Assembly: GCF_008389435.1 (NCBI RefSeq) | Contig: NZ_VUYS01000013.1 | Span: 53,768 to 99,657, forward strand | Source: Candidatus Nitrosocosmicus agrestis | Lineage (GTDB): Archaea; Thermoproteota; Nitrososphaeria; Nitrososphaerales; Nitrososphaeraceae | Reading direction: 5' to 3' | Length of the DNA: 45,890 nt | Shown: positions 1 to 45,890 of the stretch, piece after piece | Position numbering within the stretch: position 1 is the first letter of the stretch | Layout: every line of letters begins with the position of its first letter | Notes under the pieces: model-generated | What the model was told of the DNA's origin: nothing | The model's input: the letters and a program-made list of their open reading frames with translations, nothing else | The model's database searches: none | Position numbers and translations under genes: made by a program

Positions 1-240
1 CCAGCCTCACAACTTGAGCCCTGCTTTGATACCTGAACTTTGTTACCCTTGCCATTATCGCTATCACCGTCGCCTTGTCTACTTATGCTAATATTATTAC
101 AAGAGTTGTTGTTATCTTCTCCAGCCTCACAACTTGAGCCCTGCTTTGATACCTGAACTTTGTTACCCTTGCCATTATCGCTATCACCGTCGCCTTGTCT
201 ACTTATGCTAATATTATTACAAGAGTTGTTGTTATCTTCT
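1..240. repeat. Two identical 120-bp tandem repeats
   Basis: Bases 1-120 and 121-240 are identical, and the segment from 241 starts like a third, diverged copy. The unit is 40 codons long, so copy-number change keeps the frame of the secreted protein. The array may continue outside the window. Confidence 0.95.
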
Positions 241-386
241 CCAGCCTTGCAGTCAGATTCTTGTGAACTATGTTGAACATCAAGGCTCTCATAGTCGTCA
301 CCATTGGGTTCTTCTGCCCATACTCTATAATAATTATTGTTAAAAACTGACAAAAGTGTTATTAAAACGAGTAAGGATATTAACAT
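1..386 (-). CDS. Secreted repeat protein, N-terminal part (cut by window edge)
   Basis: The reading frame enters from the window edge and is open across the whole segment. Starting at the ATG at 386 it gives a hydrophobic stretch (LISLLVLITLLSVF) ending near VWAEE, which looks like a signal peptide. A mature region rich in Asn, Asp, Ser and Gly follows. Two identical 40-residue units containing GEDNNNSCNNIS and QGDGDSDNGKG come next, each with two cysteines. TTG codons at 422 and 425 could extend the start to include basic residues (SKVSFRRFS) before the hydrophobic core, which would make a more typical signal peptide. The C-terminus is not in the window. No family is recognised; a cell-surface or secreted protein is inferred from the signal and the composition. 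Confidence 0.7.
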   Translation of the reverse strand, partial: MLISLLVLITLLSVFNNNYYRVWAEEPNGDDYESLDVQHSSQESDCKAGEDNNNSCNNISISRQGDGDSDNGKGNKVQVSKQGSSCEAGEDNNNSCNNISISRQGDGDSDNGKGNKVQVSKQGSSCEA

Positions 387-841
387 TGTAGAAAACCTTC
401 TAAAAGAAACTTTAGACTGCAACAAATATCTCGTATTTTTTTTAACTATTCAATAAGATATTAAAATTTTTAAAGATTCCTATATAACTTAATTACATAC
501 GAAAATAGTATTAGATAATTCTGTTAATTTATACTATATTTACTATCGCGTTTGATTTGGTTGCATTCATGGATCAAATGCACTATCTCTGATAAGGTGT
601 GTATTTTTTTGTTATCTTGATCTTTTTAATTTTAATTCCTTCTTCCTTTTTCTTTATTTGGATTTATTTACGCCTAAGGATTATCATTTGTTTTAATTTT
701 ATGAATAGTCTTTAGACTTCATATTTCTGTTATTGAATTTATTGCTTGACGTTATGTACATTTTAATCAAACTGAAACCGCACCCAGAAACTATTATTAA
801 ATAAGATACCCAAAATCTAATAAAATAAGGGGAGGAGGGTC
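387..841. other. Divergent intergenic region
   Basis: This AT-rich spacer separates the minus-strand secreted protein from the plus-strand polymerase fusion. TATA-like runs lie near 480-490 on the minus strand. No gene or RNA was recognised. Confidence 0.5.
829..839 (+). promoter_or_regulatory. Strong Shine-Dalgarno site
   Basis: The purine run GGGGAGGAGGG ends three bases before the ATG at 842. It is unusually strong for this window and fixes the start of the fusion protein, implying a leadered transcript. Confidence 0.7.
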
Positions 842-3055
842 ATGAAATTTTTTGTTGGATGTAGTGGCTGGAGAAGTCAAAATTGGTCTAATAATTTCTA
901 TCCAAAAGGGCTTGATCCGTCGCATTATTTATCTTACTACTCGAAAGTTTTTAACATGGTGCATGTAAACTTTGGTAACATTTCATACCTTCCAAAAAAA
1001 TCAACCTTGGAGCATTGGGCGAATGAAACACCTGATGATTTTCGTTTTACCATTAAAATTCCGCAAAATATTATTGACAGATCAGCCGCTAAATATATGC
1101 CTCAGACTTCTGATTCTTTTTCCGGATCAATTCAGGACTTCCACATCTCCTTAGGGGATTTCCTCGAAAGCCTGAGCAATATTGAGGAAAAAACTCTATC
1201 TGTTTTGATATCTCCTCCGAATGGTTTGACGTTACAAAACAATGGACGTGTTTGGTTAGAGGATATACTAGCTAAATGTACCTATCATGGATACTCTGTA
1301 GTAGTTGATTTTGGCAAGATCAGTTCTTGGTACCAAGAACTGATCTATAATATTCTACGAAAACATAAAGCCTGCTTTACTTGGTCAAATGTTGGCCATC
1401 AATATTACTATCCTGCAATTACTTCAAATTTTGTATTCTTAAATCTGTCTGGTGTTTATATTAATAAAAACACCGCTATCAAATATATAAATTTGATAAA
1501 AACCAAGTCTTCAGAGCAGGGGAGATATGATAAAGAATACGACCTACTTAGATCCAAAAAAAGCCAAAATTTTGGGAATTACCCTAAAGAAGAGGGACTA
1601 GACTTTGCCATGATAGTAGCTCAAAACCCCTCTATATTACAAATGCTTCAAAAATTACTAAGGGTCGAAAAATTGGATCAGATTACTCCTTCCGTTAGAG
1701 AATCATTGCCGGATCTATCAAAAATCTGGTCTGGAAGGGTTATAATGCATATAGATATGAATGCATTCTTTCCTGCCTGTGAAGAACTTCGAGATCCTTC
1801 CTTAAAAGGTAAAGCTCATGCAGTTATTATGACCCCTGAGAAAGAAATGGGCGGAATTACTAGAGGAGCGGTTGCCTCTTGTTCTTATGAGGCAAGAAAA
1901 TACGGTGTCAGATCTGCCATGTCGTTGTCAAGGGCCTTGGAGCTGTGTCCAGGCCTGATTCTAAGACCAGTTGATAAAGAATATTATAACTTGATATCCC
2001 AACAAGTCATGCGACTTTTAGAAGAATATGCTGATGTTTTGGAACAAACTAGTATCGATGAAGCATACATTGACTGTACAAAAAAGATTACAATGCAACA
2101 AAATACTTATCCTCTTGAGTCAACATCAACCGCTAATTGCCGTTCAAACGAAAGTCCATTGTCTCAAGACTCGTCATATCAATCTTCATCGATCCCGAGT
2201 TCCCAATCTAATGGTCATAATAGCTTTTCTGTTAAGGACTATGCTCTAAAGATAAAATACTCAATCAGAGAACAGTGTGGAGGACTAGCGTGTTCTATCG
2301 GTGTTGCTACAAATAAATCTACCTCTAAAATAGCATCCGACTTTCAAAAACCTGATGGATTGACAATTGTTTATCCCCAAGAGACCAGGAATTTTTTGTC
2401 CAAACTAAATGTAGATCAAATTTCCGGTATTGGGGTCAAAACAACAAAGTCCTTAAAGGATATGGGAATCCAAATTATTGGAGATCTTGCAAATGTAGAT
2501 ATCCAAAGACTGACAGAAAGGTTCGGAAAAAAACAAGGATTGTGGATGTGGCAAATAGCAAATGGTAAAGAAAATGATTTGGTTGTTCCTAGAGAGGACA
2601 ATATATCGCTAAGTACTGAAGAAACTTTGCTTGAGCCAATCCGAGATAAAGAAGAAATTTTAAAAATACTTCTTTCTAGGATGACTGATGATATATACAA
2701 TCGAGTGACAAGAAAGGGTTATGAATTCAAAACAATCGGAATTAAATTAGTTAGATCTAATTTTACCATAGAAACACGAGAAACTACTTACTCTACCTAT
2801 CAAAAATCCAAAGAAAGTATTACTTCAGTCCTTGAAATGTTGTTGGACAGATTTACCTTTGAGGATGAGTGTGAGCAACAGGATTATGAAACGGTTTCTT
2901 CTCCTTCAAAAATAAAAGAGCAAAAAGACCTCACTCCAATAACGAAAAAAGTGTATCCTTTCTACGTCCGCAAATTAGGGATAAAGATATCAAATCTTTC
3001 GAGGATAGATTCAAAGTCCAAAAAAGCTCAAAGATCTATACTCGATTTTGTTTAA
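842..3055 (+). CDS. DUF72 domain fused to Y-family DNA polymerase (DinB/Dpo4-like)
   Basis: This 737-residue protein has two parts. Residues 1 to about 250 match the DUF72 (YecE-like) pattern: VGCSGWRSQNW near the N-terminus, FYPKGL, a TP..F.F..K segment and the late FVFLNLSGVY strand. From about residue 298 a full translesion polymerase follows. It has MHIDMNAFF with catalytic D305, SYEARKYGVRSAM, SIDEAYID with D406 and E407, a helix-hairpin-helix thumb (QISGIGVKTTKSL) and a little-finger domain. A Ser/Gln-rich insertion of about 45 residues (416-461) interrupts the palm just after the catalytic pair. The C-terminus QRSILDFV resembles a PCNA-interacting peptide. The polymerase part should do error-prone bypass of damaged DNA. 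The DUF72 role is unknown, and the fusion suggests it acts on the same substrate. The start is set by the strong ribosome site. Confidence 0.93.
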   Translation: MKFFVGCSGWRSQNWSNNFYPKGLDPSHYLSYYSKVFNMVHVNFGNISYLPKKSTLEHWANETPDDFRFTIKIPQNIIDRSAAKYMPQTSDSFSGSIQDFHISLGDFLESLSNIEEKTLSVLISPPNGLTLQNNGRVWLEDILAKCTYHGYSVVVDFGKISSWYQELIYNILRKHKACFTWSNVGHQYYYPAITSNFVFLNLSGVYINKNTAIKYINLIKTKSSEQGRYDKEYDLLRSKKSQNFGNYPKEEGLDFAMIVAQNPSILQMLQKLLRVEKLDQITPSVRESLPDLSKIWSGRVIMHIDMNAFFPACEELRDPSLKGKAHAVIMTPEKEMGGITRGAVASCSYEARKYGVRSAMSLSRALELCPGLILRPVDKEYYNLISQQVMRLLEEYADVLEQTSIDEAYIDCTKKITMQQNTYPLESTSTANCRSNESPLSQDSSYQSSSIPSSQSNGHNSFSVKDYALKIKYSIREQCGGLACSIGVATNKSTSKIASDFQKPDGLTIVYPQETRNFLSKLNVDQISGIGVKTTKSLKDMGIQIIGDLANVDIQRLTERFGKKQGLWMWQIANGKENDLVVPREDNISLSTEETLLEPIRDKEEILKILLSRMTDDIYNRVTRKGYEFKTIGIKLVRSNFTIETRETTYSTYQKSKESITSVLEMLLDRFTFEDECEQQDYETVSSPSKIKEQKDLTPITKKVYPFYVRKLGIKISNLSRIDSKSKKAQRSILDFV
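1317..1346. repeat. Perfect 30-bp palindrome inside the DUF72 coding region
   Basis: The 15-base arm AGATCAGTTCTTGGT is followed directly by its exact reverse complement, with no spacer. It encodes residues around ISSWYQELI of the DUF72 part, so it is also under coding constraint. Possible readings are a protein-binding site, a cruciform or RNA hairpin, or chance. Confidence 0.9.
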
Positions 3056-3395
3056 ATTATTATACTTGCCTGGTATTTATGTGGATAAAAAAATAATGTG
3101 ATATATCATGACTTTAAGCACTGATCTCTTATTCAATAAAATAGGGTCCACCCTGCACTTTGATTGTTTAATTCAGATAAAATGCGATGTGGCTGGCGTA
3201 TCAAAGGACATGCCAAATCTTTCTTATCTTTAAGAAGAAATGCAAATCTCCAATCCATTAAGGAACATAATCTTTTATCCTCTTGTTGTTAACTCAATTC
3301 AAACCATTAACTATGTCCGTCTTCGCCCAGACCACGGTAATTGTTTATCTTCTATTTGTTGTTCCACTATTTCCCATACTACACATCACAGTTTT

Positions 3396-4097
3396 ATGCA
3401 TAACAACTCTGTCATGGAATTTCATATAATCCGTTCACATAAAAGAAGAAAAACTAGTGAAATTTTTATACAAGATGGACTCATATATTTAAAAACACCT
3501 TTTTCAACACCTTTAGACGAAATGGAAACTTTGCTCAGAAACAAAGCCAGATGGATAGCAATGAAAGTTAAAGAGCAAACTAATCCTGAAATTACCATTA
3601 AGAGGGCAACTTACAAAGACAATTCGACATTGCCTTATTTAGGTAAAAATTATCCATTGACTGTTGTTCCTTTAGATTCATCAAACACCCATGATTCCAA
3701 AATGTCATTGGAATTCATTAATGAAAAGTTTGTTGTTTACACCAATAGGAAAAATGTAAAGAAAATCTATGAAAAATGGTTGTTTGAAAAGGGTCCTGAG
3801 GTGGTAAATCCTCTTATTACCAAATACTCTAAAATATTAGGTGTATCACCGAGAAAAATATTGTTAAAAAATCTAAAAAGTCGATGGGGAAGTGCTACTT
3901 TTAATAAGACCATTAATCTTAATATTCATCTTTTCAAAGCACCATTGGATGTAGTCGAATATGTTATTGTCCACGAGCTTTGTCATTTGTTGGAACATAA
4001 TCATTCAACTAGATTCTGGAAATTGGTGTCTAATCACATGGCAGACTACAAAACCAAAGTAAAGTGGCTCAAGGTTAACGGCTCATTAATTCTGTAG
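3396..4097 (+). CDS. YgjP/DUF45-like zinc metallopeptidase
   Basis: The C-terminal half carries HELCHLLEHNHSTRFW. This holds the HExxH zinc motif (here HELCH) plus a downstream conserved H..RFW, as in the YgjP (DUF45, M48-related) family. The N-terminal part MEFHIIRSHKRRKTSEIFI followed by the basic helix KARWIAMKVKE also fits YgjP proteins. KSRWGSATFNKTINLN is the family SRWGS motif. The frame is open back to an ATG at 3240, but those 52 extra residues do not resemble the family, so the ATG at 3396 (or 3414) is preferred. Cytosolic location is expected because no signal peptide is seen. Such proteins are often linked to restriction-modification or DNA-processing loci, though no such partner is visible here. 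Confidence 0.8.
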   Translation: MHNNSVMEFHIIRSHKRRKTSEIFIQDGLIYLKTPFSTPLDEMETLLRNKARWIAMKVKEQTNPEITIKRATYKDNSTLPYLGKNYPLTVVPLDSSNTHDSKMSLEFINEKFVVYTNRKNVKKIYEKWLFEKGPEVVNPLITKYSKILGVSPRKILLKNLKSRWGSATFNKTINLNIHLFKAPLDVVEYVIVHELCHLLEHNHSTRFWKLVSNHMADYKTKVKWLKVNGSLIL

Positions 4098-4373
4098 TGA
4101 TGTGAACCATTAGTCTCTTGTTGAGGATTGAGGTAGTTTCATGTCAATTCTGGGATTGTTTTTTTAAGCATAATAACAATCCTTTATTAATGGAATTAAT
4201 AATTATATAAGATTAAAAAATTTATACTATTACAGTCTAGATAGTGTTTCATAGCTGCAAGAAATTGGTCATTTTATCCTATAATTCCTTATCACAGTTT
4301 TATGTGATTTTTTTCTAAATACTTGCTTAATTTCAGGATAAAGAAATATTTTATACAGGTTGATTAATGATTT

Positions 4374-5168
4374 GTGTTATTGCAAAAATCCTCTATCCAT
4401 TCTTGTACAATCGTGGTTGTTTTTACACTGGCATTATTTTCTATCGTATTTAGTGAGCAATGTTTTAGCCAAATCAATACACAGAATGTGACTTCAACTG
4501 ATTGTAATATTTACATTAACCATAGTCAAACACTAAAAAACTCTATTATGTGTAATTATGAGAACGGAATCATAATCAACGATAATAACATAACACTTGA
4601 TCTTAATAGTTCAGAATTATTGGGATCAGGATATTTGAATCCATACACTGGCATAATAATATCTGATAAATCTAACATACTTCTTAAAGGAAGTGGTAGC
4701 GTAGGTCATTATCAAACTGGCCTCTTAATTGACAATTCCACAAACATTGATATTTCTTCACTTAATTTTACAGCCAATGAAATATCTATTTTAGTTAAAA
4801 ATTCTTCCTACATCAAGATTGATGATAATAATCTTTTTACCAATACTGCAGGGGTGAAGTTATACACTGTCAATAATTCTTCAATTTCAAATAACTACTT
4901 TGAATCAAATGATATTTCTGCCATATCATTATTTACATCAAAAAATAATACGCTAAACAATAATTCTATTTCTAGCAGTCTCAATGGGATTTATCTCGAT
5001 CCTGAAAGCCAAAACATTACTATAGATTCAAACCGCTTCTCTAGAAGTTTTGGAGTAGATATAAACTTGGGAAATGGTGGCAAAATTAATCAATCATTAG
5101 GTCAAGTTTTTAACAATACCTGCCATGTAACTATTCCCGAATTATTATGTGCAAAAAAAGATAATTGA
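4374..5168 (+). CDS. Secreted NosD-like right-handed beta-helix protein
   Basis: Translation starts at GTG. The first 33 residues form a signal peptide (hydrophobic TIVVVFTLALFSIVFS). The rest is a repeated pattern of short strands rich in Asn, Ser and Ile, such as GIIISDKSNILLKGSGSV, NIDISSLNFTANEIS and NTLNNNSISSSLNGIYL. This is typical of parallel beta-helix proteins of the NosD/PbH1 type. The size (264 residues) suggests a single compact solenoid. A role in cell-surface carbohydrate or metal binding is possible but cannot be told from sequence. No adjacent nos-type partner genes are present. Confidence 0.75.
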   Translation: MLLQKSSIHSCTIVVVFTLALFSIVFSEQCFSQINTQNVTSTDCNIYINHSQTLKNSIMCNYENGIIINDNNITLDLNSSELLGSGYLNPYTGIIISDKSNILLKGSGSVGHYQTGLLIDNSTNIDISSLNFTANEISILVKNSSYIKIDDNNLFTNTAGVKLYTVNNSSISNNYFESNDISAISLFTSKNNTLNNNSISSSLNGIYLDPESQNITIDSNRFSRSFGVDINLGNGGKINQSLGQVFNNTCHVTIPELLCAKKDN

Positions 5169-5190
5169 TTTGCCTAAAAGTATCAAGATT

Positions 5191-5198
5191 TTTATATT
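5191..5198 (+). promoter_or_regulatory. TATA box for the acidic protein gene
   Basis: The sequence TTTATATT lies about 27 nt before the ATG at 5223. This is the spacing expected for a leaderless archaeal transcript starting at that codon, and it argues against the in-frame upstream start at 5202. Confidence 0.6.
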
Positions 5199-5222
5199 AT
5201 CTTGTATAAAGGTTTCGATACT

Positions 5223-5432
5223 ATGAGCAACAAGGAAGCAGAAAGGGAGGAAATTATCGATGAGACTCATGAATTACAAGATACCGAAAGTGATGTTATA
5301 GACGATAAAGAGGACGATGATGAAGAGGACGATGATGAAGAGGACGATGATGCATTGGATGATATTGACTTTGACGAAGAAGAGGAATATTCAGACGATG
5401 ATTTTACAAGCGACAATGAAGAAAGTTCTTAG
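5223..5432 (+). CDS. Small highly acidic protein
   Basis: This 69-residue protein (MSNKEAEREEIIDE...) is dominated by Asp and Glu. It contains a DNA-level triplication of GAGGACGATGAT-type units around 5310-5350, giving repeated EDDDE blocks. It has no hydrophobic segment and is probably disordered. Similar acidic proteins act as histone, RNA polymerase or ribosome partners, but nothing here identifies a specific role. The start at 5223 rather than 5202 follows from the TATA spacing. Confidence 0.6.
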   Translation: MSNKEAEREEIIDETHELQDTESDVIDDKEDDDEEDDDEEDDDALDDIDFDEEEEYSDDDFTSDNEESS

Positions 5433-5473
5433 CCTTTAAATTGTAAATCCATAGAAAAAGAATTTTATTTATA

Positions 5474-6334
5474 CTATTCATCAATATAGTTTCTTTCATT
5501 CCTTTTTAAGATCTGTTCGGAAATATGATATTTGTTGTACCAAAATAGAGCTCCCGACATTATTATAAAATCTGCAATGTAAAATAAATCCCATGGCATT
5601 GCGGATGCAGCTCCATCAATATATTGAATTGTGTAACCGTTATCTGCAATTGCATTTACAAGAAGTGATGTAGATGCTAGAACCCACGGAACGGAATGAC
5701 GATAATCTTTGTAAATATTTATCAAAATGGCTATTGAAGGTACTATGAGACTAAGATCCAACATTGGGTATAGCACCGTAATTACAACATCTGGTAATTC
5801 TATAATCTCTGAATGTGGATCTAGATTTGAATTATCCAAAATAAAATCCGAATCCGGTAGCATACTGTAGATATTAACTATAATAAATCCCATTACTACG
5901 GCCAACAAAATGGAGGCAGTTATGGATCTTTTTTTTATCTTGATGGTTTTTATTATTGAAATCAAATGTAGTGTGAGAAATACATATCCGGCAAGCCAAA
6001 ATGAGTCTAAAATGGTAATCTTCTTGAACTCGTCTATATGCATAACAAAATAAGAATACAAAATACCTGCGTCTGCTACAAACCATAGTGCAATACCTAT
6101 CGTCAAGAATAAATACGATTTACCATGCTTGCCGCCTAGCCCATGACGTAAAACTGCTATAATTGCGAGTATGGTGGTAATGGCCGCTGCAGTGTTAAGC
6201 GATATTATGGCAAAACCATGTTGAATATGGGCGTCAGGAATTAGTGCGATAGATACGTCAATTACTAGTATACTACATAACATAAAAATTACAAGATACT
6301 TTAAAACTCCTTTGTAATCTGCTTCATTAGTCAT
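5474..6334 (-). CDS. Multi-pass membrane protein, sensor-module-like
   Basis: The 286-residue protein has about eight hydrophobic helices, starting with YLVIFMLCSILVIDVSIALI and ending with LFYIADFIIMSGALFWYNKY. A short charged tail (SEQILKRNERNYIDE) follows. The arrangement, with WFVADAGILYSYF and conserved Asp and Tyr residues in the helices, recalls the membrane input regions of archaeal histidine kinases. No kinase, PAS or GGDEF part is attached and none is adjacent. It could be a stand-alone sensor or transporter-like protein; the function is unknown. Confidence 0.6.
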   Translation of the reverse strand: MTNEADYKGVLKYLVIFMLCSILVIDVSIALIPDAHIQHGFAIISLNTAAAITTILAIIAVLRHGLGGKHGKSYLFLTIGIALWFVADAGILYSYFVMHIDEFKKITILDSFWLAGYVFLTLHLISIIKTIKIKKRSITASILLAVVMGFIIVNIYSMLPDSDFILDNSNLDPHSEIIELPDVVITVLYPMLDLSLIVPSIAILINIYKDYRHSVPWVLASTSLLVNAIADNGYTIQYIDGAASAMPWDLFYIADFIIMSGALFWYNKYHISEQILKRNERNYIDE

Positions 6335-6745
6335 TTATGATTACGAAATGCCTTTAGTTAGGTTGAATAGTCTTCTATATATCTATTATCCAGTATTAAG
6401 AAAATTGGCAAAATTGTTACACACAATTATCTAATTCATCACCGTTTTAGAGATTTTGTTGCTATGTAATTATTCGCTTCAGATGATGACTGTCTGATTA
6501 AAAATATACAAGATACATTACCTTATTTTTAATGAGCACTAAAACATTAAACAAAAACCGTATTGAATCGGTAGTATCTCACAATGTATGATTAATATTT
6601 AAAACAGGTTCTTTTAACGACATGTAAATTTAAGGTGAATTTGAAATTCGCATACATACATACATATACATACACACACCATAATTTACTATCTGTTTTC
6701 TATCGGCGTATTTGAAAATGCTGATTCTTATACATTTATAGAGAC
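6335..6745. other. Divergent intergenic region with CATA microsatellite
   Basis: The region holds promoters for both flanking genes, including a TATA-like GATATATAG near 6375-6383 on the minus strand. A short CATA/CACA simple repeat lies at 6651-6679. No gene was recognised. Confidence 0.5.
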
Positions 6746-7156
6746 ATGTATAATATACTCTTGATATTTTTGGCCAGTGCTAATAATTTTGGAATTGAGA
6801 AGGGCAAGAGTGAAGCAGCCATAAAGTGGATAGATGAGTTTCTTGTCAAGAATAACAAGTCATTTAAGATCGCAGTCACAAACAATCAACTCGATACTTT
6901 GAACTTTGGAGCCTTTGATTTGGTTGAATGGAGCGGCGATTGGAGTATCGCTAGAAATGTTATCAAAAAGGTGAGTTCCAAACTAAACATAAAGGTTGTG
7001 GAGGCAGGATTTCACCTAAAAAACAATATCATCGAATCCTTTTTTGGTATGAGTAAGGAGTATTGTAAGGTCTATAGTGGTGGAAAATTCGTTGGAACCC
7101 TGATATTAAAAAAAAGATCTGGTAGTTGGGTTGTAGAAAAGGAAAAACGTGGATAG
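6746..7156 (+). CDS. Hypothetical protein, 136 aa
   Basis: The frame gives a globular-looking protein with an alternating hydrophobic pattern: YNILLIFLASANN, FDLVEWSGDWSIARNVI, KVYSGGKFVGTLILKKR. There is no signal peptide beyond a short hydrophobic N-terminus, no membrane segment and no cysteine motif. No family is recognised. It is monocistronic, converging on the next gene. Confidence 0.6.
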   Translation: MYNILLIFLASANNFGIEKGKSEAAIKWIDEFLVKNNKSFKIAVTNNQLDTLNFGAFDLVEWSGDWSIARNVIKKVSSKLNIKVVEAGFHLKNNIIESFFGMSKEYCKVYSGGKFVGTLILKKRSGSWVVEKEKRG

Positions 7157-7181
7157 GTAAATTATTTTATTCATCCATTCA

Positions 7182-7631
7182 TTATTGCAAAACCTTTATA
7201 CCTTCAGTATCTATTGACACTTCTTTATTGTATGAGTTAATTCTATCATGCATAATCCATTTTTCAGTAGGTAGTATAATGTAATTTTGGGTAATCGTTA
7301 GTTTTAGATTGTCAACATGAAATATCCCACTTACAATTATGGTCTTTTTATCCAATATTCTTGATTCAAAAATTATTTCTCCAGACTTGTCAACCACAAG
7401 TACATGTTCTTTGTATGATTTTTTTTGGGTCAATTCGGGAGAGCATTCCTTTACTTGATTGCTTTCTACTACTAATAGCTGATTGCCATTCTTATCCAAA
7501 ATAACAATAGATATGAGCGGAATTTCTGAATTGGAAGGTTGATCAAGTTTAAACAGATACCTGTCATTGAATTTTACCGCTTTGGGGCTGTTAGTGATAA
7601 AATTATTTCCAATTAATAGAGTAAATGACAT
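7182..7631 (-). CDS. Hypothetical beta-rich protein, 149 aa
   Basis: The protein MSFTLLIGNNFITNSPKAV... is predicted from its alternating pattern to be mostly beta strands, for example ISIVILDKNGNQLLVV and LTITQNYIILPTEKW. It has no signal peptide or known motif. The start codon lies about 27 nt after a TATA box, so the mRNA is probably leaderless. The function is unknown. Confidence 0.6.
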   Translation of the reverse strand: MSFTLLIGNNFITNSPKAVKFNDRYLFKLDQPSNSEIPLISIVILDKNGNQLLVVESNQVKECSPELTQKKSYKEHVLVVDKSGEIIFESRILDKKTIIVSGIFHVDNLKLTITQNYIILPTEKWIMHDRINSYNKEVSIDTEGIKVLQ

Positions 7632-7654
7632 ACATCTTTGATGTCGTTGTACAT

Positions 7655-7664
7655 TTTATATATA
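7655..7664 (-). promoter_or_regulatory. TATA box for the gene starting at 7631
   Basis: On the minus strand the sequence TATATATAAA is centred about 28 nt before the ATG at 7631, the spacing of a leaderless archaeal promoter. Confidence 0.6.
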
Positions 7665-7728
7665 TCCTATGCTAAGAGAAGAATTCAAGACATACATTTA
7701 AAAACACTTAATTGTGCTTGAAAAAATA

Positions 7729-8637
7729 ATGTCCTTAATTGAAGAGACTTCTATAGGCGTAGTAGGAATCGGAATGCTTGGTTCTGCTATAATAGAACGG
7801 TTTTTGAATTCTGGCTTGAGAGTAAATGTATTTGGCCGTAACAAGCGAAAACTTGCCCTTCTGAATGAAAATGGTGCTACAATATTTGACTCTGCACGTT
7901 CTTTGGCTGAAAAATCGGATTTTATTATTACATGTGTTACCAATTATGAGTCTCTACAAGATGTATTATTTAGTATTGAGGGTATTTCAAAAGGTAATAA
8001 TAAAAATGTTACTATAATTGATTGCACTACCATAACTGCGGAACAGTCGCTATGGTGTGCAGATAAGATGATGGTGGATAAAGGTTTAAGATTCATGAGT
8101 GTTCCTGTAATGGGGGGTCCAACGGATGCCCGCCATGGAGAACTTATCTCTCTTGTGTCTGGAAATGAAGAAACTTATCGAAAGATTTATCCAATTTTAG
8201 AAAGGTTCTCTAAGAAAATTTTCTATCTTGGAAATACTAATGGAATTTCTAATAATGTGAAACTTGCGCTTAACCTAAATATCGCCTTGATAACCTTGGC
8301 TTTGTCAGAAGGCCTGATATTGGCTAACCGATCTGGAATTGATGCTAACCTTTATCTGGAAATACTTAATCTTACTAAATTAAAGACAGGTATAAGTGAG
8401 CGTAAGGGAAACATGATGGTAAAGAATGACTATTCCCCATCTTTTTTCCTTAAGAATATGCTAAAAGACATTGATTTAGTTATGGAAATGTCTAATAGTT
8501 TACAACTTATCCTGCCCATGACAAGCATGTCCCAACAGCTGTTTAGGGCCGCTAACAAGAGGGAAGATAGACAAGAATTAGATTATTCTGTGATACACAC
8601 TTTTCTGCAGGAGTTAAATACCAATCAGAAAAAATAA
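7729..8637 (+). CDS. Beta-hydroxyacid dehydrogenase (3-hydroxyisobutyrate dehydrogenase family)
   Basis: The N-terminus SIGVVGIGMLGSAI is the NAD(P)-binding GxGxxG Rossmann motif of this family. The substrate-binding segment VPVMGGPTDARHGEL and the catalytic-lysine segment NNVKLALNLN are both present. The length (302 residues) is normal. Members reduce or oxidise short beta-hydroxy acids such as 3-hydroxyisobutyrate, tartronate semialdehyde or succinic semialdehyde; the substrate here cannot be fixed. A GTG at 7714 could start the frame, but a TATA-like CATTTAAAA near 7695 fits a start at the ATG at 7729 with little or no leader. Confidence 0.85.
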   Translation: MSLIEETSIGVVGIGMLGSAIIERFLNSGLRVNVFGRNKRKLALLNENGATIFDSARSLAEKSDFIITCVTNYESLQDVLFSIEGISKGNNKNVTIIDCTTITAEQSLWCADKMMVDKGLRFMSVPVMGGPTDARHGELISLVSGNEETYRKIYPILERFSKKIFYLGNTNGISNNVKLALNLNIALITLALSEGLILANRSGIDANLYLEILNLTKLKTGISERKGNMMVKNDYSPSFFLKNMLKDIDLVMEMSNSLQLILPMTSMSQQLFRAANKREDRQELDYSVIHTFLQELNTNQKK

Positions 8638-8670
8638 TAATAATATTTTATTTTCTATGGGTTTTGGTGA

Positions 8671-8935
8671 TTTAAAGACTCAGGACTTGAGGCAGTTGCT
8701 ACATCTAAGAATGGGATAGTGGACTTCTCTCGGATTCTTTTTTGGTTTATTTCTTTTCATGTTATCGGTCATATTTATATAGAAAAAGAGAGGAGGGTGG
8801 AGGAAATTTTTCTATTGAGGGGGCTCATATACCCTGCTATTTTTTTTCCGTTATGGTTTTTGCTATTGGATTATTTTGCACTCCTTTACAGAACTTATTG
8901 AGCAGGACAAAAAGTTTAGGTTAGATGGTATAACG
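8671..8935 (+). pseudogene. Possible decayed M48-type peptidase fragment
   Basis: One frame reads EAVATSKNGIV followed by SFHVIGHIYIEKE, which resembles the region around the HExxH site of M48 peptidases with the catalytic Glu replaced by Val. A neighbouring frame continues with VMVFAIGLFCTPLQNLLSR, similar to the late membrane helix and following SR segment of Ste24/HtpX proteins. The frame change and short length indicate a dead gene. The identification rests on weak pattern similarity. Confidence 0.28.
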
Positions 8936-9079
8936 ATGCTGTCTCTTCATAGAAATATTAATTCCGAATTTGTAAAATCTCCGTAGATCAATATTGTCGC
9001 TTTTGATTTGGTGTACGTTGTATCCTTCATCAGCTAGGCAGCAAATGCCATTCATTTGGCCATGAAATTCAATAAAAAT
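8922..9079 (-). pseudogene. Possible transposase remnant
   Basis: The minus strand encodes a stop-bounded fragment with CLADEGYNVHQIKS and, further on, GINISMKRQ. This resembles the ADKGYD...IP.KR region of DDE transposases (IS5/IS4 type). No full transposase, terminal inverted repeats or target duplication is visible. It would be an old, eroded insertion next to another apparent pseudogene. Confidence 0.25.
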
Positions 9080-9462
9080 TTAGACAAGAAGATCCTCTCT
9101 TTTGGTATTGGAATAATTATTTGGTGTCCGTCTAACATAAATACAATTTTTTTCTTAATTTTGTTGATCATTTGCCTTGTGATATGAATTTTTATGAAAC
9201 TCTAGATGGATATACAAAAATATTTTATAAGTTAACATCTTATTTTGAATAACAATTTTTATCAAATTGGGTAACTTTTTTATTAAGGATATGGATATAT
9301 GCAGGATTTTACAATAGTATATTAAGTTAAGTGAATTTTGATTCAATTTCTAGTGGATCGTTGAAAATAAACAGAAAAAAAGGAAAAATGGATTGCGAAT
9401 TTTGTCTTCATAATTAGTAAGAAAACTATATATCTTTTGATCGTGCTATTATATATTACTTA
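9080..9462. other. AT-rich intergenic region upstream of tfe
   Basis: No credible gene is seen. A TATA box (TATATAT, 9427-9433) precedes the tfe start by about 33 nt, implying a very short leader. Confidence 0.5.
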
Positions 9463-9978
9463 ATGCAAAACGTTGACAGTAGTGAGGATCCTTTTGTTAA
9501 AATAGCATCACTGATAGGTGGTGATGAGTATAATCAAGTTGCTAAAGCGTTATTAAAGACCGAAGATTCAACTGATGAAGAAATAGCTATTGCAACCGGT
9601 CTTCGAATCAATATAATTAGAAAGGTTCTTTATGATTTATTTGGAAAGGCATTGATTACAGGTATACGAGTAAAAGATGAAAAAAAGGGCTGGTTCGTAT
9701 ACCGGTGGCGAGCAAAGCGAGATCACGTAGATAATTTCATCGATAACCAAAAAAAGAAAATTTTGGAGAGATTGCAAAATAGGCTTGAGTATGAGGAATC
9801 ATCCGAATTTTATCATTGTGGAAATTCTGCTTGTGACCGAATCAAATTTGATTATGCAATAGAGCTTTTCTTTAAATGTCCAAACTGTAAAGAACCACTA
9901 AATATGGTAGATAATAGTAAACTAAAGGATGCTTTGAGATTTAAGATTGAACAATTGAGCACTGAACCTGTAAAATAG
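9463..9978 (+). CDS. tfe: Transcription initiation factor TFE (TFIIE alpha homologue)
   Basis: The 171-residue protein has an N-terminal winged helix (VAKALLKTEDSTDEEIAIATGL, then IIRKVLYDLF) and a basic linker helix. A C-terminal zinc ribbon follows, with CGNSACDR and CPNC supplying four cysteines. This is the archaeal TFE arrangement and length. TFE helps RNA polymerase open the promoter together with TBP and TFB. The gene is convergent with the riboflavin operon, with its stop only a base or so from the arfC stop. Confidence 0.95.
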   Translation: MQNVDSSEDPFVKIASLIGGDEYNQVAKALLKTEDSTDEEIAIATGLRINIIRKVLYDLFGKALITGIRVKDEKKGWFVYRWRAKRDHVDNFIDNQKKKILERLQNRLEYEESSEFYHCGNSACDRIKFDYAIELFFKCPNCKEPLNMVDNSKLKDALRFKIEQLSTEPVK

Positions 9979-9979
9979 A

Positions 9980-10738
9980 TTATTTTTTTTTACCCATATT
10001 GGGATTCTTGTAGTATAGTGTTATCTCACCAGTATTTTTCTTTTGCATCTTCATCAAAACGAGCTTTGGACATTTTTTTATAACTTCATATCCTTTACCA
10101 TCCACCAATGTGGTTGCATCCCTTCCACCAATTATGATCGGTGCTATTGTAATTATTAGCTCATCAAAAATATTGTTTTCTATGAAAGACCAGTTAATCT
10201 CTCCTCCTCCTTCTACAAGTATTGTTGAGATGGATTCATTTTCTAAAACCTTTAATAATTTCTTTAAATTTACTTTTTCTTTAGTTTTTGAATCCTTATC
10301 TATTACTGTTATTTTTAGACCTTGTTTTGATAGCTCTTTGAGCTTTGATTTGGGTGCGTCATTTGTGACTGCTATTATGGTTTCGACCTGATCCGCCGTT
10401 TTTACTATCTTTGACTTTAATGGTATCCTAGCTCTGCTATCTATAATCACACGTATTGGATTTTTGGAATTTTTTGATTTGATCTTGGCGGTATTATCTT
10501 TCTTGAGATCTGTGATATCTGCTTCTCTTAGTTTCAAATTTTTCCTTATTTGGGTTAGCCTCTCGGTTAGCATAGGATCATCGTTAATGACTGTATTTAT
10601 CCCAATTATGATTGCATCAACTTTCGATCTTAATTGGTGGACTCTTAGAAGATCTTTATTTGAAGAAATTTTTGTATCTCCAATAATTGTTGAGATTTTT
10701 CCATCTATGCTTGCTGCTACGTTCAAAATTACTTTCAA
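9980..10738 (-). CDS. arfC: 2,5-diamino-6-(ribosylamino)pyrimidinone 5'-phosphate reductase
   Basis: The sequence shows the RibD C-terminal reductase pattern: VAASIDGKIST near the N-terminus, IIGINTVINDDPMLTER, PIRVIIDSRARIP and the nucleotide-binding STILVEGGGEINWSF. It lacks the deaminase domain of bacterial RibD, as expected of archaeal ArfC, which reduces the ribosyl side chain using NAD(P)H. It is the last gene of the riboflavin operon. It starts at TTG, with GGGAG about 10 nt upstream, 15 nt after the amidohydrolase stop. Confidence 0.9.
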   Translation of the reverse strand: MKVILNVAASIDGKISTIIGDTKISSNKDLLRVHQLRSKVDAIIIGINTVINDDPMLTERLTQIRKNLKLREADITDLKKDNTAKIKSKNSKNPIRVIIDSRARIPLKSKIVKTADQVETIIAVTNDAPKSKLKELSKQGLKITVIDKDSKTKEKVNLKKLLKVLENESISTILVEGGGEINWSFIENNIFDELIITIAPIIIGGRDATTLVDGKGYEVIKKCPKLVLMKMQKKNTGEITLYYKNPNMGKKK

Positions 10739-10753
10739 AATATGACTCCCATT

Positions 10754-12304
10754 CTATTTTATGACTGTTTTTTCAAGTACGAGCTCGCCGTTTATCATTA
10801 CACCCTTTACGTGTTTTTCACTACACCTAGTTACAATAGATGTGTATGGATCAAATAGTGGATAAAGATCCAGATCGTATCTATCAATGAAAACAAGGTC
10901 AGCATTGTATCCTTGTTCTATGCATCCTCTACCGATTCCAAATATCTTGCCACCATTTACCGTAGCCATTTTTAATACATCCTTTGCATTAATAAAATGA
11001 GTATCTTTCTCGAGCGCTCTTTGACTTTTTAACAAAAAGTCCATTTCCCTAAACATGTCAGGAGAATTAAGCATTACATTGTCTGTTCCTATGCCGAGTT
11101 CAAAATGCAATTCTAGCATCTTTTTTATGGGGGATAATCCCGCGCCAAGAACACCATTTGCTCTTGGGCATACTATTATTTTCTTTTTGTTCCTGGATAA
11201 TAATTCCAATTCCATGTCGTTTGCATTAGTAACATGTACGTAGATATCTGGGTTGAGTAGCTTTAGTGTTCTTTGAATTTCAGTCGCACCATATCTTTTC
11301 ATAGATTCTTCTACAGCGCTTTTAGATTCGGCAGCATGAATTGCGGTGAGGGGTAATGAGATTTCATTTGTACCTTGATTTACTGCTTTCTTTGTCTTTT
11401 TGCTCTTTTGTCTAGCCACAATTTCATTATACCATGATAACATTTTGTCTGAATTTTCATTTGCACCGCTTATTCCAAACCCATGACTTTTTTTTAAAAT
11501 GGACTCGCCAGATTTTATAAAATAGGATTTTAATATAATTTCATCTTGACCTTTATTCTCATTTTGTCCATCTTCATCTAGCAAAATTACTTCCAGATCT
11601 GTGCAAGGCCCTTTTTGTCCTGTTCTTGCATTAATGATGTAAATATCTTTGTTTTTTTTACTTTTTGAATTATGTTTAAGCATTTGAGCAGATGGTTTTA
11701 TACTTTCATTTGGCGTTTTGGGTTTTTCGTTTCCTTTTGTATTTTGTGCAAAAGATTGTGAGTTGATTGTCGCTGATTTGGCAAGGTGCTGTGGTGGTAA
11801 CTTTGGGTTCAAGTCTATTCTTCCTAATATGATCCTATTTATAGGACTAGAATTAAGCGCAATCTCAAGCAAATCTACTCCTTGTAGTCCTCCTTCTCTG
11901 AAATCTACAAAGGTTGTTATTCCTTTCTTTATCATTGATATTGCTGTATTGCTAATCATTTGGATTAACTGAGAACGGGGAGTTTTGTCTAGAATGGTTT
12001 TTTTTATGCTGTAATGAGGATGAACCCTTGCATTAAGATCTTTATCCGATGAAATATCTTTTCCAATGGAATCCCCAATATGAGTGTGTGAGTTTATGAA
12101 TCCTGGAAGTATGATGAAACCTTCGGCGTCAATAACTTCTATTTGATCATTTATTTTCCTATTTTGATTTCTAAATTCTACGACATTTTTGTTTGAGATA
12201 TTTTCAATTATCCCGAATTCGTTAATCTCTATTATACCGCTGCGAACTAATTCAAGATTATCTCCTCGCAACATGGTTACATTTTTTAATAATTTTTGTT
12301 TCAA
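10754..12304 (-). CDS. Amidohydrolase-superfamily deaminase within the riboflavin operon
   Basis: The protein has a full set of deaminase-type amidohydrolase metal and catalytic residues. These are GFINSHTHIGDS (H73, H75), AIHAAES (H323 with E326), YVHVTNA (H357) and GIGTDN (D408). The pattern matches cytosine, guanine and S-adenosylhomocysteine deaminases. A charged, low-complexity insertion of roughly 150 residues (about 165-315) splits the barrel and explains the 516-residue length. The TTG start overlaps the TGA stop of arfA by four bases (TTGA), so the two are translationally coupled, and arfC follows after 15 nt. From the context I infer a pyrimidine deamination step in riboflavin synthesis. 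Deformylation of the ArfA product is a second possibility. Neither is proven. Confidence 0.85.
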   Translation of the reverse strand: MKQKLLKNVTMLRGDNLELVRSGIIEINEFGIIENISNKNVVEFRNQNRKINDQIEVIDAEGFIILPGFINSHTHIGDSIGKDISSDKDLNARVHPHYSIKKTILDKTPRSQLIQMISNTAISMIKKGITTFVDFREGGLQGVDLLEIALNSSPINRIILGRIDLNPKLPPQHLAKSATINSQSFAQNTKGNEKPKTPNESIKPSAQMLKHNSKSKKNKDIYIINARTGQKGPCTDLEVILLDEDGQNENKGQDEIILKSYFIKSGESILKKSHGFGISGANENSDKMLSWYNEIVARQKSKKTKKAVNQGTNEISLPLTAIHAAESKSAVEESMKRYGATEIQRTLKLLNPDIYVHVTNANDMELELLSRNKKKIIVCPRANGVLGAGLSPIKKMLELHFELGIGTDNVMLNSPDMFREMDFLLKSQRALEKDTHFINAKDVLKMATVNGGKIFGIGRGCIEQGYNADLVFIDRYDLDLYPLFDPYTSIVTRCSEKHVKGVMINGELVLEKTVIK

Positions 12305-13065
12305 TTTGATTCGATTACATGCATTATCTTTCCATTTTTTCTGAGCTCTCTTATTTGATCAAGCGATTTGGTAGCTAATTTTACTGCAGTTCTAGCGTTC
12401 ACTCCACTTCCTATTCCACAGTTGAATTTTACACCAGTGACGTCTTTGATGTTTTCAAGTATCTCTAATATCTTTTCCATTTTGATACTGTTTTTTGCTA
12501 CTATCATAAAGTTATCTCCTCCTAAGAAGAACGTAAGACTGTCTTCCTTTAAAAAAACATCCGAAACCATTGAATGAATTTTTATTAACAGATTTGTAAT
12601 TTCATAAGATGACAATTCATTTGCAATTGCTGTTGAACTATCTACATCAATGTGAATTATCTTCAGGTTGTCCTCATGCTCAGAAGATGAATTTTCAATG
12701 CTTGCAAAAATGCTTGGAAAAGCAATGTATTTTTCTCTATTTTTTTTGATCATTTGTATTTTGTGATCCGCTTCCAATGGTGTCACGCCAGATGCTATAG
12801 TCATGGAGATCTTTACTTGATTGTATTTTTTTGATAGTTTTTCATGAATGACTTTATGGCGTTGGAGGGAGATTTGATTGGATATTGTTATAAACTCATC
12901 AAATCGATTGAAAAATACAATACCATTTTCATCTGAAAAAAAACTTTGCAGGTCTGCATAGATTCTGGCCTGAAGAATCTGCAACTGATGCTCTCTGTCG
13001 CTTCCAAGTTCAAGTGTCCAAGGACCATATCCTTCTAGTCTTATAATCGTTAGTTGACAGCCCAA
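12301..13065 (-). CDS. arfA: GTP cyclohydrolase III (FAPy-forming)
   Basis: The N-terminus LTIIRLEGYGPWTLELGSDRE, the segment LQARIYADLQSFF and IVFFNRFDEFI match the archaeal GTP cyclohydrolase III family from memory. So do the later HIDVDSSTAI and FFLGGDNFM, the latter carrying the GGDN turn of its GGDEF-like fold. The enzyme opens GTP to the formylamino-pyrimidine nucleotide, the first step of archaeal riboflavin and F420 synthesis. The start is TTG. The stop overlaps the start of the downstream amidohydrolase. The deformylase ArfB, which should act next, is not in this operon. Confidence 0.92.
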   Translation of the reverse strand: MGCQLTIIRLEGYGPWTLELGSDREHQLQILQARIYADLQSFFSDENGIVFFNRFDEFITISNQISLQRHKVIHEKLSKKYNQVKISMTIASGVTPLEADHKIQMIKKNREKYIAFPSIFASIENSSSEHEDNLKIIHIDVDSSTAIANELSSYEITNLLIKIHSMVSDVFLKEDSLTFFLGGDNFMIVAKNSIKMEKILEILENIKDVTGVKFNCGIGSGVNARTAVKLATKSLDQIRELRKNGKIMHVIESN

Positions 13066-13086
13066 AGTTATCGACTACTTTTATTC

Positions 13087-13548
13087 TTAGTATGGTGTTC
13101 TTGTTTCTTTTGTTTTCTCATGCCTTATCTTCTTTAATCGTCTTGTCATTAAAATTGCAGCATTAATTGCGTGCTGTGTTACAGGAGTAATTCTGGCCTC
13201 GGCTTGCTCAAACGTCATGTCTGGACCTGTTATTCCCAAAGAAACTGGCTTTCGATGTTTCAGCGAAAGCTCTCCAATAAGATTTACAGTGGAATTAGTT
13301 ATGACTTTGTCGTGACTTGTTTCTCCCTTAATCACTGCTCCTAATGTAACAACAGCATCTATATTTTTTTTCTTCAATAATTCTTCTACCATAAGAGGCA
13401 TATCAAATACTCCAGGGACCTTGCAGGTATAGAGAATCTTTGCGTTGTTATGTTCGCTAGCTATGTGCTTTTTGGCTTCATTTAACATATCAAAAGTTAT
13501 TTCATTGTTGAATTCTGATACAACAATTCCAATTCTAACTTTTGCCAT
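13087..13548 (-). CDS. ribH: 6,7-dimethyl-8-ribityllumazine synthase
   Basis: The sequence has the family landmarks RIGIVVSEFNNEIT, VPGVFDMPLM, VVTLGAVIKGETSHD and PVSLGITGPDMT followed by EQAEAR. The HD pair in GETSHD includes the catalytic histidine. The length of 153 is normal. The enzyme joins the ribitylamino-pyrimidine with dihydroxybutanone phosphate. The ATG overlaps the ribB stop by one base (TAATG), giving tight coupling. Confidence 0.95.
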   Translation of the reverse strand: MAKVRIGIVVSEFNNEITFDMLNEAKKHIASEHNNAKILYTCKVPGVFDMPLMVEELLKKKNIDAVVTLGAVIKGETSHDKVITNSTVNLIGELSLKHRKPVSLGITGPDMTFEQAEARITPVTQHAINAAILMTRRLKKIRHEKTKETRTPY

Positions 13549-14261
13549 TATTTTTCGTATGATTTTGCATACGCTATTAGTTCTTTTGCTTCTATAATTA
13601 CCAAATTATTATTTTTGGCATACTCTACTGCATCTTTGTAAGACAGGGCTTTGTGGTTATACGGATCTAGCATTTCACAAATAGTTGTTATGTTTGTAAT
13701 ATTTGCAATTTTTGTAAGAAAGATTGACATTTCTGTATGTCCTTTTCTCTCATTCAATAGACCCTTTGATGCAATCAGGATTGGTACATGACCAGGTGTT
13801 CTGAAACTATTTTGGAATTTTTCAAGAATCCTCTTTTGAATATTTGTGTCTGTAGTAGCAGTTAACTCTGAGCATATATTTGCCAAAGATGATATTGTTA
13901 ACGCCCTGTCATTATCTGTTATACCTGTATAGGTGTTATTGTGGTTGATTGTTATTGAAAATGATGGTTTATCTCCATATGGAGAGCTGTTTTGGTTTAT
14001 TTGTGCTATGGTTCTATTGGCATTTCCAAAAATGCTTAAAACATCATACAAATAAGGTAACCCCAATTTTGCAGATAGTTCCTTAGATATTGCCGTACAA
14101 ATTAACCCGCCAGCATTTTTTCTCATAATTGCGATGTGTTCAGGCGTAATACTGTTTGAGGAAATCACCAGATCAACTTCATCTTCTCGGTTGTCATCAT
14201 CGTGAATCAAGACAAAATTTCCGTTTCTTAATGAAGTTACGGCCTCATAAATCCTAGTCAA
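13548..14261 (-). CDS. ribB: 3,4-dihydroxy-2-butanone 4-phosphate synthase
   Basis: The protein shows FVLIHDDDNREDEVDLV with its acidic metal-binding site, then MRKNAGGLICTAIS, and later FRTPGHVPIL and ERKGHTEMSIFL. These are the DHBP synthase signatures. It is the stand-alone form with no GTP cyclohydrolase II domain, consistent with arfA supplying that step. It starts at TTG and ends in a one-base overlap with ribH. The product is the four-carbon donor for lumazine synthase. Confidence 0.95.
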   Translation of the reverse strand: MTRIYEAVTSLRNGNFVLIHDDDNREDEVDLVISSNSITPEHIAIMRKNAGGLICTAISKELSAKLGLPYLYDVLSIFGNANRTIAQINQNSSPYGDKPSFSITINHNNTYTGITDNDRALTISSLANICSELTATTDTNIQKRILEKFQNSFRTPGHVPILIASKGLLNERKGHTEMSIFLTKIANITNITTICEMLDPYNHKALSYKDAVEYAKNNNLVIIEAKELIAYAKSYEK

Positions 14262-14278
14262 TTAATTATTTTGGGTTT

Positions 14279-14971
14279 TTAATGTTTATATGCTTTACTA
14301 TTTTCCTTGTTATTACCAAAAAACTGGTAAATATTCATTAAGTATCGGGATAGAATGTCTATCTCTATGTTAACAGTATCATGCACTCCTTTGATACCAA
14401 GGGTTGTTTTATCCAGCGTATGAGGAACAAGTGATATTTCCACAATATCTTTATGTACGTTGACCACGGTCAAGCTAATTCCGTCAATTGCTATTGAGCC
14501 TTTCTGAGAAATAAAAGGTAGGAGATCTCTGTTTTCTATTTGGATGCTTATCTTGCTTCCTGTTTCACCCTTTTCAATTTTCTTTATAACTCCAGTACCA
14601 TCTACATGTCCTAGTACAAAATGGCCTTCTAACCTACCTCCAACCTGTAGACTCCTTTCTATGTTTACCTTGTCGCCTTTTTTTAATTTGATGAAATTAG
14701 TTTTTTTTATTGTTTCATCTATGACTTGAAAGGTAGCTTTTGACTTTACTAATTTTGCTACTGTCAGGCATACCCCATTTACTGATATACTATCACCTAG
14801 TTTTACCCCATTTGATTTACCCAGTCGGAGAGTGATTTCTGTATGGTAATTTCCTCTCTTTGAATTATTCTCAGAATTAACTTTAGTTTTTTTATTATTT
14901 CGATGGGTATCTGGAAAGGATCTTTCGATACTTTCAACTTTAGCTAAATATTCCGTTATCCCTGTGAACAC
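14279..14971 (-). CDS. ribE: Riboflavin synthase, trimeric two-domain type
   Basis: The start MFTGITEYLAKV at a GTG codon is the classic beginning of the bacterial-type alpha subunit. Two lumazine-binding repeats follow. The first has GDSISVNGVCLTV and the second has GSIAIDGISLTVV, with GHFVLGHVDGTG between them. Many archaea instead use a pentameric synthase related to RibH, so this form points to an enzyme shared with bacteria. It contains a short Lys/Asn-rich insertion near residue 25. It is the first gene of the riboflavin operon; a weak TATA-like ATTTATGG lies about 20 nt upstream. The gene is also called ribC in some organisms. Confidence 0.93.
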   Translation of the reverse strand: MFTGITEYLAKVESIERSFPDTHRNNKKTKVNSENNSKRGNYHTEITLRLGKSNGVKLGDSISVNGVCLTVAKLVKSKATFQVIDETIKKTNFIKLKKGDKVNIERSLQVGGRLEGHFVLGHVDGTGVIKKIEKGETGSKISIQIENRDLLPFISQKGSIAIDGISLTVVNVHKDIVEISLVPHTLDKTTLGIKGVHDTVNIEIDILSRYLMNIYQFFGNNKENSKAYKH

Positions 14972-15074
14972 AATTGACAGAAACCATAAATGTGATTTGA
15001 ATTTTGTTAATGGTATTCCGTATTACGGTGCAATTCTATCTTATCCAATTTATGTTACCTATAGATCAGTTAAT

Positions 15075-15956
15075 TTATTCCGTACCCAGAATTCTCTTTG
15101 CTTGTTTGTAATGGACCGCGTCAATCATTTTTCCTTCTAGTTTTATGGCTCCAGTTGATTTATTATTTTGTGCATTTTCTAGTGATTGAATAACTTTGTT
15201 TGCCCAATCGATGTCTTGCTGAGATGGGCTAAACGTTTTATGCACTTTTTCTATTTGGGATGGGTGTATGATGCATTTCCCCGTATATCCAAAATTTTTC
15301 CCCATCTTTAGATCTTTGATCAGTCCATCTACGTCATTGATATCTTGCCATATCGAATCAATTGAGTCTACTCCTGCAGCCCTTGCGTCAACAGGTACTT
15401 TGGCCCTACCGTAAATGTAACTGCTAAGTAGGTCGTTATCATAATTGTCTATTTTCATGTTGTGTAAAAAGTCAAAAATACCAAAAACAAGGGCAGTTAT
15501 TCTTGAGTCGGATTTCGCTATATTAAAAGCGTTAATAACCCCTAATGATGATTCGATCGACGGCAGGATCTTTACATGCCCTCGTGGTATATTTCTTTCA
15601 CTTTCATTTTTAGTGATAATTTGAGAAATTTTTTTTATTTGGACTTCGTCGTCTACCTTTGGGATTACTATTGCATCAATTCCTTGAATAACAATTTTTT
15701 CTAAATCCTCTGCTATTTGGTCTGATGAAGGAGCATTTGTTCTTACGGCTATTATTCTTTCCTTCTTGATGTCATTGCTACTATCATTAAACTCTCCAAT
15801 TATATTTTCTATATATTGTCTGGCTACAACTTTTTCATTTATGGGGACCGAATCCTCTAGATCAAAACACAGAATATCTGAATTTACTACTTTGGATTTT
15901 TCCAAAAATCTTTGATTGTTCCCAGGAATAAAAATTAGACTTCGTGAACTGCCCAC
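15075..15956 (-). CDS. CitE-like (HpcH/HpaI family) CoA-ester lyase
   Basis: The N-terminus RSLIFIPGNNQRFLEKS and the segment CFDLEDSVPINEK match the citrate lyase beta / malyl-CoA lyase family. AVRTNAP, LPSIESSLGVINAF and GYTGKCIIHPSQIEKV also match. The acidic residues in DLEDS and IES and the lyase motif near GKCIIHP are present. Free-standing members cleave or form malyl-, citramalyl- or similar CoA esters; the substrate here is not clear. Translation starts at GTG. The gene follows the dehydrogenase at 15989 with a 32-nt gap, so the two may be cotranscribed. Confidence 0.85.
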   Translation of the reverse strand: MGSSRSLIFIPGNNQRFLEKSKVVNSDILCFDLEDSVPINEKVVARQYIENIIGEFNDSSNDIKKERIIAVRTNAPSSDQIAEDLEKIVIQGIDAIVIPKVDDEVQIKKISQIITKNESERNIPRGHVKILPSIESSLGVINAFNIAKSDSRITALVFGIFDFLHNMKIDNYDNDLLSSYIYGRAKVPVDARAAGVDSIDSIWQDINDVDGLIKDLKMGKNFGYTGKCIIHPSQIEKVHKTFSPSQQDIDWANKVIQSLENAQNNKSTGAIKLEGKMIDAVHYKQAKRILGTE

Positions 15957-15988
15957 AGCATTACCTGAGGTTTCTTGGTATAAAAAAA

Positions 15989-17038
15989 TTAAAGTTTTTG
16001 CGGACTGGTAATAATTTTGCCTATTTGGTCAGCAGCTGCCATCATTACGTGACCTTCAACCATGTTTGAAAATGGCAGTGTTGTATGGATAATTGGCTTG
16101 ATTTTACCTTTGCTTGTCCAGTGGATTACCTGCTCTAACTCTGCTTTTGTTCCCTGTGTGGAACCTAATAGATTGGTTCCTTTAAAGAAAAGATACCTTA
16201 AATCTATTGTGGAATCATATCCTGTTGTAGCGCCTGTTGCAACTAGTGTTCCTCCCATTTTTAACAGACCAACTTCTTGTGGGAAGACGTTCTTACCAAT
16301 GTGTTCAAACAAAACATCAACTCCCTCTTTGTTTGTAATGCTTCTTACTTTTTTATACCAGTCTGCTTCTCTGTGGTTAACAACGTGATCGGCGCCAAGC
16401 TCAATACATTTGTCCATCTTTTGTTGATTACCTGCAGTTGCAATAACATTACAGTTGTATAATTTTGCTATCTGGATACCAACCATACCGACACCACTGG
16501 TACCTCCCATTATCAGGACTGTTTGGCCTGGAATGATTTTTGCTCTTCCGACTAGCATATGCCATGCTGTCATCCCAACCATTGATACTGCAGCAGCATC
16601 ATCAAATGAAACATTATCTGGTAACTTGGCTACATTTACTTCTGGCAAATGAGTGTATTGAGCAAAACCTCCCCAAAGTGGACCAGTTTGGAATCCCCAT
16701 ATTTGCCTGTCTTTGCAGTCGTATTCCTTGCCCGCCGTACATTGTTCACATACTCTGCAGCTCATATTAGAATGAGAAACTACTCTATCGCCAACCTTGA
16801 ATTTGGTTACTTCTTCGCCTACTTCGACTACGTTGCCGGCCACGTCACTACCAGAAATGTGTGGAAGAGGAGTTTTTACTGGATCTCCCCAGATTGCCCA
16901 CAAGTCGTTATAATTATATGCTGCGGACTCTACTTTTATTAAAACCTCGTTTGCCTTGATCTTTGGAACATCGATATCTTCAATCTTTACTACTTGCTTA
17001 GGATCTTTGTTATATTCCCTAAATACAGCTGCCTTCAT
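15989..17038 (-). CDS. Medium-chain zinc-type dehydrogenase/reductase
   Basis: The 349-residue protein has the MDR layout. An N-terminal GroES-like domain (VLIKVESAAYNYNDLWAIWG, GSDVAGNVVEVG) is followed by a structural zinc lobe with four cysteines (CRVCEQCTAGKEYDC). The Rossmann domain has GGTSGVGMVGIQIAKL. The residues that normally bind catalytic zinc are not the usual ones: the first Cys is replaced (NYNDL) and GHE is GSD. It may therefore work without catalytic zinc, like quinone or enoyl reductases of the same superfamily. A role in CoA-ester metabolism is possible given the CitE-like neighbour, but the substrate is unknown. Confidence 0.85.
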   Translation of the reverse strand: MKAAVFREYNKDPKQVVKIEDIDVPKIKANEVLIKVESAAYNYNDLWAIWGDPVKTPLPHISGSDVAGNVVEVGEEVTKFKVGDRVVSHSNMSCRVCEQCTAGKEYDCKDRQIWGFQTGPLWGGFAQYTHLPEVNVAKLPDNVSFDDAAAVSMVGMTAWHMLVGRAKIIPGQTVLIMGGTSGVGMVGIQIAKLYNCNVIATAGNQQKMDKCIELGADHVVNHREADWYKKVRSITNKEGVDVLFEHIGKNVFPQEVGLLKMGGTLVATGATTGYDSTIDLRYLFFKGTNLLGSTQGTKAELEQVIHWTSKGKIKPIIHTTLPFSNMVEGHVMMAAADQIGKIITSPQKL

Positions 17039-17158
17039 GGGAGGATGATGTTTTAAAAGCTTAATATAGTTAACTCAGAACAAAAGATTACCAATTTCAA
17101 GAGTATATAAGTAGTCTAGAAATGATACGCAGATAATATATTAAAATGAAAAAGGCTT

Positions 17159-17452
17159 TTACCTTCTAGAGATTTTAAAATCTCTTTTGGGCTGTTGAAT
17201 TGTACTAAGAATTTGTTTTAATTCTTCGTCAGTGATAGCTCTATTTAGGCGCCCTGTTGTTGCAGCATTTAACAAGTAGTTTTCGACAGCAGCCGCCAAC
17301 TCTGGTTTAACCATTTTCACATTTGTCAGTCTTTGTCTTGCCTCGACATCTAATAACATTGCTAAAGCTTTTTGTCTCATAGCTTCTGCCTCAGCCTGCT
17401 GCCTTCTAATTTCCTCATCAGAAGGTTGGTTAGGTTGTGTATGGCCAGACAA
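17159..17452 (-). CDS. PDCD5-family DNA-binding protein
   Basis: The 97-residue protein shows the PDCD5/TFAR19 pattern: EIRRQQAEAEAMRQKAL, LLDVEARQRLTNVKMVKPELA and VENYLLNAATTGRL, then ITDEELKQIL and a basic tail. Translation starts at TTG, supported by a GAGGGA ribosome site about 8 nt upstream. It lies 13 nt after the S19e stop in an operon with rnp4 and rps19e. In archaea it is a nucleic-acid-binding protein of uncertain role. Confidence 0.92.
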   Translation of the reverse strand: MSGHTQPNQPSDEEIRRQQAEAEAMRQKALAMLLDVEARQRLTNVKMVKPELAAAVENYLLNAATTGRLNRAITDEELKQILSTIQQPKRDFKISRR

Positions 17453-17465
17453 TCGGTATCCCTCT

Positions 17466-17918
17466 TTATGCGTATCTTTCTAAATCTTTGTTTCTCTTGG
17501 AAGTTTCCTTGAAAATTTCTGTAGCCAATCTGTCAACTTTTTTCATTCCTTCGTTGCTAATCATTCGGCCTTTGCTCTTTTTTTCGACATATCCTGATGC
17601 TTCTAGTTGTTGTAAAGCTTTTCTGATTATTGCTCCACCGGCATCTTTGTGGTGATCCAGATTATAGCCTATTCTTTTTCTGCCCCCGTAATAACTCTTC
17701 AAGTCTGATATTCCAATTGGTCCATGCAAGTAAACTTTTCTAACCAGCGATGCACATCTTGTATACCACCAATCCTTGCTTTGAGGAATTTTTTCAACAT
17801 GGGGACCAGTTTTAACATAACTTGCCCATTCCGGAGGGTTTATTTTCTTATCCTTTTTTAATTGATCAGTTAACTTTGATATCAAGTCATCTGCTGGAAC
17901 ATCAAATATCTTAGCCAT
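17466..17918 (-). CDS. rps19e: Small-subunit ribosomal protein S19e
   Basis: The sequence has the S19e landmarks PPEWASYVKTGPHVEKIPQS, WWYTRCASLVRKVYLHGPIG, YGGRKRIGYNLDHH and IIRKALQQLEASGYVEK. The length of 150 is normal. Its ATG lies inside the end of the small ORF upstream (8-base overlap). S19e acts in 30S subunit maturation. Confidence 0.96.
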   Translation of the reverse strand: MAKIFDVPADDLISKLTDQLKKDKKINPPEWASYVKTGPHVEKIPQSKDWWYTRCASLVRKVYLHGPIGISDLKSYYGGRKRIGYNLDHHKDAGGAIIRKALQQLEASGYVEKKSKGRMISNEGMKKVDRLATEIFKETSKRNKDLERYA

Positions 17919-18045
17919 TTAATATTACATATGATTCTCTGCAAATTTCCCTTATAATCCTTGTTCTTTCCTTGAATTCTAAATAATTCAGTTTAGATTT
18001 TAACCCTAGTGAAAATTTAATGTTATAATTAACGATTTTCGACAT
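17911..18045 (-). CDS. Small basic protein between rnp4 and rps19e, 44 aa
   Basis: An ATG at 18045, preceded by AAGGAA, opens a 44-residue basic frame (MSKIVNYNIKFSLGLKSKLN...). It ends 8 bases inside rps19e, and the gap to the rnp4 stop is seven bases. Tight spacing and the ribosome site support translation. No family is recognised. An RNA-related role is a guess from the neighbours. Confidence 0.5.
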   Translation of the reverse strand: MSKIVNYNIKFSLGLKSKLNYLEFKERTRIIREICRESYVILNG

Positions 18046-18052
18046 TTCCTTA

Positions 18053-18400
18053 TTATTCCGATGCACTAGTCTTTTTACTTGAATTAGGGCTTTTTGCATT
18101 GTTCTTGTTTGTCAATATCTTTCGATATGTGTGTCCACAAAATTTACAGGTGATTCTTAGTGCTTTTATATTTGATCTTCCTATTCTAATGGTTGAGTCT
18201 CTACCGGGAACCATGAATTTTTTGCAGTTTTTACAAAATAGGATTTTGTATTCAAATGGCATTTTTAACTTGTATTTTAGGATAATCTTTTTTGCAACCT
18301 TTGCATGCTCTTGAGCAAATTCATCGTTAACGTAGAGTGCTCTATCTAACAACGACTTTGCCCTCTCCAGCGCTAACTGCCTTAATGCATTTTTTTTCAT
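18053..18400 (-). CDS. rnp4: RNase P protein component 4 (Rpr2-like)
   Basis: The 115-residue protein has helical N-terminal repeats (LERAKSLLDRAL and EFAQEHAKVAKKI). A zinc ribbon follows, with CKNCKKFMVPGRDSTIRI and then ITCKFCGHTYRKI, as in Rpr2/Rnp4. It is the first gene of the operon with the small ORF, rps19e and PDCD5. It helps RNase P RNA trim tRNA 5' ends. Confidence 0.92.
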   Translation of the reverse strand: MKKNALRQLALERAKSLLDRALYVNDEFAQEHAKVAKKIILKYKLKMPFEYKILFCKNCKKFMVPGRDSTIRIGRSNIKALRITCKFCGHTYRKILTNKNNAKSPNSSKKTSASE

Positions 18401-18481
18401 GCTTGGTGAATTTTATTATAAGATGACTCTGGTTGTTATATATCTTTAAATAATTTTTTTCTTTTCTTAATTTGTTAATAT

Positions 18482-19168
18482 TTGCTAAATTTGATCCTTG
18501 CAGAGGCATCGCTTGAACTATTGCCTTCTATTCTATATGGACATCGAACAATAAAAAAGCTAAAAAAATCTGGTAAAAAACCGTATGACGTTTTACTAGA
18601 TAGATCCATTCATCATTTTGCCATGGTAGATACTGAATTAGAATTTGCTCAAAAGAGGGGCCGTCCTGATATTGTTCATATTTCTTTGGTAAACGCTCTT
18701 GCCACTCCACTTTATCAGAATAACCTTGTTAGAATTTTTGTTCACACTGTGGACAATAGCGTAATTTTAATTGGAGAAAAAGTTCGAATCCCAAAATCTT
18801 ACCCTCGATTTGAGGGATTAATGTTGACGCTTTTCAAAAACAAAAGTATTGTATCCGAAGAAGGTAAAGTTCTTCTAAAGCTACAGAAAAATCTGAAAAT
18901 CAAATACCTTTTGAGGGAAATAGTAAAACCTGATTTGGTTGTGGGTCTTTCTACAACTGGATCATTTGCGACAGCGTCGAAAGTAGCTCAAGATCTTACA
19001 AATGCTATCAATCCATGCTTGATCATAGGCGGGTTTCCAAGGGACCACTTTTCAGAATCCGTTGAATCATGTTTTGACAAAAAGTTTTCTATTCATAATG
19101 GTGGCTTAGAAACTCAAGTGGTAGTTTCCAGGTTGATTTATGAATATGAAAAAAATGTTTTAACTTGA
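18482..19168 (+). CDS. nep1: 16S rRNA pseudouridine N1-methyltransferase Nep1
   Basis: The start LNLILAEASLELLP, then KPYDVLLDRSIHHFAM, KRGRPDIVHISLVNALATPL and IPKSYPRFEGLM are Nep1/EMG1 signatures. The C-terminal SPOUT knot is seen at LIIGGFPRDHFSE. The length of 228 fits the family. It methylates a hypermodified pseudouridine in the small-subunit rRNA. The start is TTG. A divergent promoter region (TTTAAATA at about 18443-18450) is shared with rnp4. Confidence 0.93.
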   Translation: MLNLILAEASLELLPSILYGHRTIKKLKKSGKKPYDVLLDRSIHHFAMVDTELEFAQKRGRPDIVHISLVNALATPLYQNNLVRIFVHTVDNSVILIGEKVRIPKSYPRFEGLMLTLFKNKSIVSEEGKVLLKLQKNLKIKYLLREIVKPDLVVGLSTTGSFATASKVAQDLTNAINPCLIIGGFPRDHFSESVESCFDKKFSIHNGGLETQVVVSRLIYEYEKNVLT

Positions 19169-19193
19169 TGCATCCAAAAAAATTTTAAGAAGC

Positions 19194-19328
19194 TTATCTT
19201 GCTCTTCTTGCTCCAGAAATTAATGCGTACACTAGGCCAATGCCTAAACCTACTGCTAACGGTATCCATACTCCAAAAGCTTCGGGGTTTATCACAATTT
19301 GTAAGCTTGACAACATACTTGACAACAT
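19194..19328 (-). CDS. Small single-span membrane protein, 44 aa
   Basis: An ATG at 19328 opens a 44-residue frame (MLSSMLSSLQIVINPEAFG...). It has one hydrophobic helix (VWIPLAVGLGIGLVYALIS) and a positively charged tail (GARRAR). A TATA box (revcomp of TATATAAGC, 19351-19359) is centred about 26 nt upstream, so the mRNA is leaderless. Very small subunits of membrane complexes look like this. The partner is unknown. Confidence 0.65.
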   Translation of the reverse strand: MLSSMLSSLQIVINPEAFGVWIPLAVGLGIGLVYALISGARRAR

Positions 19329-19535
19329 TAGGGGTAATTGATCGTGGATGTATATAAGCTTTGTATTGCAGAATTTTTATCTTGCTTTCAAGATAATTCA
19401 TTAAAGTGGGTGATCAACTTCATATTTTGTCATTTTGTGGAAGTTATACCTTAATTTATTTAATGAACAAATAGTTGGATTCGCTGCCATAGATATATTT
19501 AATTTAAATTACCCTATCGAACAAATTTTAGTTAT

Positions 19536-19814
19536 ATGAAGATGCAGAAAGAGCTGCGCAAGTTTTGTCCAAAGTGTAAAACTCATACTGTTCAAGCTGT
19601 TTCTACTTACAAAAAGGGCAAAGACCGAAAAGGTGCTCAAGGTGCTATACGTCACGCCGAAGATAAAAAAGGCTATGGTGGTCAAAAGTTCCCTGAATTA
19701 AAACGAACTGCAAAAACAACAAAAAAAGTTACCCTTAGGTATACCTGCAAGACATGTCAAAGAAAGACAATGAAACAAGGAATGCGAATAAGAAAATTGG
19801 AGATCCAAGGATAA
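19536..19814 (+). CDS. rpl44e: Large-subunit ribosomal protein L44e
   Basis: The 92-residue protein has RKFCPKCKTHTVQAVSTYKKGK near the N-terminus and YTCKTCQRKTMKQGMRIRK near the end. These supply the four zinc-binding cysteines of L44e. A second ATG two codons in (19542) is an alternative start. It forms an operon with rps27e, 23 nt downstream. Confidence 0.96.
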   Translation: MKMQKELRKFCPKCKTHTVQAVSTYKKGKDRKGAQGAIRHAEDKKGYGGQKFPELKRTAKTTKKVTLRYTCKTCQRKTMKQGMRIRKLEIQG

Positions 19815-19837
19815 AGATCTTAATTTGGTGAATTGAT

Positions 19838-20035
19838 ATGAAAAAACATAATATTATGATTCCTAAACCTCGAAGCAATTTTGTAAAGGTGGAGTGCGAA
19901 TCTTGCAAGAATGTAAAAATCTTGTACACTTATGGTACAAAAACTGTTTTATGTCCTTCCTGTAATTCTGAACTTTTGACTAATACAGGTGGACAAGCAA
20001 AAATTAATGGTAACATTATAGAAACTATGGACTAA
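19838..20035 (+). CDS. rps27e: Small-subunit ribosomal protein S27e
   Basis: The 65-residue protein has FVKVECESCKNVKILYTYG and TVLCPSCNSELLTNTGGQAK, the four-cysteine zinc finger of S27e. It is preceded by a GGTG ribosome site. The length and the L44e-S27e gene order are typical of archaea. Confidence 0.96.
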   Translation: MKKHNIMIPKPRSNFVKVECESCKNVKILYTYGTKTVLCPSCNSELLTNTGGQAKINGNIIETMD

Positions 20036-20059
20036 GTAGTGATAGTAGTGAGAACAAGT

Positions 20060-20803
20060 TCAGGTTTTTTTTTCAAAATACCTGTTGTTAAGGTATTCTT
20101 CTGCTAGATTCAATTCTTTATTGGTGTTTATGTTAAACGCCAATCTAGGATCGCTTATTATTATTGCTTTTTCCTCTAGCCAATCACCGATAAAGGTTCC
20201 GTTGGTTTTTTTCAAAAGCTGAGAAATGTCTACTAATGAAATTCCTGAATAACAATATTCATGATTGTTTATCCAAATTGTAAATGGAGTTGGTGTAAAA
20301 CCATATTTTGTTACTATGTTTTTGTCAATTACTATGCTAATACAAGGTGTTTTTTGATTTATTCTTAATATTTTTTTTAGAATACGTTTAGTCACTAAGG
20401 GAACATCGATGGGTAAAAATAGGATTTTATTAGATTCTGATGAATCACGTATTTGTATTTGTTGCTTTTTCTGGTCTAATCTTTTATGAATAGTTTCAAA
20501 ATACTGAATTACTTCTTTATAATCATTCGAAAAGCCTTTGCCACTTGTATTTAATATAGTTACTTTATTTGGGTATGCTTTGTAAATATATTCTTCAGTT
20601 TTTTTTGTTTTGGGACTGATCGCTGCAAATATTCTAAGATCGATCTTGAAATCTTCCAAAACATTGATGATGTATTGGATCAAAGGTTTTTGCTTTAGTT
20701 TCAACAGAGGCTTTTCTATTATTGGATCCTCAGGACCTTGAAGACTTGAATTAAGATCAAGTCTACTTCCTCTTCCACCGCACATTAACACACAATTAAT
20801 CAT
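20060..20803 (-). CDS. cobY: GTP:adenosylcobinamide-phosphate guanylyltransferase
   Basis: The N-terminus INCVLMCGGRGSRLD is the nucleotidyltransferase glycine-rich motif, followed by EKPLLKLKQKPLIQYI, as in CobY/MobA-like proteins. ILFLPIDVPLV gives the metal-binding Asp. Archaea use CobY in place of CobU for the GTP step of nucleotide-loop assembly. The nearby cobS, cbiB, cbiP and cobD support that assignment over MobA. The gene is separated from cobS by a dead plus-strand gene. Confidence 0.8.
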   Translation of the reverse strand: MINCVLMCGGRGSRLDLNSSLQGPEDPIIEKPLLKLKQKPLIQYIINVLEDFKIDLRIFAAISPKTKKTEEYIYKAYPNKVTILNTSGKGFSNDYKEVIQYFETIHKRLDQKKQQIQIRDSSESNKILFLPIDVPLVTKRILKKILRINQKTPCISIVIDKNIVTKYGFTPTPFTIWINNHEYCYSGISLVDISQLLKKTNGTFIGDWLEEKAIIISDPRLAFNINTNKELNLAEEYLNNRYFEKKT

Positions 20804-21173
20804 CTGAATCTTTTTTCTGGTTATCCTGTTATGGGTAAGAGTTGTAATTTTTATCTTTACTATTTGGATTTGGGTCCTGATTCCTTAATACAATCGAGTT
20901 TGTCAAACTTCGGATAAATCTTACTTTTGACAAAGGTCGTCTATAACAATATATGATTATTGTATTTTTGCTTTATTATTTTCCTAATAAATTTACTGCG
21001 TAGAAAAGACGATGCTCCATGCCTTTTGATGAACAAATATATATGTGCTCATCAATATGATACGTGACAAATAAAAGTATGGATAAACTATTGATACTTT
21101 GGTGTTAGGGTTTGATCTCATGTGATCATGTGAAATTGAACCAAAGCTGTAAATTATATAGTGATAGACACAT
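20804..21173. other. Intergenic region upstream of the glyoxalase pseudogene
   Basis: No gene is seen. The region carries a TATA-centred inverted repeat (21026-21055) and a tandem TCATGTGA pair at 21118-21133. Both may be remnants of control elements of the dead downstream gene. Confidence 0.4.
21026..21055. repeat. Inverted repeat flanking a TATA-like core
   Basis: The arms TTGATGAACA and TGCTCATCAA pair at nine of ten positions and flank AATATATATG. The layout resembles an operator overlapping a promoter. Confidence 0.5.
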
Positions 21174-21666
21174 ATCCTAGGTAAAGTTAAAAAAATTCAT
21201 GAGGGTTATCATTCACTTACCCTTTCTTTGATTGTTAAAGGTGGGTTAAAAGCAATAGATTGCCATAAGAAAGTTTTTGATGCGAAAGTAAGAGGTCCAA
21301 TGATGACTCCTGATGGCAAATCAGTTGCCCTTGCTGAATTCGAAATAGGTGATTCCAAAATAATGTTTTCAGATGAATTCTCTGATATGAAAATGGTTTT
21401 GCCGTCTACTATGAAGGGGAGGGGTTTTTTTTAACCACCAATTTCTCTGTAACTTTTTGTTGATAACGTGTATAATACTTTTAATCTTGCAGTTGCAGAG
21501 GGCGCTACTTTTTTGACAAGTTACCGATAAGTTTTGGGGTGACAGACATGAAAGCCTAATAGATTCATTCGGTCATATTTAGTCATTGGTAAGTCATGTA
21601 AAAGATCTTACTAAAGAGGAAAAGAAAAAGGCTACTGAGGTAGCATTCTCAAAAATGGGAAATTAA
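21174..21666 (+). pseudogene. Decayed PhnB-like glyoxalase (VOC family) gene
   Basis: The first part reads GYHSLTLSLIVKGGLKAID, then MMTPDGKSVALAEFEIGDSK and IMFSDEFSDM, a clear match to the N-terminal half of PhnB-like VOC proteins. The frame then breaks in a T-run near 21424. Pieces of the second half appear in other frames with stops: FWGDRHESLIDSFGHI followed by TAG, then HVKDLTKEEKKKA and AFSKMGN before TAA. At least one frameshift and two internal stops make it inactive. It is on the strand opposite to the cobalamin genes that flank it. Confidence 0.8.
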
Positions 21667-21890
21667 ATGAACCTGTGTCTCTTGCTCTGAATTTAGAAAT
21701 TTTTATTTATTTTTTTATTTATCTATTTGTTTTTTTAAATCATTCTTGATTGTTGTCATATGGATATTTTCTTTTGATCTGCCACACAGCTTTTCACTAC
21801 TAAAATTAATGTTCAGACCGTTTTAAATCCAAAACCATTATAATATTTTTCTCATCCCGGTATCAATTTTTTTTTGTTCTCTAACACCCT

Positions 21891-22646
21891 TTAAGATAAC
21901 GATATCAGTGATACAACCCTTACCAATTCATTTGTTGCTCCCATTACGTCACCACTGATTCCTCCAAAATTCTTGTTTGCAATAAAGAGTAGGATAAGAC
22001 TGCCAATAATCCCAACGACAAAAATTTGAATTCCACTTAAGGGATTTGACCAGCATACTGTTGACACAAGAGCTAGAGTTATTATGGTTGCAACTGTCAT
22101 TTTTCTTTTTGAATTCATGTCAACTGTAAATTGCGAACTATAACCCTCCCATGCTGATTTTCCAATAAACGCTTGGAGTATCATCGAGTATTTCGCAATT
22201 ATTTCTGCAGCAATTAGAGTAATCAACAATCTTTCAAGACCCATATTCGAATAAATAGATGAAATAGCTAGAGTCATCCCGATCAAATAACTGGATACTG
22301 CTACGGCTCCAGCGGATCCTATTCGAGGATCGTGCATCACTTGGTGTTTTTTCTCTCTATTTCCTTTTGCCATTATGCCATCTGCAAAATCTCCTAATGC
22401 ATCAGTATGATGACTGCCAGTCAAAATAATCAAAAAAATAGTCACCAAAAATGCAGAAATATAATGATCAAAAAAACTAAATACAACAATTCCAACTAAA
22501 ACGGCTAATACTCCAATTATGAAACCTATGATAGGGAACAGAAACATATTTTTTGAAATATTTTCCAAACTTATATTTTTGGCTGTTCTTCCTACTGGTA
22601 TTATAGTTAAGAATGAAAGTGCTGAGAGAAACTGTTTATAAACCAA
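21891..22646 (-). CDS. cobS: Adenosylcobinamide-GDP ribazoletransferase
   Basis: This membrane protein shows FLSALSFLTIIPVGR at the N-terminus and the family motif TGSHHTDALGDFADGIMA followed by HDPRIGSAGAVAV. About six hydrophobic helices follow. The length of 251 is normal. It joins the lower ligand to the activated cobinamide in the last step of cobalamin synthesis. The TTG start overlaps the end of cbiB by 11 bases. Confidence 0.93.
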   Translation of the reverse strand: MVYKQFLSALSFLTIIPVGRTAKNISLENISKNMFLFPIIGFIIGVLAVLVGIVVFSFFDHYISAFLVTIFLIILTGSHHTDALGDFADGIMAKGNREKKHQVMHDPRIGSAGAVAVSSYLIGMTLAISSIYSNMGLERLLITLIAAEIIAKYSMILQAFIGKSAWEGYSSQFTVDMNSKRKMTVATIITLALVSTVCWSNPLSGIQIFVVGIIGSLILLFIANKNFGGISGDVMGATNELVRVVSLISLS

Positions 22647-23631
22647 AGTACAAGTTCCACCAGTTTAAAAAAAACAAAAGTACAATGATGGGAATAACAA
22701 AACCAAATACAAATAATATGGTTGCAAGCTTGACTACCGTCAATGATGTTTTGCATTTTGTCAAGGATAATTCTTCGTCCATATTCCCAAGGGTATAATG
22801 ATCAACCTTTTCCAATTGAACACATAATCCTCCAGCCATTAGTGACATTGGAATTCCCGCATTAAAGCTCTCTAGTTTCCTGGAGTCTCTTTTCATTATT
22901 CTCACTGCGTTTCTCCAGTCCTCCTTACAAATCATCAAAGCTGGGACCAGAAAACCCGGTGAAATTCTGGCAGGAATAATATTCAAAATGGTATCAAGCT
23001 TTGCTGACATCCATCCTATATCTATGTAATATTTGTCTTTATATGCAATCATCGAATCTAATGTATTAACTGTTCTATAGATCATACATCCTGGGAGATT
23101 GAGTAAACCGTAATAAAACAAGGGAGCAAGGATCCCATCCACAAAACTTTCGGCTACGCATTCGATGCAGGCAGATAGAATTTGGGATTTATCCAAGGAA
23201 CTGGTGTCACGGCTAACAATTTTTGATAGATTATTACGAGCTCCTGTGATATCATTTTTCTCTAGCATCACAAGAACCTCTTGAATATGCTTATCCATTG
23301 ATCGGACTGAAAATGAGATCTTTAGTATTAAGGAGGAGACCAAAATAAACAATACAATTCCTAGTGTATAGTACAATTGCGTTGTAACAAAATAGGTGAT
23401 TAATCCTATGAATACGGGCAGCCCTACTGCCAAGACTGAACCACCAAACCTCTCATATTTTCCACCATTGTCTTTTGAGGTGCTTTTTATGAAATTTGTA
23501 AGAATGTTAATGATTTTTCCTATGAAAACTACTGGATGAAATCTGTTGGGTGGTTCACCGAATACAAAATCTATCAACACGGCAGTCAACAAAACCACAA
23601 TGATATTATGCAATAAGGGGAGCAAAACCAT
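22636..23631 (-). CDS. cbiB: Adenosylcobinamide-phosphate synthase
   Basis: The sequence shows VLIDFVFGEPPNRFHPVVFIG, the CbiB N-terminal motif. It also has VSRDTSSLDKSQI with SACIECVAESFVDGILAPL, and NTLDSMIAYKDKYYIDIGW. It is a multi-pass membrane protein that attaches aminopropanol phosphate, made by cobD, to cobyric acid. Its end overlaps cobS. The gap to cbiP is 31 nt. Confidence 0.94.
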   Translation of the reverse strand: MVLLPLLHNIIVVLLTAVLIDFVFGEPPNRFHPVVFIGKIINILTNFIKSTSKDNGGKYERFGGSVLAVGLPVFIGLITYFVTTQLYYTLGIVLFILVSSLILKISFSVRSMDKHIQEVLVMLEKNDITGARNNLSKIVSRDTSSLDKSQILSACIECVAESFVDGILAPLFYYGLLNLPGCMIYRTVNTLDSMIAYKDKYYIDIGWMSAKLDTILNIIPARISPGFLVPALMICKEDWRNAVRIMKRDSRKLESFNAGIPMSLMAGGLCVQLEKVDHYTLGNMDEELSLTKCKTSLTVVKLATILFVFGFVIPIIVLLFFLNWWNLYFGL

Positions 23632-23662
23632 GTCTCATATTTTCATGTTTTCATATTCTCTA

Positions 23663-24682
23663 TCATTTCAGAATCTTGTCTAAGATATGTTCTAAGTTAA
23701 TGGATGATTCTAGAATATTTGCAAATTTTTGAATCTCGTCTTCAAGTATTTCTTGATCAGCAAAAATCTGATAAGGTGCTATATTTGTTTTAGCATTGGA
23801 GGGATAAGTATTATTCTCGGTTTGAAATTGTTTTTTTCTGGTTATCAAGTTATCTTTACGTGGTTTCTGTTTCTCTTTTACCCTTTCATTTGATTCTGTA
23901 TCCTGTCTGTGCAATTGCAGTTGTTTGACTCTATTTCGCTGTTTTTTGTTACTATCAAGTGAATCTTCTTCAGGGATTGCATGTTCAATCTTGGGGACCA
24001 CTCCTAAGACAGGTTTTTTTGTTTTATTTTGTATTTTTTGAATTGCTGAAGATAAAATCTTGTTATCTCCCAAGAACTTGTTTATTATGATACCTTTTAT
24101 GAGCTTTTGATGCTTTGGCTCTAGCAGCATAATGGTACCCAAGATACTTGCAAAACATCCTCCTCTTTCGATATCTGATACTAAAATAACTGGGGCTTTG
24201 ACTTTATTTGCAAAAAGCATGTTAGCAATATCGTATTCTTGTATGTTAATTTCGGCTGGAGATCCTGCTCCCTCTAGCAAAATTACTTCATGTTCTTTTT
24301 GAAGAGTTTTAAACGAGTCAATTGCTATTTGGAAGCCTTTTGTAAGTACAAACTCGGAATAGTATTGCTGCGCACTCATAGTGTCAAAATAATTTCCCTT
24401 AACATACACTCTGCTTTCATAATTCCCAACGGGTTTTAGCAATATTGGATTCATATCTGGAGTTGGTTTCACCCTGGAAGCAACCGCCTGTATAGCTTGG
24501 GCTTTAGCTATAACTCTGTTTGATTTATCAATAACATGTAATAAAGACGACATGTTTTGTGATTTGAACGGAGCGACTTTATACCCCAAATTTGATAGTA
24601 TTCTGCATAGGGCGGTTACGATTAGACTTTTACCTGCTCCGGAGGTAGTTCCCTGTATCATTAATATTTTTGATTTCACCAA
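23663..24682 (-). CDS. cbiP: Cobyric acid synthase, amidotransferase domain missing
   Basis: Residues 1-240 are the ATP-binding synthetase domain. It has GTTSGAGKSLIVTAL (P-loop), FKSQNMS, IAKAQAIQA, MNPILLKP, ILLEGAGSPAEIN, DIERGGCFAS and PKIEHAIPEEDS. The glutaminase domain that should follow, with its GxCGG nucleophile and late His/Glu, is absent. In its place are about 60 charged, low-complexity residues. The tail FANILESSINLEHILDKIL resembles the usual CbiP C-terminus. At 339 residues it is about 150 short of the usual length. It would need free ammonia or a separate glutaminase to act. The start TTG/GTG overlaps the cobD end by 7 bases. Confidence 0.85.
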   Translation of the reverse strand: MVKSKILMIQGTTSGAGKSLIVTALCRILSNLGYKVAPFKSQNMSSLLHVIDKSNRVIAKAQAIQAVASRVKPTPDMNPILLKPVGNYESRVYVKGNYFDTMSAQQYYSEFVLTKGFQIAIDSFKTLQKEHEVILLEGAGSPAEINIQEYDIANMLFANKVKAPVILVSDIERGGCFASILGTIMLLEPKHQKLIKGIIINKFLGDNKILSSAIQKIQNKTKKPVLGVVPKIEHAIPEEDSLDSNKKQRNRVKQLQLHRQDTESNERVKEKQKPRKDNLITRKKQFQTENNTYPSNAKTNIAPYQIFADQEILEDEIQKFANILESSINLEHILDKILK

Positions 24683-25803
24683 AATATCTCCTCAAGTGCT
24701 TTAAATAGCAAATTGTTCTCTTTCTTGGTCTTTATGGCTACTCTAATGAACTTGTTATTCATACCTGTAAAGCTTGTACAATCTCTAACGAGAATTCCAT
24801 ATTTTTTTAAAAGTAAATTGTAAAGTTCAGTAGAGTTAATCCTGTCTAGTACTTCTAATAGGTAAAAATTAGTGTGAGTTGGTAATACCCTTAATCTCTT
24901 AATTTTACTTAATAATTTGTACAATCGGTTTCTTTCAAAGGTGTTATTTGATATTGTCTTTTGCAAATGGGACTTGTCCTTTATGGATTCAATTGCTGCA
25001 TACTGGGCCACTGCATTGACATTCCAACTTATAAGATTATTGGTGAGATTATCCATCAGTTGCTTTGAAGAGACTGCATATCCCACACGCAGACCTGCAA
25101 GACCATAAATCTTTGTAAGGGAACGCAACACCACCAAATTGTCATAATCTTTTGTCAGTCTGATAAACAAGTTGGTGTCTTTTTTCTTATTGATATTGTT
25201 ACTATTTACAAATTCTATAAAGGATTCATCCAAAAGGATTTTAGTTTTCTTACTTGTTTTTTCAAGAATTTTCAAAATTTCGTCTTCAAAGTATCCACCA
25301 GTGGGGTTATTGGGATTACACAAGAATAGGCAACCCAATTCATGATTTGGATCGTTTGCTGCTCTTACTATTGATTCATAATCGATTCTAAAATTGATAT
25401 CTTCCTTATGGGGGGCAAAATACTTGATTTTTCCATTCTTACGTTTAACTGCTAGTTCATATTCACAGAAAGTAGGAATCGATATTCCTACACTTTTTCT
25501 CCTTGCAAATGTGTCTGCAAAATAGTGAATCAGCTCTGTTGCTCCATTTCCTACTATGAGGTTGTCTGAAGGATTGAAACTGTTATCACAAAGGATTGAA
25601 TCTATAATTCTTTTTTTTAAGTTAATACATTTGGGATCTGGGTAATTGTAAGCCAGATCAATAATGGTCTTGCCAGATAATTTTGAAATAACTTTTTTTG
25701 ATGTTCCTAAGGGATTAATATTTGAACTAAAATCTACCTTAATGTATTTGAGATTATTCGCAGAGTAGATACCGCCATGATGACAACCTTGCAATAACGT
25801 CAA
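24676..25803 (-). CDS. cobD: L-threonine-O-3-phosphate decarboxylase
   Basis: The class I/II aminotransferase fold is evident in DFSSNINPLGTSKKVI, NLIVGNGATELIHYFA, FLCNPNNPTGGYF, ILLDESFIEFV and the PLP-lysine motif SLTKIYGLAGLRVGYA. The N-terminal HHGG segment and the operon with cbiP, cbiB and cobS favour CobD over its relative HisC. The product, aminopropanol phosphate, feeds CbiB. Translation starts at TTG and the gene opens the operon. Confidence 0.88.
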   Translation of the reverse strand: MTLLQGCHHGGIYSANNLKYIKVDFSSNINPLGTSKKVISKLSGKTIIDLAYNYPDPKCINLKKRIIDSILCDNSFNPSDNLIVGNGATELIHYFADTFARRKSVGISIPTFCEYELAVKRKNGKIKYFAPHKEDINFRIDYESIVRAANDPNHELGCLFLCNPNNPTGGYFEDEILKILEKTSKKTKILLDESFIEFVNSNNINKKKDTNLFIRLTKDYDNLVVLRSLTKIYGLAGLRVGYAVSSKQLMDNLTNNLISWNVNAVAQYAAIESIKDKSHLQKTISNNTFERNRLYKLLSKIKRLRVLPTHTNFYLLEVLDRINSTELYNLLLKKYGILVRDCTSFTGMNNKFIRVAIKTKKENNLLFKALEEIFW

Positions 25804-25930
25804 TTCAATTAAAAGATCTTAATCTTTCTCCATTTTGAAAAAAGGATATGTCTGACATTACTATACTAGTGATTTATTCCCGGATCCATTTAAAAAGGAT
25901 TATTAATTGTTTTGTCATTTAGCTAGCTAT

Positions 25931-27013
25931 ATGCTTAAAGTTGCATTGATTGGTTCAACTGGCGCAGTTGGCCAGGAGTTTGTGGTTGCGCTTAATAAAC
26001 ATCCTTGGTTTAATTTGACTCATATTGTTTCCTCTGAGAGGTCTGCTGGCAAAAAGTATATGGATGCAATAAGAGACCCACAGTCTGGTATACTAAAATG
26101 GCATAATCGAGAACAAGTACCTGAATACATTCGGGACAGTGTGATTTCAAAAATCGATGACATTGATCCAAAAGAATTTGACTTAATTTTTACAGCGCTC
26201 GAATCTGATGATGCCCAAACCATCGAGCCAAAATTAGCAAAGCATGTTCCAGTAATAAGTACAGCTGCAGCCTTTAGATATGAGAGTGACGTGCCAATCT
26301 TGATTCCTGGAATAAATGATGATCATACCGAACTGTTAAAGAAGCAACAAAAAGAACGTCAATGGGATGGATTTATTGCACCATTGCCAAACTGTACAAC
26401 TACTGGATTGGCCATTACATTAAAACCGTTGATAGATAATTTTGGTGTTAAAAACGTCTTTATGACTTCTATGCAAGCTTTATCTGGTGCTGGAAGATCT
26501 CCTGGTGTAATTGCTTTGGACATACTTGATAATGTTATACCATATATTCCCAAAGAAGAGGAGAAAGTCCAGATAGAAACAAAAAAGATCCTGGGCAAAT
26601 ATGATGATAATTCAGAGGAAATTTCAGTAAATGATATCCGAGTTAGTTGTACATGTACTAGGGTTCCTGTTTCTGATGGTCACACAGAAGTTGTTTTTGT
26701 GGAGACTGTTGAAAAAACGGATCCTTCTTCCGTCAAAGAGAAGATGATCGAATTCTCAAAGAATGTTACTATAAAAAACCTTCCAACTGCTCCTAGTGAA
26801 TATATAGTTGTAAATGACGATCCTACAAGACCACAGCCCCGTGTTGATAGAGAGATAAATGATGGAATGACCACTGTGGTAGGAAGATTACGAAAGGATT
26901 CTGTTTTTGAAAATGGTATTAAGTATGTGCTTTTAACACATAATGAGAAGATGGGATCTGCCAAAGGAGCCGTATTGCTTGCTGAGTTATTCAAGACAAA
27001 AAATCTTATATAA
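25931..27013 (+). CDS. Aspartate-semialdehyde dehydrogenase / malonyl-CoA reductase family
   Basis: The N-terminus MLKVALIGSTGAVGQEF is the NADP-binding motif. PLPNCTTTGLAI holds the catalytic Cys (residue 155 from this start), and SDGHTEVVF the later His. The length of 360 fits the archaeal Asd family, which includes the malonyl-CoA reductase of the 3-hydroxypropionate/4-hydroxybutyrate cycle. Sequence reading alone cannot separate the two. A TTG at 25907 could extend it by eight residues, but the ATG at 25931 is the natural start. No lysine or threonine pathway genes adjoin. Confidence 0.85.
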   Translation: MLKVALIGSTGAVGQEFVVALNKHPWFNLTHIVSSERSAGKKYMDAIRDPQSGILKWHNREQVPEYIRDSVISKIDDIDPKEFDLIFTALESDDAQTIEPKLAKHVPVISTAAAFRYESDVPILIPGINDDHTELLKKQQKERQWDGFIAPLPNCTTTGLAITLKPLIDNFGVKNVFMTSMQALSGAGRSPGVIALDILDNVIPYIPKEEEKVQIETKKILGKYDDNSEEISVNDIRVSCTCTRVPVSDGHTEVVFVETVEKTDPSSVKEKMIEFSKNVTIKNLPTAPSEYIVVNDDPTRPQPRVDREINDGMTTVVGRLRKDSVFENGIKYVLLTHNEKMGSAKGAVLLAELFKTKNLI

Positions 27014-27098
27014 TTTATTTTAAAATTAAAAAAACTTTATACAAAAGATAAATATTATACATTTATTAAGCACCAAAAAATAGTATATTTTGAAAATT

Positions 27099-27560
27099 AT
27101 GGGCAGAATCGACGATCTTGATTTAAAGATATTGAGCGAGTTGTCAAAGGATGCAAGTATATCTGTTCCCAGGCTTTCAAAAAAAATCAATATCAATTCT
27201 TCCGTGGTCTATAGCAGAATTAAGCGCTTAGTAAAAAGAGGTTTGATCAAAAAATTTACTATAATTATCAATGATGAAGCATTAGGGTTCAACGTAAAAG
27301 CATTGACCGGGATAACTATGGATTCAAAGCAAAGAGATAATGTTTTGGGCGAGTTGTTTAAAATTCCAGAAGTTCGAGAAGTTGCTGAAGTTACTGGACG
27401 CTTTGATGTTTTGGTAACCATGACTGCTAGATCCCTGGATGAAATGCACCAAATAATATCCGAAAAAGTTGGTAGAATAGAGGGAGTTCAAAAAACAGAG
27501 ACCTTTATAGAAATGAGGAAAACTTCAAGAGAGATAATATCTAATTCTGTACCAAAATAA
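27099..27560 (+). CDS. Lrp/AsnC family transcription regulator
   Basis: The N-terminal winged helix reads IDDLDLKILSELSKDASISV, then VVYSRIKRLVKRGLIKKFT. The C-terminal RAM domain shows VREVAEVTGRFDVLVTM. This is the standard two-domain Lrp layout and length (153 residues). The ATG at 27099 is preferred over a TTG at 27090. It probably responds to an amino acid or related metabolite. It sits 85 nt after the Asd-like gene. Confidence 0.9.
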   Translation: MGRIDDLDLKILSELSKDASISVPRLSKKININSSVVYSRIKRLVKRGLIKKFTIIINDEALGFNVKALTGITMDSKQRDNVLGELFKIPEVREVAEVTGRFDVLVTMTARSLDEMHQIISEKVGRIEGVQKTETFIEMRKTSREIISNSVPK

Positions 27561-27638
27561 ATTCTTTATCTCTCAAGATATAAATAACTATTTTAATTAA
27601 GAAATAGTGGTAGGTTAATCGACTATTTGGGTTTACAG

Positions 27639-28517
27639 ATGAGAACAGTAAGTAACCAAGTAAAGAATTACTATGAACTCACCAAGCCAAAAATTTGGTA
27701 TTTACTTGTTTTCACGGCTATTGGAGCTGCGGTTTCAGCGTCATGGTTATTTGATGTTCAGGTAAGTTGGTGGACTTGGGCATTACTTTTCTTCGCAATA
27801 GCTGCTGGTTCTGCTGCTGCAGATACTCTTACAGGATACAACGATAGGGATATCGATGCCATAATGGAAAGAACTAAGGGAAGGCCCATACCATCCGGAA
27901 GGATTACTCCAAGAAATGCGCTAATTTTCGGTCTCATTCTAACAGGTGTATCTCTTATTTGCTCTTGGTTCATAAATATCTGGGCATTCGGACTAATGGC
28001 GTTTGGTTTATTTGACAACATAATTGTTTACAGCAAATGGTTGAAACGAACTAGTCAGTCTAATATTATCTTGGGGGGATTCTCAGGAGGTGCTCCGGCC
28101 CTAATCGGCTATATTGCTATAACTTTTCAACATGTTGAAATTGGAATTGCCATGGCAGGATTGGTATTTTTCTGGATTCCGACTCATATTTGGAGTCTAG
28201 CTCTCCATGTTAAAGAGGACTATAAGAAAGCCAATGTTCCAATGTTGCCTGTAGTTTCGAGTGAAACAAAGTCTGTTAGGATAATAGCATTGACCACTTT
28301 AATGATGGTGGTCTTTAGCGTTTTACCTTTCTTTTTCAATCAGTTTGGATTGATTTACCTCCTAACCGCTACCGTGTTTGGAATCGTCATGATAGTGTTG
28401 TCTGCCTGGTTGCTATTGAGACCCAGCGAGAAAACCTCCTGGCTGGTTTTTAAGTTCAGCAGTCCGTATTTGGCGGCTCTCTTCATAGCATTTATGGTGG
28501 ATGCTTTTTTTCATTAA
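27639..28517 (+). CDS. ctaB: Protoheme IX farnesyltransferase (heme O synthase)
   Basis: The UbiA-family membrane enzyme has YYELTKPKIWYLLVFTAIGA, the Asp-rich motif NDRDIDAIMERTKGRPIPSG, and NIILGGFSGGAPALIGYIA. The segment FFWIPTHIWSLALHVKEDY is typical of CtaB/CyoE. Eight to nine hydrophobic helices fit an inner-membrane enzyme that farnesylates heme for the terminal oxidase. A TTG at 27627 is an alternative start. No oxidase genes adjoin. Confidence 0.94.
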   Translation: MRTVSNQVKNYYELTKPKIWYLLVFTAIGAAVSASWLFDVQVSWWTWALLFFAIAAGSAAADTLTGYNDRDIDAIMERTKGRPIPSGRITPRNALIFGLILTGVSLICSWFINIWAFGLMAFGLFDNIIVYSKWLKRTSQSNIILGGFSGGAPALIGYIAITFQHVEIGIAMAGLVFFWIPTHIWSLALHVKEDYKKANVPMLPVVSSETKSVRIIALTTLMMVVFSVLPFFFNQFGLIYLLTATVFGIVMIVLSAWLLLRPSEKTSWLVFKFSSPYLAALFIAFMVDAFFH

Positions 28518-28838
28518 TATAAAAAATATCTGTGAGAAAACAAACGCCTCCACCAAGTACATATTTTGCACATGTTGATCTTTTAATATGTTAATTTAGC
28601 ATCGAGTTATCTATATAGGAGATTTTTATTGTTGATTCTAGTCAAAAAATTGGAAAACCGTTTTTTTATCCATGCCATGACTTGTCAAATAAAGTGATAA
28701 ATATATAGGAGCGAGATTAAGGGACCATGTTAGATCTTTTGTTTGTAATCAGGATTAATTTTGCTCATAGAATATAACTAATAAATTGAAATTAAAGTGA
28801 GGATTAAAGAGTATAAACAGTTAGATTTAGCAAAAAAA
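28518..28838. other. Convergent intergenic region
   Basis: The 321-bp spacer between ctaB and the minus-strand thioesterase gene is AT-rich, with TATA-like runs near 28700. I see no gene or structured RNA. Confidence 0.4.
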
Positions 28839-29261
28839 TTATTTTTTAATGTCATTTAATTTTTGAACCTTGTGATTAAACTTTTCCCGGAATCTTGGTA
28901 CGTTTATGATAAATCTTTCGTGTTTTCCTTCTCCAACTAATTCTAAGTCATCTAATGCCGATACTTTAAACATGATTTTTCTTCCGTCTATACCAATCAC
29001 TTCTGCAGTTAGTTTTACCTCGGCTCCTACAGGAGTGGCGGCTAAATGGTTGATGTCAACAACCGTTCCTACCGAATCCCATTCTGAATCTATTTTGAGA
29101 AATTGCTCTTTTAAAAGGAGCCTACAAGTTTCTTCCATTTCTGAGATCATTGATGGTGTTGAAAAGACGTTTTCCCCTTCCCAAAGAAAACTTGTTGTCT
29201 GGTTCTGGTCAACTTTAATCTTTCTTTCTTTTTTTGCCCCTAATTTTACATCAAAATCCAT
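28839..29261 (-). CDS. Hotdog-fold thioesterase, FlK-like
   Basis: The 140-residue protein has MISEMEETCRLLL, VGTVVDINHLAATPVGAEV and the late strands IMFKVSALDDLELVGEGKHER. This matches single-domain hotdog thioesterases of the fluoroacetyl-CoA thioesterase type, where E, T and H residues form the active site. Here E in MEETC and H in NHLAATP are visible. The substrate is unknown. It is divergent from the thermosome gene. Confidence 0.82.
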   Translation of the reverse strand: MDFDVKLGAKKERKIKVDQNQTTSFLWEGENVFSTPSMISEMEETCRLLLKEQFLKIDSEWDSVGTVVDINHLAATPVGAEVKLTAEVIGIDGRKIMFKVSALDDLELVGEGKHERFIINVPRFREKFNHKVQKLNDIKK

Positions 29262-29340
29262 ACAGAATATTTTGATAACTCGGTTAAATCTATTTGTGCT
29301 GTATTAAATCCTCGTTATTGGAACATTTTATATGTGAAAC

Positions 29341-29349
29341 CTATAAAAG
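29341..29349 (+). promoter_or_regulatory. TATA box of the thermosome gene
   Basis: CTATAAAAG lies about 50 nt before the ATG at 29396, giving a leader of roughly 25 nt. An AAGGTGAT ribosome site sits at 29380-29387. This is a leadered, strongly initiated mRNA, unlike several leaderless neighbours. Confidence 0.6.
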
Positions 29350-29395
29350 AGGCATTTCAAAAAATTATAGCATTCTATTAAGGTGATATGGGAAT

Positions 29396-31081
<1,686 letters not shown>

Positions 31082-31373
31082 TCCTGTCCATCATTTGATT
31101 TTACGCATCCATATACGACAGCACGCTCAAATAGGCTACCAACCCGCCAAACCCTCATTTTTGGAAATTTTTTTATCATTATTTTGTTTTTAATAATTTT
31201 TTATATCCTTGAAAGAACGTTGTTGTCAATCATCTTTGTGTTAAGCAAACGAAAAATTAATTTGCTTCAGAGTCGACCCCTATCAGATCAAAAATGTAGA
31301 GGTTGGTTTGGAAATCAAAAAAATCATGGGACAATAAATTTATTCATAAATGCAACACATGTAAAGACCCATT

Positions 31374-32609
31374 TTGAATAATCATCATCATTCTATTTAT
31401 AATAAAGAGGGTGATACCCTTCGAATACTAAAGAGTCTCTGTACGAAGCTAGAAGAGTATGATAAAAGTCAAACTCGATCCAAAGTCTTCGTATTACCTG
31501 ATTTTTTTGTTGATAGAATAATAGAAGTTACAAACGAATCTCTTTTTTTCAGAGATGTGAAGAGAAAAATTGTTGCAGGTGGTGGAAGTATGAGAGGATA
31601 TATCAGTAAGGACATAAAGGGTGGAAATGCTGTAAATGTTGCATATTGTCTTGCCAAGCTTGGTTTGATAATAGAACTTTGTACTGTCTCTGACTTTGTC
31701 GGGTCCGCTATCTTGAAATCTGTTTTTTCATCGTTTGGTAAAAATGTTAAATTACAAGTTGTCAAGGGAAAACATGGTTTATCATCGGTTTTTGAGTTTG
31801 CTTTTTCTGCAGACTCGTCTATCGTATCACCAGATTTGCCATCGCCATCTAGTCATCCATTAGATCGTCAATCCAATACACCTCCAGCAACTGCTATAAA
31901 ACCCTCATTTGCAAACATTATGATTAGCGATGTAGGTGACAATGATAACTTTGGTCCTGAACTTATAGAAACACAAGAAACACTCAAAAAACTCAAGGTT
32001 GTACAAGCAGTAGTATTTACAAACTGGGCATCAAATTATAGAGGAACTGATCTGATGAAGTTTGTCTTTTCAAAGTCTCCTCAATCAATTCACTTTATCG
32101 ATCCCGCTGATTTTGAATTGAGATCATTTGAATTTGTTAATACGCTAAAAAATAATTCTGATCTCATTGATATATTAAGCATTAATGAAAACGAATATAA
32201 TCACATTGTCAAGGCCTTGAAGGATATTAGCAGCAAAAAGGACGGGCAAAATCTTTGGTATAGTTATAATACGGATGATTTGCTAGATAACCTAAATAAT
32301 TTTTGTACAACTGCCGAATTTATTTATAATTACCTTGGGATAAGACTCTGCATACATACAACCAAAGGATCAATTCTGGCTGACAATAGATGTGTTACCT
32401 TTGTTAGTGCACTTACTCCGCCTGAAATCAATATTGTGAGTGGAGCAGGCGATTCATGGGATGCGGGATTCATATTTGGTGAGCTTGCTGGTTTTACAAG
32501 CGAAGAGAAACTAGCCTTTGCAAATTTACTTGCAATGCTTCATATAGATAATTTTGGTGGAGATGATCCCTCATTAGAACAAGTAATTGGGTATCTAAAA
32601 AAGCTGTGA
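31374..32609 (+). CDS. PfkB-family carbohydrate/nucleoside kinase
   Basis: The C-terminal motif NIVSGAGDSWDAGFIFGEL is the PfkB signature with catalytic Asp. The N-terminal KIVAGGGSMRGY and KGGNAVNVAYCLAKLGL match the ribokinase substrate region. The length of 411 is long for the family (about 300). There is an N-terminal extension of some 45 residues and an insertion rich in Pro and Ser near residues 145-180. The substrate is not evident; sugar or nucleoside phosphorylation is likely. The TTG start has no clear ribosome site, so a shorter form is possible. Confidence 0.85.
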   Translation: MNNHHHSIYNKEGDTLRILKSLCTKLEEYDKSQTRSKVFVLPDFFVDRIIEVTNESLFFRDVKRKIVAGGGSMRGYISKDIKGGNAVNVAYCLAKLGLIIELCTVSDFVGSAILKSVFSSFGKNVKLQVVKGKHGLSSVFEFAFSADSSIVSPDLPSPSSHPLDRQSNTPPATAIKPSFANIMISDVGDNDNFGPELIETQETLKKLKVVQAVVFTNWASNYRGTDLMKFVFSKSPQSIHFIDPADFELRSFEFVNTLKNNSDLIDILSINENEYNHIVKALKDISSKKDGQNLWYSYNTDDLLDNLNNFCTTAEFIYNYLGIRLCIHTTKGSILADNRCVTFVSALTPPEINIVSGAGDSWDAGFIFGELAGFTSEEKLAFANLLAMLHIDNFGGDDPSLEQVIGYLKKL

Positions 32610-32686
32610 AAGAAAAGAAGACTTGTTGCTCAAAAAAAAAACAAAGAACAAGCGATAAAATGATCTTGATACCTTCCAGTTCTCTT

Positions 32687-33253
32687 TTATACCTGATTTT
32701 TGACTATACCGTAGTATAATAAAATGGCTGCTATTGTCTTACAGTCTGTAATTGTCCCATCATAACAAAAGCGTACTGCATTCTGCAAACTGACGACCAT
32801 TGTCTCTATATTTTCGTCCTCATCCATTTTCCTTGGCTTGTCTAACTTTTTTAGATTTTTCGCAACAAAAAAGTGCATTAACTCTGTATCATAGCTAGGC
32901 ACAAGGAACCAATTTGTAATTGGGCTCAATACTCCTCCATAGCCTGTTTCTTCAGCCAATTCTCTTTTTGCCGCTTCCATAGGCATTTCATTTGACTCTA
33001 TTCTGCCTGCAGGTATTTCGACTAGATTCCTCCCGACGGCATGTCTAAATTGTCTAATTAGGATTATTTCATTTTCATTTAATACTGGTATGATTCCTAC
33101 CGAAGGATTATGCTCTACTACTTCTTTTTTAAAAATTTTTCCATTTAATTTAAATGAGTCAATTCTTAATTTGACTTGGCCATCATGAATTACCTCTTTG
33201 TTTATTGCCGAATATCCATTTTTTATATTGAAATTGTTATTGATTGAGCCCAT
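32687..33253 (-). CDS. Nudix hydrolase, ADP-ribose pyrophosphatase-like
   Basis: The Nudix box runs from G83 (GRIESNEM) to the RELAEETG helix near residues 97-104, with its catalytic glutamates. Upstream, LIRQFRHAVGRNLVEIPAG is typical of ADP-ribose pyrophosphatases. The protein should cleave ADP-ribose or a related nucleoside diphosphate. The length of 188 is normal. It converges on the PfkB gene. Confidence 0.9.
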   Translation of the reverse strand: MGSINNNFNIKNGYSAINKEVIHDGQVKLRIDSFKLNGKIFKKEVVEHNPSVGIIPVLNENEIILIRQFRHAVGRNLVEIPAGRIESNEMPMEAAKRELAEETGYGGVLSPITNWFLVPSYDTELMHFFVAKNLKKLDKPRKMDEDENIETMVVSLQNAVRFCYDGTITDCKTIAAILLYYGIVKNQV

Positions 33254-33444
33254 ATTATTTAAAACAAGTTATAGGTTGTTCAATATTTACCAATGGGATT
33301 AAAATAATTGGATTTTACTTTTTTTTGTAAGAATGATGATGATGATGACAATGACGATAAAATCACTTAATATTCAAACAAGTTTTCTACAATGCAAAAA
33401 AATTTAATTTGTGAGTAAAATCCATTATTTGTGAAACCCTAACA

Positions 33445-34527
33445 ATGAATGAGGCAATGACTTTACATCAAAATGAAAACCGGAAAGACGATGATGATGT
33501 CCATACTATTATGACTTTAGGCTCTCACTGCTCTTTACAAGTTCTCAAGGGTGCAAAAGATGAAGGCTTTAAGACCTTGATAATATGTGACGAAAAGCGC
33601 TTTGCATTATACAAGAGGTTTAAATTCATAGATACTATAATATTGTTAAAAAATCTGCACGATATAGTTGACACAGAGTTGCAAGCACGCCTTATTCAAA
33701 AATACAATCCCATATTGATTCCTCATGGAACTTTAATTTCTTCGCTAAATAGTGACGAATTAGAGTCTATCAAAATACCAATATTTGGTAACAAGTGGAT
33801 CTTAAGGTGGGAATCCGATAGAATGATGAAACAAAGATTGATGGATGAATCTAAATTACCCTCACCCATTCCTGTGCCCTCAAAAGATGACATTGATGGG
33901 TTATGCATTGTAAAATTGCATGGTGCAGCCGGGGGGAAGGGTTATTTTCTGGTTACCGATAAGGCTGGATTTGAGCAACAGGCTCAGATTTTGGTCAATT
34001 CCCAAACCATAAAGTCTGAAAATGATCTTTTTATACAAAAATATGCTAATGGTGTGCCGGTTTATTTACAATATTTTTACTCACCGTTAGATAATGAGTT
34101 GGAGTTGCTGGGAATGGATAGAAGATATGAAACCGATATTGATGCCATCGGTCGTATTCCTTCAAAGATTCAAATGCAAACAATTGTGGAACCATCATAC
34201 ACTGTTGTAGGAAATTTGCCCATTGTTCTTCGTGAATCTTTGTTGCCTGAGGTATATGAAATGGGTGAGCGTTTTGTTGATGCTTCTAAAAAATTAGTTC
34301 CACCGGGAATGCCTGGGCCATTTTGCATAGAAGGCGTATATGATAACAACACAAAATTCACAGCATTTGAATTTTCAGCAAGGATTGTTGCTGGTACCAA
34401 CTTGTACGTTTCAGGATCACCTTATTCAGATCTTTTATACGATACTCCGATGAGCACAGGGAGGCGAATATCTTTGGAAATTAAGAGGGCTCTGGAGAGA
34501 TCGCAGCTAAAAACTGTGATTACTTGA
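33445..34527 (+). CDS. purP: 5-formaminoimidazole-4-carboxamide ribonucleotide synthetase
   Basis: The protein has TLGSHCSLQVLKGAKDEGFK with LIPHGTLISSL at the N-terminal domain, then VKLHGAAGGKGYF as the ATP-grasp glycine loop. PGPFCIEGVYDN and EFSARIVAGTNLY complete the PurP pattern. The length of 360 fits. It makes FAICAR from AICAR, formate and ATP in archaeal purine synthesis. It is preceded by a short ATG simple repeat in the spacer. Confidence 0.94.
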   Translation: MNEAMTLHQNENRKDDDDVHTIMTLGSHCSLQVLKGAKDEGFKTLIICDEKRFALYKRFKFIDTIILLKNLHDIVDTELQARLIQKYNPILIPHGTLISSLNSDELESIKIPIFGNKWILRWESDRMMKQRLMDESKLPSPIPVPSKDDIDGLCIVKLHGAAGGKGYFLVTDKAGFEQQAQILVNSQTIKSENDLFIQKYANGVPVYLQYFYSPLDNELELLGMDRRYETDIDAIGRIPSKIQMQTIVEPSYTVVGNLPIVLRESLLPEVYEMGERFVDASKKLVPPGMPGPFCIEGVYDNNTKFTAFEFSARIVAGTNLYVSGSPYSDLLYDTPMSTGRRISLEIKRALERSQLKTVIT

Positions 34528-34541
34528 TTTTTTATTGTAAT

Positions 34542-34823
34542 TTAGATGATTCGAGTAGAGAGTGAGAAATCCTTTTTTTTGTCTATTTCAATTAAAAGGT
34601 CTATTCCCTCTTTCGTAATTTCATAATATTTGGAGTTCTTTAAAACATAATTTTTCATTCTTTCTAGGTGATAGTATATTGAACCAGTAGATAGGCCTGT
34701 TAGTGTTCTTATTTCTGAAAAACAAGCAGAGCCGTTTTTTTTGACAATAGCTCTTAGGATCTTAATTCTAGTCCTCATGGCTCTAAGTTGTGTGTCGCCC
34801 ATCAAGTCTATCATATCGATCAT
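34542..34823 (-). CDS. Winged-helix DNA-binding protein, ArsR-like
   Basis: The 93-residue protein has MRTRIKILRAIVKKNG, then FSEIRTLTGLSTGSIYYHLERM as the helix-turn-helix and KYYEITKEGIDLL as the wing. No metal-binding cysteine cluster is present. It is convergent with purP and has its own promoter. It is a candidate local regulator with unknown targets. Confidence 0.82.
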   Translation of the reverse strand: MIDMIDLMGDTQLRAMRTRIKILRAIVKKNGSACFSEIRTLTGLSTGSIYYHLERMKNYVLKNSKYYEITKEGIDLLIEIDKKKDFSLSTRII

Positions 34824-35065
34824 TTTTTTTTATTCCTTGCGGTTTTGTTTATTATAACTTAATTCTGTATGAATTCAGGTATGTTTCTCAATTTGTATTG
34901 TAAATATATTTGGTCGATACAAATTTGGATTGACAATGCACTGAAGAGATTTATTATGATTTGTTTTTTTATTAAATTAACTAGGGTACTTATACAATAT
35001 CGGTCAAAAAATGATTTAACTAGCACTCTAGTCCATTAAAAAACTGCTTTCGGTTTACTATAACA

Positions 35066-35686
35066 CTAATTTATCTTGACCACATTTTTTCCCCTTTCTG
35101 ATGGGATGATCTTCATTGATTCGTCTTCAAAATTCCTGTCTAACTGACTGCCTCCAAATATCCTATCTAAGAAGACAGCAAGAGCTGCTATTTCTGAATG
35201 AGGTTGATTACCTATGGCTAAATTATAGTCTGATAAATCATAAATCTCTTTAGGTACTTTTTCTGCTCCAATTATTGCCAGTATTTTTTGATTAGAAGCC
35301 TTGGACTTGATTTCGTCGATTTTATCGTTAATCCGTTCACCATACATCGTAAGATGGACCACTATCCCGTTGTCTTCCTTCCATTTTTTGATTGTTTTTT
35401 TCCAATTGTCGATAATTTGAAGCTCAAAATCCTTATTACCGCCCCATCTTTGGTTCACTTTCTTCAGTGTGTTTTTTATTTCATCGTCTACGTCAGTCAT
35501 AAATATTTTCTTGCATCCTAAAGCTCGAGAAACCAAAACTGCATGTGTTGTGGTCCTATCATCTCGAACAAGTCGATGACCTATTCTAAGCACTGCTACA
35601 AACGGTGAATACAAGGTAGGAGCTTGGGATATTTCAAATTTCTGTAAAGTGTTAGGTTCCTCTGACAAAAGTTTTCTTGATTGCAT
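35066..35686 (-). CDS. trm56: tRNA (cytidine-56-2'-O)-methyltransferase
   Basis: VAVLRIGHRLVRDDRTTTH with ALVSRALGCKKIF, VVHLTMYGERI, ILAIIGAEKVPKEIY and LAIGNQPHSEIAALAVFLDRI are the archaeal Trm56 SPOUT landmarks. The knot and SAM-binding residues lie at the C-terminal end. The enzyme methylates C56 in the T-loop of archaeal tRNAs. The frame extends to a TTG at 35725. A TATA-like TATATAAA (minus strand, 35702-35709) sits inside that extension, so the ATG at 35686 is preferred. About 27 residues still precede the conserved start. Confidence 0.9.
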   Translation of the reverse strand: MQSRKLLSEEPNTLQKFEISQAPTLYSPFVAVLRIGHRLVRDDRTTTHAVLVSRALGCKKIFMTDVDDEIKNTLKKVNQRWGGNKDFELQIIDNWKKTIKKWKEDNGIVVHLTMYGERINDKIDEIKSKASNQKILAIIGAEKVPKEIYDLSDYNLAIGNQPHSEIAALAVFLDRIFGGSQLDRNFEDESMKIIPSERGKNVVKIN

Positions 35687-35745
35687 TTCTGCTTTTATTT
35701 CTTTATATATTGAGTGCCCCGCCAAATAGCAGATATAAATCTGAT

Positions 35746-36291
35746 TTACTCCTCAGTATCCTCTTCATTTGCTTTAACATACAACTTGATTCCAAGGAAT
35801 CTCTCGAGTTTTTTTGCTATAACTTCATCTGGCCTTATCGCCCCTGTTTCTATTTTTCTTATGAGTGTTACCTTTTCGTTTATTTTTTGCCCCAGTTGAT
35901 CGTGTGTTAGACCTTTGGTTGTCCTTGAGTTTCTTATAAGTGCGGGATAATCAGGATCCAGAATCAGTTCGTCAAGCATGTCAATTTTTTTCAATGGTGG
36001 GGGTTTAATTTTTGGCATTGGTCTTATTCGTCTTGAATATTGATTTCTTGAAACAGGGGAAATGCCAGTTGGGCCACCTTGTCTGACAGCTAGATTTCCT
36101 CCAGTGTTGGGACCTCTGGGTACTATGGAATTTCTTGAAGATTGTGAGAATGTCATTGTAGATTTTGAATTCGATTCGATGGGTTTGCCTCTTTTTGAAC
36201 ACGATAAGCATACATTAAAAATTGATTTTTCTATCATAACTTTTTTGCTTACATCAGTATGCTTGCCACATAATTCACAAAAAGAAACCAT
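35746..36291 (-). CDS. mbf1: Multiprotein bridging factor 1
   Basis: The N-terminal zinc ribbon (CELCGKHTDV and CLSCSKRGKP) and the C-terminal Cro-type helix-turn-helix are the archaeal MBF1 layout. The latter reads IRNSRTTKGLTHDQLGQKI, then VTLIRKIETGAIRP. The linker is long and rich in Ser, Gly and Pro. MBF1 in archaea binds ribosomes and the basal transcription machinery. The length of 181 is normal for the group. Confidence 0.93.
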   Translation of the reverse strand: MVSFCELCGKHTDVSKKVMIEKSIFNVCLSCSKRGKPIESNSKSTMTFSQSSRNSIVPRGPNTGGNLAVRQGGPTGISPVSRNQYSRRIRPMPKIKPPPLKKIDMLDELILDPDYPALIRNSRTTKGLTHDQLGQKINEKVTLIRKIETGAIRPDEVIAKKLERFLGIKLYVKANEEDTEE

Positions 36292-36730
36292 TGATCATAT
36301 TAGTCTGATCTAATTTATTAGGATTTGTAGTATGAACATCGATTTGCTAAAACCTGGTTTACGCGAGTCGTTCAAGTGGTTAATTTATACTCCATTCTTT
36401 TATCATTATCTACAACTCATCATTCGCTCTACTAGCTGGATGGTTTATCATTTTAGTTGAGCATTATACTAAGCAGTATGAAAGATTTGTCTGTTTATAA
36501 GGAGTTTAATAATATTATATTATTGTTGTTGTAGTTATGTTCTGATACTTGTGAAAATACGACACATGTATCACATTTTTATAATGAATCAACCATAAAT
36601 ATACTATATGTATTTATATAATATTCAAATTTGCATATAAAGGATTTTGCTCTTATCATATGGGCTCTGCCGCTTCTAGAGGCCATAGGTATAGTAAAAC
36701 AACTTTTGATTTGATTTTTATTCGAGTTGT
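36292..36730. other. Intergenic region with the PUA gene leader
   Basis: Two TATA-like boxes (near 36614-36622 and 36634-36642) lie upstream of the PUA gene. A possible imperfect hairpin at 36662-36684 (arms GGGCTCT and AGAGGCC) falls in the predicted leader. No gene is seen. Confidence 0.4.
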
Positions 36731-37267
36731 TTGTATTATCAATTCTTATTGAAAAAGCTGTTTGTTGACCCCGAACAAAAAATCCGCTCTCATGTGAATT
36801 TTCTTTTTGGAAAGGATGTAGGTGCTCTTCTGCCTGATAATTTGGAGATTGAATACTCTCGTAAAACAGGTAAGGTAAGAAGCTTTAGTATTGATGGATG
36901 CCTCATTGGCACATTTAGGACAGATGGTGGTATAGCCTTGTCTATTCTTGGAGCTTCACTTTTTTTAAAAAGTAAAAATTTTGTTCAAAATACCATAGTT
37001 CCTATCGATGATGCGATTCCATTTGTGTCCGAAGGTCGCTCATTGTTTATAAAACATATTTCAAAGTGTGGAAAAAATATTCAATGCGGTTCAGACGTAG
37101 CGATACTTAATCGGAATAATTCTGTGATAGCTGTAGGTAGATCGCTGTTTTCATATGAATATTTCTCTCGAATTATTGATGATGTTTCTGATGGAGAAGA
37201 TGGAAATTCCAGACACCGAGGAATTGGTGTGAAGGTTAGAGAAGGAATAAAAAGCAGAACCGCATAG
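36731..37267 (+). CDS. PUA-domain RNA-binding protein (archaeosine TGT-related)
   Basis: The C-terminal 80 residues are a PUA domain: VPIDDAIPFVSEGRSLFIK with HISKCGKNIQCGSDVAILN and SVIAVGRSLFSY. The N-terminal part (FRTDGGIALSILGASLFLK) resembles the region preceding PUA in archaeosine tRNA-guanine transglycosylase. The catalytic TGT barrel is absent. It may be a split RNA-binding subunit of the tRNA-modifying system or a translation factor. It starts at TTG and runs directly into nac (8-nt gap). Confidence 0.8.
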   Translation: MYYQFLLKKLFVDPEQKIRSHVNFLFGKDVGALLPDNLEIEYSRKTGKVRSFSIDGCLIGTFRTDGGIALSILGASLFLKSKNFVQNTIVPIDDAIPFVSEGRSLFIKHISKCGKNIQCGSDVAILNRNNSVIAVGRSLFSYEYFSRIIDDVSDGEDGNSRHRGIGVKVREGIKSRTA

Positions 37268-37275
37268 GTGAAAAT

Positions 37276-37614
37276 ATGATGCGATCCGGCAATCGAGATA
37301 TGCGCAGGATGCTTGACCGAATGGGTCTTGATATGAAGGAAATGGACTCGGTAGAAGAAGTTATTATCAGAACGGATGTCAAAGAGATATTTCTTAGGAA
37401 ACCCCAAGTTGTTGAAATGAAGGGTAAAGATAGTACTATTTTCCAAGTTGTAGCATCCGATATCGAAGAAACAAAACGAGATGTTCCATCCTTTAAAGAA
37501 GAAGATATTGTCTTGGTAATGCAACAAGCAAATGTTACCAAAGAAAAAGCAATTGTAGCATTGACTGATTCAAAGGGGGATATTGCACAAGCAATACTGA
37601 ATTTAACAGTTTAA
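37276..37614 (+). CDS. nac: Nascent polypeptide-associated complex protein (NAC alpha)
   Basis: The 112-residue protein has the NAC domain with VIRTDVKEIFLRKPQVVEMK and FQVVASDIEETKR. A C-terminal UBA domain follows, with DIVLVMQQANVTKEKAIVAL and DIAQAILNL. This is the standard archaeal NAC. It binds nascent chains at the ribosome exit. A GGTG ribosome site precedes the ATG. It is paired with the PUA gene in one operon. Confidence 0.95.
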   Translation: MMRSGNRDMRRMLDRMGLDMKEMDSVEEVIIRTDVKEIFLRKPQVVEMKGKDSTIFQVVASDIEETKRDVPSFKEEDIVLVMQQANVTKEKAIVALTDSKGDIAQAILNLTV

Positions 37615-37853
37615 TTTTTTTAATTTTTCATCATTTTGAGACATGAATTTATAATGATAGATAATATTGTAAAGATAATTTCAATTAATTGGTTAAATAT
37701 ATGAATATATTATTCATCACTTTGTTAAAAAATAGTAGATATTGCCATTTTGGTAAATTTAAATGGATTTAATAACGATTCTACAACAAATTGCAGAAAA
37801 TTATGCGTAATATTTAATAGTCTTGTTTAGAAAGTATTGGTATAACAATAGAA

Positions 37854-38504
37854 ATGTTCAACTTAACAAGTTGTCCACCAGTTATTGTTGCTACCGTTTC
37901 TGGAAGATCGTATTATCGAATTACTAATGCTCTAAAATCCATGGATCTAAGATATCTGTCTTTATCTCCTGAAGAAGCAGCCTTAGCCACCGGCAAGGTG
38001 ATTATTACTACTGATATTGAATCGAGGATCGTAAACGGTGAGAATATGGTTTTAGATACTCAGTTAGAAGAGAATCCTCTAACCATAAAGGCAAAAATCC
38101 TTCAAAGTTGTAATGTGAATGGTGGTTCCTCAAAAGAACAACTTGTGGTGGGAATTGATCCTGGCAAAAGGATTGGTATTTCAATTTTGTATTGCCAGTT
38201 TGAATTAGACAAAATTATTCTGTCTTCTGTAAACGCTACTGTGGAAAGGATCATATTTATTTTATCTTCTATTGAATCTCCAACTAAAATTGTTAGAATC
38301 GGGGATGGAAGTTTGGCCCTATCTCATCAAATTGCAGGGATTCTTAAATCGTATTTTAAAGATGGGGTGATAATTGAGATTGTCGATGAATATGGTACAT
38401 CCATAAGAGAAGGTTCAGACAAGAATCGTGGTGGCATACGAGATATGAGTTCTGCAAGAAAAATTGCTTTCCGAAAAGGCAAAATTTGGGAAAGTTACAA
38501 GTAA
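37854..38504 (+). CDS. RNase H-fold protein, RuvX/YqgF-like
   Basis: The second half has VVGIDPGKRIGIS (D102), which is the first strand of RNase H-fold resolvases. IEIVDEYGTS (D178, E179) and IRDMSSARKIAFRKG (D197) follow and resemble the VDER and final acidic helix of YqgF. An N-terminal part of about 90 residues (VIVATVSGRSYYRI..., ALATGKVIITT) is extra and unmatched. The fold suggests nucleic-acid cleavage, but no activity can be assigned. It lies just upstream of the tRNA-Gly gene. Confidence 0.6.
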   Translation: MFNLTSCPPVIVATVSGRSYYRITNALKSMDLRYLSLSPEEAALATGKVIITTDIESRIVNGENMVLDTQLEENPLTIKAKILQSCNVNGGSSKEQLVVGIDPGKRIGISILYCQFELDKIILSSVNATVERIIFILSSIESPTKIVRIGDGSLALSHQIAGILKSYFKDGVIIEIVDEYGTSIREGSDKNRGGIRDMSSARKIAFRKGKIWESYK

Positions 38505-38547
38505 TTGAGATAAGTTATTAATATCGCATAATTACTTTAGAAATTAG

Positions 38548-38622
38548 GCGAAGTTGGCCCAGCCTGGTTAAGGTACGAGCTTCCCAAGCTCGGGATCGCG
38601 GGTTCAAATCCCGCACTTCGCA
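38548..38622 (+). tRNA. trnG: tRNA-Gly (anticodon CCC)
   Basis: The acceptor arms GCGAAGT and ACTTCGC pair fully. The anticodon stem CGAGC/GCTCG encloses TTCCCAA (anticodon CCC), and the T stem GCGGG/CCCGC encloses TTCAAAT. The discriminator is A. CCA is not encoded and no intron is seen. The 3' end is the integration target of the flanking element remnants. Confidence 0.95.
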
Positions 38623-38656
38623 CTTGCTCGTGAGGGGTTTTTGTCACTTAATAAAA

Positions 38657-38716
38657 TTATTAATATATTGTTTAGCCGCTCGTAAATTTATTAATAAATA
38701 CAAGAATTTATTAATA
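38657..38716. promoter_or_regulatory. Three TTATTAATA repeats upstream of the small DNA-binding gene
   Basis: The nine-base word occurs at 38657, 38688 and 38708, spaced 31 and 20 bases (about three and two helical turns). This would suit an operator for the downstream regulator, or may be TATA-like sequence by chance. Confidence 0.35.
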
Positions 38717-38797
38717 TGAACTCGGACGTTTTTAATATAATTGATCTTTGTTAAGGAACCGCAAGAACGTTAAATTAATCAAGGTATATTAACTTAT

Positions 38798-39019
38798 ATG
38801 AAAAGTACGGAAATTACATCGGCTAAGAAGACAAAGAACAAAACCGTAGGAGTCATGTTTTCTGAAGACGATTTAGTGAGATTGAACTTCTTTTTGCGAA
38901 GGAATAATTTTCCTACTTTGGGTAAGTTCATCAAGGCTGTTCTAAATAAAAAATGGCCCACTTATCAGAGAAATGAACAAACTGAAAAGCTACTTGAAAG
39001 GATAAGAGATAAGAGATAA
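38798..39019 (+). CDS. Small ribbon-helix-helix-like DNA-binding protein
   Basis: The 73-residue basic protein has NKTVGVMFSEDDLVRLNFFL and FPTLGKFIKAVLNKKW, a strand followed by two helices as in the RHH/CopG fold. It lies just after tRNA-Gly and 18 nt before the integrase-like fragment. This is where mobile elements often keep a regulator of excision. The function is inferred from position and fold. Confidence 0.6.
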   Translation: MKSTEITSAKKTKNKTVGVMFSEDDLVRLNFFLRRNNFPTLGKFIKAVLNKKWPTYQRNEQTEKLLERIRDKR

Positions 39020-39036
39020 GAGGAATAAAAGATTCG

Positions 39037-39318
39037 GTGACCGACGACTTTTCAGTAGAACTTTACAAACATGTGGACGAAGAAGATGTGTTAAAAGATT
39101 TTTGCAAGAAATATATTTACAAAAAGTATGCCCGTGATCTTGTCGTATACTACAGTAGAAATAAGGATATTTTCTTTACAAAACCTCCTATTATACATCC
39201 TTTATCGGGACATGTTAGGGTCTCGATATGCGACCCCCTGAGAAGGTTTGCCGAATACTATGACAGAAAATATCAGAATCCGGAATTTAGACAACTCATA
39301 GACGAGGTAAGTCATTAG
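39037..39318 (+). pseudogene. Truncated integrase (core-binding domain only)
   Basis: The 93 residues LKDFCKKYIYKKYARDLVVY, NKDIFFTKPP and DPLRRFAEYYDRKYQNPEFR resemble the N-terminal SAM-like domain of archaeal tyrosine recombinases as I recall them. The catalytic domain (R, HxxR, Y) is missing. After the stop the frame stays open to about 39450 but does not show it. The start is GTG. The position next to tRNA-Gly supports a remnant of an integrated element. It may instead be an intact small protein. Confidence 0.5.
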
Positions 39319-39517
39319 GTGTGGTCACTGGATAAATTTGTCAGTTTCTTGGTTACAAGACTAAAACCCACTCCTAAATTGGCACATGTCGGTCCAACAT
39401 GTGTAATCATACTTCGTCATACCTCGATAACTTATAGAATTATTTTCTAAATTTCCAGTACAGAGTTTAGTATCAAAACTCAGTTTAAGCTAATTGTTAT
39501 TGTTTAAATAATTTAAA

Positions 39518-40039
39518 ATGATTACTATCAAATCTATAAGTGGAATGATGCTCGTTACAACGGCATTGTTCTTAAGTGGATTATCGCTGCAACATTCAGC
39601 AGATGCAACGCTATTCGGAATTGGGAATTGCATAGTTAACTGTATAGGTGGAGAACAAGGGCCTCCAGGACCACAAGGTGAACCAGGACCAGAAGGACCT
39701 CCGGGACCAGCAGGACCACAAGGTGAACAAGGACTACCAGGCGAACAAGGACCACAAGGTGAAATTGGACCAGAAGGACCAGCAGGACCACAAGGTGAAC
39801 AAGGACTACCAGGTGAACAAGGACCACAAGGTGAAATTGGACCAGAAGGACCAGCAGGACCACAAGGTGAACCAGGACCAGCAGGACCACAAGGTGAACA
39901 AGGACTACCAGGCGATGATTGTCCAAACGTAAGTGGATTGCATTCAGCTGGAATTCCAATAGTGTTACCAAATGGTGTTCCTGTTTATCCAGATAATGGT
40001 GCAGAAGGAGTTTGTACTCCAAATCCACCAACACCATAA
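39518..40039 (+). CDS. Secreted collagen-like protein
   Basis: A signal peptide ([21 protein letters not shown]) is followed by a short Cys-containing segment (C38, C42) and thirty unbroken GXY triplets at residues 45-134. The triplets are rich in GPQ, GEQ, GPA and GLP, with Pro, Gln or Glu in X and Y. A C-terminal region with Cys residues (C135 and one near 167) follows. The repeats should form a collagen triple helix, with the flanking cysteines as likely disulfide caps. Collagen-like proteins are common in bacteria and phages and rarer in archaea. It lies within the tRNA-flanked element region. Confidence 0.88.
39650..39919 (+). repeat. Collagen-type GXY triplet array with 72-bp units
   Basis: Blocks of 24 residues ([16 protein letters not shown], then EQGPQGEI) recur at near-identical DNA sequence, showing recent in-frame duplication. 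Confidence 0.9.
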
Positions 40040-40511
40040 TTTTTTTAATACTTTTTGTTTCAAAAATTTATTTAAATGATATAGGATTCTTATATCAAGT
40101 ATTCATTCTCTTATTTTCTTCTAACAATTATTCAATGAATCTAAATAATTCTCTCAATACTCGCATAATCCAATAGTATTTCGGTTTATGAGTAATCAAT
40201 TAGACAGGTCCATGAGCAAGAAGACAACGTTCCAAGTTTTGTTGATACACAACAAACAATTATAGGAAATTATAGACTCTTTATTAACCAAGTAACAATT
40301 TTCTTAGTTCCTCTTTTCCCTATAGCAATCCACTAGTCTCGTAATAAAATAGCATAGACTATTGATAATCTTCTTATTCTCAAATCCTGCTATGTTCTAT
40401 ACAATAATTCATTTCTTCAAGTTATAGCGCTATCCAAATCTTCGCACCATTAACACGTTAGAACCATCTTTAAGGGAGACATTCCTCTTGCTGTTATTCA
40501 TAACGATGAAA

Positions 40512-40670
40512 TTAACTAAAATCATCGAGGATTAGCAATTCACTCCTCAACTCATCCAACACAGGTCTTATCCTCTTTGCGGTTATTTCATTCATGTCAG
40601 GCCTATAAAAGTGATTGACAAATACTGAACTTGAAATTCTTCGCTTTATTATATCATAGGGGTTTAACAC
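40512..40670 (-). CDS. Doubtful small basic protein, 52 aa
   Basis: A GTG-started frame encodes IIKRRISSSVFVNHFYRPD and AKRIRPVLDELRSELLILDD, with an amphipathic, protein-like pattern. No promoter or ribosome site is clear. It could be the C-terminal remnant of a larger gene. Confidence 0.3.
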   Translation of the reverse strand: MLNPYDIIKRRISSSVFVNHFYRPDMNEITAKRIRPVLDELRSELLILDDFS

Positions 40671-40798
40671 ACATATTCATTTTCTTGTTAACGTGGAAGC
40701 GAATAAACCTCTGGATGGATCACTCGCTCTGTCTGTCTCCTTTGAAGGAATCAGATCTCGCTCAGCTAAGTGCGGGATAACGTCGTTTCTTTATCGAT

Positions 40799-40830
40799 GG
40801 ATCGCGGGTTCAAATCCTACACTTCGCACT
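40799..40830 (+). other. Partial copy of tRNA-Gly 3' end (att-like scar 1)
   Basis: GGATCGCGGGTTCAAATCC followed by TACACTTCGCACT repeats the last part of tRNA-Gly(CCC) with two changes in the T stem. A partial tRNA copy downstream of the intact gene is what a tRNA-targeting integrase leaves at the far end of its element. Confidence 0.75.
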
Positions 40831-41017
40831 CGTCCTTTCCTTTCTTTAAATTCATTGTTTCACATCTCTTTGGCCATTGAATTTGGCAACCAATTATGAA
40901 TTTCATTAAAGATATAGTTTCCTTGTAGCATTGTTTTCATCTAAATCAGATATTCTAAAATGAATAGTATTAAAATTGGATAGATAAATGCAAAAAGACA
41001 AAAGTAAAAAGATATGT

Positions 41018-42358
41018 CTATCCACTTCTGGAGGATAGCCATTCAAATATGTCTTTTAGGACATATTCTGTCAATGGTCCACTCTGACTTATCCAGTTGC
41101 TGGAAGGCGATAGGGAGTGTCCAAGATCAGGATAAGTAATTAAAAGATGGTCAGGATGATTCACTTCCATTAGTCTTTGTTGTAGTTGCAAGCCTTGTTC
41201 AAGAGGCGTTGCAGTGTCGTTTTCACCTTGAAGTATTAATACACCAATATCTGAAGATATATTTCCTATAATACTCAAAGTACTTTGCAAATCAGAGTGT
41301 GACCTCATCCATTTGGGACATCCTTCTAAACCACTATTCCATTCAAAGTATCCATAATGGACATCAAGACATTTTGATATCAAAGCTGAATCTGTAGGGA
41401 ATGTAACATTGTTATACGCTGCTATAAGTGCAGGCTTTAAATTATTTTCAATACTAATTGTGTTTTTACTAATAGTTGTATTATTAGGATGTGATTTCAC
41501 TGTTGATGACTTGTTAAGATAATCCATACCGTTTGTATGATAAAGAAGAAGATGGGTGAGATTACCGCCAACTAGATTCTCGAAAATTTGATCGTTAGAT
41601 ATTTCGCTTATTGTTAGTATCCCACTATCATTCTTATCTAAAACCTTTTCCGTATAGTCGAGAGGATTCTTGACGATTTGGAAATATAGTAATTCCGGAA
41701 GAGTATTTGCAACTGGTCCCATTAAAACTATATTCTTGACTTTATCTGAATTATCAACAGCTACTCTTGGTGCTATCATCGTTCCTTCACTATGTCCTAT
41801 CAATGTCGCTTTCTTACTTGCATTAACCTCTGACTGTTCTAGTAGTACTGACAAAGCCTTTTCTGCATCTTGTTTGAGATCATTGAATGTAACATTTCCC
41901 CATATGTTATTGACCGTAGTAAAGTTTGGTTCAACGCCTCTCTTATCGTATTTAAGTACTGCAAATCCTCTCTCTGAAAGATATTCAGCTAGTTGAAAAA
42001 AAGTTTGTTTTTCTGGATAAATCTTTGAACCTGTCTTATTATCAATTAGGATCAAACCACCAGTTTCGTTCATATCATTAGCACCAGAGCCATGGATCAG
42101 GAGGACTCCTGGAAATGGTCCTTTACCTATTGCTGGATAAGATAATTGAGCATTAGTTGAAACTCCATTACCCAGATCTAGTGTCAGATTTCTATATTTG
42201 ACTGTTTGAATATCTGATTGAGCCAACGCATCAGGAAATAGAGATGAACTAAACAACGACGATAAATATGTCAATAAAATTAAGAAAGTACCAAAAAATA
42301 TACCTAAAACCATCAAGGGTTTTCGCTTAAATCTTAATAAAAGCATTAACATTAGCAA
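41018..42358 (-). CDS. Secreted alpha/beta hydrolase with EF-hand-like loop
   Basis: A membrane or signal helix (about residues 16-36) precedes a serine hydrolase. It has the oxyanion segment LLIHGSGAND, the nucleophile elbow LIGHSEGT (S190), QGENDTATP (D381) and PDLGHSLS (H414). An insertion contains DKNDSGILTISE (241-252), which fits an EF-hand calcium loop. Such proteins act as esterases or peptidases outside the cell; the substrate is unknown. It lies between the two partial tRNA copies, so it may be element cargo. Confidence 0.85.
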   Translation of the reverse strand: MLMLMLLLRFKRKPLMVLGIFFGTFLILLTYLSSLFSSSLFPDALAQSDIQTVKYRNLTLDLGNGVSTNAQLSYPAIGKGPFPGVLLIHGSGANDMNETGGLILIDNKTGSKIYPEKQTFFQLAEYLSERGFAVLKYDKRGVEPNFTTVNNIWGNVTFNDLKQDAEKALSVLLEQSEVNASKKATLIGHSEGTMIAPRVAVDNSDKVKNIVLMGPVANTLPELLYFQIVKNPLDYTEKVLDKNDSGILTISEISNDQIFENLVGGNLTHLLLYHTNGMDYLNKSSTVKSHPNNTTISKNTISIENNLKPALIAAYNNVTFPTDSALISKCLDVHYGYFEWNSGLEGCPKWMRSHSDLQSTLSIIGNISSDIGVLILQGENDTATPLEQGLQLQQRLMEVNHPDHLLITYPDLGHSLSPSSNWISQSGPLTEYVLKDIFEWLSSRSG

Positions 42359-42437
42359 TAAGCCTGCAGTATATAAACAAACAATACTTTATAGAATAAA
42401 AGCCAATCAACTTCGGTATCAAAGAAGCCTTCATACA

Positions 42438-42480
<43 letters not shown>

Positions 42481-42563
42481 ACAAATAGTATCGTTCTTGC
42501 TCAAATCAAGTATAATAAAAAGAAGGTCTACAAAATGAGAATGATCATGTGGTCCCTTATATT

Positions 42564-42580
42564 GCTACCAGGATTTGAAC
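42564..42580 (-). other. Reverse-oriented tRNA T-arm remnant
   Basis: On the minus strand GTTCAAATCCTGGTAGC reads like a T loop plus 3' stem of another tRNA. Its partner stem is absent, so it is a fragment only. Confidence 0.35.
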
Positions 42581-42596
42581 TTTACAATAGAGCAAA

Positions 42597-42630
42597 GGGA
42601 TCGCGGGTTCAAATCCCACACTTTACACTT
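42597..42630 (+). other. Partial copy of tRNA-Gly 3' end (att-like scar 2)
   Basis: GGGATCGCGGGTTCAAATCC followed by CACACTTTACACTT repeats the tRNA-Gly 3' region with three changes. With the copy at 40799 it suggests two elements inserted in tandem at the same tRNA. Confidence 0.75.
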
Positions 42631-42706
42631 ATTTCTTTTATTGAGGATTTGACCCATATAGTTAACTAATCACATATTTTCAATGTAGGTTTTTATTTAA
42701 TGGCTT

Positions 42707-43060
42707 TCATACTCTGCCTTTCCAATGAAAATTTTTGTTGGTTTTGACGTCCTTCCAAAGTGTATCGATATCTACTACTGCAAATGCACTGTCTCTTTCA
42801 TCTGAAATAACGACTTTTTGTATTTTGCTATTATTATTAGGAATTAGCTCATGACTGTCAAATAATTCTGTATAACTAATTTACCATCTTTGATTATCAA
42901 ATCTACCTAACTCAAAAATCCAGCCTGCCAGATTATGTGACTTGGGTGTTCCAGGTCAAGACCATGCCATATCGGGGTGAAAGATTGACAATATTTTTTC
43001 TACGTCTTTCTAATTCCATGCTTCTGTCTCCCATTTATAACGTCTCTAATTTCTAATTCT
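42707..43060 (-). pseudogene. Decayed NTF2/SnoaL-like protein gene
   Basis: Minus-strand fragments read FTPIWHG with HPSHIIWQAGF in one frame. IFELGRFDNQRW, a stop, then YTELFDSHELI, KVVISDERDSAFAVVDIDT and FHWKGRV follow in another. The order matches a small SnoaL-like NTF2 domain protein. A frameshift and several stops show it is dead. It sits just beyond the second tRNA scar. Confidence 0.65.
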
Positions 43061-43147
43061 AATTACATGATATAATAAGTTAGATTTTGCCTTGCGAGAA
43101 TGACAAGAGTTATTTAATTACTGTCGCCAAAATTACTAATATAATTC

Positions 43148-43411
43148 ATGTACCGATACTTTGACCCTGATGAGGATTCCTTTTTAAAAGATGACGAAAC
43201 ATATCAAAGGATAATTAAGCAACTAAATCCATTTATTTCTAACCTGAATTCAGAAGAGGATAAACAATTAATATTAAAAATGCTTTCAACCTGCTATCAC
43301 AGATATTATAAATCGATTAAGACTAGATCACAACATGATATCGAGTTAATGTATTCTACAATGATGGCATTATTGATAGAACAGACTGGAGAAATTGTAA
43401 GACTAGGTTAG
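43148..43411 (+). CDS. Hypothetical helical protein, 87 aa
   Basis: The protein MYRYFDPDEDSFLKDDETYQ... is predicted all-helical, with charged amphipathic stretches (EEDKQLILKMLSTCYHRYY). An AT-rich TATA-like run (TTATTTAATTA) lies about 27-35 nt upstream. No family is recognised. Confidence 0.6.
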   Translation: MYRYFDPDEDSFLKDDETYQRIIKQLNPFISNLNSEEDKQLILKMLSTCYHRYYKSIKTRSQHDIELMYSTMMALLIEQTGEIVRLG

Positions 43412-43661
43412 TTAGCAAAATCTAGTTAATATTGCTTATTGAAATAAGGCTTACAGTCCAAAAGCTTTACAAGGCCTTTGGACCACAAAGCATAAGAATT
43501 TTCATAAATTAAAATTCATTAAAATCTAGATCATTTTTTCCTTCTCTTGTACTCATTTTCAACGTTGGAATATCTGAGTAAAATTGTTATGGCTCTTTAT
43601 ATATGTAAATTGTCATGATTTGCGTCATGGCCATCTATCAGGCATCATTAATTATTTACTA

Positions 43662-45182
43662 TCAGTTAACCGTGCTAAACTTTTTTGGAAGTATGTCAAA
43701 AGAGAAAGGCTTTGTAATCTTGTCTGAAATGTTGTTAATGGTGTAAGCGAATGTCACTTGTGAGTTCACTTTTCCTGTATTTTCAGTAATAAATGGCAAT
43801 CCACTAGTATCAACTTCAATAGATTTATGTGGACCTAGGTTAAGTAAAGATATGTGATCACAAGTATTTCCCTGATCACGTCCAATATTTTTACTAAATT
43901 TAATACCTAGATCACCATAATCACAGGAACTAGTAAATTGTACGTTAGAATCAAAGTTATTTGAAATAGTCGCCGCTACAACAAAGTCTTCACTTGCATG
44001 TACCCTATTCGGGATTGTATGAATATTATACATTTTCACACCTTCTGATTGATTTGAAATTGGAGTTACACTAACAGTCATCCTATCTGAAGAAAATAAG
44101 CCGTCATCATCTGTAACTACTAATTCATAATAACTACTACATTTATGTGATATGGTTGATGAGGCGCTAAAGATTGGTATGGGTGAATTCTCGTTTCTTA
44201 GTGTTATATCTAAACAGCCTGGTGCAAATGATTCTGCAGGATTCCATTGATATTTATCAATCTTTCCGTCTGGATCGTAGCTTTTTGTTCCATCAAGATT
44301 AACGGATTGCCCGGCAGTGATGATCTTATCAGGTCCAGCATTTGCAATTGGTGTTTGATTATCTGATACCTTTGAACAAGAATAGAATCCATCATAGTAA
44401 CCATTCATAAATTGATCTGTATGATTACTTGGTCCTTTTTCTGGTTGATTTATGTATCTATCAGACTCTTCAGAAATACCTGCATCAGAGCATCCGTGAG
44501 CATATCCAGAGTGATAGACGTCAGAATCCTTACCTGAACGATCTTGACTACCATTACCATCTTTACATTCTTTGAGGTCAGGATAATGCCTACACACGTC
44601 ATCTTTGTTTCCGCAAGTTTCCTTGCCTGGTCTAAAAATCATCCTTGATGGACAGCCATCAGAATTGGGAATACAACGCCCAGATTCATCATCACCTGCT
44701 GCATGGTATCCATCCGGACAACCACCATTAGGTACGCATTGACCATCTTCGTTTAGACCGAAACCATCTGGACAATTGCCATCTTCATCTGGAGCACATT
44801 TGGTTAATGATGGATCAAACAAACAGTCTTTATCGGGTTGCGCTTCATTATTGCTTCTTTCCGTCGAATCATCGGGATCATCCTGACTATCGTCTCCTTC
44901 ATTTGAAGTATCATTCGACAATCCATTTTGGGCTATTGTTTCCTTGTTACCTTCATTGCCATCTGTATCTACGGACTCTAAATCGATTTGGATAGTGTTT
45001 TTATCTGAAGGCTCGGAAAAACCAGTTTCATTAGATTCAGCAAATGTATGACTGCTGATCGAAGCCGGGTAAAATATGAAAAGAAGTACACTCATAAATA
45101 TTGTACAATAAATTTTAAAGTTGATTTTTTCCTTGAATTTTGAAGTTTGCTGTAAAAATGACCCTGAAAAGTCATAGTTCAT
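43662..45182 (-). CDS. Large secreted PKD-domain surface protein
   Basis: An N-terminal hydrophobic helix (IYCTIFMSVLLFIFYPASI) acts as signal or anchor. A Ser/Asp/Asn-rich acidic spacer follows, then a Cys-rich region (about residues 120-210). It has repeated CPDGF/CPDGY plus CVPN/CIPN units. A PKD domain follows at about residues 280-377 (PIANAGPDKIITAGQSVNLD, SYDPDGKIDKYQWNP), then a C-terminal beta-sandwich-like region with paired cysteines. It is probably exposed on the cell surface for adhesion. The ATG at 45182 is preferred over a TTG at 45191. Confidence 0.85.
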   Translation of the reverse strand: MNYDFSGSFLQQTSKFKEKINFKIYCTIFMSVLLFIFYPASISSHTFAESNETGFSEPSDKNTIQIDLESVDTDGNEGNKETIAQNGLSNDTSNEGDDSQDDPDDSTERSNNEAQPDKDCLFDPSLTKCAPDEDGNCPDGFGLNEDGQCVPNGGCPDGYHAAGDDESGRCIPNSDGCPSRMIFRPGKETCGNKDDVCRHYPDLKECKDGNGSQDRSGKDSDVYHSGYAHGCSDAGISEESDRYINQPEKGPSNHTDQFMNGYYDGFYSCSKVSDNQTPIANAGPDKIITAGQSVNLDGTKSYDPDGKIDKYQWNPAESFAPGCLDITLRNENSPIPIFSASSTISHKCSSYYELVVTDDDGLFSSDRMTVSVTPISNQSEGVKMYNIHTIPNRVHASEDFVVAATISNNFDSNVQFTSSCDYGDLGIKFSKNIGRDQGNTCDHISLLNLGPHKSIEVDTSGLPFITENTGKVNSQVTFAYTINNISDKITKPFSFDILPKKFSTVN

Positions 45183-45890
45183 TGTAACCAATATTTTAAA
45201 TTAGAAAATGTAATTCTAAAAGATTTTATAATATTGTTACAGTGATATTCTATATAAAAAAGTTGATTATAATAGATTTTTGATCTTTAAAATAGGATTG
45301 TTGGTTTTAATCCAAATAAAAACAAATGAAATAAAATTGAACGGTAATTTAGTTCACAAAGTTGGATTACGCCTTCAAACAAATTCTATATTGGTAGCAG
45401 AGGAATAAATGAGGATGTGAGTTATTTTACTTAAAATATTTTTGATACTAATTCTAGCGTCAACACAACTACGTGAATTCTTAATTTGAGATTAGTAAAT
45501 TCGAGTATGCCGTTACTTTTCAGTAGGATATCTTATACTCAAATCTCGGTTGTATGATTCTAGTGGTTCACAGTCGATTAATATCTATTATACACAGTCC
45601 TATGAACCAGATGGAACACCCTTTTGACTATGAAGGTTGTAGACCACTATAATGCTTGACATATGCAGTAGTAGACAGATATCTCATCATCAAGTTGCAT
45701 TTGACATCGGAAAGATTTGTATAAATATAAATAAGTTCCCTAAAATATAAACATGGTGTAATCAGTTGCAAACTATTGTATAATCCATTAGTAACGAATT
45801 TCATTATACTAGAGATTACTTATCAAGACGCAGATATAACATAAAGAGGAATTAATAGTTGTTTGCTTGCCATCTTATTAATTTGGATTA
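45183..45890. other. Terminal intergenic region
   Basis: The last 700 bases are AT-rich with many stops in all frames. No gene, RNA or repeat is recognised. Confidence 0.45.

Follow-up and report, generated by a model that had tools for sequence, protein, structure and literature searches.

A Y-family DNA polymerase fused to a degenerate DUF72 domain in Nitrososphaeraceae

Y-family polymerases bypass DNA lesions and are held at their task by the sliding clamp, to which proteins attach through a PCNA box with the consensus Q..[ILM]..[FYW]. The DUF72 family is widespread: a phylum sample has it in 222 of 250 genomes, and a set of 14 named control genomes in 9. The available text of a study of another bypass polymerase, PolB2 (PMC11791011), gives DUF72 proteins no assigned function and reports that their genes are enriched near polB2. 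It writes the PCNA motif as QxxLxxFF and describes a PolB2 mutasome in which the accessory protein iRadA bears this motif more often than PolB2 itself. For the DUF72 protein Tm1631, the available text of Konc et al. (PMC3828134) proposes four residues that touch DNA and an endonuclease activity.

The window (the whole stretch of 45,890 nucleotides from Candidatus Nitrosocosmicus agrestis analyzed here) encodes a protein in which DUF72 and a Y-family polymerase are physically joined. Among the matches listed from full-text searches on DUF72 with polymerase and PCNA, on YecE repair and on archaeal translesion synthesis, the available text holds no account of such a fusion or of a DUF72 clamp tail.

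Structure and distribution of the fusion gene

The preliminary description had read a DUF72 domain and a complete polymerase in one frame, and both the open reading frame and a Pfam domain search confirm it for the ATG-started gene of 737 amino acids (Table 1). The DUF72 match (PF01904; 9.8e-23, 81.8 bits, cut-off 25.3) falls within the first 250 residues, where it had been expected. The remainder belongs to the Y family by its matches to IMS (5.4e-40, 137.2 bits, cut-off 23.2) and IMS_C (2e-11, 44.7 bits, cut-off 20.7), with a helix-hairpin-helix thumb between them. The catalytic carboxylates D305, D406 and E407 show no variation across 24 fused sequences.

In sequence searches the closest solved relatives of the polymerase part are DinB-type polymerases, and that of the first 300 residues is TM1631 (1VPQ, E 5e-9). 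Searched with Foldseek, the full predicted model has the polymerase fold: it matches a Dbh/Dpo4 chimera at E 2e-31, and Dbh/Dpo4 and bacterial DinB proteins fill the top rows. Structure prediction of the joint, proposed at the outset, recovers the DUF72 barrel but not how the two domains are placed relative to each other (pTM 0.44 for the full-length model), and the connecting linker has pLDDT below 50 at residues 277-293. The Ser/Gln-rich, low-complexity palm insert, also modelled at low confidence, follows shortly after the catalytic DE strand and varies in length; the length seen here occurs only in genus g1. A GA-rich, ribosome-site-like stretch stands before the ATG, as noted earlier.

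Table 1. Features of the DUF72-polymerase fusion gene, in window coordinates
Feature	Position	Strand	Evidence
Whole fusion gene DUF72 - Y-family DNA polymerase, 737 aa	842..3055	+	ORF, Pfam; intact in 25/70 family genomes
DUF72 TIM-barrel domain, ~residues 1-280, pocket residues lost	842..1681	+	Pfam 20-233; model vs 1VPQ; position losses; dN/dS
Interdomain linker, ~residues 277-296, low confidence	1670..1729	+	pLDDT <50 at 277-293; variable length
Palm/fingers, residues 299-500, with D305, D406 and E407	1736..2341	+	IMS 304-500; residues invariant
Disordered Ser/Gln-rich palm insert, residues 423-460	2108..2221	+	pLDDT <50; this length only in genus g1
Thumb with helix-hairpin-helix, residues 522-576	2405..2569	+	PF21999 528-576, PF21704 524-575
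Little finger, residues 589-724	2606..3013	+	IMS_C
C-terminal PCNA-box-like tail QRSILDFV, residues 730-737	3029..3052	+	Q..[ILM]..[FYW] in 25/25 fused
Ribosome-site-like stretch ggggaggaggg, GA-rich, just 5' of ATG	829..839	+	Direct reading

Upstream of the gene (window 1-300) lies a ~120-base direct repeat, with copies from positions 1 and 121 and a third, partial and diverging, from 241. Downstream lie a gene for a YgjP-like metallopeptidase (window 3240-4097, +; PF01863, 1.2e-50) and then one for a NosD/beta-helix protein (window 4374-5168, +).

Intact one-frame fusions occur in 25 of the 70 genomes of the Nitrososphaeraceae family sample and in seven genera: g1 (11 genomes), g4 (7), g6 (3), g2, g10, g70 and g71. 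So many genomes sharing the fusion rule out an assembly or read-through artefact, in line with the original judgment. An IMS match is present in 54 of the 70 family genomes. The window's genome gave no IMS match besides the fusion, and its three further DUF72 genes all stand alone. With no second Y-family polymerase found there, lesion bypass in archaea carrying the fusion may depend on the fused protein. In one further genome (G248) the fusion is divided between two contigs, and in another (G197) the DUF72 half stands alone at a contig end. A relative of the window's genus (G302, locus L104) carries a broken copy whose polymerase end is near that of G100 and whose DUF72 half is interrupted.

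Beyond the family, among the matches listed from 300 genomes of the class and 398 of the phylum, only G213 and G533 had polymerase frames longer than 550 aa. The first is two genes with a stop between them, and the second is without DUF72. Two long DUF72 frames (L216 and L230) have no Pfam domain besides DUF72 and appear to be read-through. A phage search returned 44 matching records, none covering more than 80% of the query; the plasmid search was run with stand-alone DUF72 as its only query. On a Shinella plasmid (L246), a bacterial DUF72 gene has DNA-repair genes as neighbours, with Ku/DNA ligase D on one side and a DNA-3-methyladenine glycosylase on the other.

Fold and lost residues of the fused DUF72 domain

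The DUF72 domain had been called complete-looking, which is right for the fold and wrong for the pocket. Its AlphaFold2 model (m7a8881ac78a8; pLDDT 87.6, pTM 0.84) aligns with 1VPQ over 227 residues at Z 22.0 and rmsd 2.8 and is a TIM barrel. Sugar epimerases come next in the fold search (Z about 13), and AP endonuclease family 2 (3ngf) reaches Z 11.5; UVDE is absent among the best 50 rows of either domain fold search. A shared fold shows no function.

We compared 25 fused sequences, counting one cut by a contig end (L017) and leaving out L008 as a near copy of L006, with stand-alone DUF72 proteins. The stand-alone set for the position count had 56 sequences, without members of further DUF72 subfamilies (L033-L062 and some others). 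Of its 56 positions with at least 90% conservation, 22 are shared by at least 80% of the fused sequences and 34 fall short of that level. The kept positions hold G, C, W, F, Y, L, V, P, K or T, whereas those lost include most of the polar ones: H81 (retained in 0/25), R144 (1/25), S14 (3/25), Y50 (4/25), Q112 (7/25), R191, N229 and the H231-F235 loop (L127 numbering). Alignment-independent motif searches gave FNN in none of the 25 fused against 105 of 119 stand-alone sequences, E-x-D-x-x-[FYI]-Y in none against 117, an EFRH-type motif in one against 111, and K..TH in four against all 119. The residues for which DNA contact has been proposed in Tm1631 (S10, Y48, H79 and Q114, matched by our own reading of the alignment against the available text of PMC3828134) have counterparts that are kept in 3, 4, 0 and 7 of the 25, respectively. 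By sequence and fold, the fused domain is a degenerate DUF72 member.

Gene pairs in sister lineages and the clamp-type tail

Separate DUF72 and polymerase genes are neighbours elsewhere in archaea. In three other families (f4, f7 and f12) a DUF72 gene lies just upstream of the polymerase on the same strand. We examined 20 such polymerase loci from families other than Nitrososphaeraceae (L133-L151 and L124): an upstream DUF72 is found in 14 and is absent in f5, f9, f11 and the second copy in f7. The preliminary description had suggested surveying how often the two are adjacent as well as fused. In 80 loci from a scan of named genomes, chosen by likeness to the paired DUF72 and to two copies from the window's genome, the polymerase is the next gene downstream of a canonical stand-alone DUF72, on the same strand, in 37. 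This figure consists of 36 counted loci and L187, where an overlapping ORF hid the pair, and it includes one record labelled Euryarchaeota (L215). Over all loci, whose sets overlap because some contigs are common to both genome collections, there are 39 distinct pairs with a median gap of 7 nt; pairs with a polymerase ORF shorter than 300 aa were excluded from the gap and tail counts, and near-identical tails were counted once in the motif, tail and pair counts.

These neighbours in sister lineages, together with the enrichment of DUF72 genes near polB2 (available text of PMC11791011), support the functional link to bypass synthesis that had been suggested from the fusion. The accompanying suggestion that the fused domain itself acts on damaged DNA is not supported, as the residues conserved in stand-alone DUF72 are mostly gone from it.

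A maximum-likelihood tree of 77 polymerases, which does not include that of L215, splits into two groups (100/100). The fused polymerases form a clade (100/100) inside one of these, together with the polymerases of f4, f7 and f12, which are paired with DUF72 in their own families, and a few others; within that group the clade of paired and allied lineages has a support of only 90/67. Unfused polymerases of g3, g8, G120, G312 and G194 nest inside the fused clade, so these most likely lost the DUF72 domain after the fusion. The start of the G194 polymerase (NFAIIIVDK...) resembles the end of the fused DUF72 in L018 (FAIIVVDK...), which also indicates loss after fusion. As several members lost the domain, it is dispensable.

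In a DUF72 tree, from which four fused rows and 32 locus numbers belonging to close relatives were left out, the fused DUF72s have a long stem (1.23) and fall beside the stand-alone DUF72s of the same family (97/89), outside the paired clade. Either a shared ancestral pair existed of which a duplicate was kept as a stand-alone gene, or fast evolution has misplaced the fused clade. This tree does not settle which DUF72 copy was fused or whether the paired lineage was the direct ancestor; the probable origin from a gene pair is based on gene order and the polymerase tree.

The C-terminal tail of the window's protein holds QRSILDF (residues 730-736), which fits the PCNA-box consensus, and all 25 fused proteins carry such a tail at the polymerase end and none at the DUF72 junction. 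In the 80 loci, the strict motif stands within the last 20 residues of 46 DUF72 proteins, compared with 2 of 36 polymerases and 0 of 467 other same-locus ORFs (mechanically called frames of at least 100 aa, not all of which are genes). From shuffled tails, about 1.3 in 80 would be expected. With a relaxed motif the counts are 70/80 for DUF72 and 8/467 for the other ORFs. Across the 39 distinct pairs the tail is on DUF72 in 37 by the relaxed motif (18 strict) and on the polymerase in 3, and unpaired, unfused polymerases carry it in 43 of 49 cases. One of the stand-alone DUF72 proteins in the window's genome (L002) has the tail QSSLSDF.

The simplest reading is that a putative clamp hold by DUF72 serves both partners of a pair. 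Because the paired polymerases are mostly one clade, the 3/39 may reflect a few events in which the tail changed partner. Bacterial DUF72 proteins have no tail (0/8), the strict tail is absent from the DUF72 loci L033-L062 (0/30), and it occurs in 4 of 30 DUF72 loci of a phylum-wide Pfam sample, none of the ~390-aa type. The claim of a clamp-type tail is therefore limited to one DUF72 subfamily.

Other DUF72 loci have features of their own. The ~390-aa proteins (L251-L257, L259, L262-L264 and similar) bear a C-terminal extension of more than 100 residues with no Pfam match (L251 was scanned), and the Cys and His residues in that of L251 could bind zinc. Of the 30 phylum loci, 14 have an additional, weaker DUF72 frame next to the strong DUF72 gene (e.g., L253:2321-3250 and L265:510-1430), and a Pfam check of two such frames confirmed them as DUF72. 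The large subunit of the replicative DNA polymerase D (L191:5099-8665, in a record labelled Bathyarchaeota) adjoins a tail-bearing DUF72 on the opposite strand.

Proposed history and comparison with known systems

We favour, at a probability of roughly 0.55, the reading that a clamp-side DUF72-polymerase pair became one protein in which DUF72 is now a non-catalytic accessory domain. The archaeal pair, DUF72 followed by a Y-family polymerase, would have acted jointly at the sliding clamp PCNA until, in the ancestor of the Nitrososphaeraceae, the polymerase became joined to a copy of DUF72. The attached domain would then have lost its conserved pocket, its original activity and its own clamp-type tail, while retaining the barrel and gaining newly fixed residues. 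Today it would most likely serve as a built-in protein or DNA scaffold, positioning the polymerase at lesions or regulating it there. Bypass would be the task of the polymerase, whose own terminal tail is predicted to hold PCNA, and stand-alone DUF72 copies may supply the original activity in trans.

Constraint on the domain speaks for this reading. Ten positions are newly fixed in the fused DUF72, among them R68, R136, W138 and Q165. A sensor of lesions or of DNA structure, binding DNA without catalysis, is the alternative that survives best, doubtful as it is: the conserved aromatic and basic positions R68, R136, W138, W163 and W181 and the DNA-repair context of the DUF72 family would suit it, but the aromatics may be core residues and no DNA-bound DUF72 structure is among the solved matches. 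It is improbable that the fusion is a passive relic, its co-translation fixed by chance and its extra domain tolerated while repeatedly being lost. The domain is indeed missing in g3, g8, G120, G312 and G194 and broken in G302, yet it is kept by 25 genomes in seven genera, has the ten newly fixed positions and evolves under purifying selection, with dN/dS in 10 close pairs of 0.11-0.23, near the 0.09-0.27 of the polymerase. Least favoured, and unlikely, is an active EndoIV- or UVDE-like enzyme that would read the lesion, or prepare it, on behalf of the polymerase: the TIM barrel, the 3ngf match (Z 11.5) among many sugar epimerases, the endonuclease activity proposed for Tm1631 (available text of PMC3828134) and the presence near polB2 of DUF72, termed UVDE-related in fold (available text of PMC11791011), all speak for it, but H81, R144, S14, Y50 and Q112 are mostly lost, the FFNNH loop is gone and the epimerases outrank the AP endonuclease.

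Beyond the accessory-domain reading of the fusion, we tentatively propose, at somewhat less than even odds, that this archaeal DUF72 subfamily is a clamp-tethered accessory subunit of Y-family polymerases, a counterpart of a mutasome partner that bears the PCNA tail of the pair and that in Nitrososphaeraceae was fused and lost catalysis. If true, this would be the first concrete cellular role for the DUF72 family. For widespread proteins without an assigned function, the pair, the fusion and the clamp-type tail jointly lead to the specific prediction, open to test, that DUF72 and a bypass polymerase work together at PCNA.

The fusion shares parts with several known systems. The DinB-type Y-family polymerases Dpo4 and Dbh of Sulfolobus have the same palm, fingers, thumb, little finger and catalytic acids, but sequence alignments show them without the N-terminal DUF72 and the long palm insert. 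Stand-alone DUF72 proteins (Tm1631 / 1VPQ; EF0366 / 1VPY, 1ZTV) share the barrel (Z 20.6-22.0), the GCxGW at the start and a number of F, Y, W and T residues; the fused domain differs in having lost the pocket and the FNNH loop and in its attached polymerase. The PolB2 mutasome (PolB2, iRadA and PPB2; available text of PMC11791011) resembles the DUF72 pair in that the accessory subunit bears the PCNA motif more often than the polymerase, and DUF72 genes are enriched nearby; it is built on a B-family polymerase with a RadA-like accessory, and that text describes no DUF72 fusion. The DUF72-PolY pairs of other Nitrososphaeria (f4, f7 and f12, and Gagatemarchaeum) and of the L215 MAG labelled Euryarchaeota have the two modules in the same order as the fusion and a related polymerase (that of L215 being outside the tree), but they are separate genes, their DUF72 has a canonical pocket, and the clamp-type tail is on DUF72 instead of the polymerase.

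Follow-up and report, generated by a model that had tools for sequence, protein, structure and literature searches.

The riboflavin operon and its amidohydrolase gene

The window, by which we mean the whole 45,890-nt stretch of the Candidatus Nitrosocosmicus agrestis genome that was analyzed, carries six genes on the reverse strand in the order ribE-ribB-ribH-arfA-amidohydrolase-arfC, separated by gaps of 17, -1, 21, -4 and 15 nt. The fifth of these is an open reading frame at 10754–12304 (-) that starts with TTG and encodes 516 amino acids, and we propose that it is a riboflavin-pathway 2-amino-pyrimidinone deaminase (predicted) of the amidohydrolase superfamily. The neighboring genes were identified by profile matches. 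Riboflavin synthase (ribE, 14279–14971, -; TIGR00187), DHBP synthase (ribB, 13548–14261, -; TIGR00506) and lumazine synthase (ribH, 13087–13548, -; TIGR00114) all score over cut-off, GTP cyclohydrolase III (arfA, 12301–13065, -) matches GCH_III PF05165 with 189 bits, and the archaeal pyrimidine reductase without a deaminase domain (arfC, 9980–10738, -) matches TIGR01508 (rib_reduct_arch) over cut-off with 200 bits, while TIGR00326 matches it over the reductase half alone. An earlier reading made from the sequence only had placed the gene between arfA and arfC, overlapping the former, and both the position and the identities of the flanking genes hold, with an overlap of 4 nt and arfC lying 15 nt downstream.

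Two further genes border the operon. A gene for an HpcH/HpaI-type lyase (15075–15956, -) lies directly upstream of ribE, and many thaumarchaeal loci have such a gene close to the rib operon. A TFIIE-alpha-like transcription factor gene (9463–9978, +) is convergent with arfC and occupies the same place in many related loci.

Family membership, active site and predicted fold

The protein scores 140 bits against PF01979 (cut-off 25), which places it in the aminohydrolase branch of the amidohydrolase superfamily, and it passes the curated cut-off of the NF005552/PRK07213 'chlorohydrolase' family (315.7 vs 294 bits). It is the only NF005552 member in the 3.2-Mb, 98.9%-complete genome, and NF005552 was the top NCBIfam match for every family member scanned. 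Despite a family name that suggests chlorohydrolase activity, we found no evidence of such activity, and the gene's surroundings point instead to riboflavin synthesis. The protein gave no match to PF02633 (creatininase) or to the CDA-fold profiles TIGR00326 and PF00383, and NF033501 was not among the matches listed.

The full HxH, HxxE, H, D set noticed in the first reading is present, and none of its residues varies across 55 family members. It comprises the putative metal ligands H73-x-H75 (12080–12088, -), also found in 13 of 14 paralogues with a gap in the remaining one; H323-A-A-E326 (11327–11338, -), predicted to supply a metal ligand and the catalytic acid/base; H357 (11234–11236, -); and the putative metal ligand D408, which all 14 paralogues share and which is followed by N409 (together 11078–11083, -). 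N409 belongs to a second group of residues that sets the family apart from the paralogues. N409, D78 (12071–12073, -) and K101 (12002–12004, -) are each present in 55/55 family members and 0/14 paralogues, E137 in the DFREGG motif (11894–11896, -) in 54/55 and 0/14, R381 in CPR[SA]N (11162–11164, -) in 51/55 and 0/14, and R493 (10826–10828, -) in 53/55 and in none of the paralogue residues listed. From this distribution we infer roles in substrate recognition for the six residues; K101, R381 and R493 could possibly contact a phosphate.

In a tree of 69 sequences the 14 paralogues form one clade with 100/100 support, and the window protein groups with its thaumarchaeal orthologues. The paralogues that were scanned match the models for MTA/SAH/5'-deoxyadenosine deaminase, SsnA and related NCBIfam entries. 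One low-scoring protein (L210) was considered as a further paralogue, but the tree and its NCBIfam match place it inside the NF005552 family. Identity of the family to its crenarchaeal-type members is about 21–28%, a divergence at which function could differ at the extremes.

The AlphaFold model is a TIM barrel with a mean pLDDT of 85 and a pTM of 0.85, and its less confident parts lie mainly in residues 169–239. This stretch, on which the first reading did not remark, is a Lys/Asn/Ser-rich insert of about 70 residues (11588–11800, -) with pLDDT mostly below 50; it corresponds to an alignment gap in compact orthologues, differs in length in a homologue from the same genus, and is, judging from the model, probably disordered. 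The nearest folds found by Foldseek in the PDB were adenosine/MTA deaminases, atrazine chlorohydrolase, isocytosine deaminase Vcz, triazine hydrolase and guanine deaminases. Such a fold by itself leaves the substrate unfixed; the superfamily also includes chlorohydrolases and iminohydrolases. Guanine deaminase and isocytosine deaminase Vcz (8is4, 7ww2, 2i9u) have the same fold as the window protein at 12–18% identity. Guanine and isocytosine deaminases remove the C2 amino group of a 2-amino-4-oxopyrimidine ring, which is the same chemistry as the reaction that we propose here.

Conservation of gene order

A member of NF005552 over the cut-off was present in all 50 genomes of the organism's order in a 300-genome sample of the phylum. 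The first reading had suggested a survey of whether the gene always lies in rib clusters in thaumarchaea that lack ribD, and within the order the linkage is kept: all 27 loci fetched retain the order arfA-amidohydrolase-arfC, mostly together with ribB and ribH, and with both flanking genes kept in every one of them the arrangement is not due to chance. In a separate scan of GTDB, arfC was found within the amidohydrolase locus in 80/80 loci. The majority of these are thaumarchaeal, and they also include Bathyarchaeota (ribH-arfA-gene-arfC), a Jordarchaeia MAG of the Asgard archaea (ribB..ribH-arfA-gene-arfC) and a Methanosarcinaceae MAG.

Of 40 distant loci, taken in descending order of score, 19 contain rib genes at a distance of up to about 6 kb, in orders such as ribB-ribH-ribH-arfA-gene, arfC-arfA-ribB-ribH-gene and the Sulfolobus-like ribB-ribH-arfA-gene. 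Methanogen-like loci (L181, L183, L187, L119) show a recurring run of amidohydrolase, universal stress protein, CBS-domain protein and arfC; the two genes in between were considered as missing pathway enzymes, and checking them revealed nothing obvious. In most Halobacteriota loci examined the amidohydrolase lies away from rib genes, which we count against a role as deaminase. Orthologues outside rib clusters thus exist, but we found none with a known other substrate.

Co-occurrence with the archaeal pathway

We surveyed 151 genomes of the phylum, assigning family members by score and by frame length, the paralogues being mostly about 430 aa or longer. ArfA was found over cut-off in 57 genomes and every one of these has a family member (partial in G141 and weak in G074), 90 genomes have neither, and four have the amidohydrolase without ArfA (Fisher p = 3e-37, a statistic that ignores kinship). 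The two genes also vary together at short range. Within one family (f24), genus g61 has both and genera g42 and g79 have neither, and within another (f5) a single genome (G044) has both and the other sampled genomes have neither.

In three of the four genomes that have the amidohydrolase without ArfA, ArfC adjoins it (L178, L179, L219). Among genomes of this kind, GTP cyclohydrolase II was found only in the fourth, G007 (76% complete), and in G302. The others (G019, G103 and G109) have ArfC next to it, and neither ArfA nor GTP cyclohydrolase II was detected in them; a comparison of deaminase and deformylase roles by way of that enzyme is therefore uninformative.

Counting against the proposed role are five Thermoproteota genomes (G080, G094, G130, G148, G115) that have an ArfC-type reductase and no family member. 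Two of the reductases from these exceptional genomes were examined, and both pass the cut-off for ArfC. Neither ArfA nor GTP cyclohydrolase II was found in the five genomes, and no rib genes were seen among the neighbors scanned around three of the ArfC genes (L215, L217, L218). In these genomes (loci L215–L218) the pathway may differ, or else the reductase may have another role.

Discussion

We suggest that the amidohydrolase is the deaminase of the archaeal riboflavin pathway, removing the 2-amino group from the ArfC product by hydrolysis, and we put the probability of this prediction at roughly 85%. The assignment rests on the gene, its motifs, the operon, conservation, co-occurrence and the predicted fold, and from these the substrate, the reaction, the number of metals and the roles of residues are extrapolated. 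In the proposed scheme ArfA would open GTP and an ArfB-type enzyme would then remove formate. Reduction of the ribosyl side chain to ribityl by ArfC would follow and produce 2,5-diamino-6-ribitylamino-4(3H)-pyrimidinone 5'-phosphate. Next, the amidohydrolase would activate water with a single divalent metal held by H73, H75, H323 and D408, and with E326 and H357 as acid/base it would hydrolyze the C2 amino group to yield 5-amino-6-ribitylamino-uracil 5'-phosphate and ammonia. The phosphate may be held by the family-specific K101, R381 and R493, and groups of the pyrimidine or the ribityl chain by D78, E137 and N409.

The gene lies directly after arfA, amidohydrolases are able to cleave amides and arfB is missing from the operon, all of which would also suit a deformylase with ArfB function acting on the formamide made by ArfA, the alternative raised in the first reading. 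The absence of arfB holds for the window but not for the genome, where two genes on other contigs match the creatininase family (PF02633). Their agreement with the ArfB model is weak (37.6 bits, cut-off 180) or absent, and the ArfB of this organism is therefore not firmly assigned. At least one creatininase-family gene is nevertheless present in 23/23 sampled genomes of the order and in 56 of the 57 genomes with arfA, so that deformylation has another candidate wherever the amidohydrolase and arfA occur, with the exception of one genome (G125), which argues for the deaminase. Furthermore, in five genomes (G018, G034, G065, G141, G076) arfA has the creatininase gene as its neighbor and the amidohydrolase is found at another place or on a different contig, the amidohydrolase stays beside arfC in the three loci where arfA is undetected, and the fold neighbors are mostly deaminases. 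M. jannaschii, in which ArfB is proven (Grochowski 2009, as cited in PMC9478397), also matches NF005552. We consider a deformylase improbable. A purine-salvage aminohydrolase (an MTA, SAH, 5'-deoxyadenosine or guanine deaminase) that is in the operon by chance would fit the nearest solved structures, which include MTA/adenosine and guanine deaminases, and the weaker NCBIfam matches of the protein to N-ethylammeline chlorohydrolase and 5'-deoxyadenosine deaminase. The MTA/SAH/5'-deoxyadenosine deaminases (4gbd, 4f0r, TM0936; PRK07228, PRK06038) do have the fold and the metal ligand set in common with the window protein. Yet the protein stays far below the cut-offs of their models (PRK08393, 139.6 vs 617; PRK07228, 112.8 vs 522), and their archaeal paralogues form the fully supported separate clade without D78, K101, E137, R381, N409 and R493. 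A recognizable MTA-type paralogue also coexists with the family member in several genomes (e.g., G300, G305, G325, G364), and co-occurrence with arfA is complete in the sample; a chance neighbor from purine salvage seems very improbable to us.

The deaminase could also act on another form of the intermediate, before the ArfC step or once the phosphate has been removed; this variant is contained within the main reading. Genomics does not fix the order of the steps, and the archaeal phosphatase EC 3.1.3.104 is likewise a gap according to PMC8305020. That study also cites a paper whose title (Graupner 2002) reports that archaea reduce before they deaminate, and the invariant or near-invariant K101, R381 and R493 would fit an anionic substrate, for which reasons we regard the variant as unlikely. 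The RibD deaminases of bacteria and fungi have the CDA fold, and two CDA-fold proteins are encoded in the genome, so one of these might be the riboflavin deaminase while the amidohydrolase does something else. Neither is RibD-like: one is an anti-phage dCTP deaminase (L123:826–2301 on contig C18; NF041025, 448 bits, over cut-off) and the other, ComEB/dCMP-deaminase-like, reaches 20 bits with the RibD model, for which the cut-off is 156. No RibD over cut-off was found in the 151 genomes of the phylum, in which TIGR00326 matches cover the reductase half alone except for two genomes (G014, G022) with weak matches to the deaminase half. A control search found no PF00383 protein in either M. jannaschii or S. 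acidocaldarius, and the CDA fold is therefore not the general archaeal answer; both genomes match NF005552. We give hardly any credence to a CDA-fold riboflavin deaminase in this organism. With no RibD-type deaminase found elsewhere in the genome and no orthologue with a known other substrate, we favor the amidohydrolase as the deaminase, in agreement with the sequence-only reading.

As for the anti-phage dCTP deaminase, we note that it is a defense gene in an archaeon.

The RibD deaminase domain catalyzes the same type of reaction as that proposed here, in bacteria before the reductase, but has an unrelated fold, and the window family would be its non-homologous replacement. For the archaea as a whole, we think it probable that an amidohydrolase replaces the CDA-fold RibD domain in the deamination of the riboflavin (and F420) precursor, as an ancient non-homologous replacement marked by the D78/K101/E137/R381/N409/R493 signature and common to ammonia-oxidizing archaea, Sulfolobus-like lineages, Bathyarchaeota, Asgards, methanogens and haloarchaea. 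The deamination step is common to the archaeal riboflavin and F420 pathways. If the assignment is true, one remaining gap in archaeal flavin synthesis would be closed across ammonia oxidizers, methanogens and acidophiles, a large number of genes now annotated as 'chlorohydrolase' could be corrected, and there would be a clean case of two unrelated folds running one type of reaction. Mutagenesis of the six-residue signature offers a direct test of the assignment.

The sequence-only reading described the enzyme as missing in archaea. In the accessible literature, which covers few subscription papers, we found no experimental proof of an archaeal enzyme for the deamination step, and to this extent the description stands, but a predicted gene is already listed. 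For riboflavin synthesis in haloarchaea, PMC8305020 (2021) names three gaps with candidates for two, among them HVO_1235 as ArfB candidate, and, citing Rodionova 2017, has HVO_2483 (34% to MJ0699) in a row between ArfC and EC 3.1.3.104. The position of this row, together with the text on three gaps and two candidates, suggests that it stands for the deaminase. The deaminase hypothesis is thus less new than first stated and has a precedent, to which the gene neighborhoods lend strong support; the contribution here is independent wide comparative support, the residue signature and a weakened deformylase alternative. The control search returned NF005552 matches in the genomes of both M. jannaschii and H. 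volcanii, recorded by genome rather than by locus tag, and MJ0699 and HVO_2483 likely belong to the family. They are predicted for the same step as the window member, which differs in having the insert of about 70 residues.
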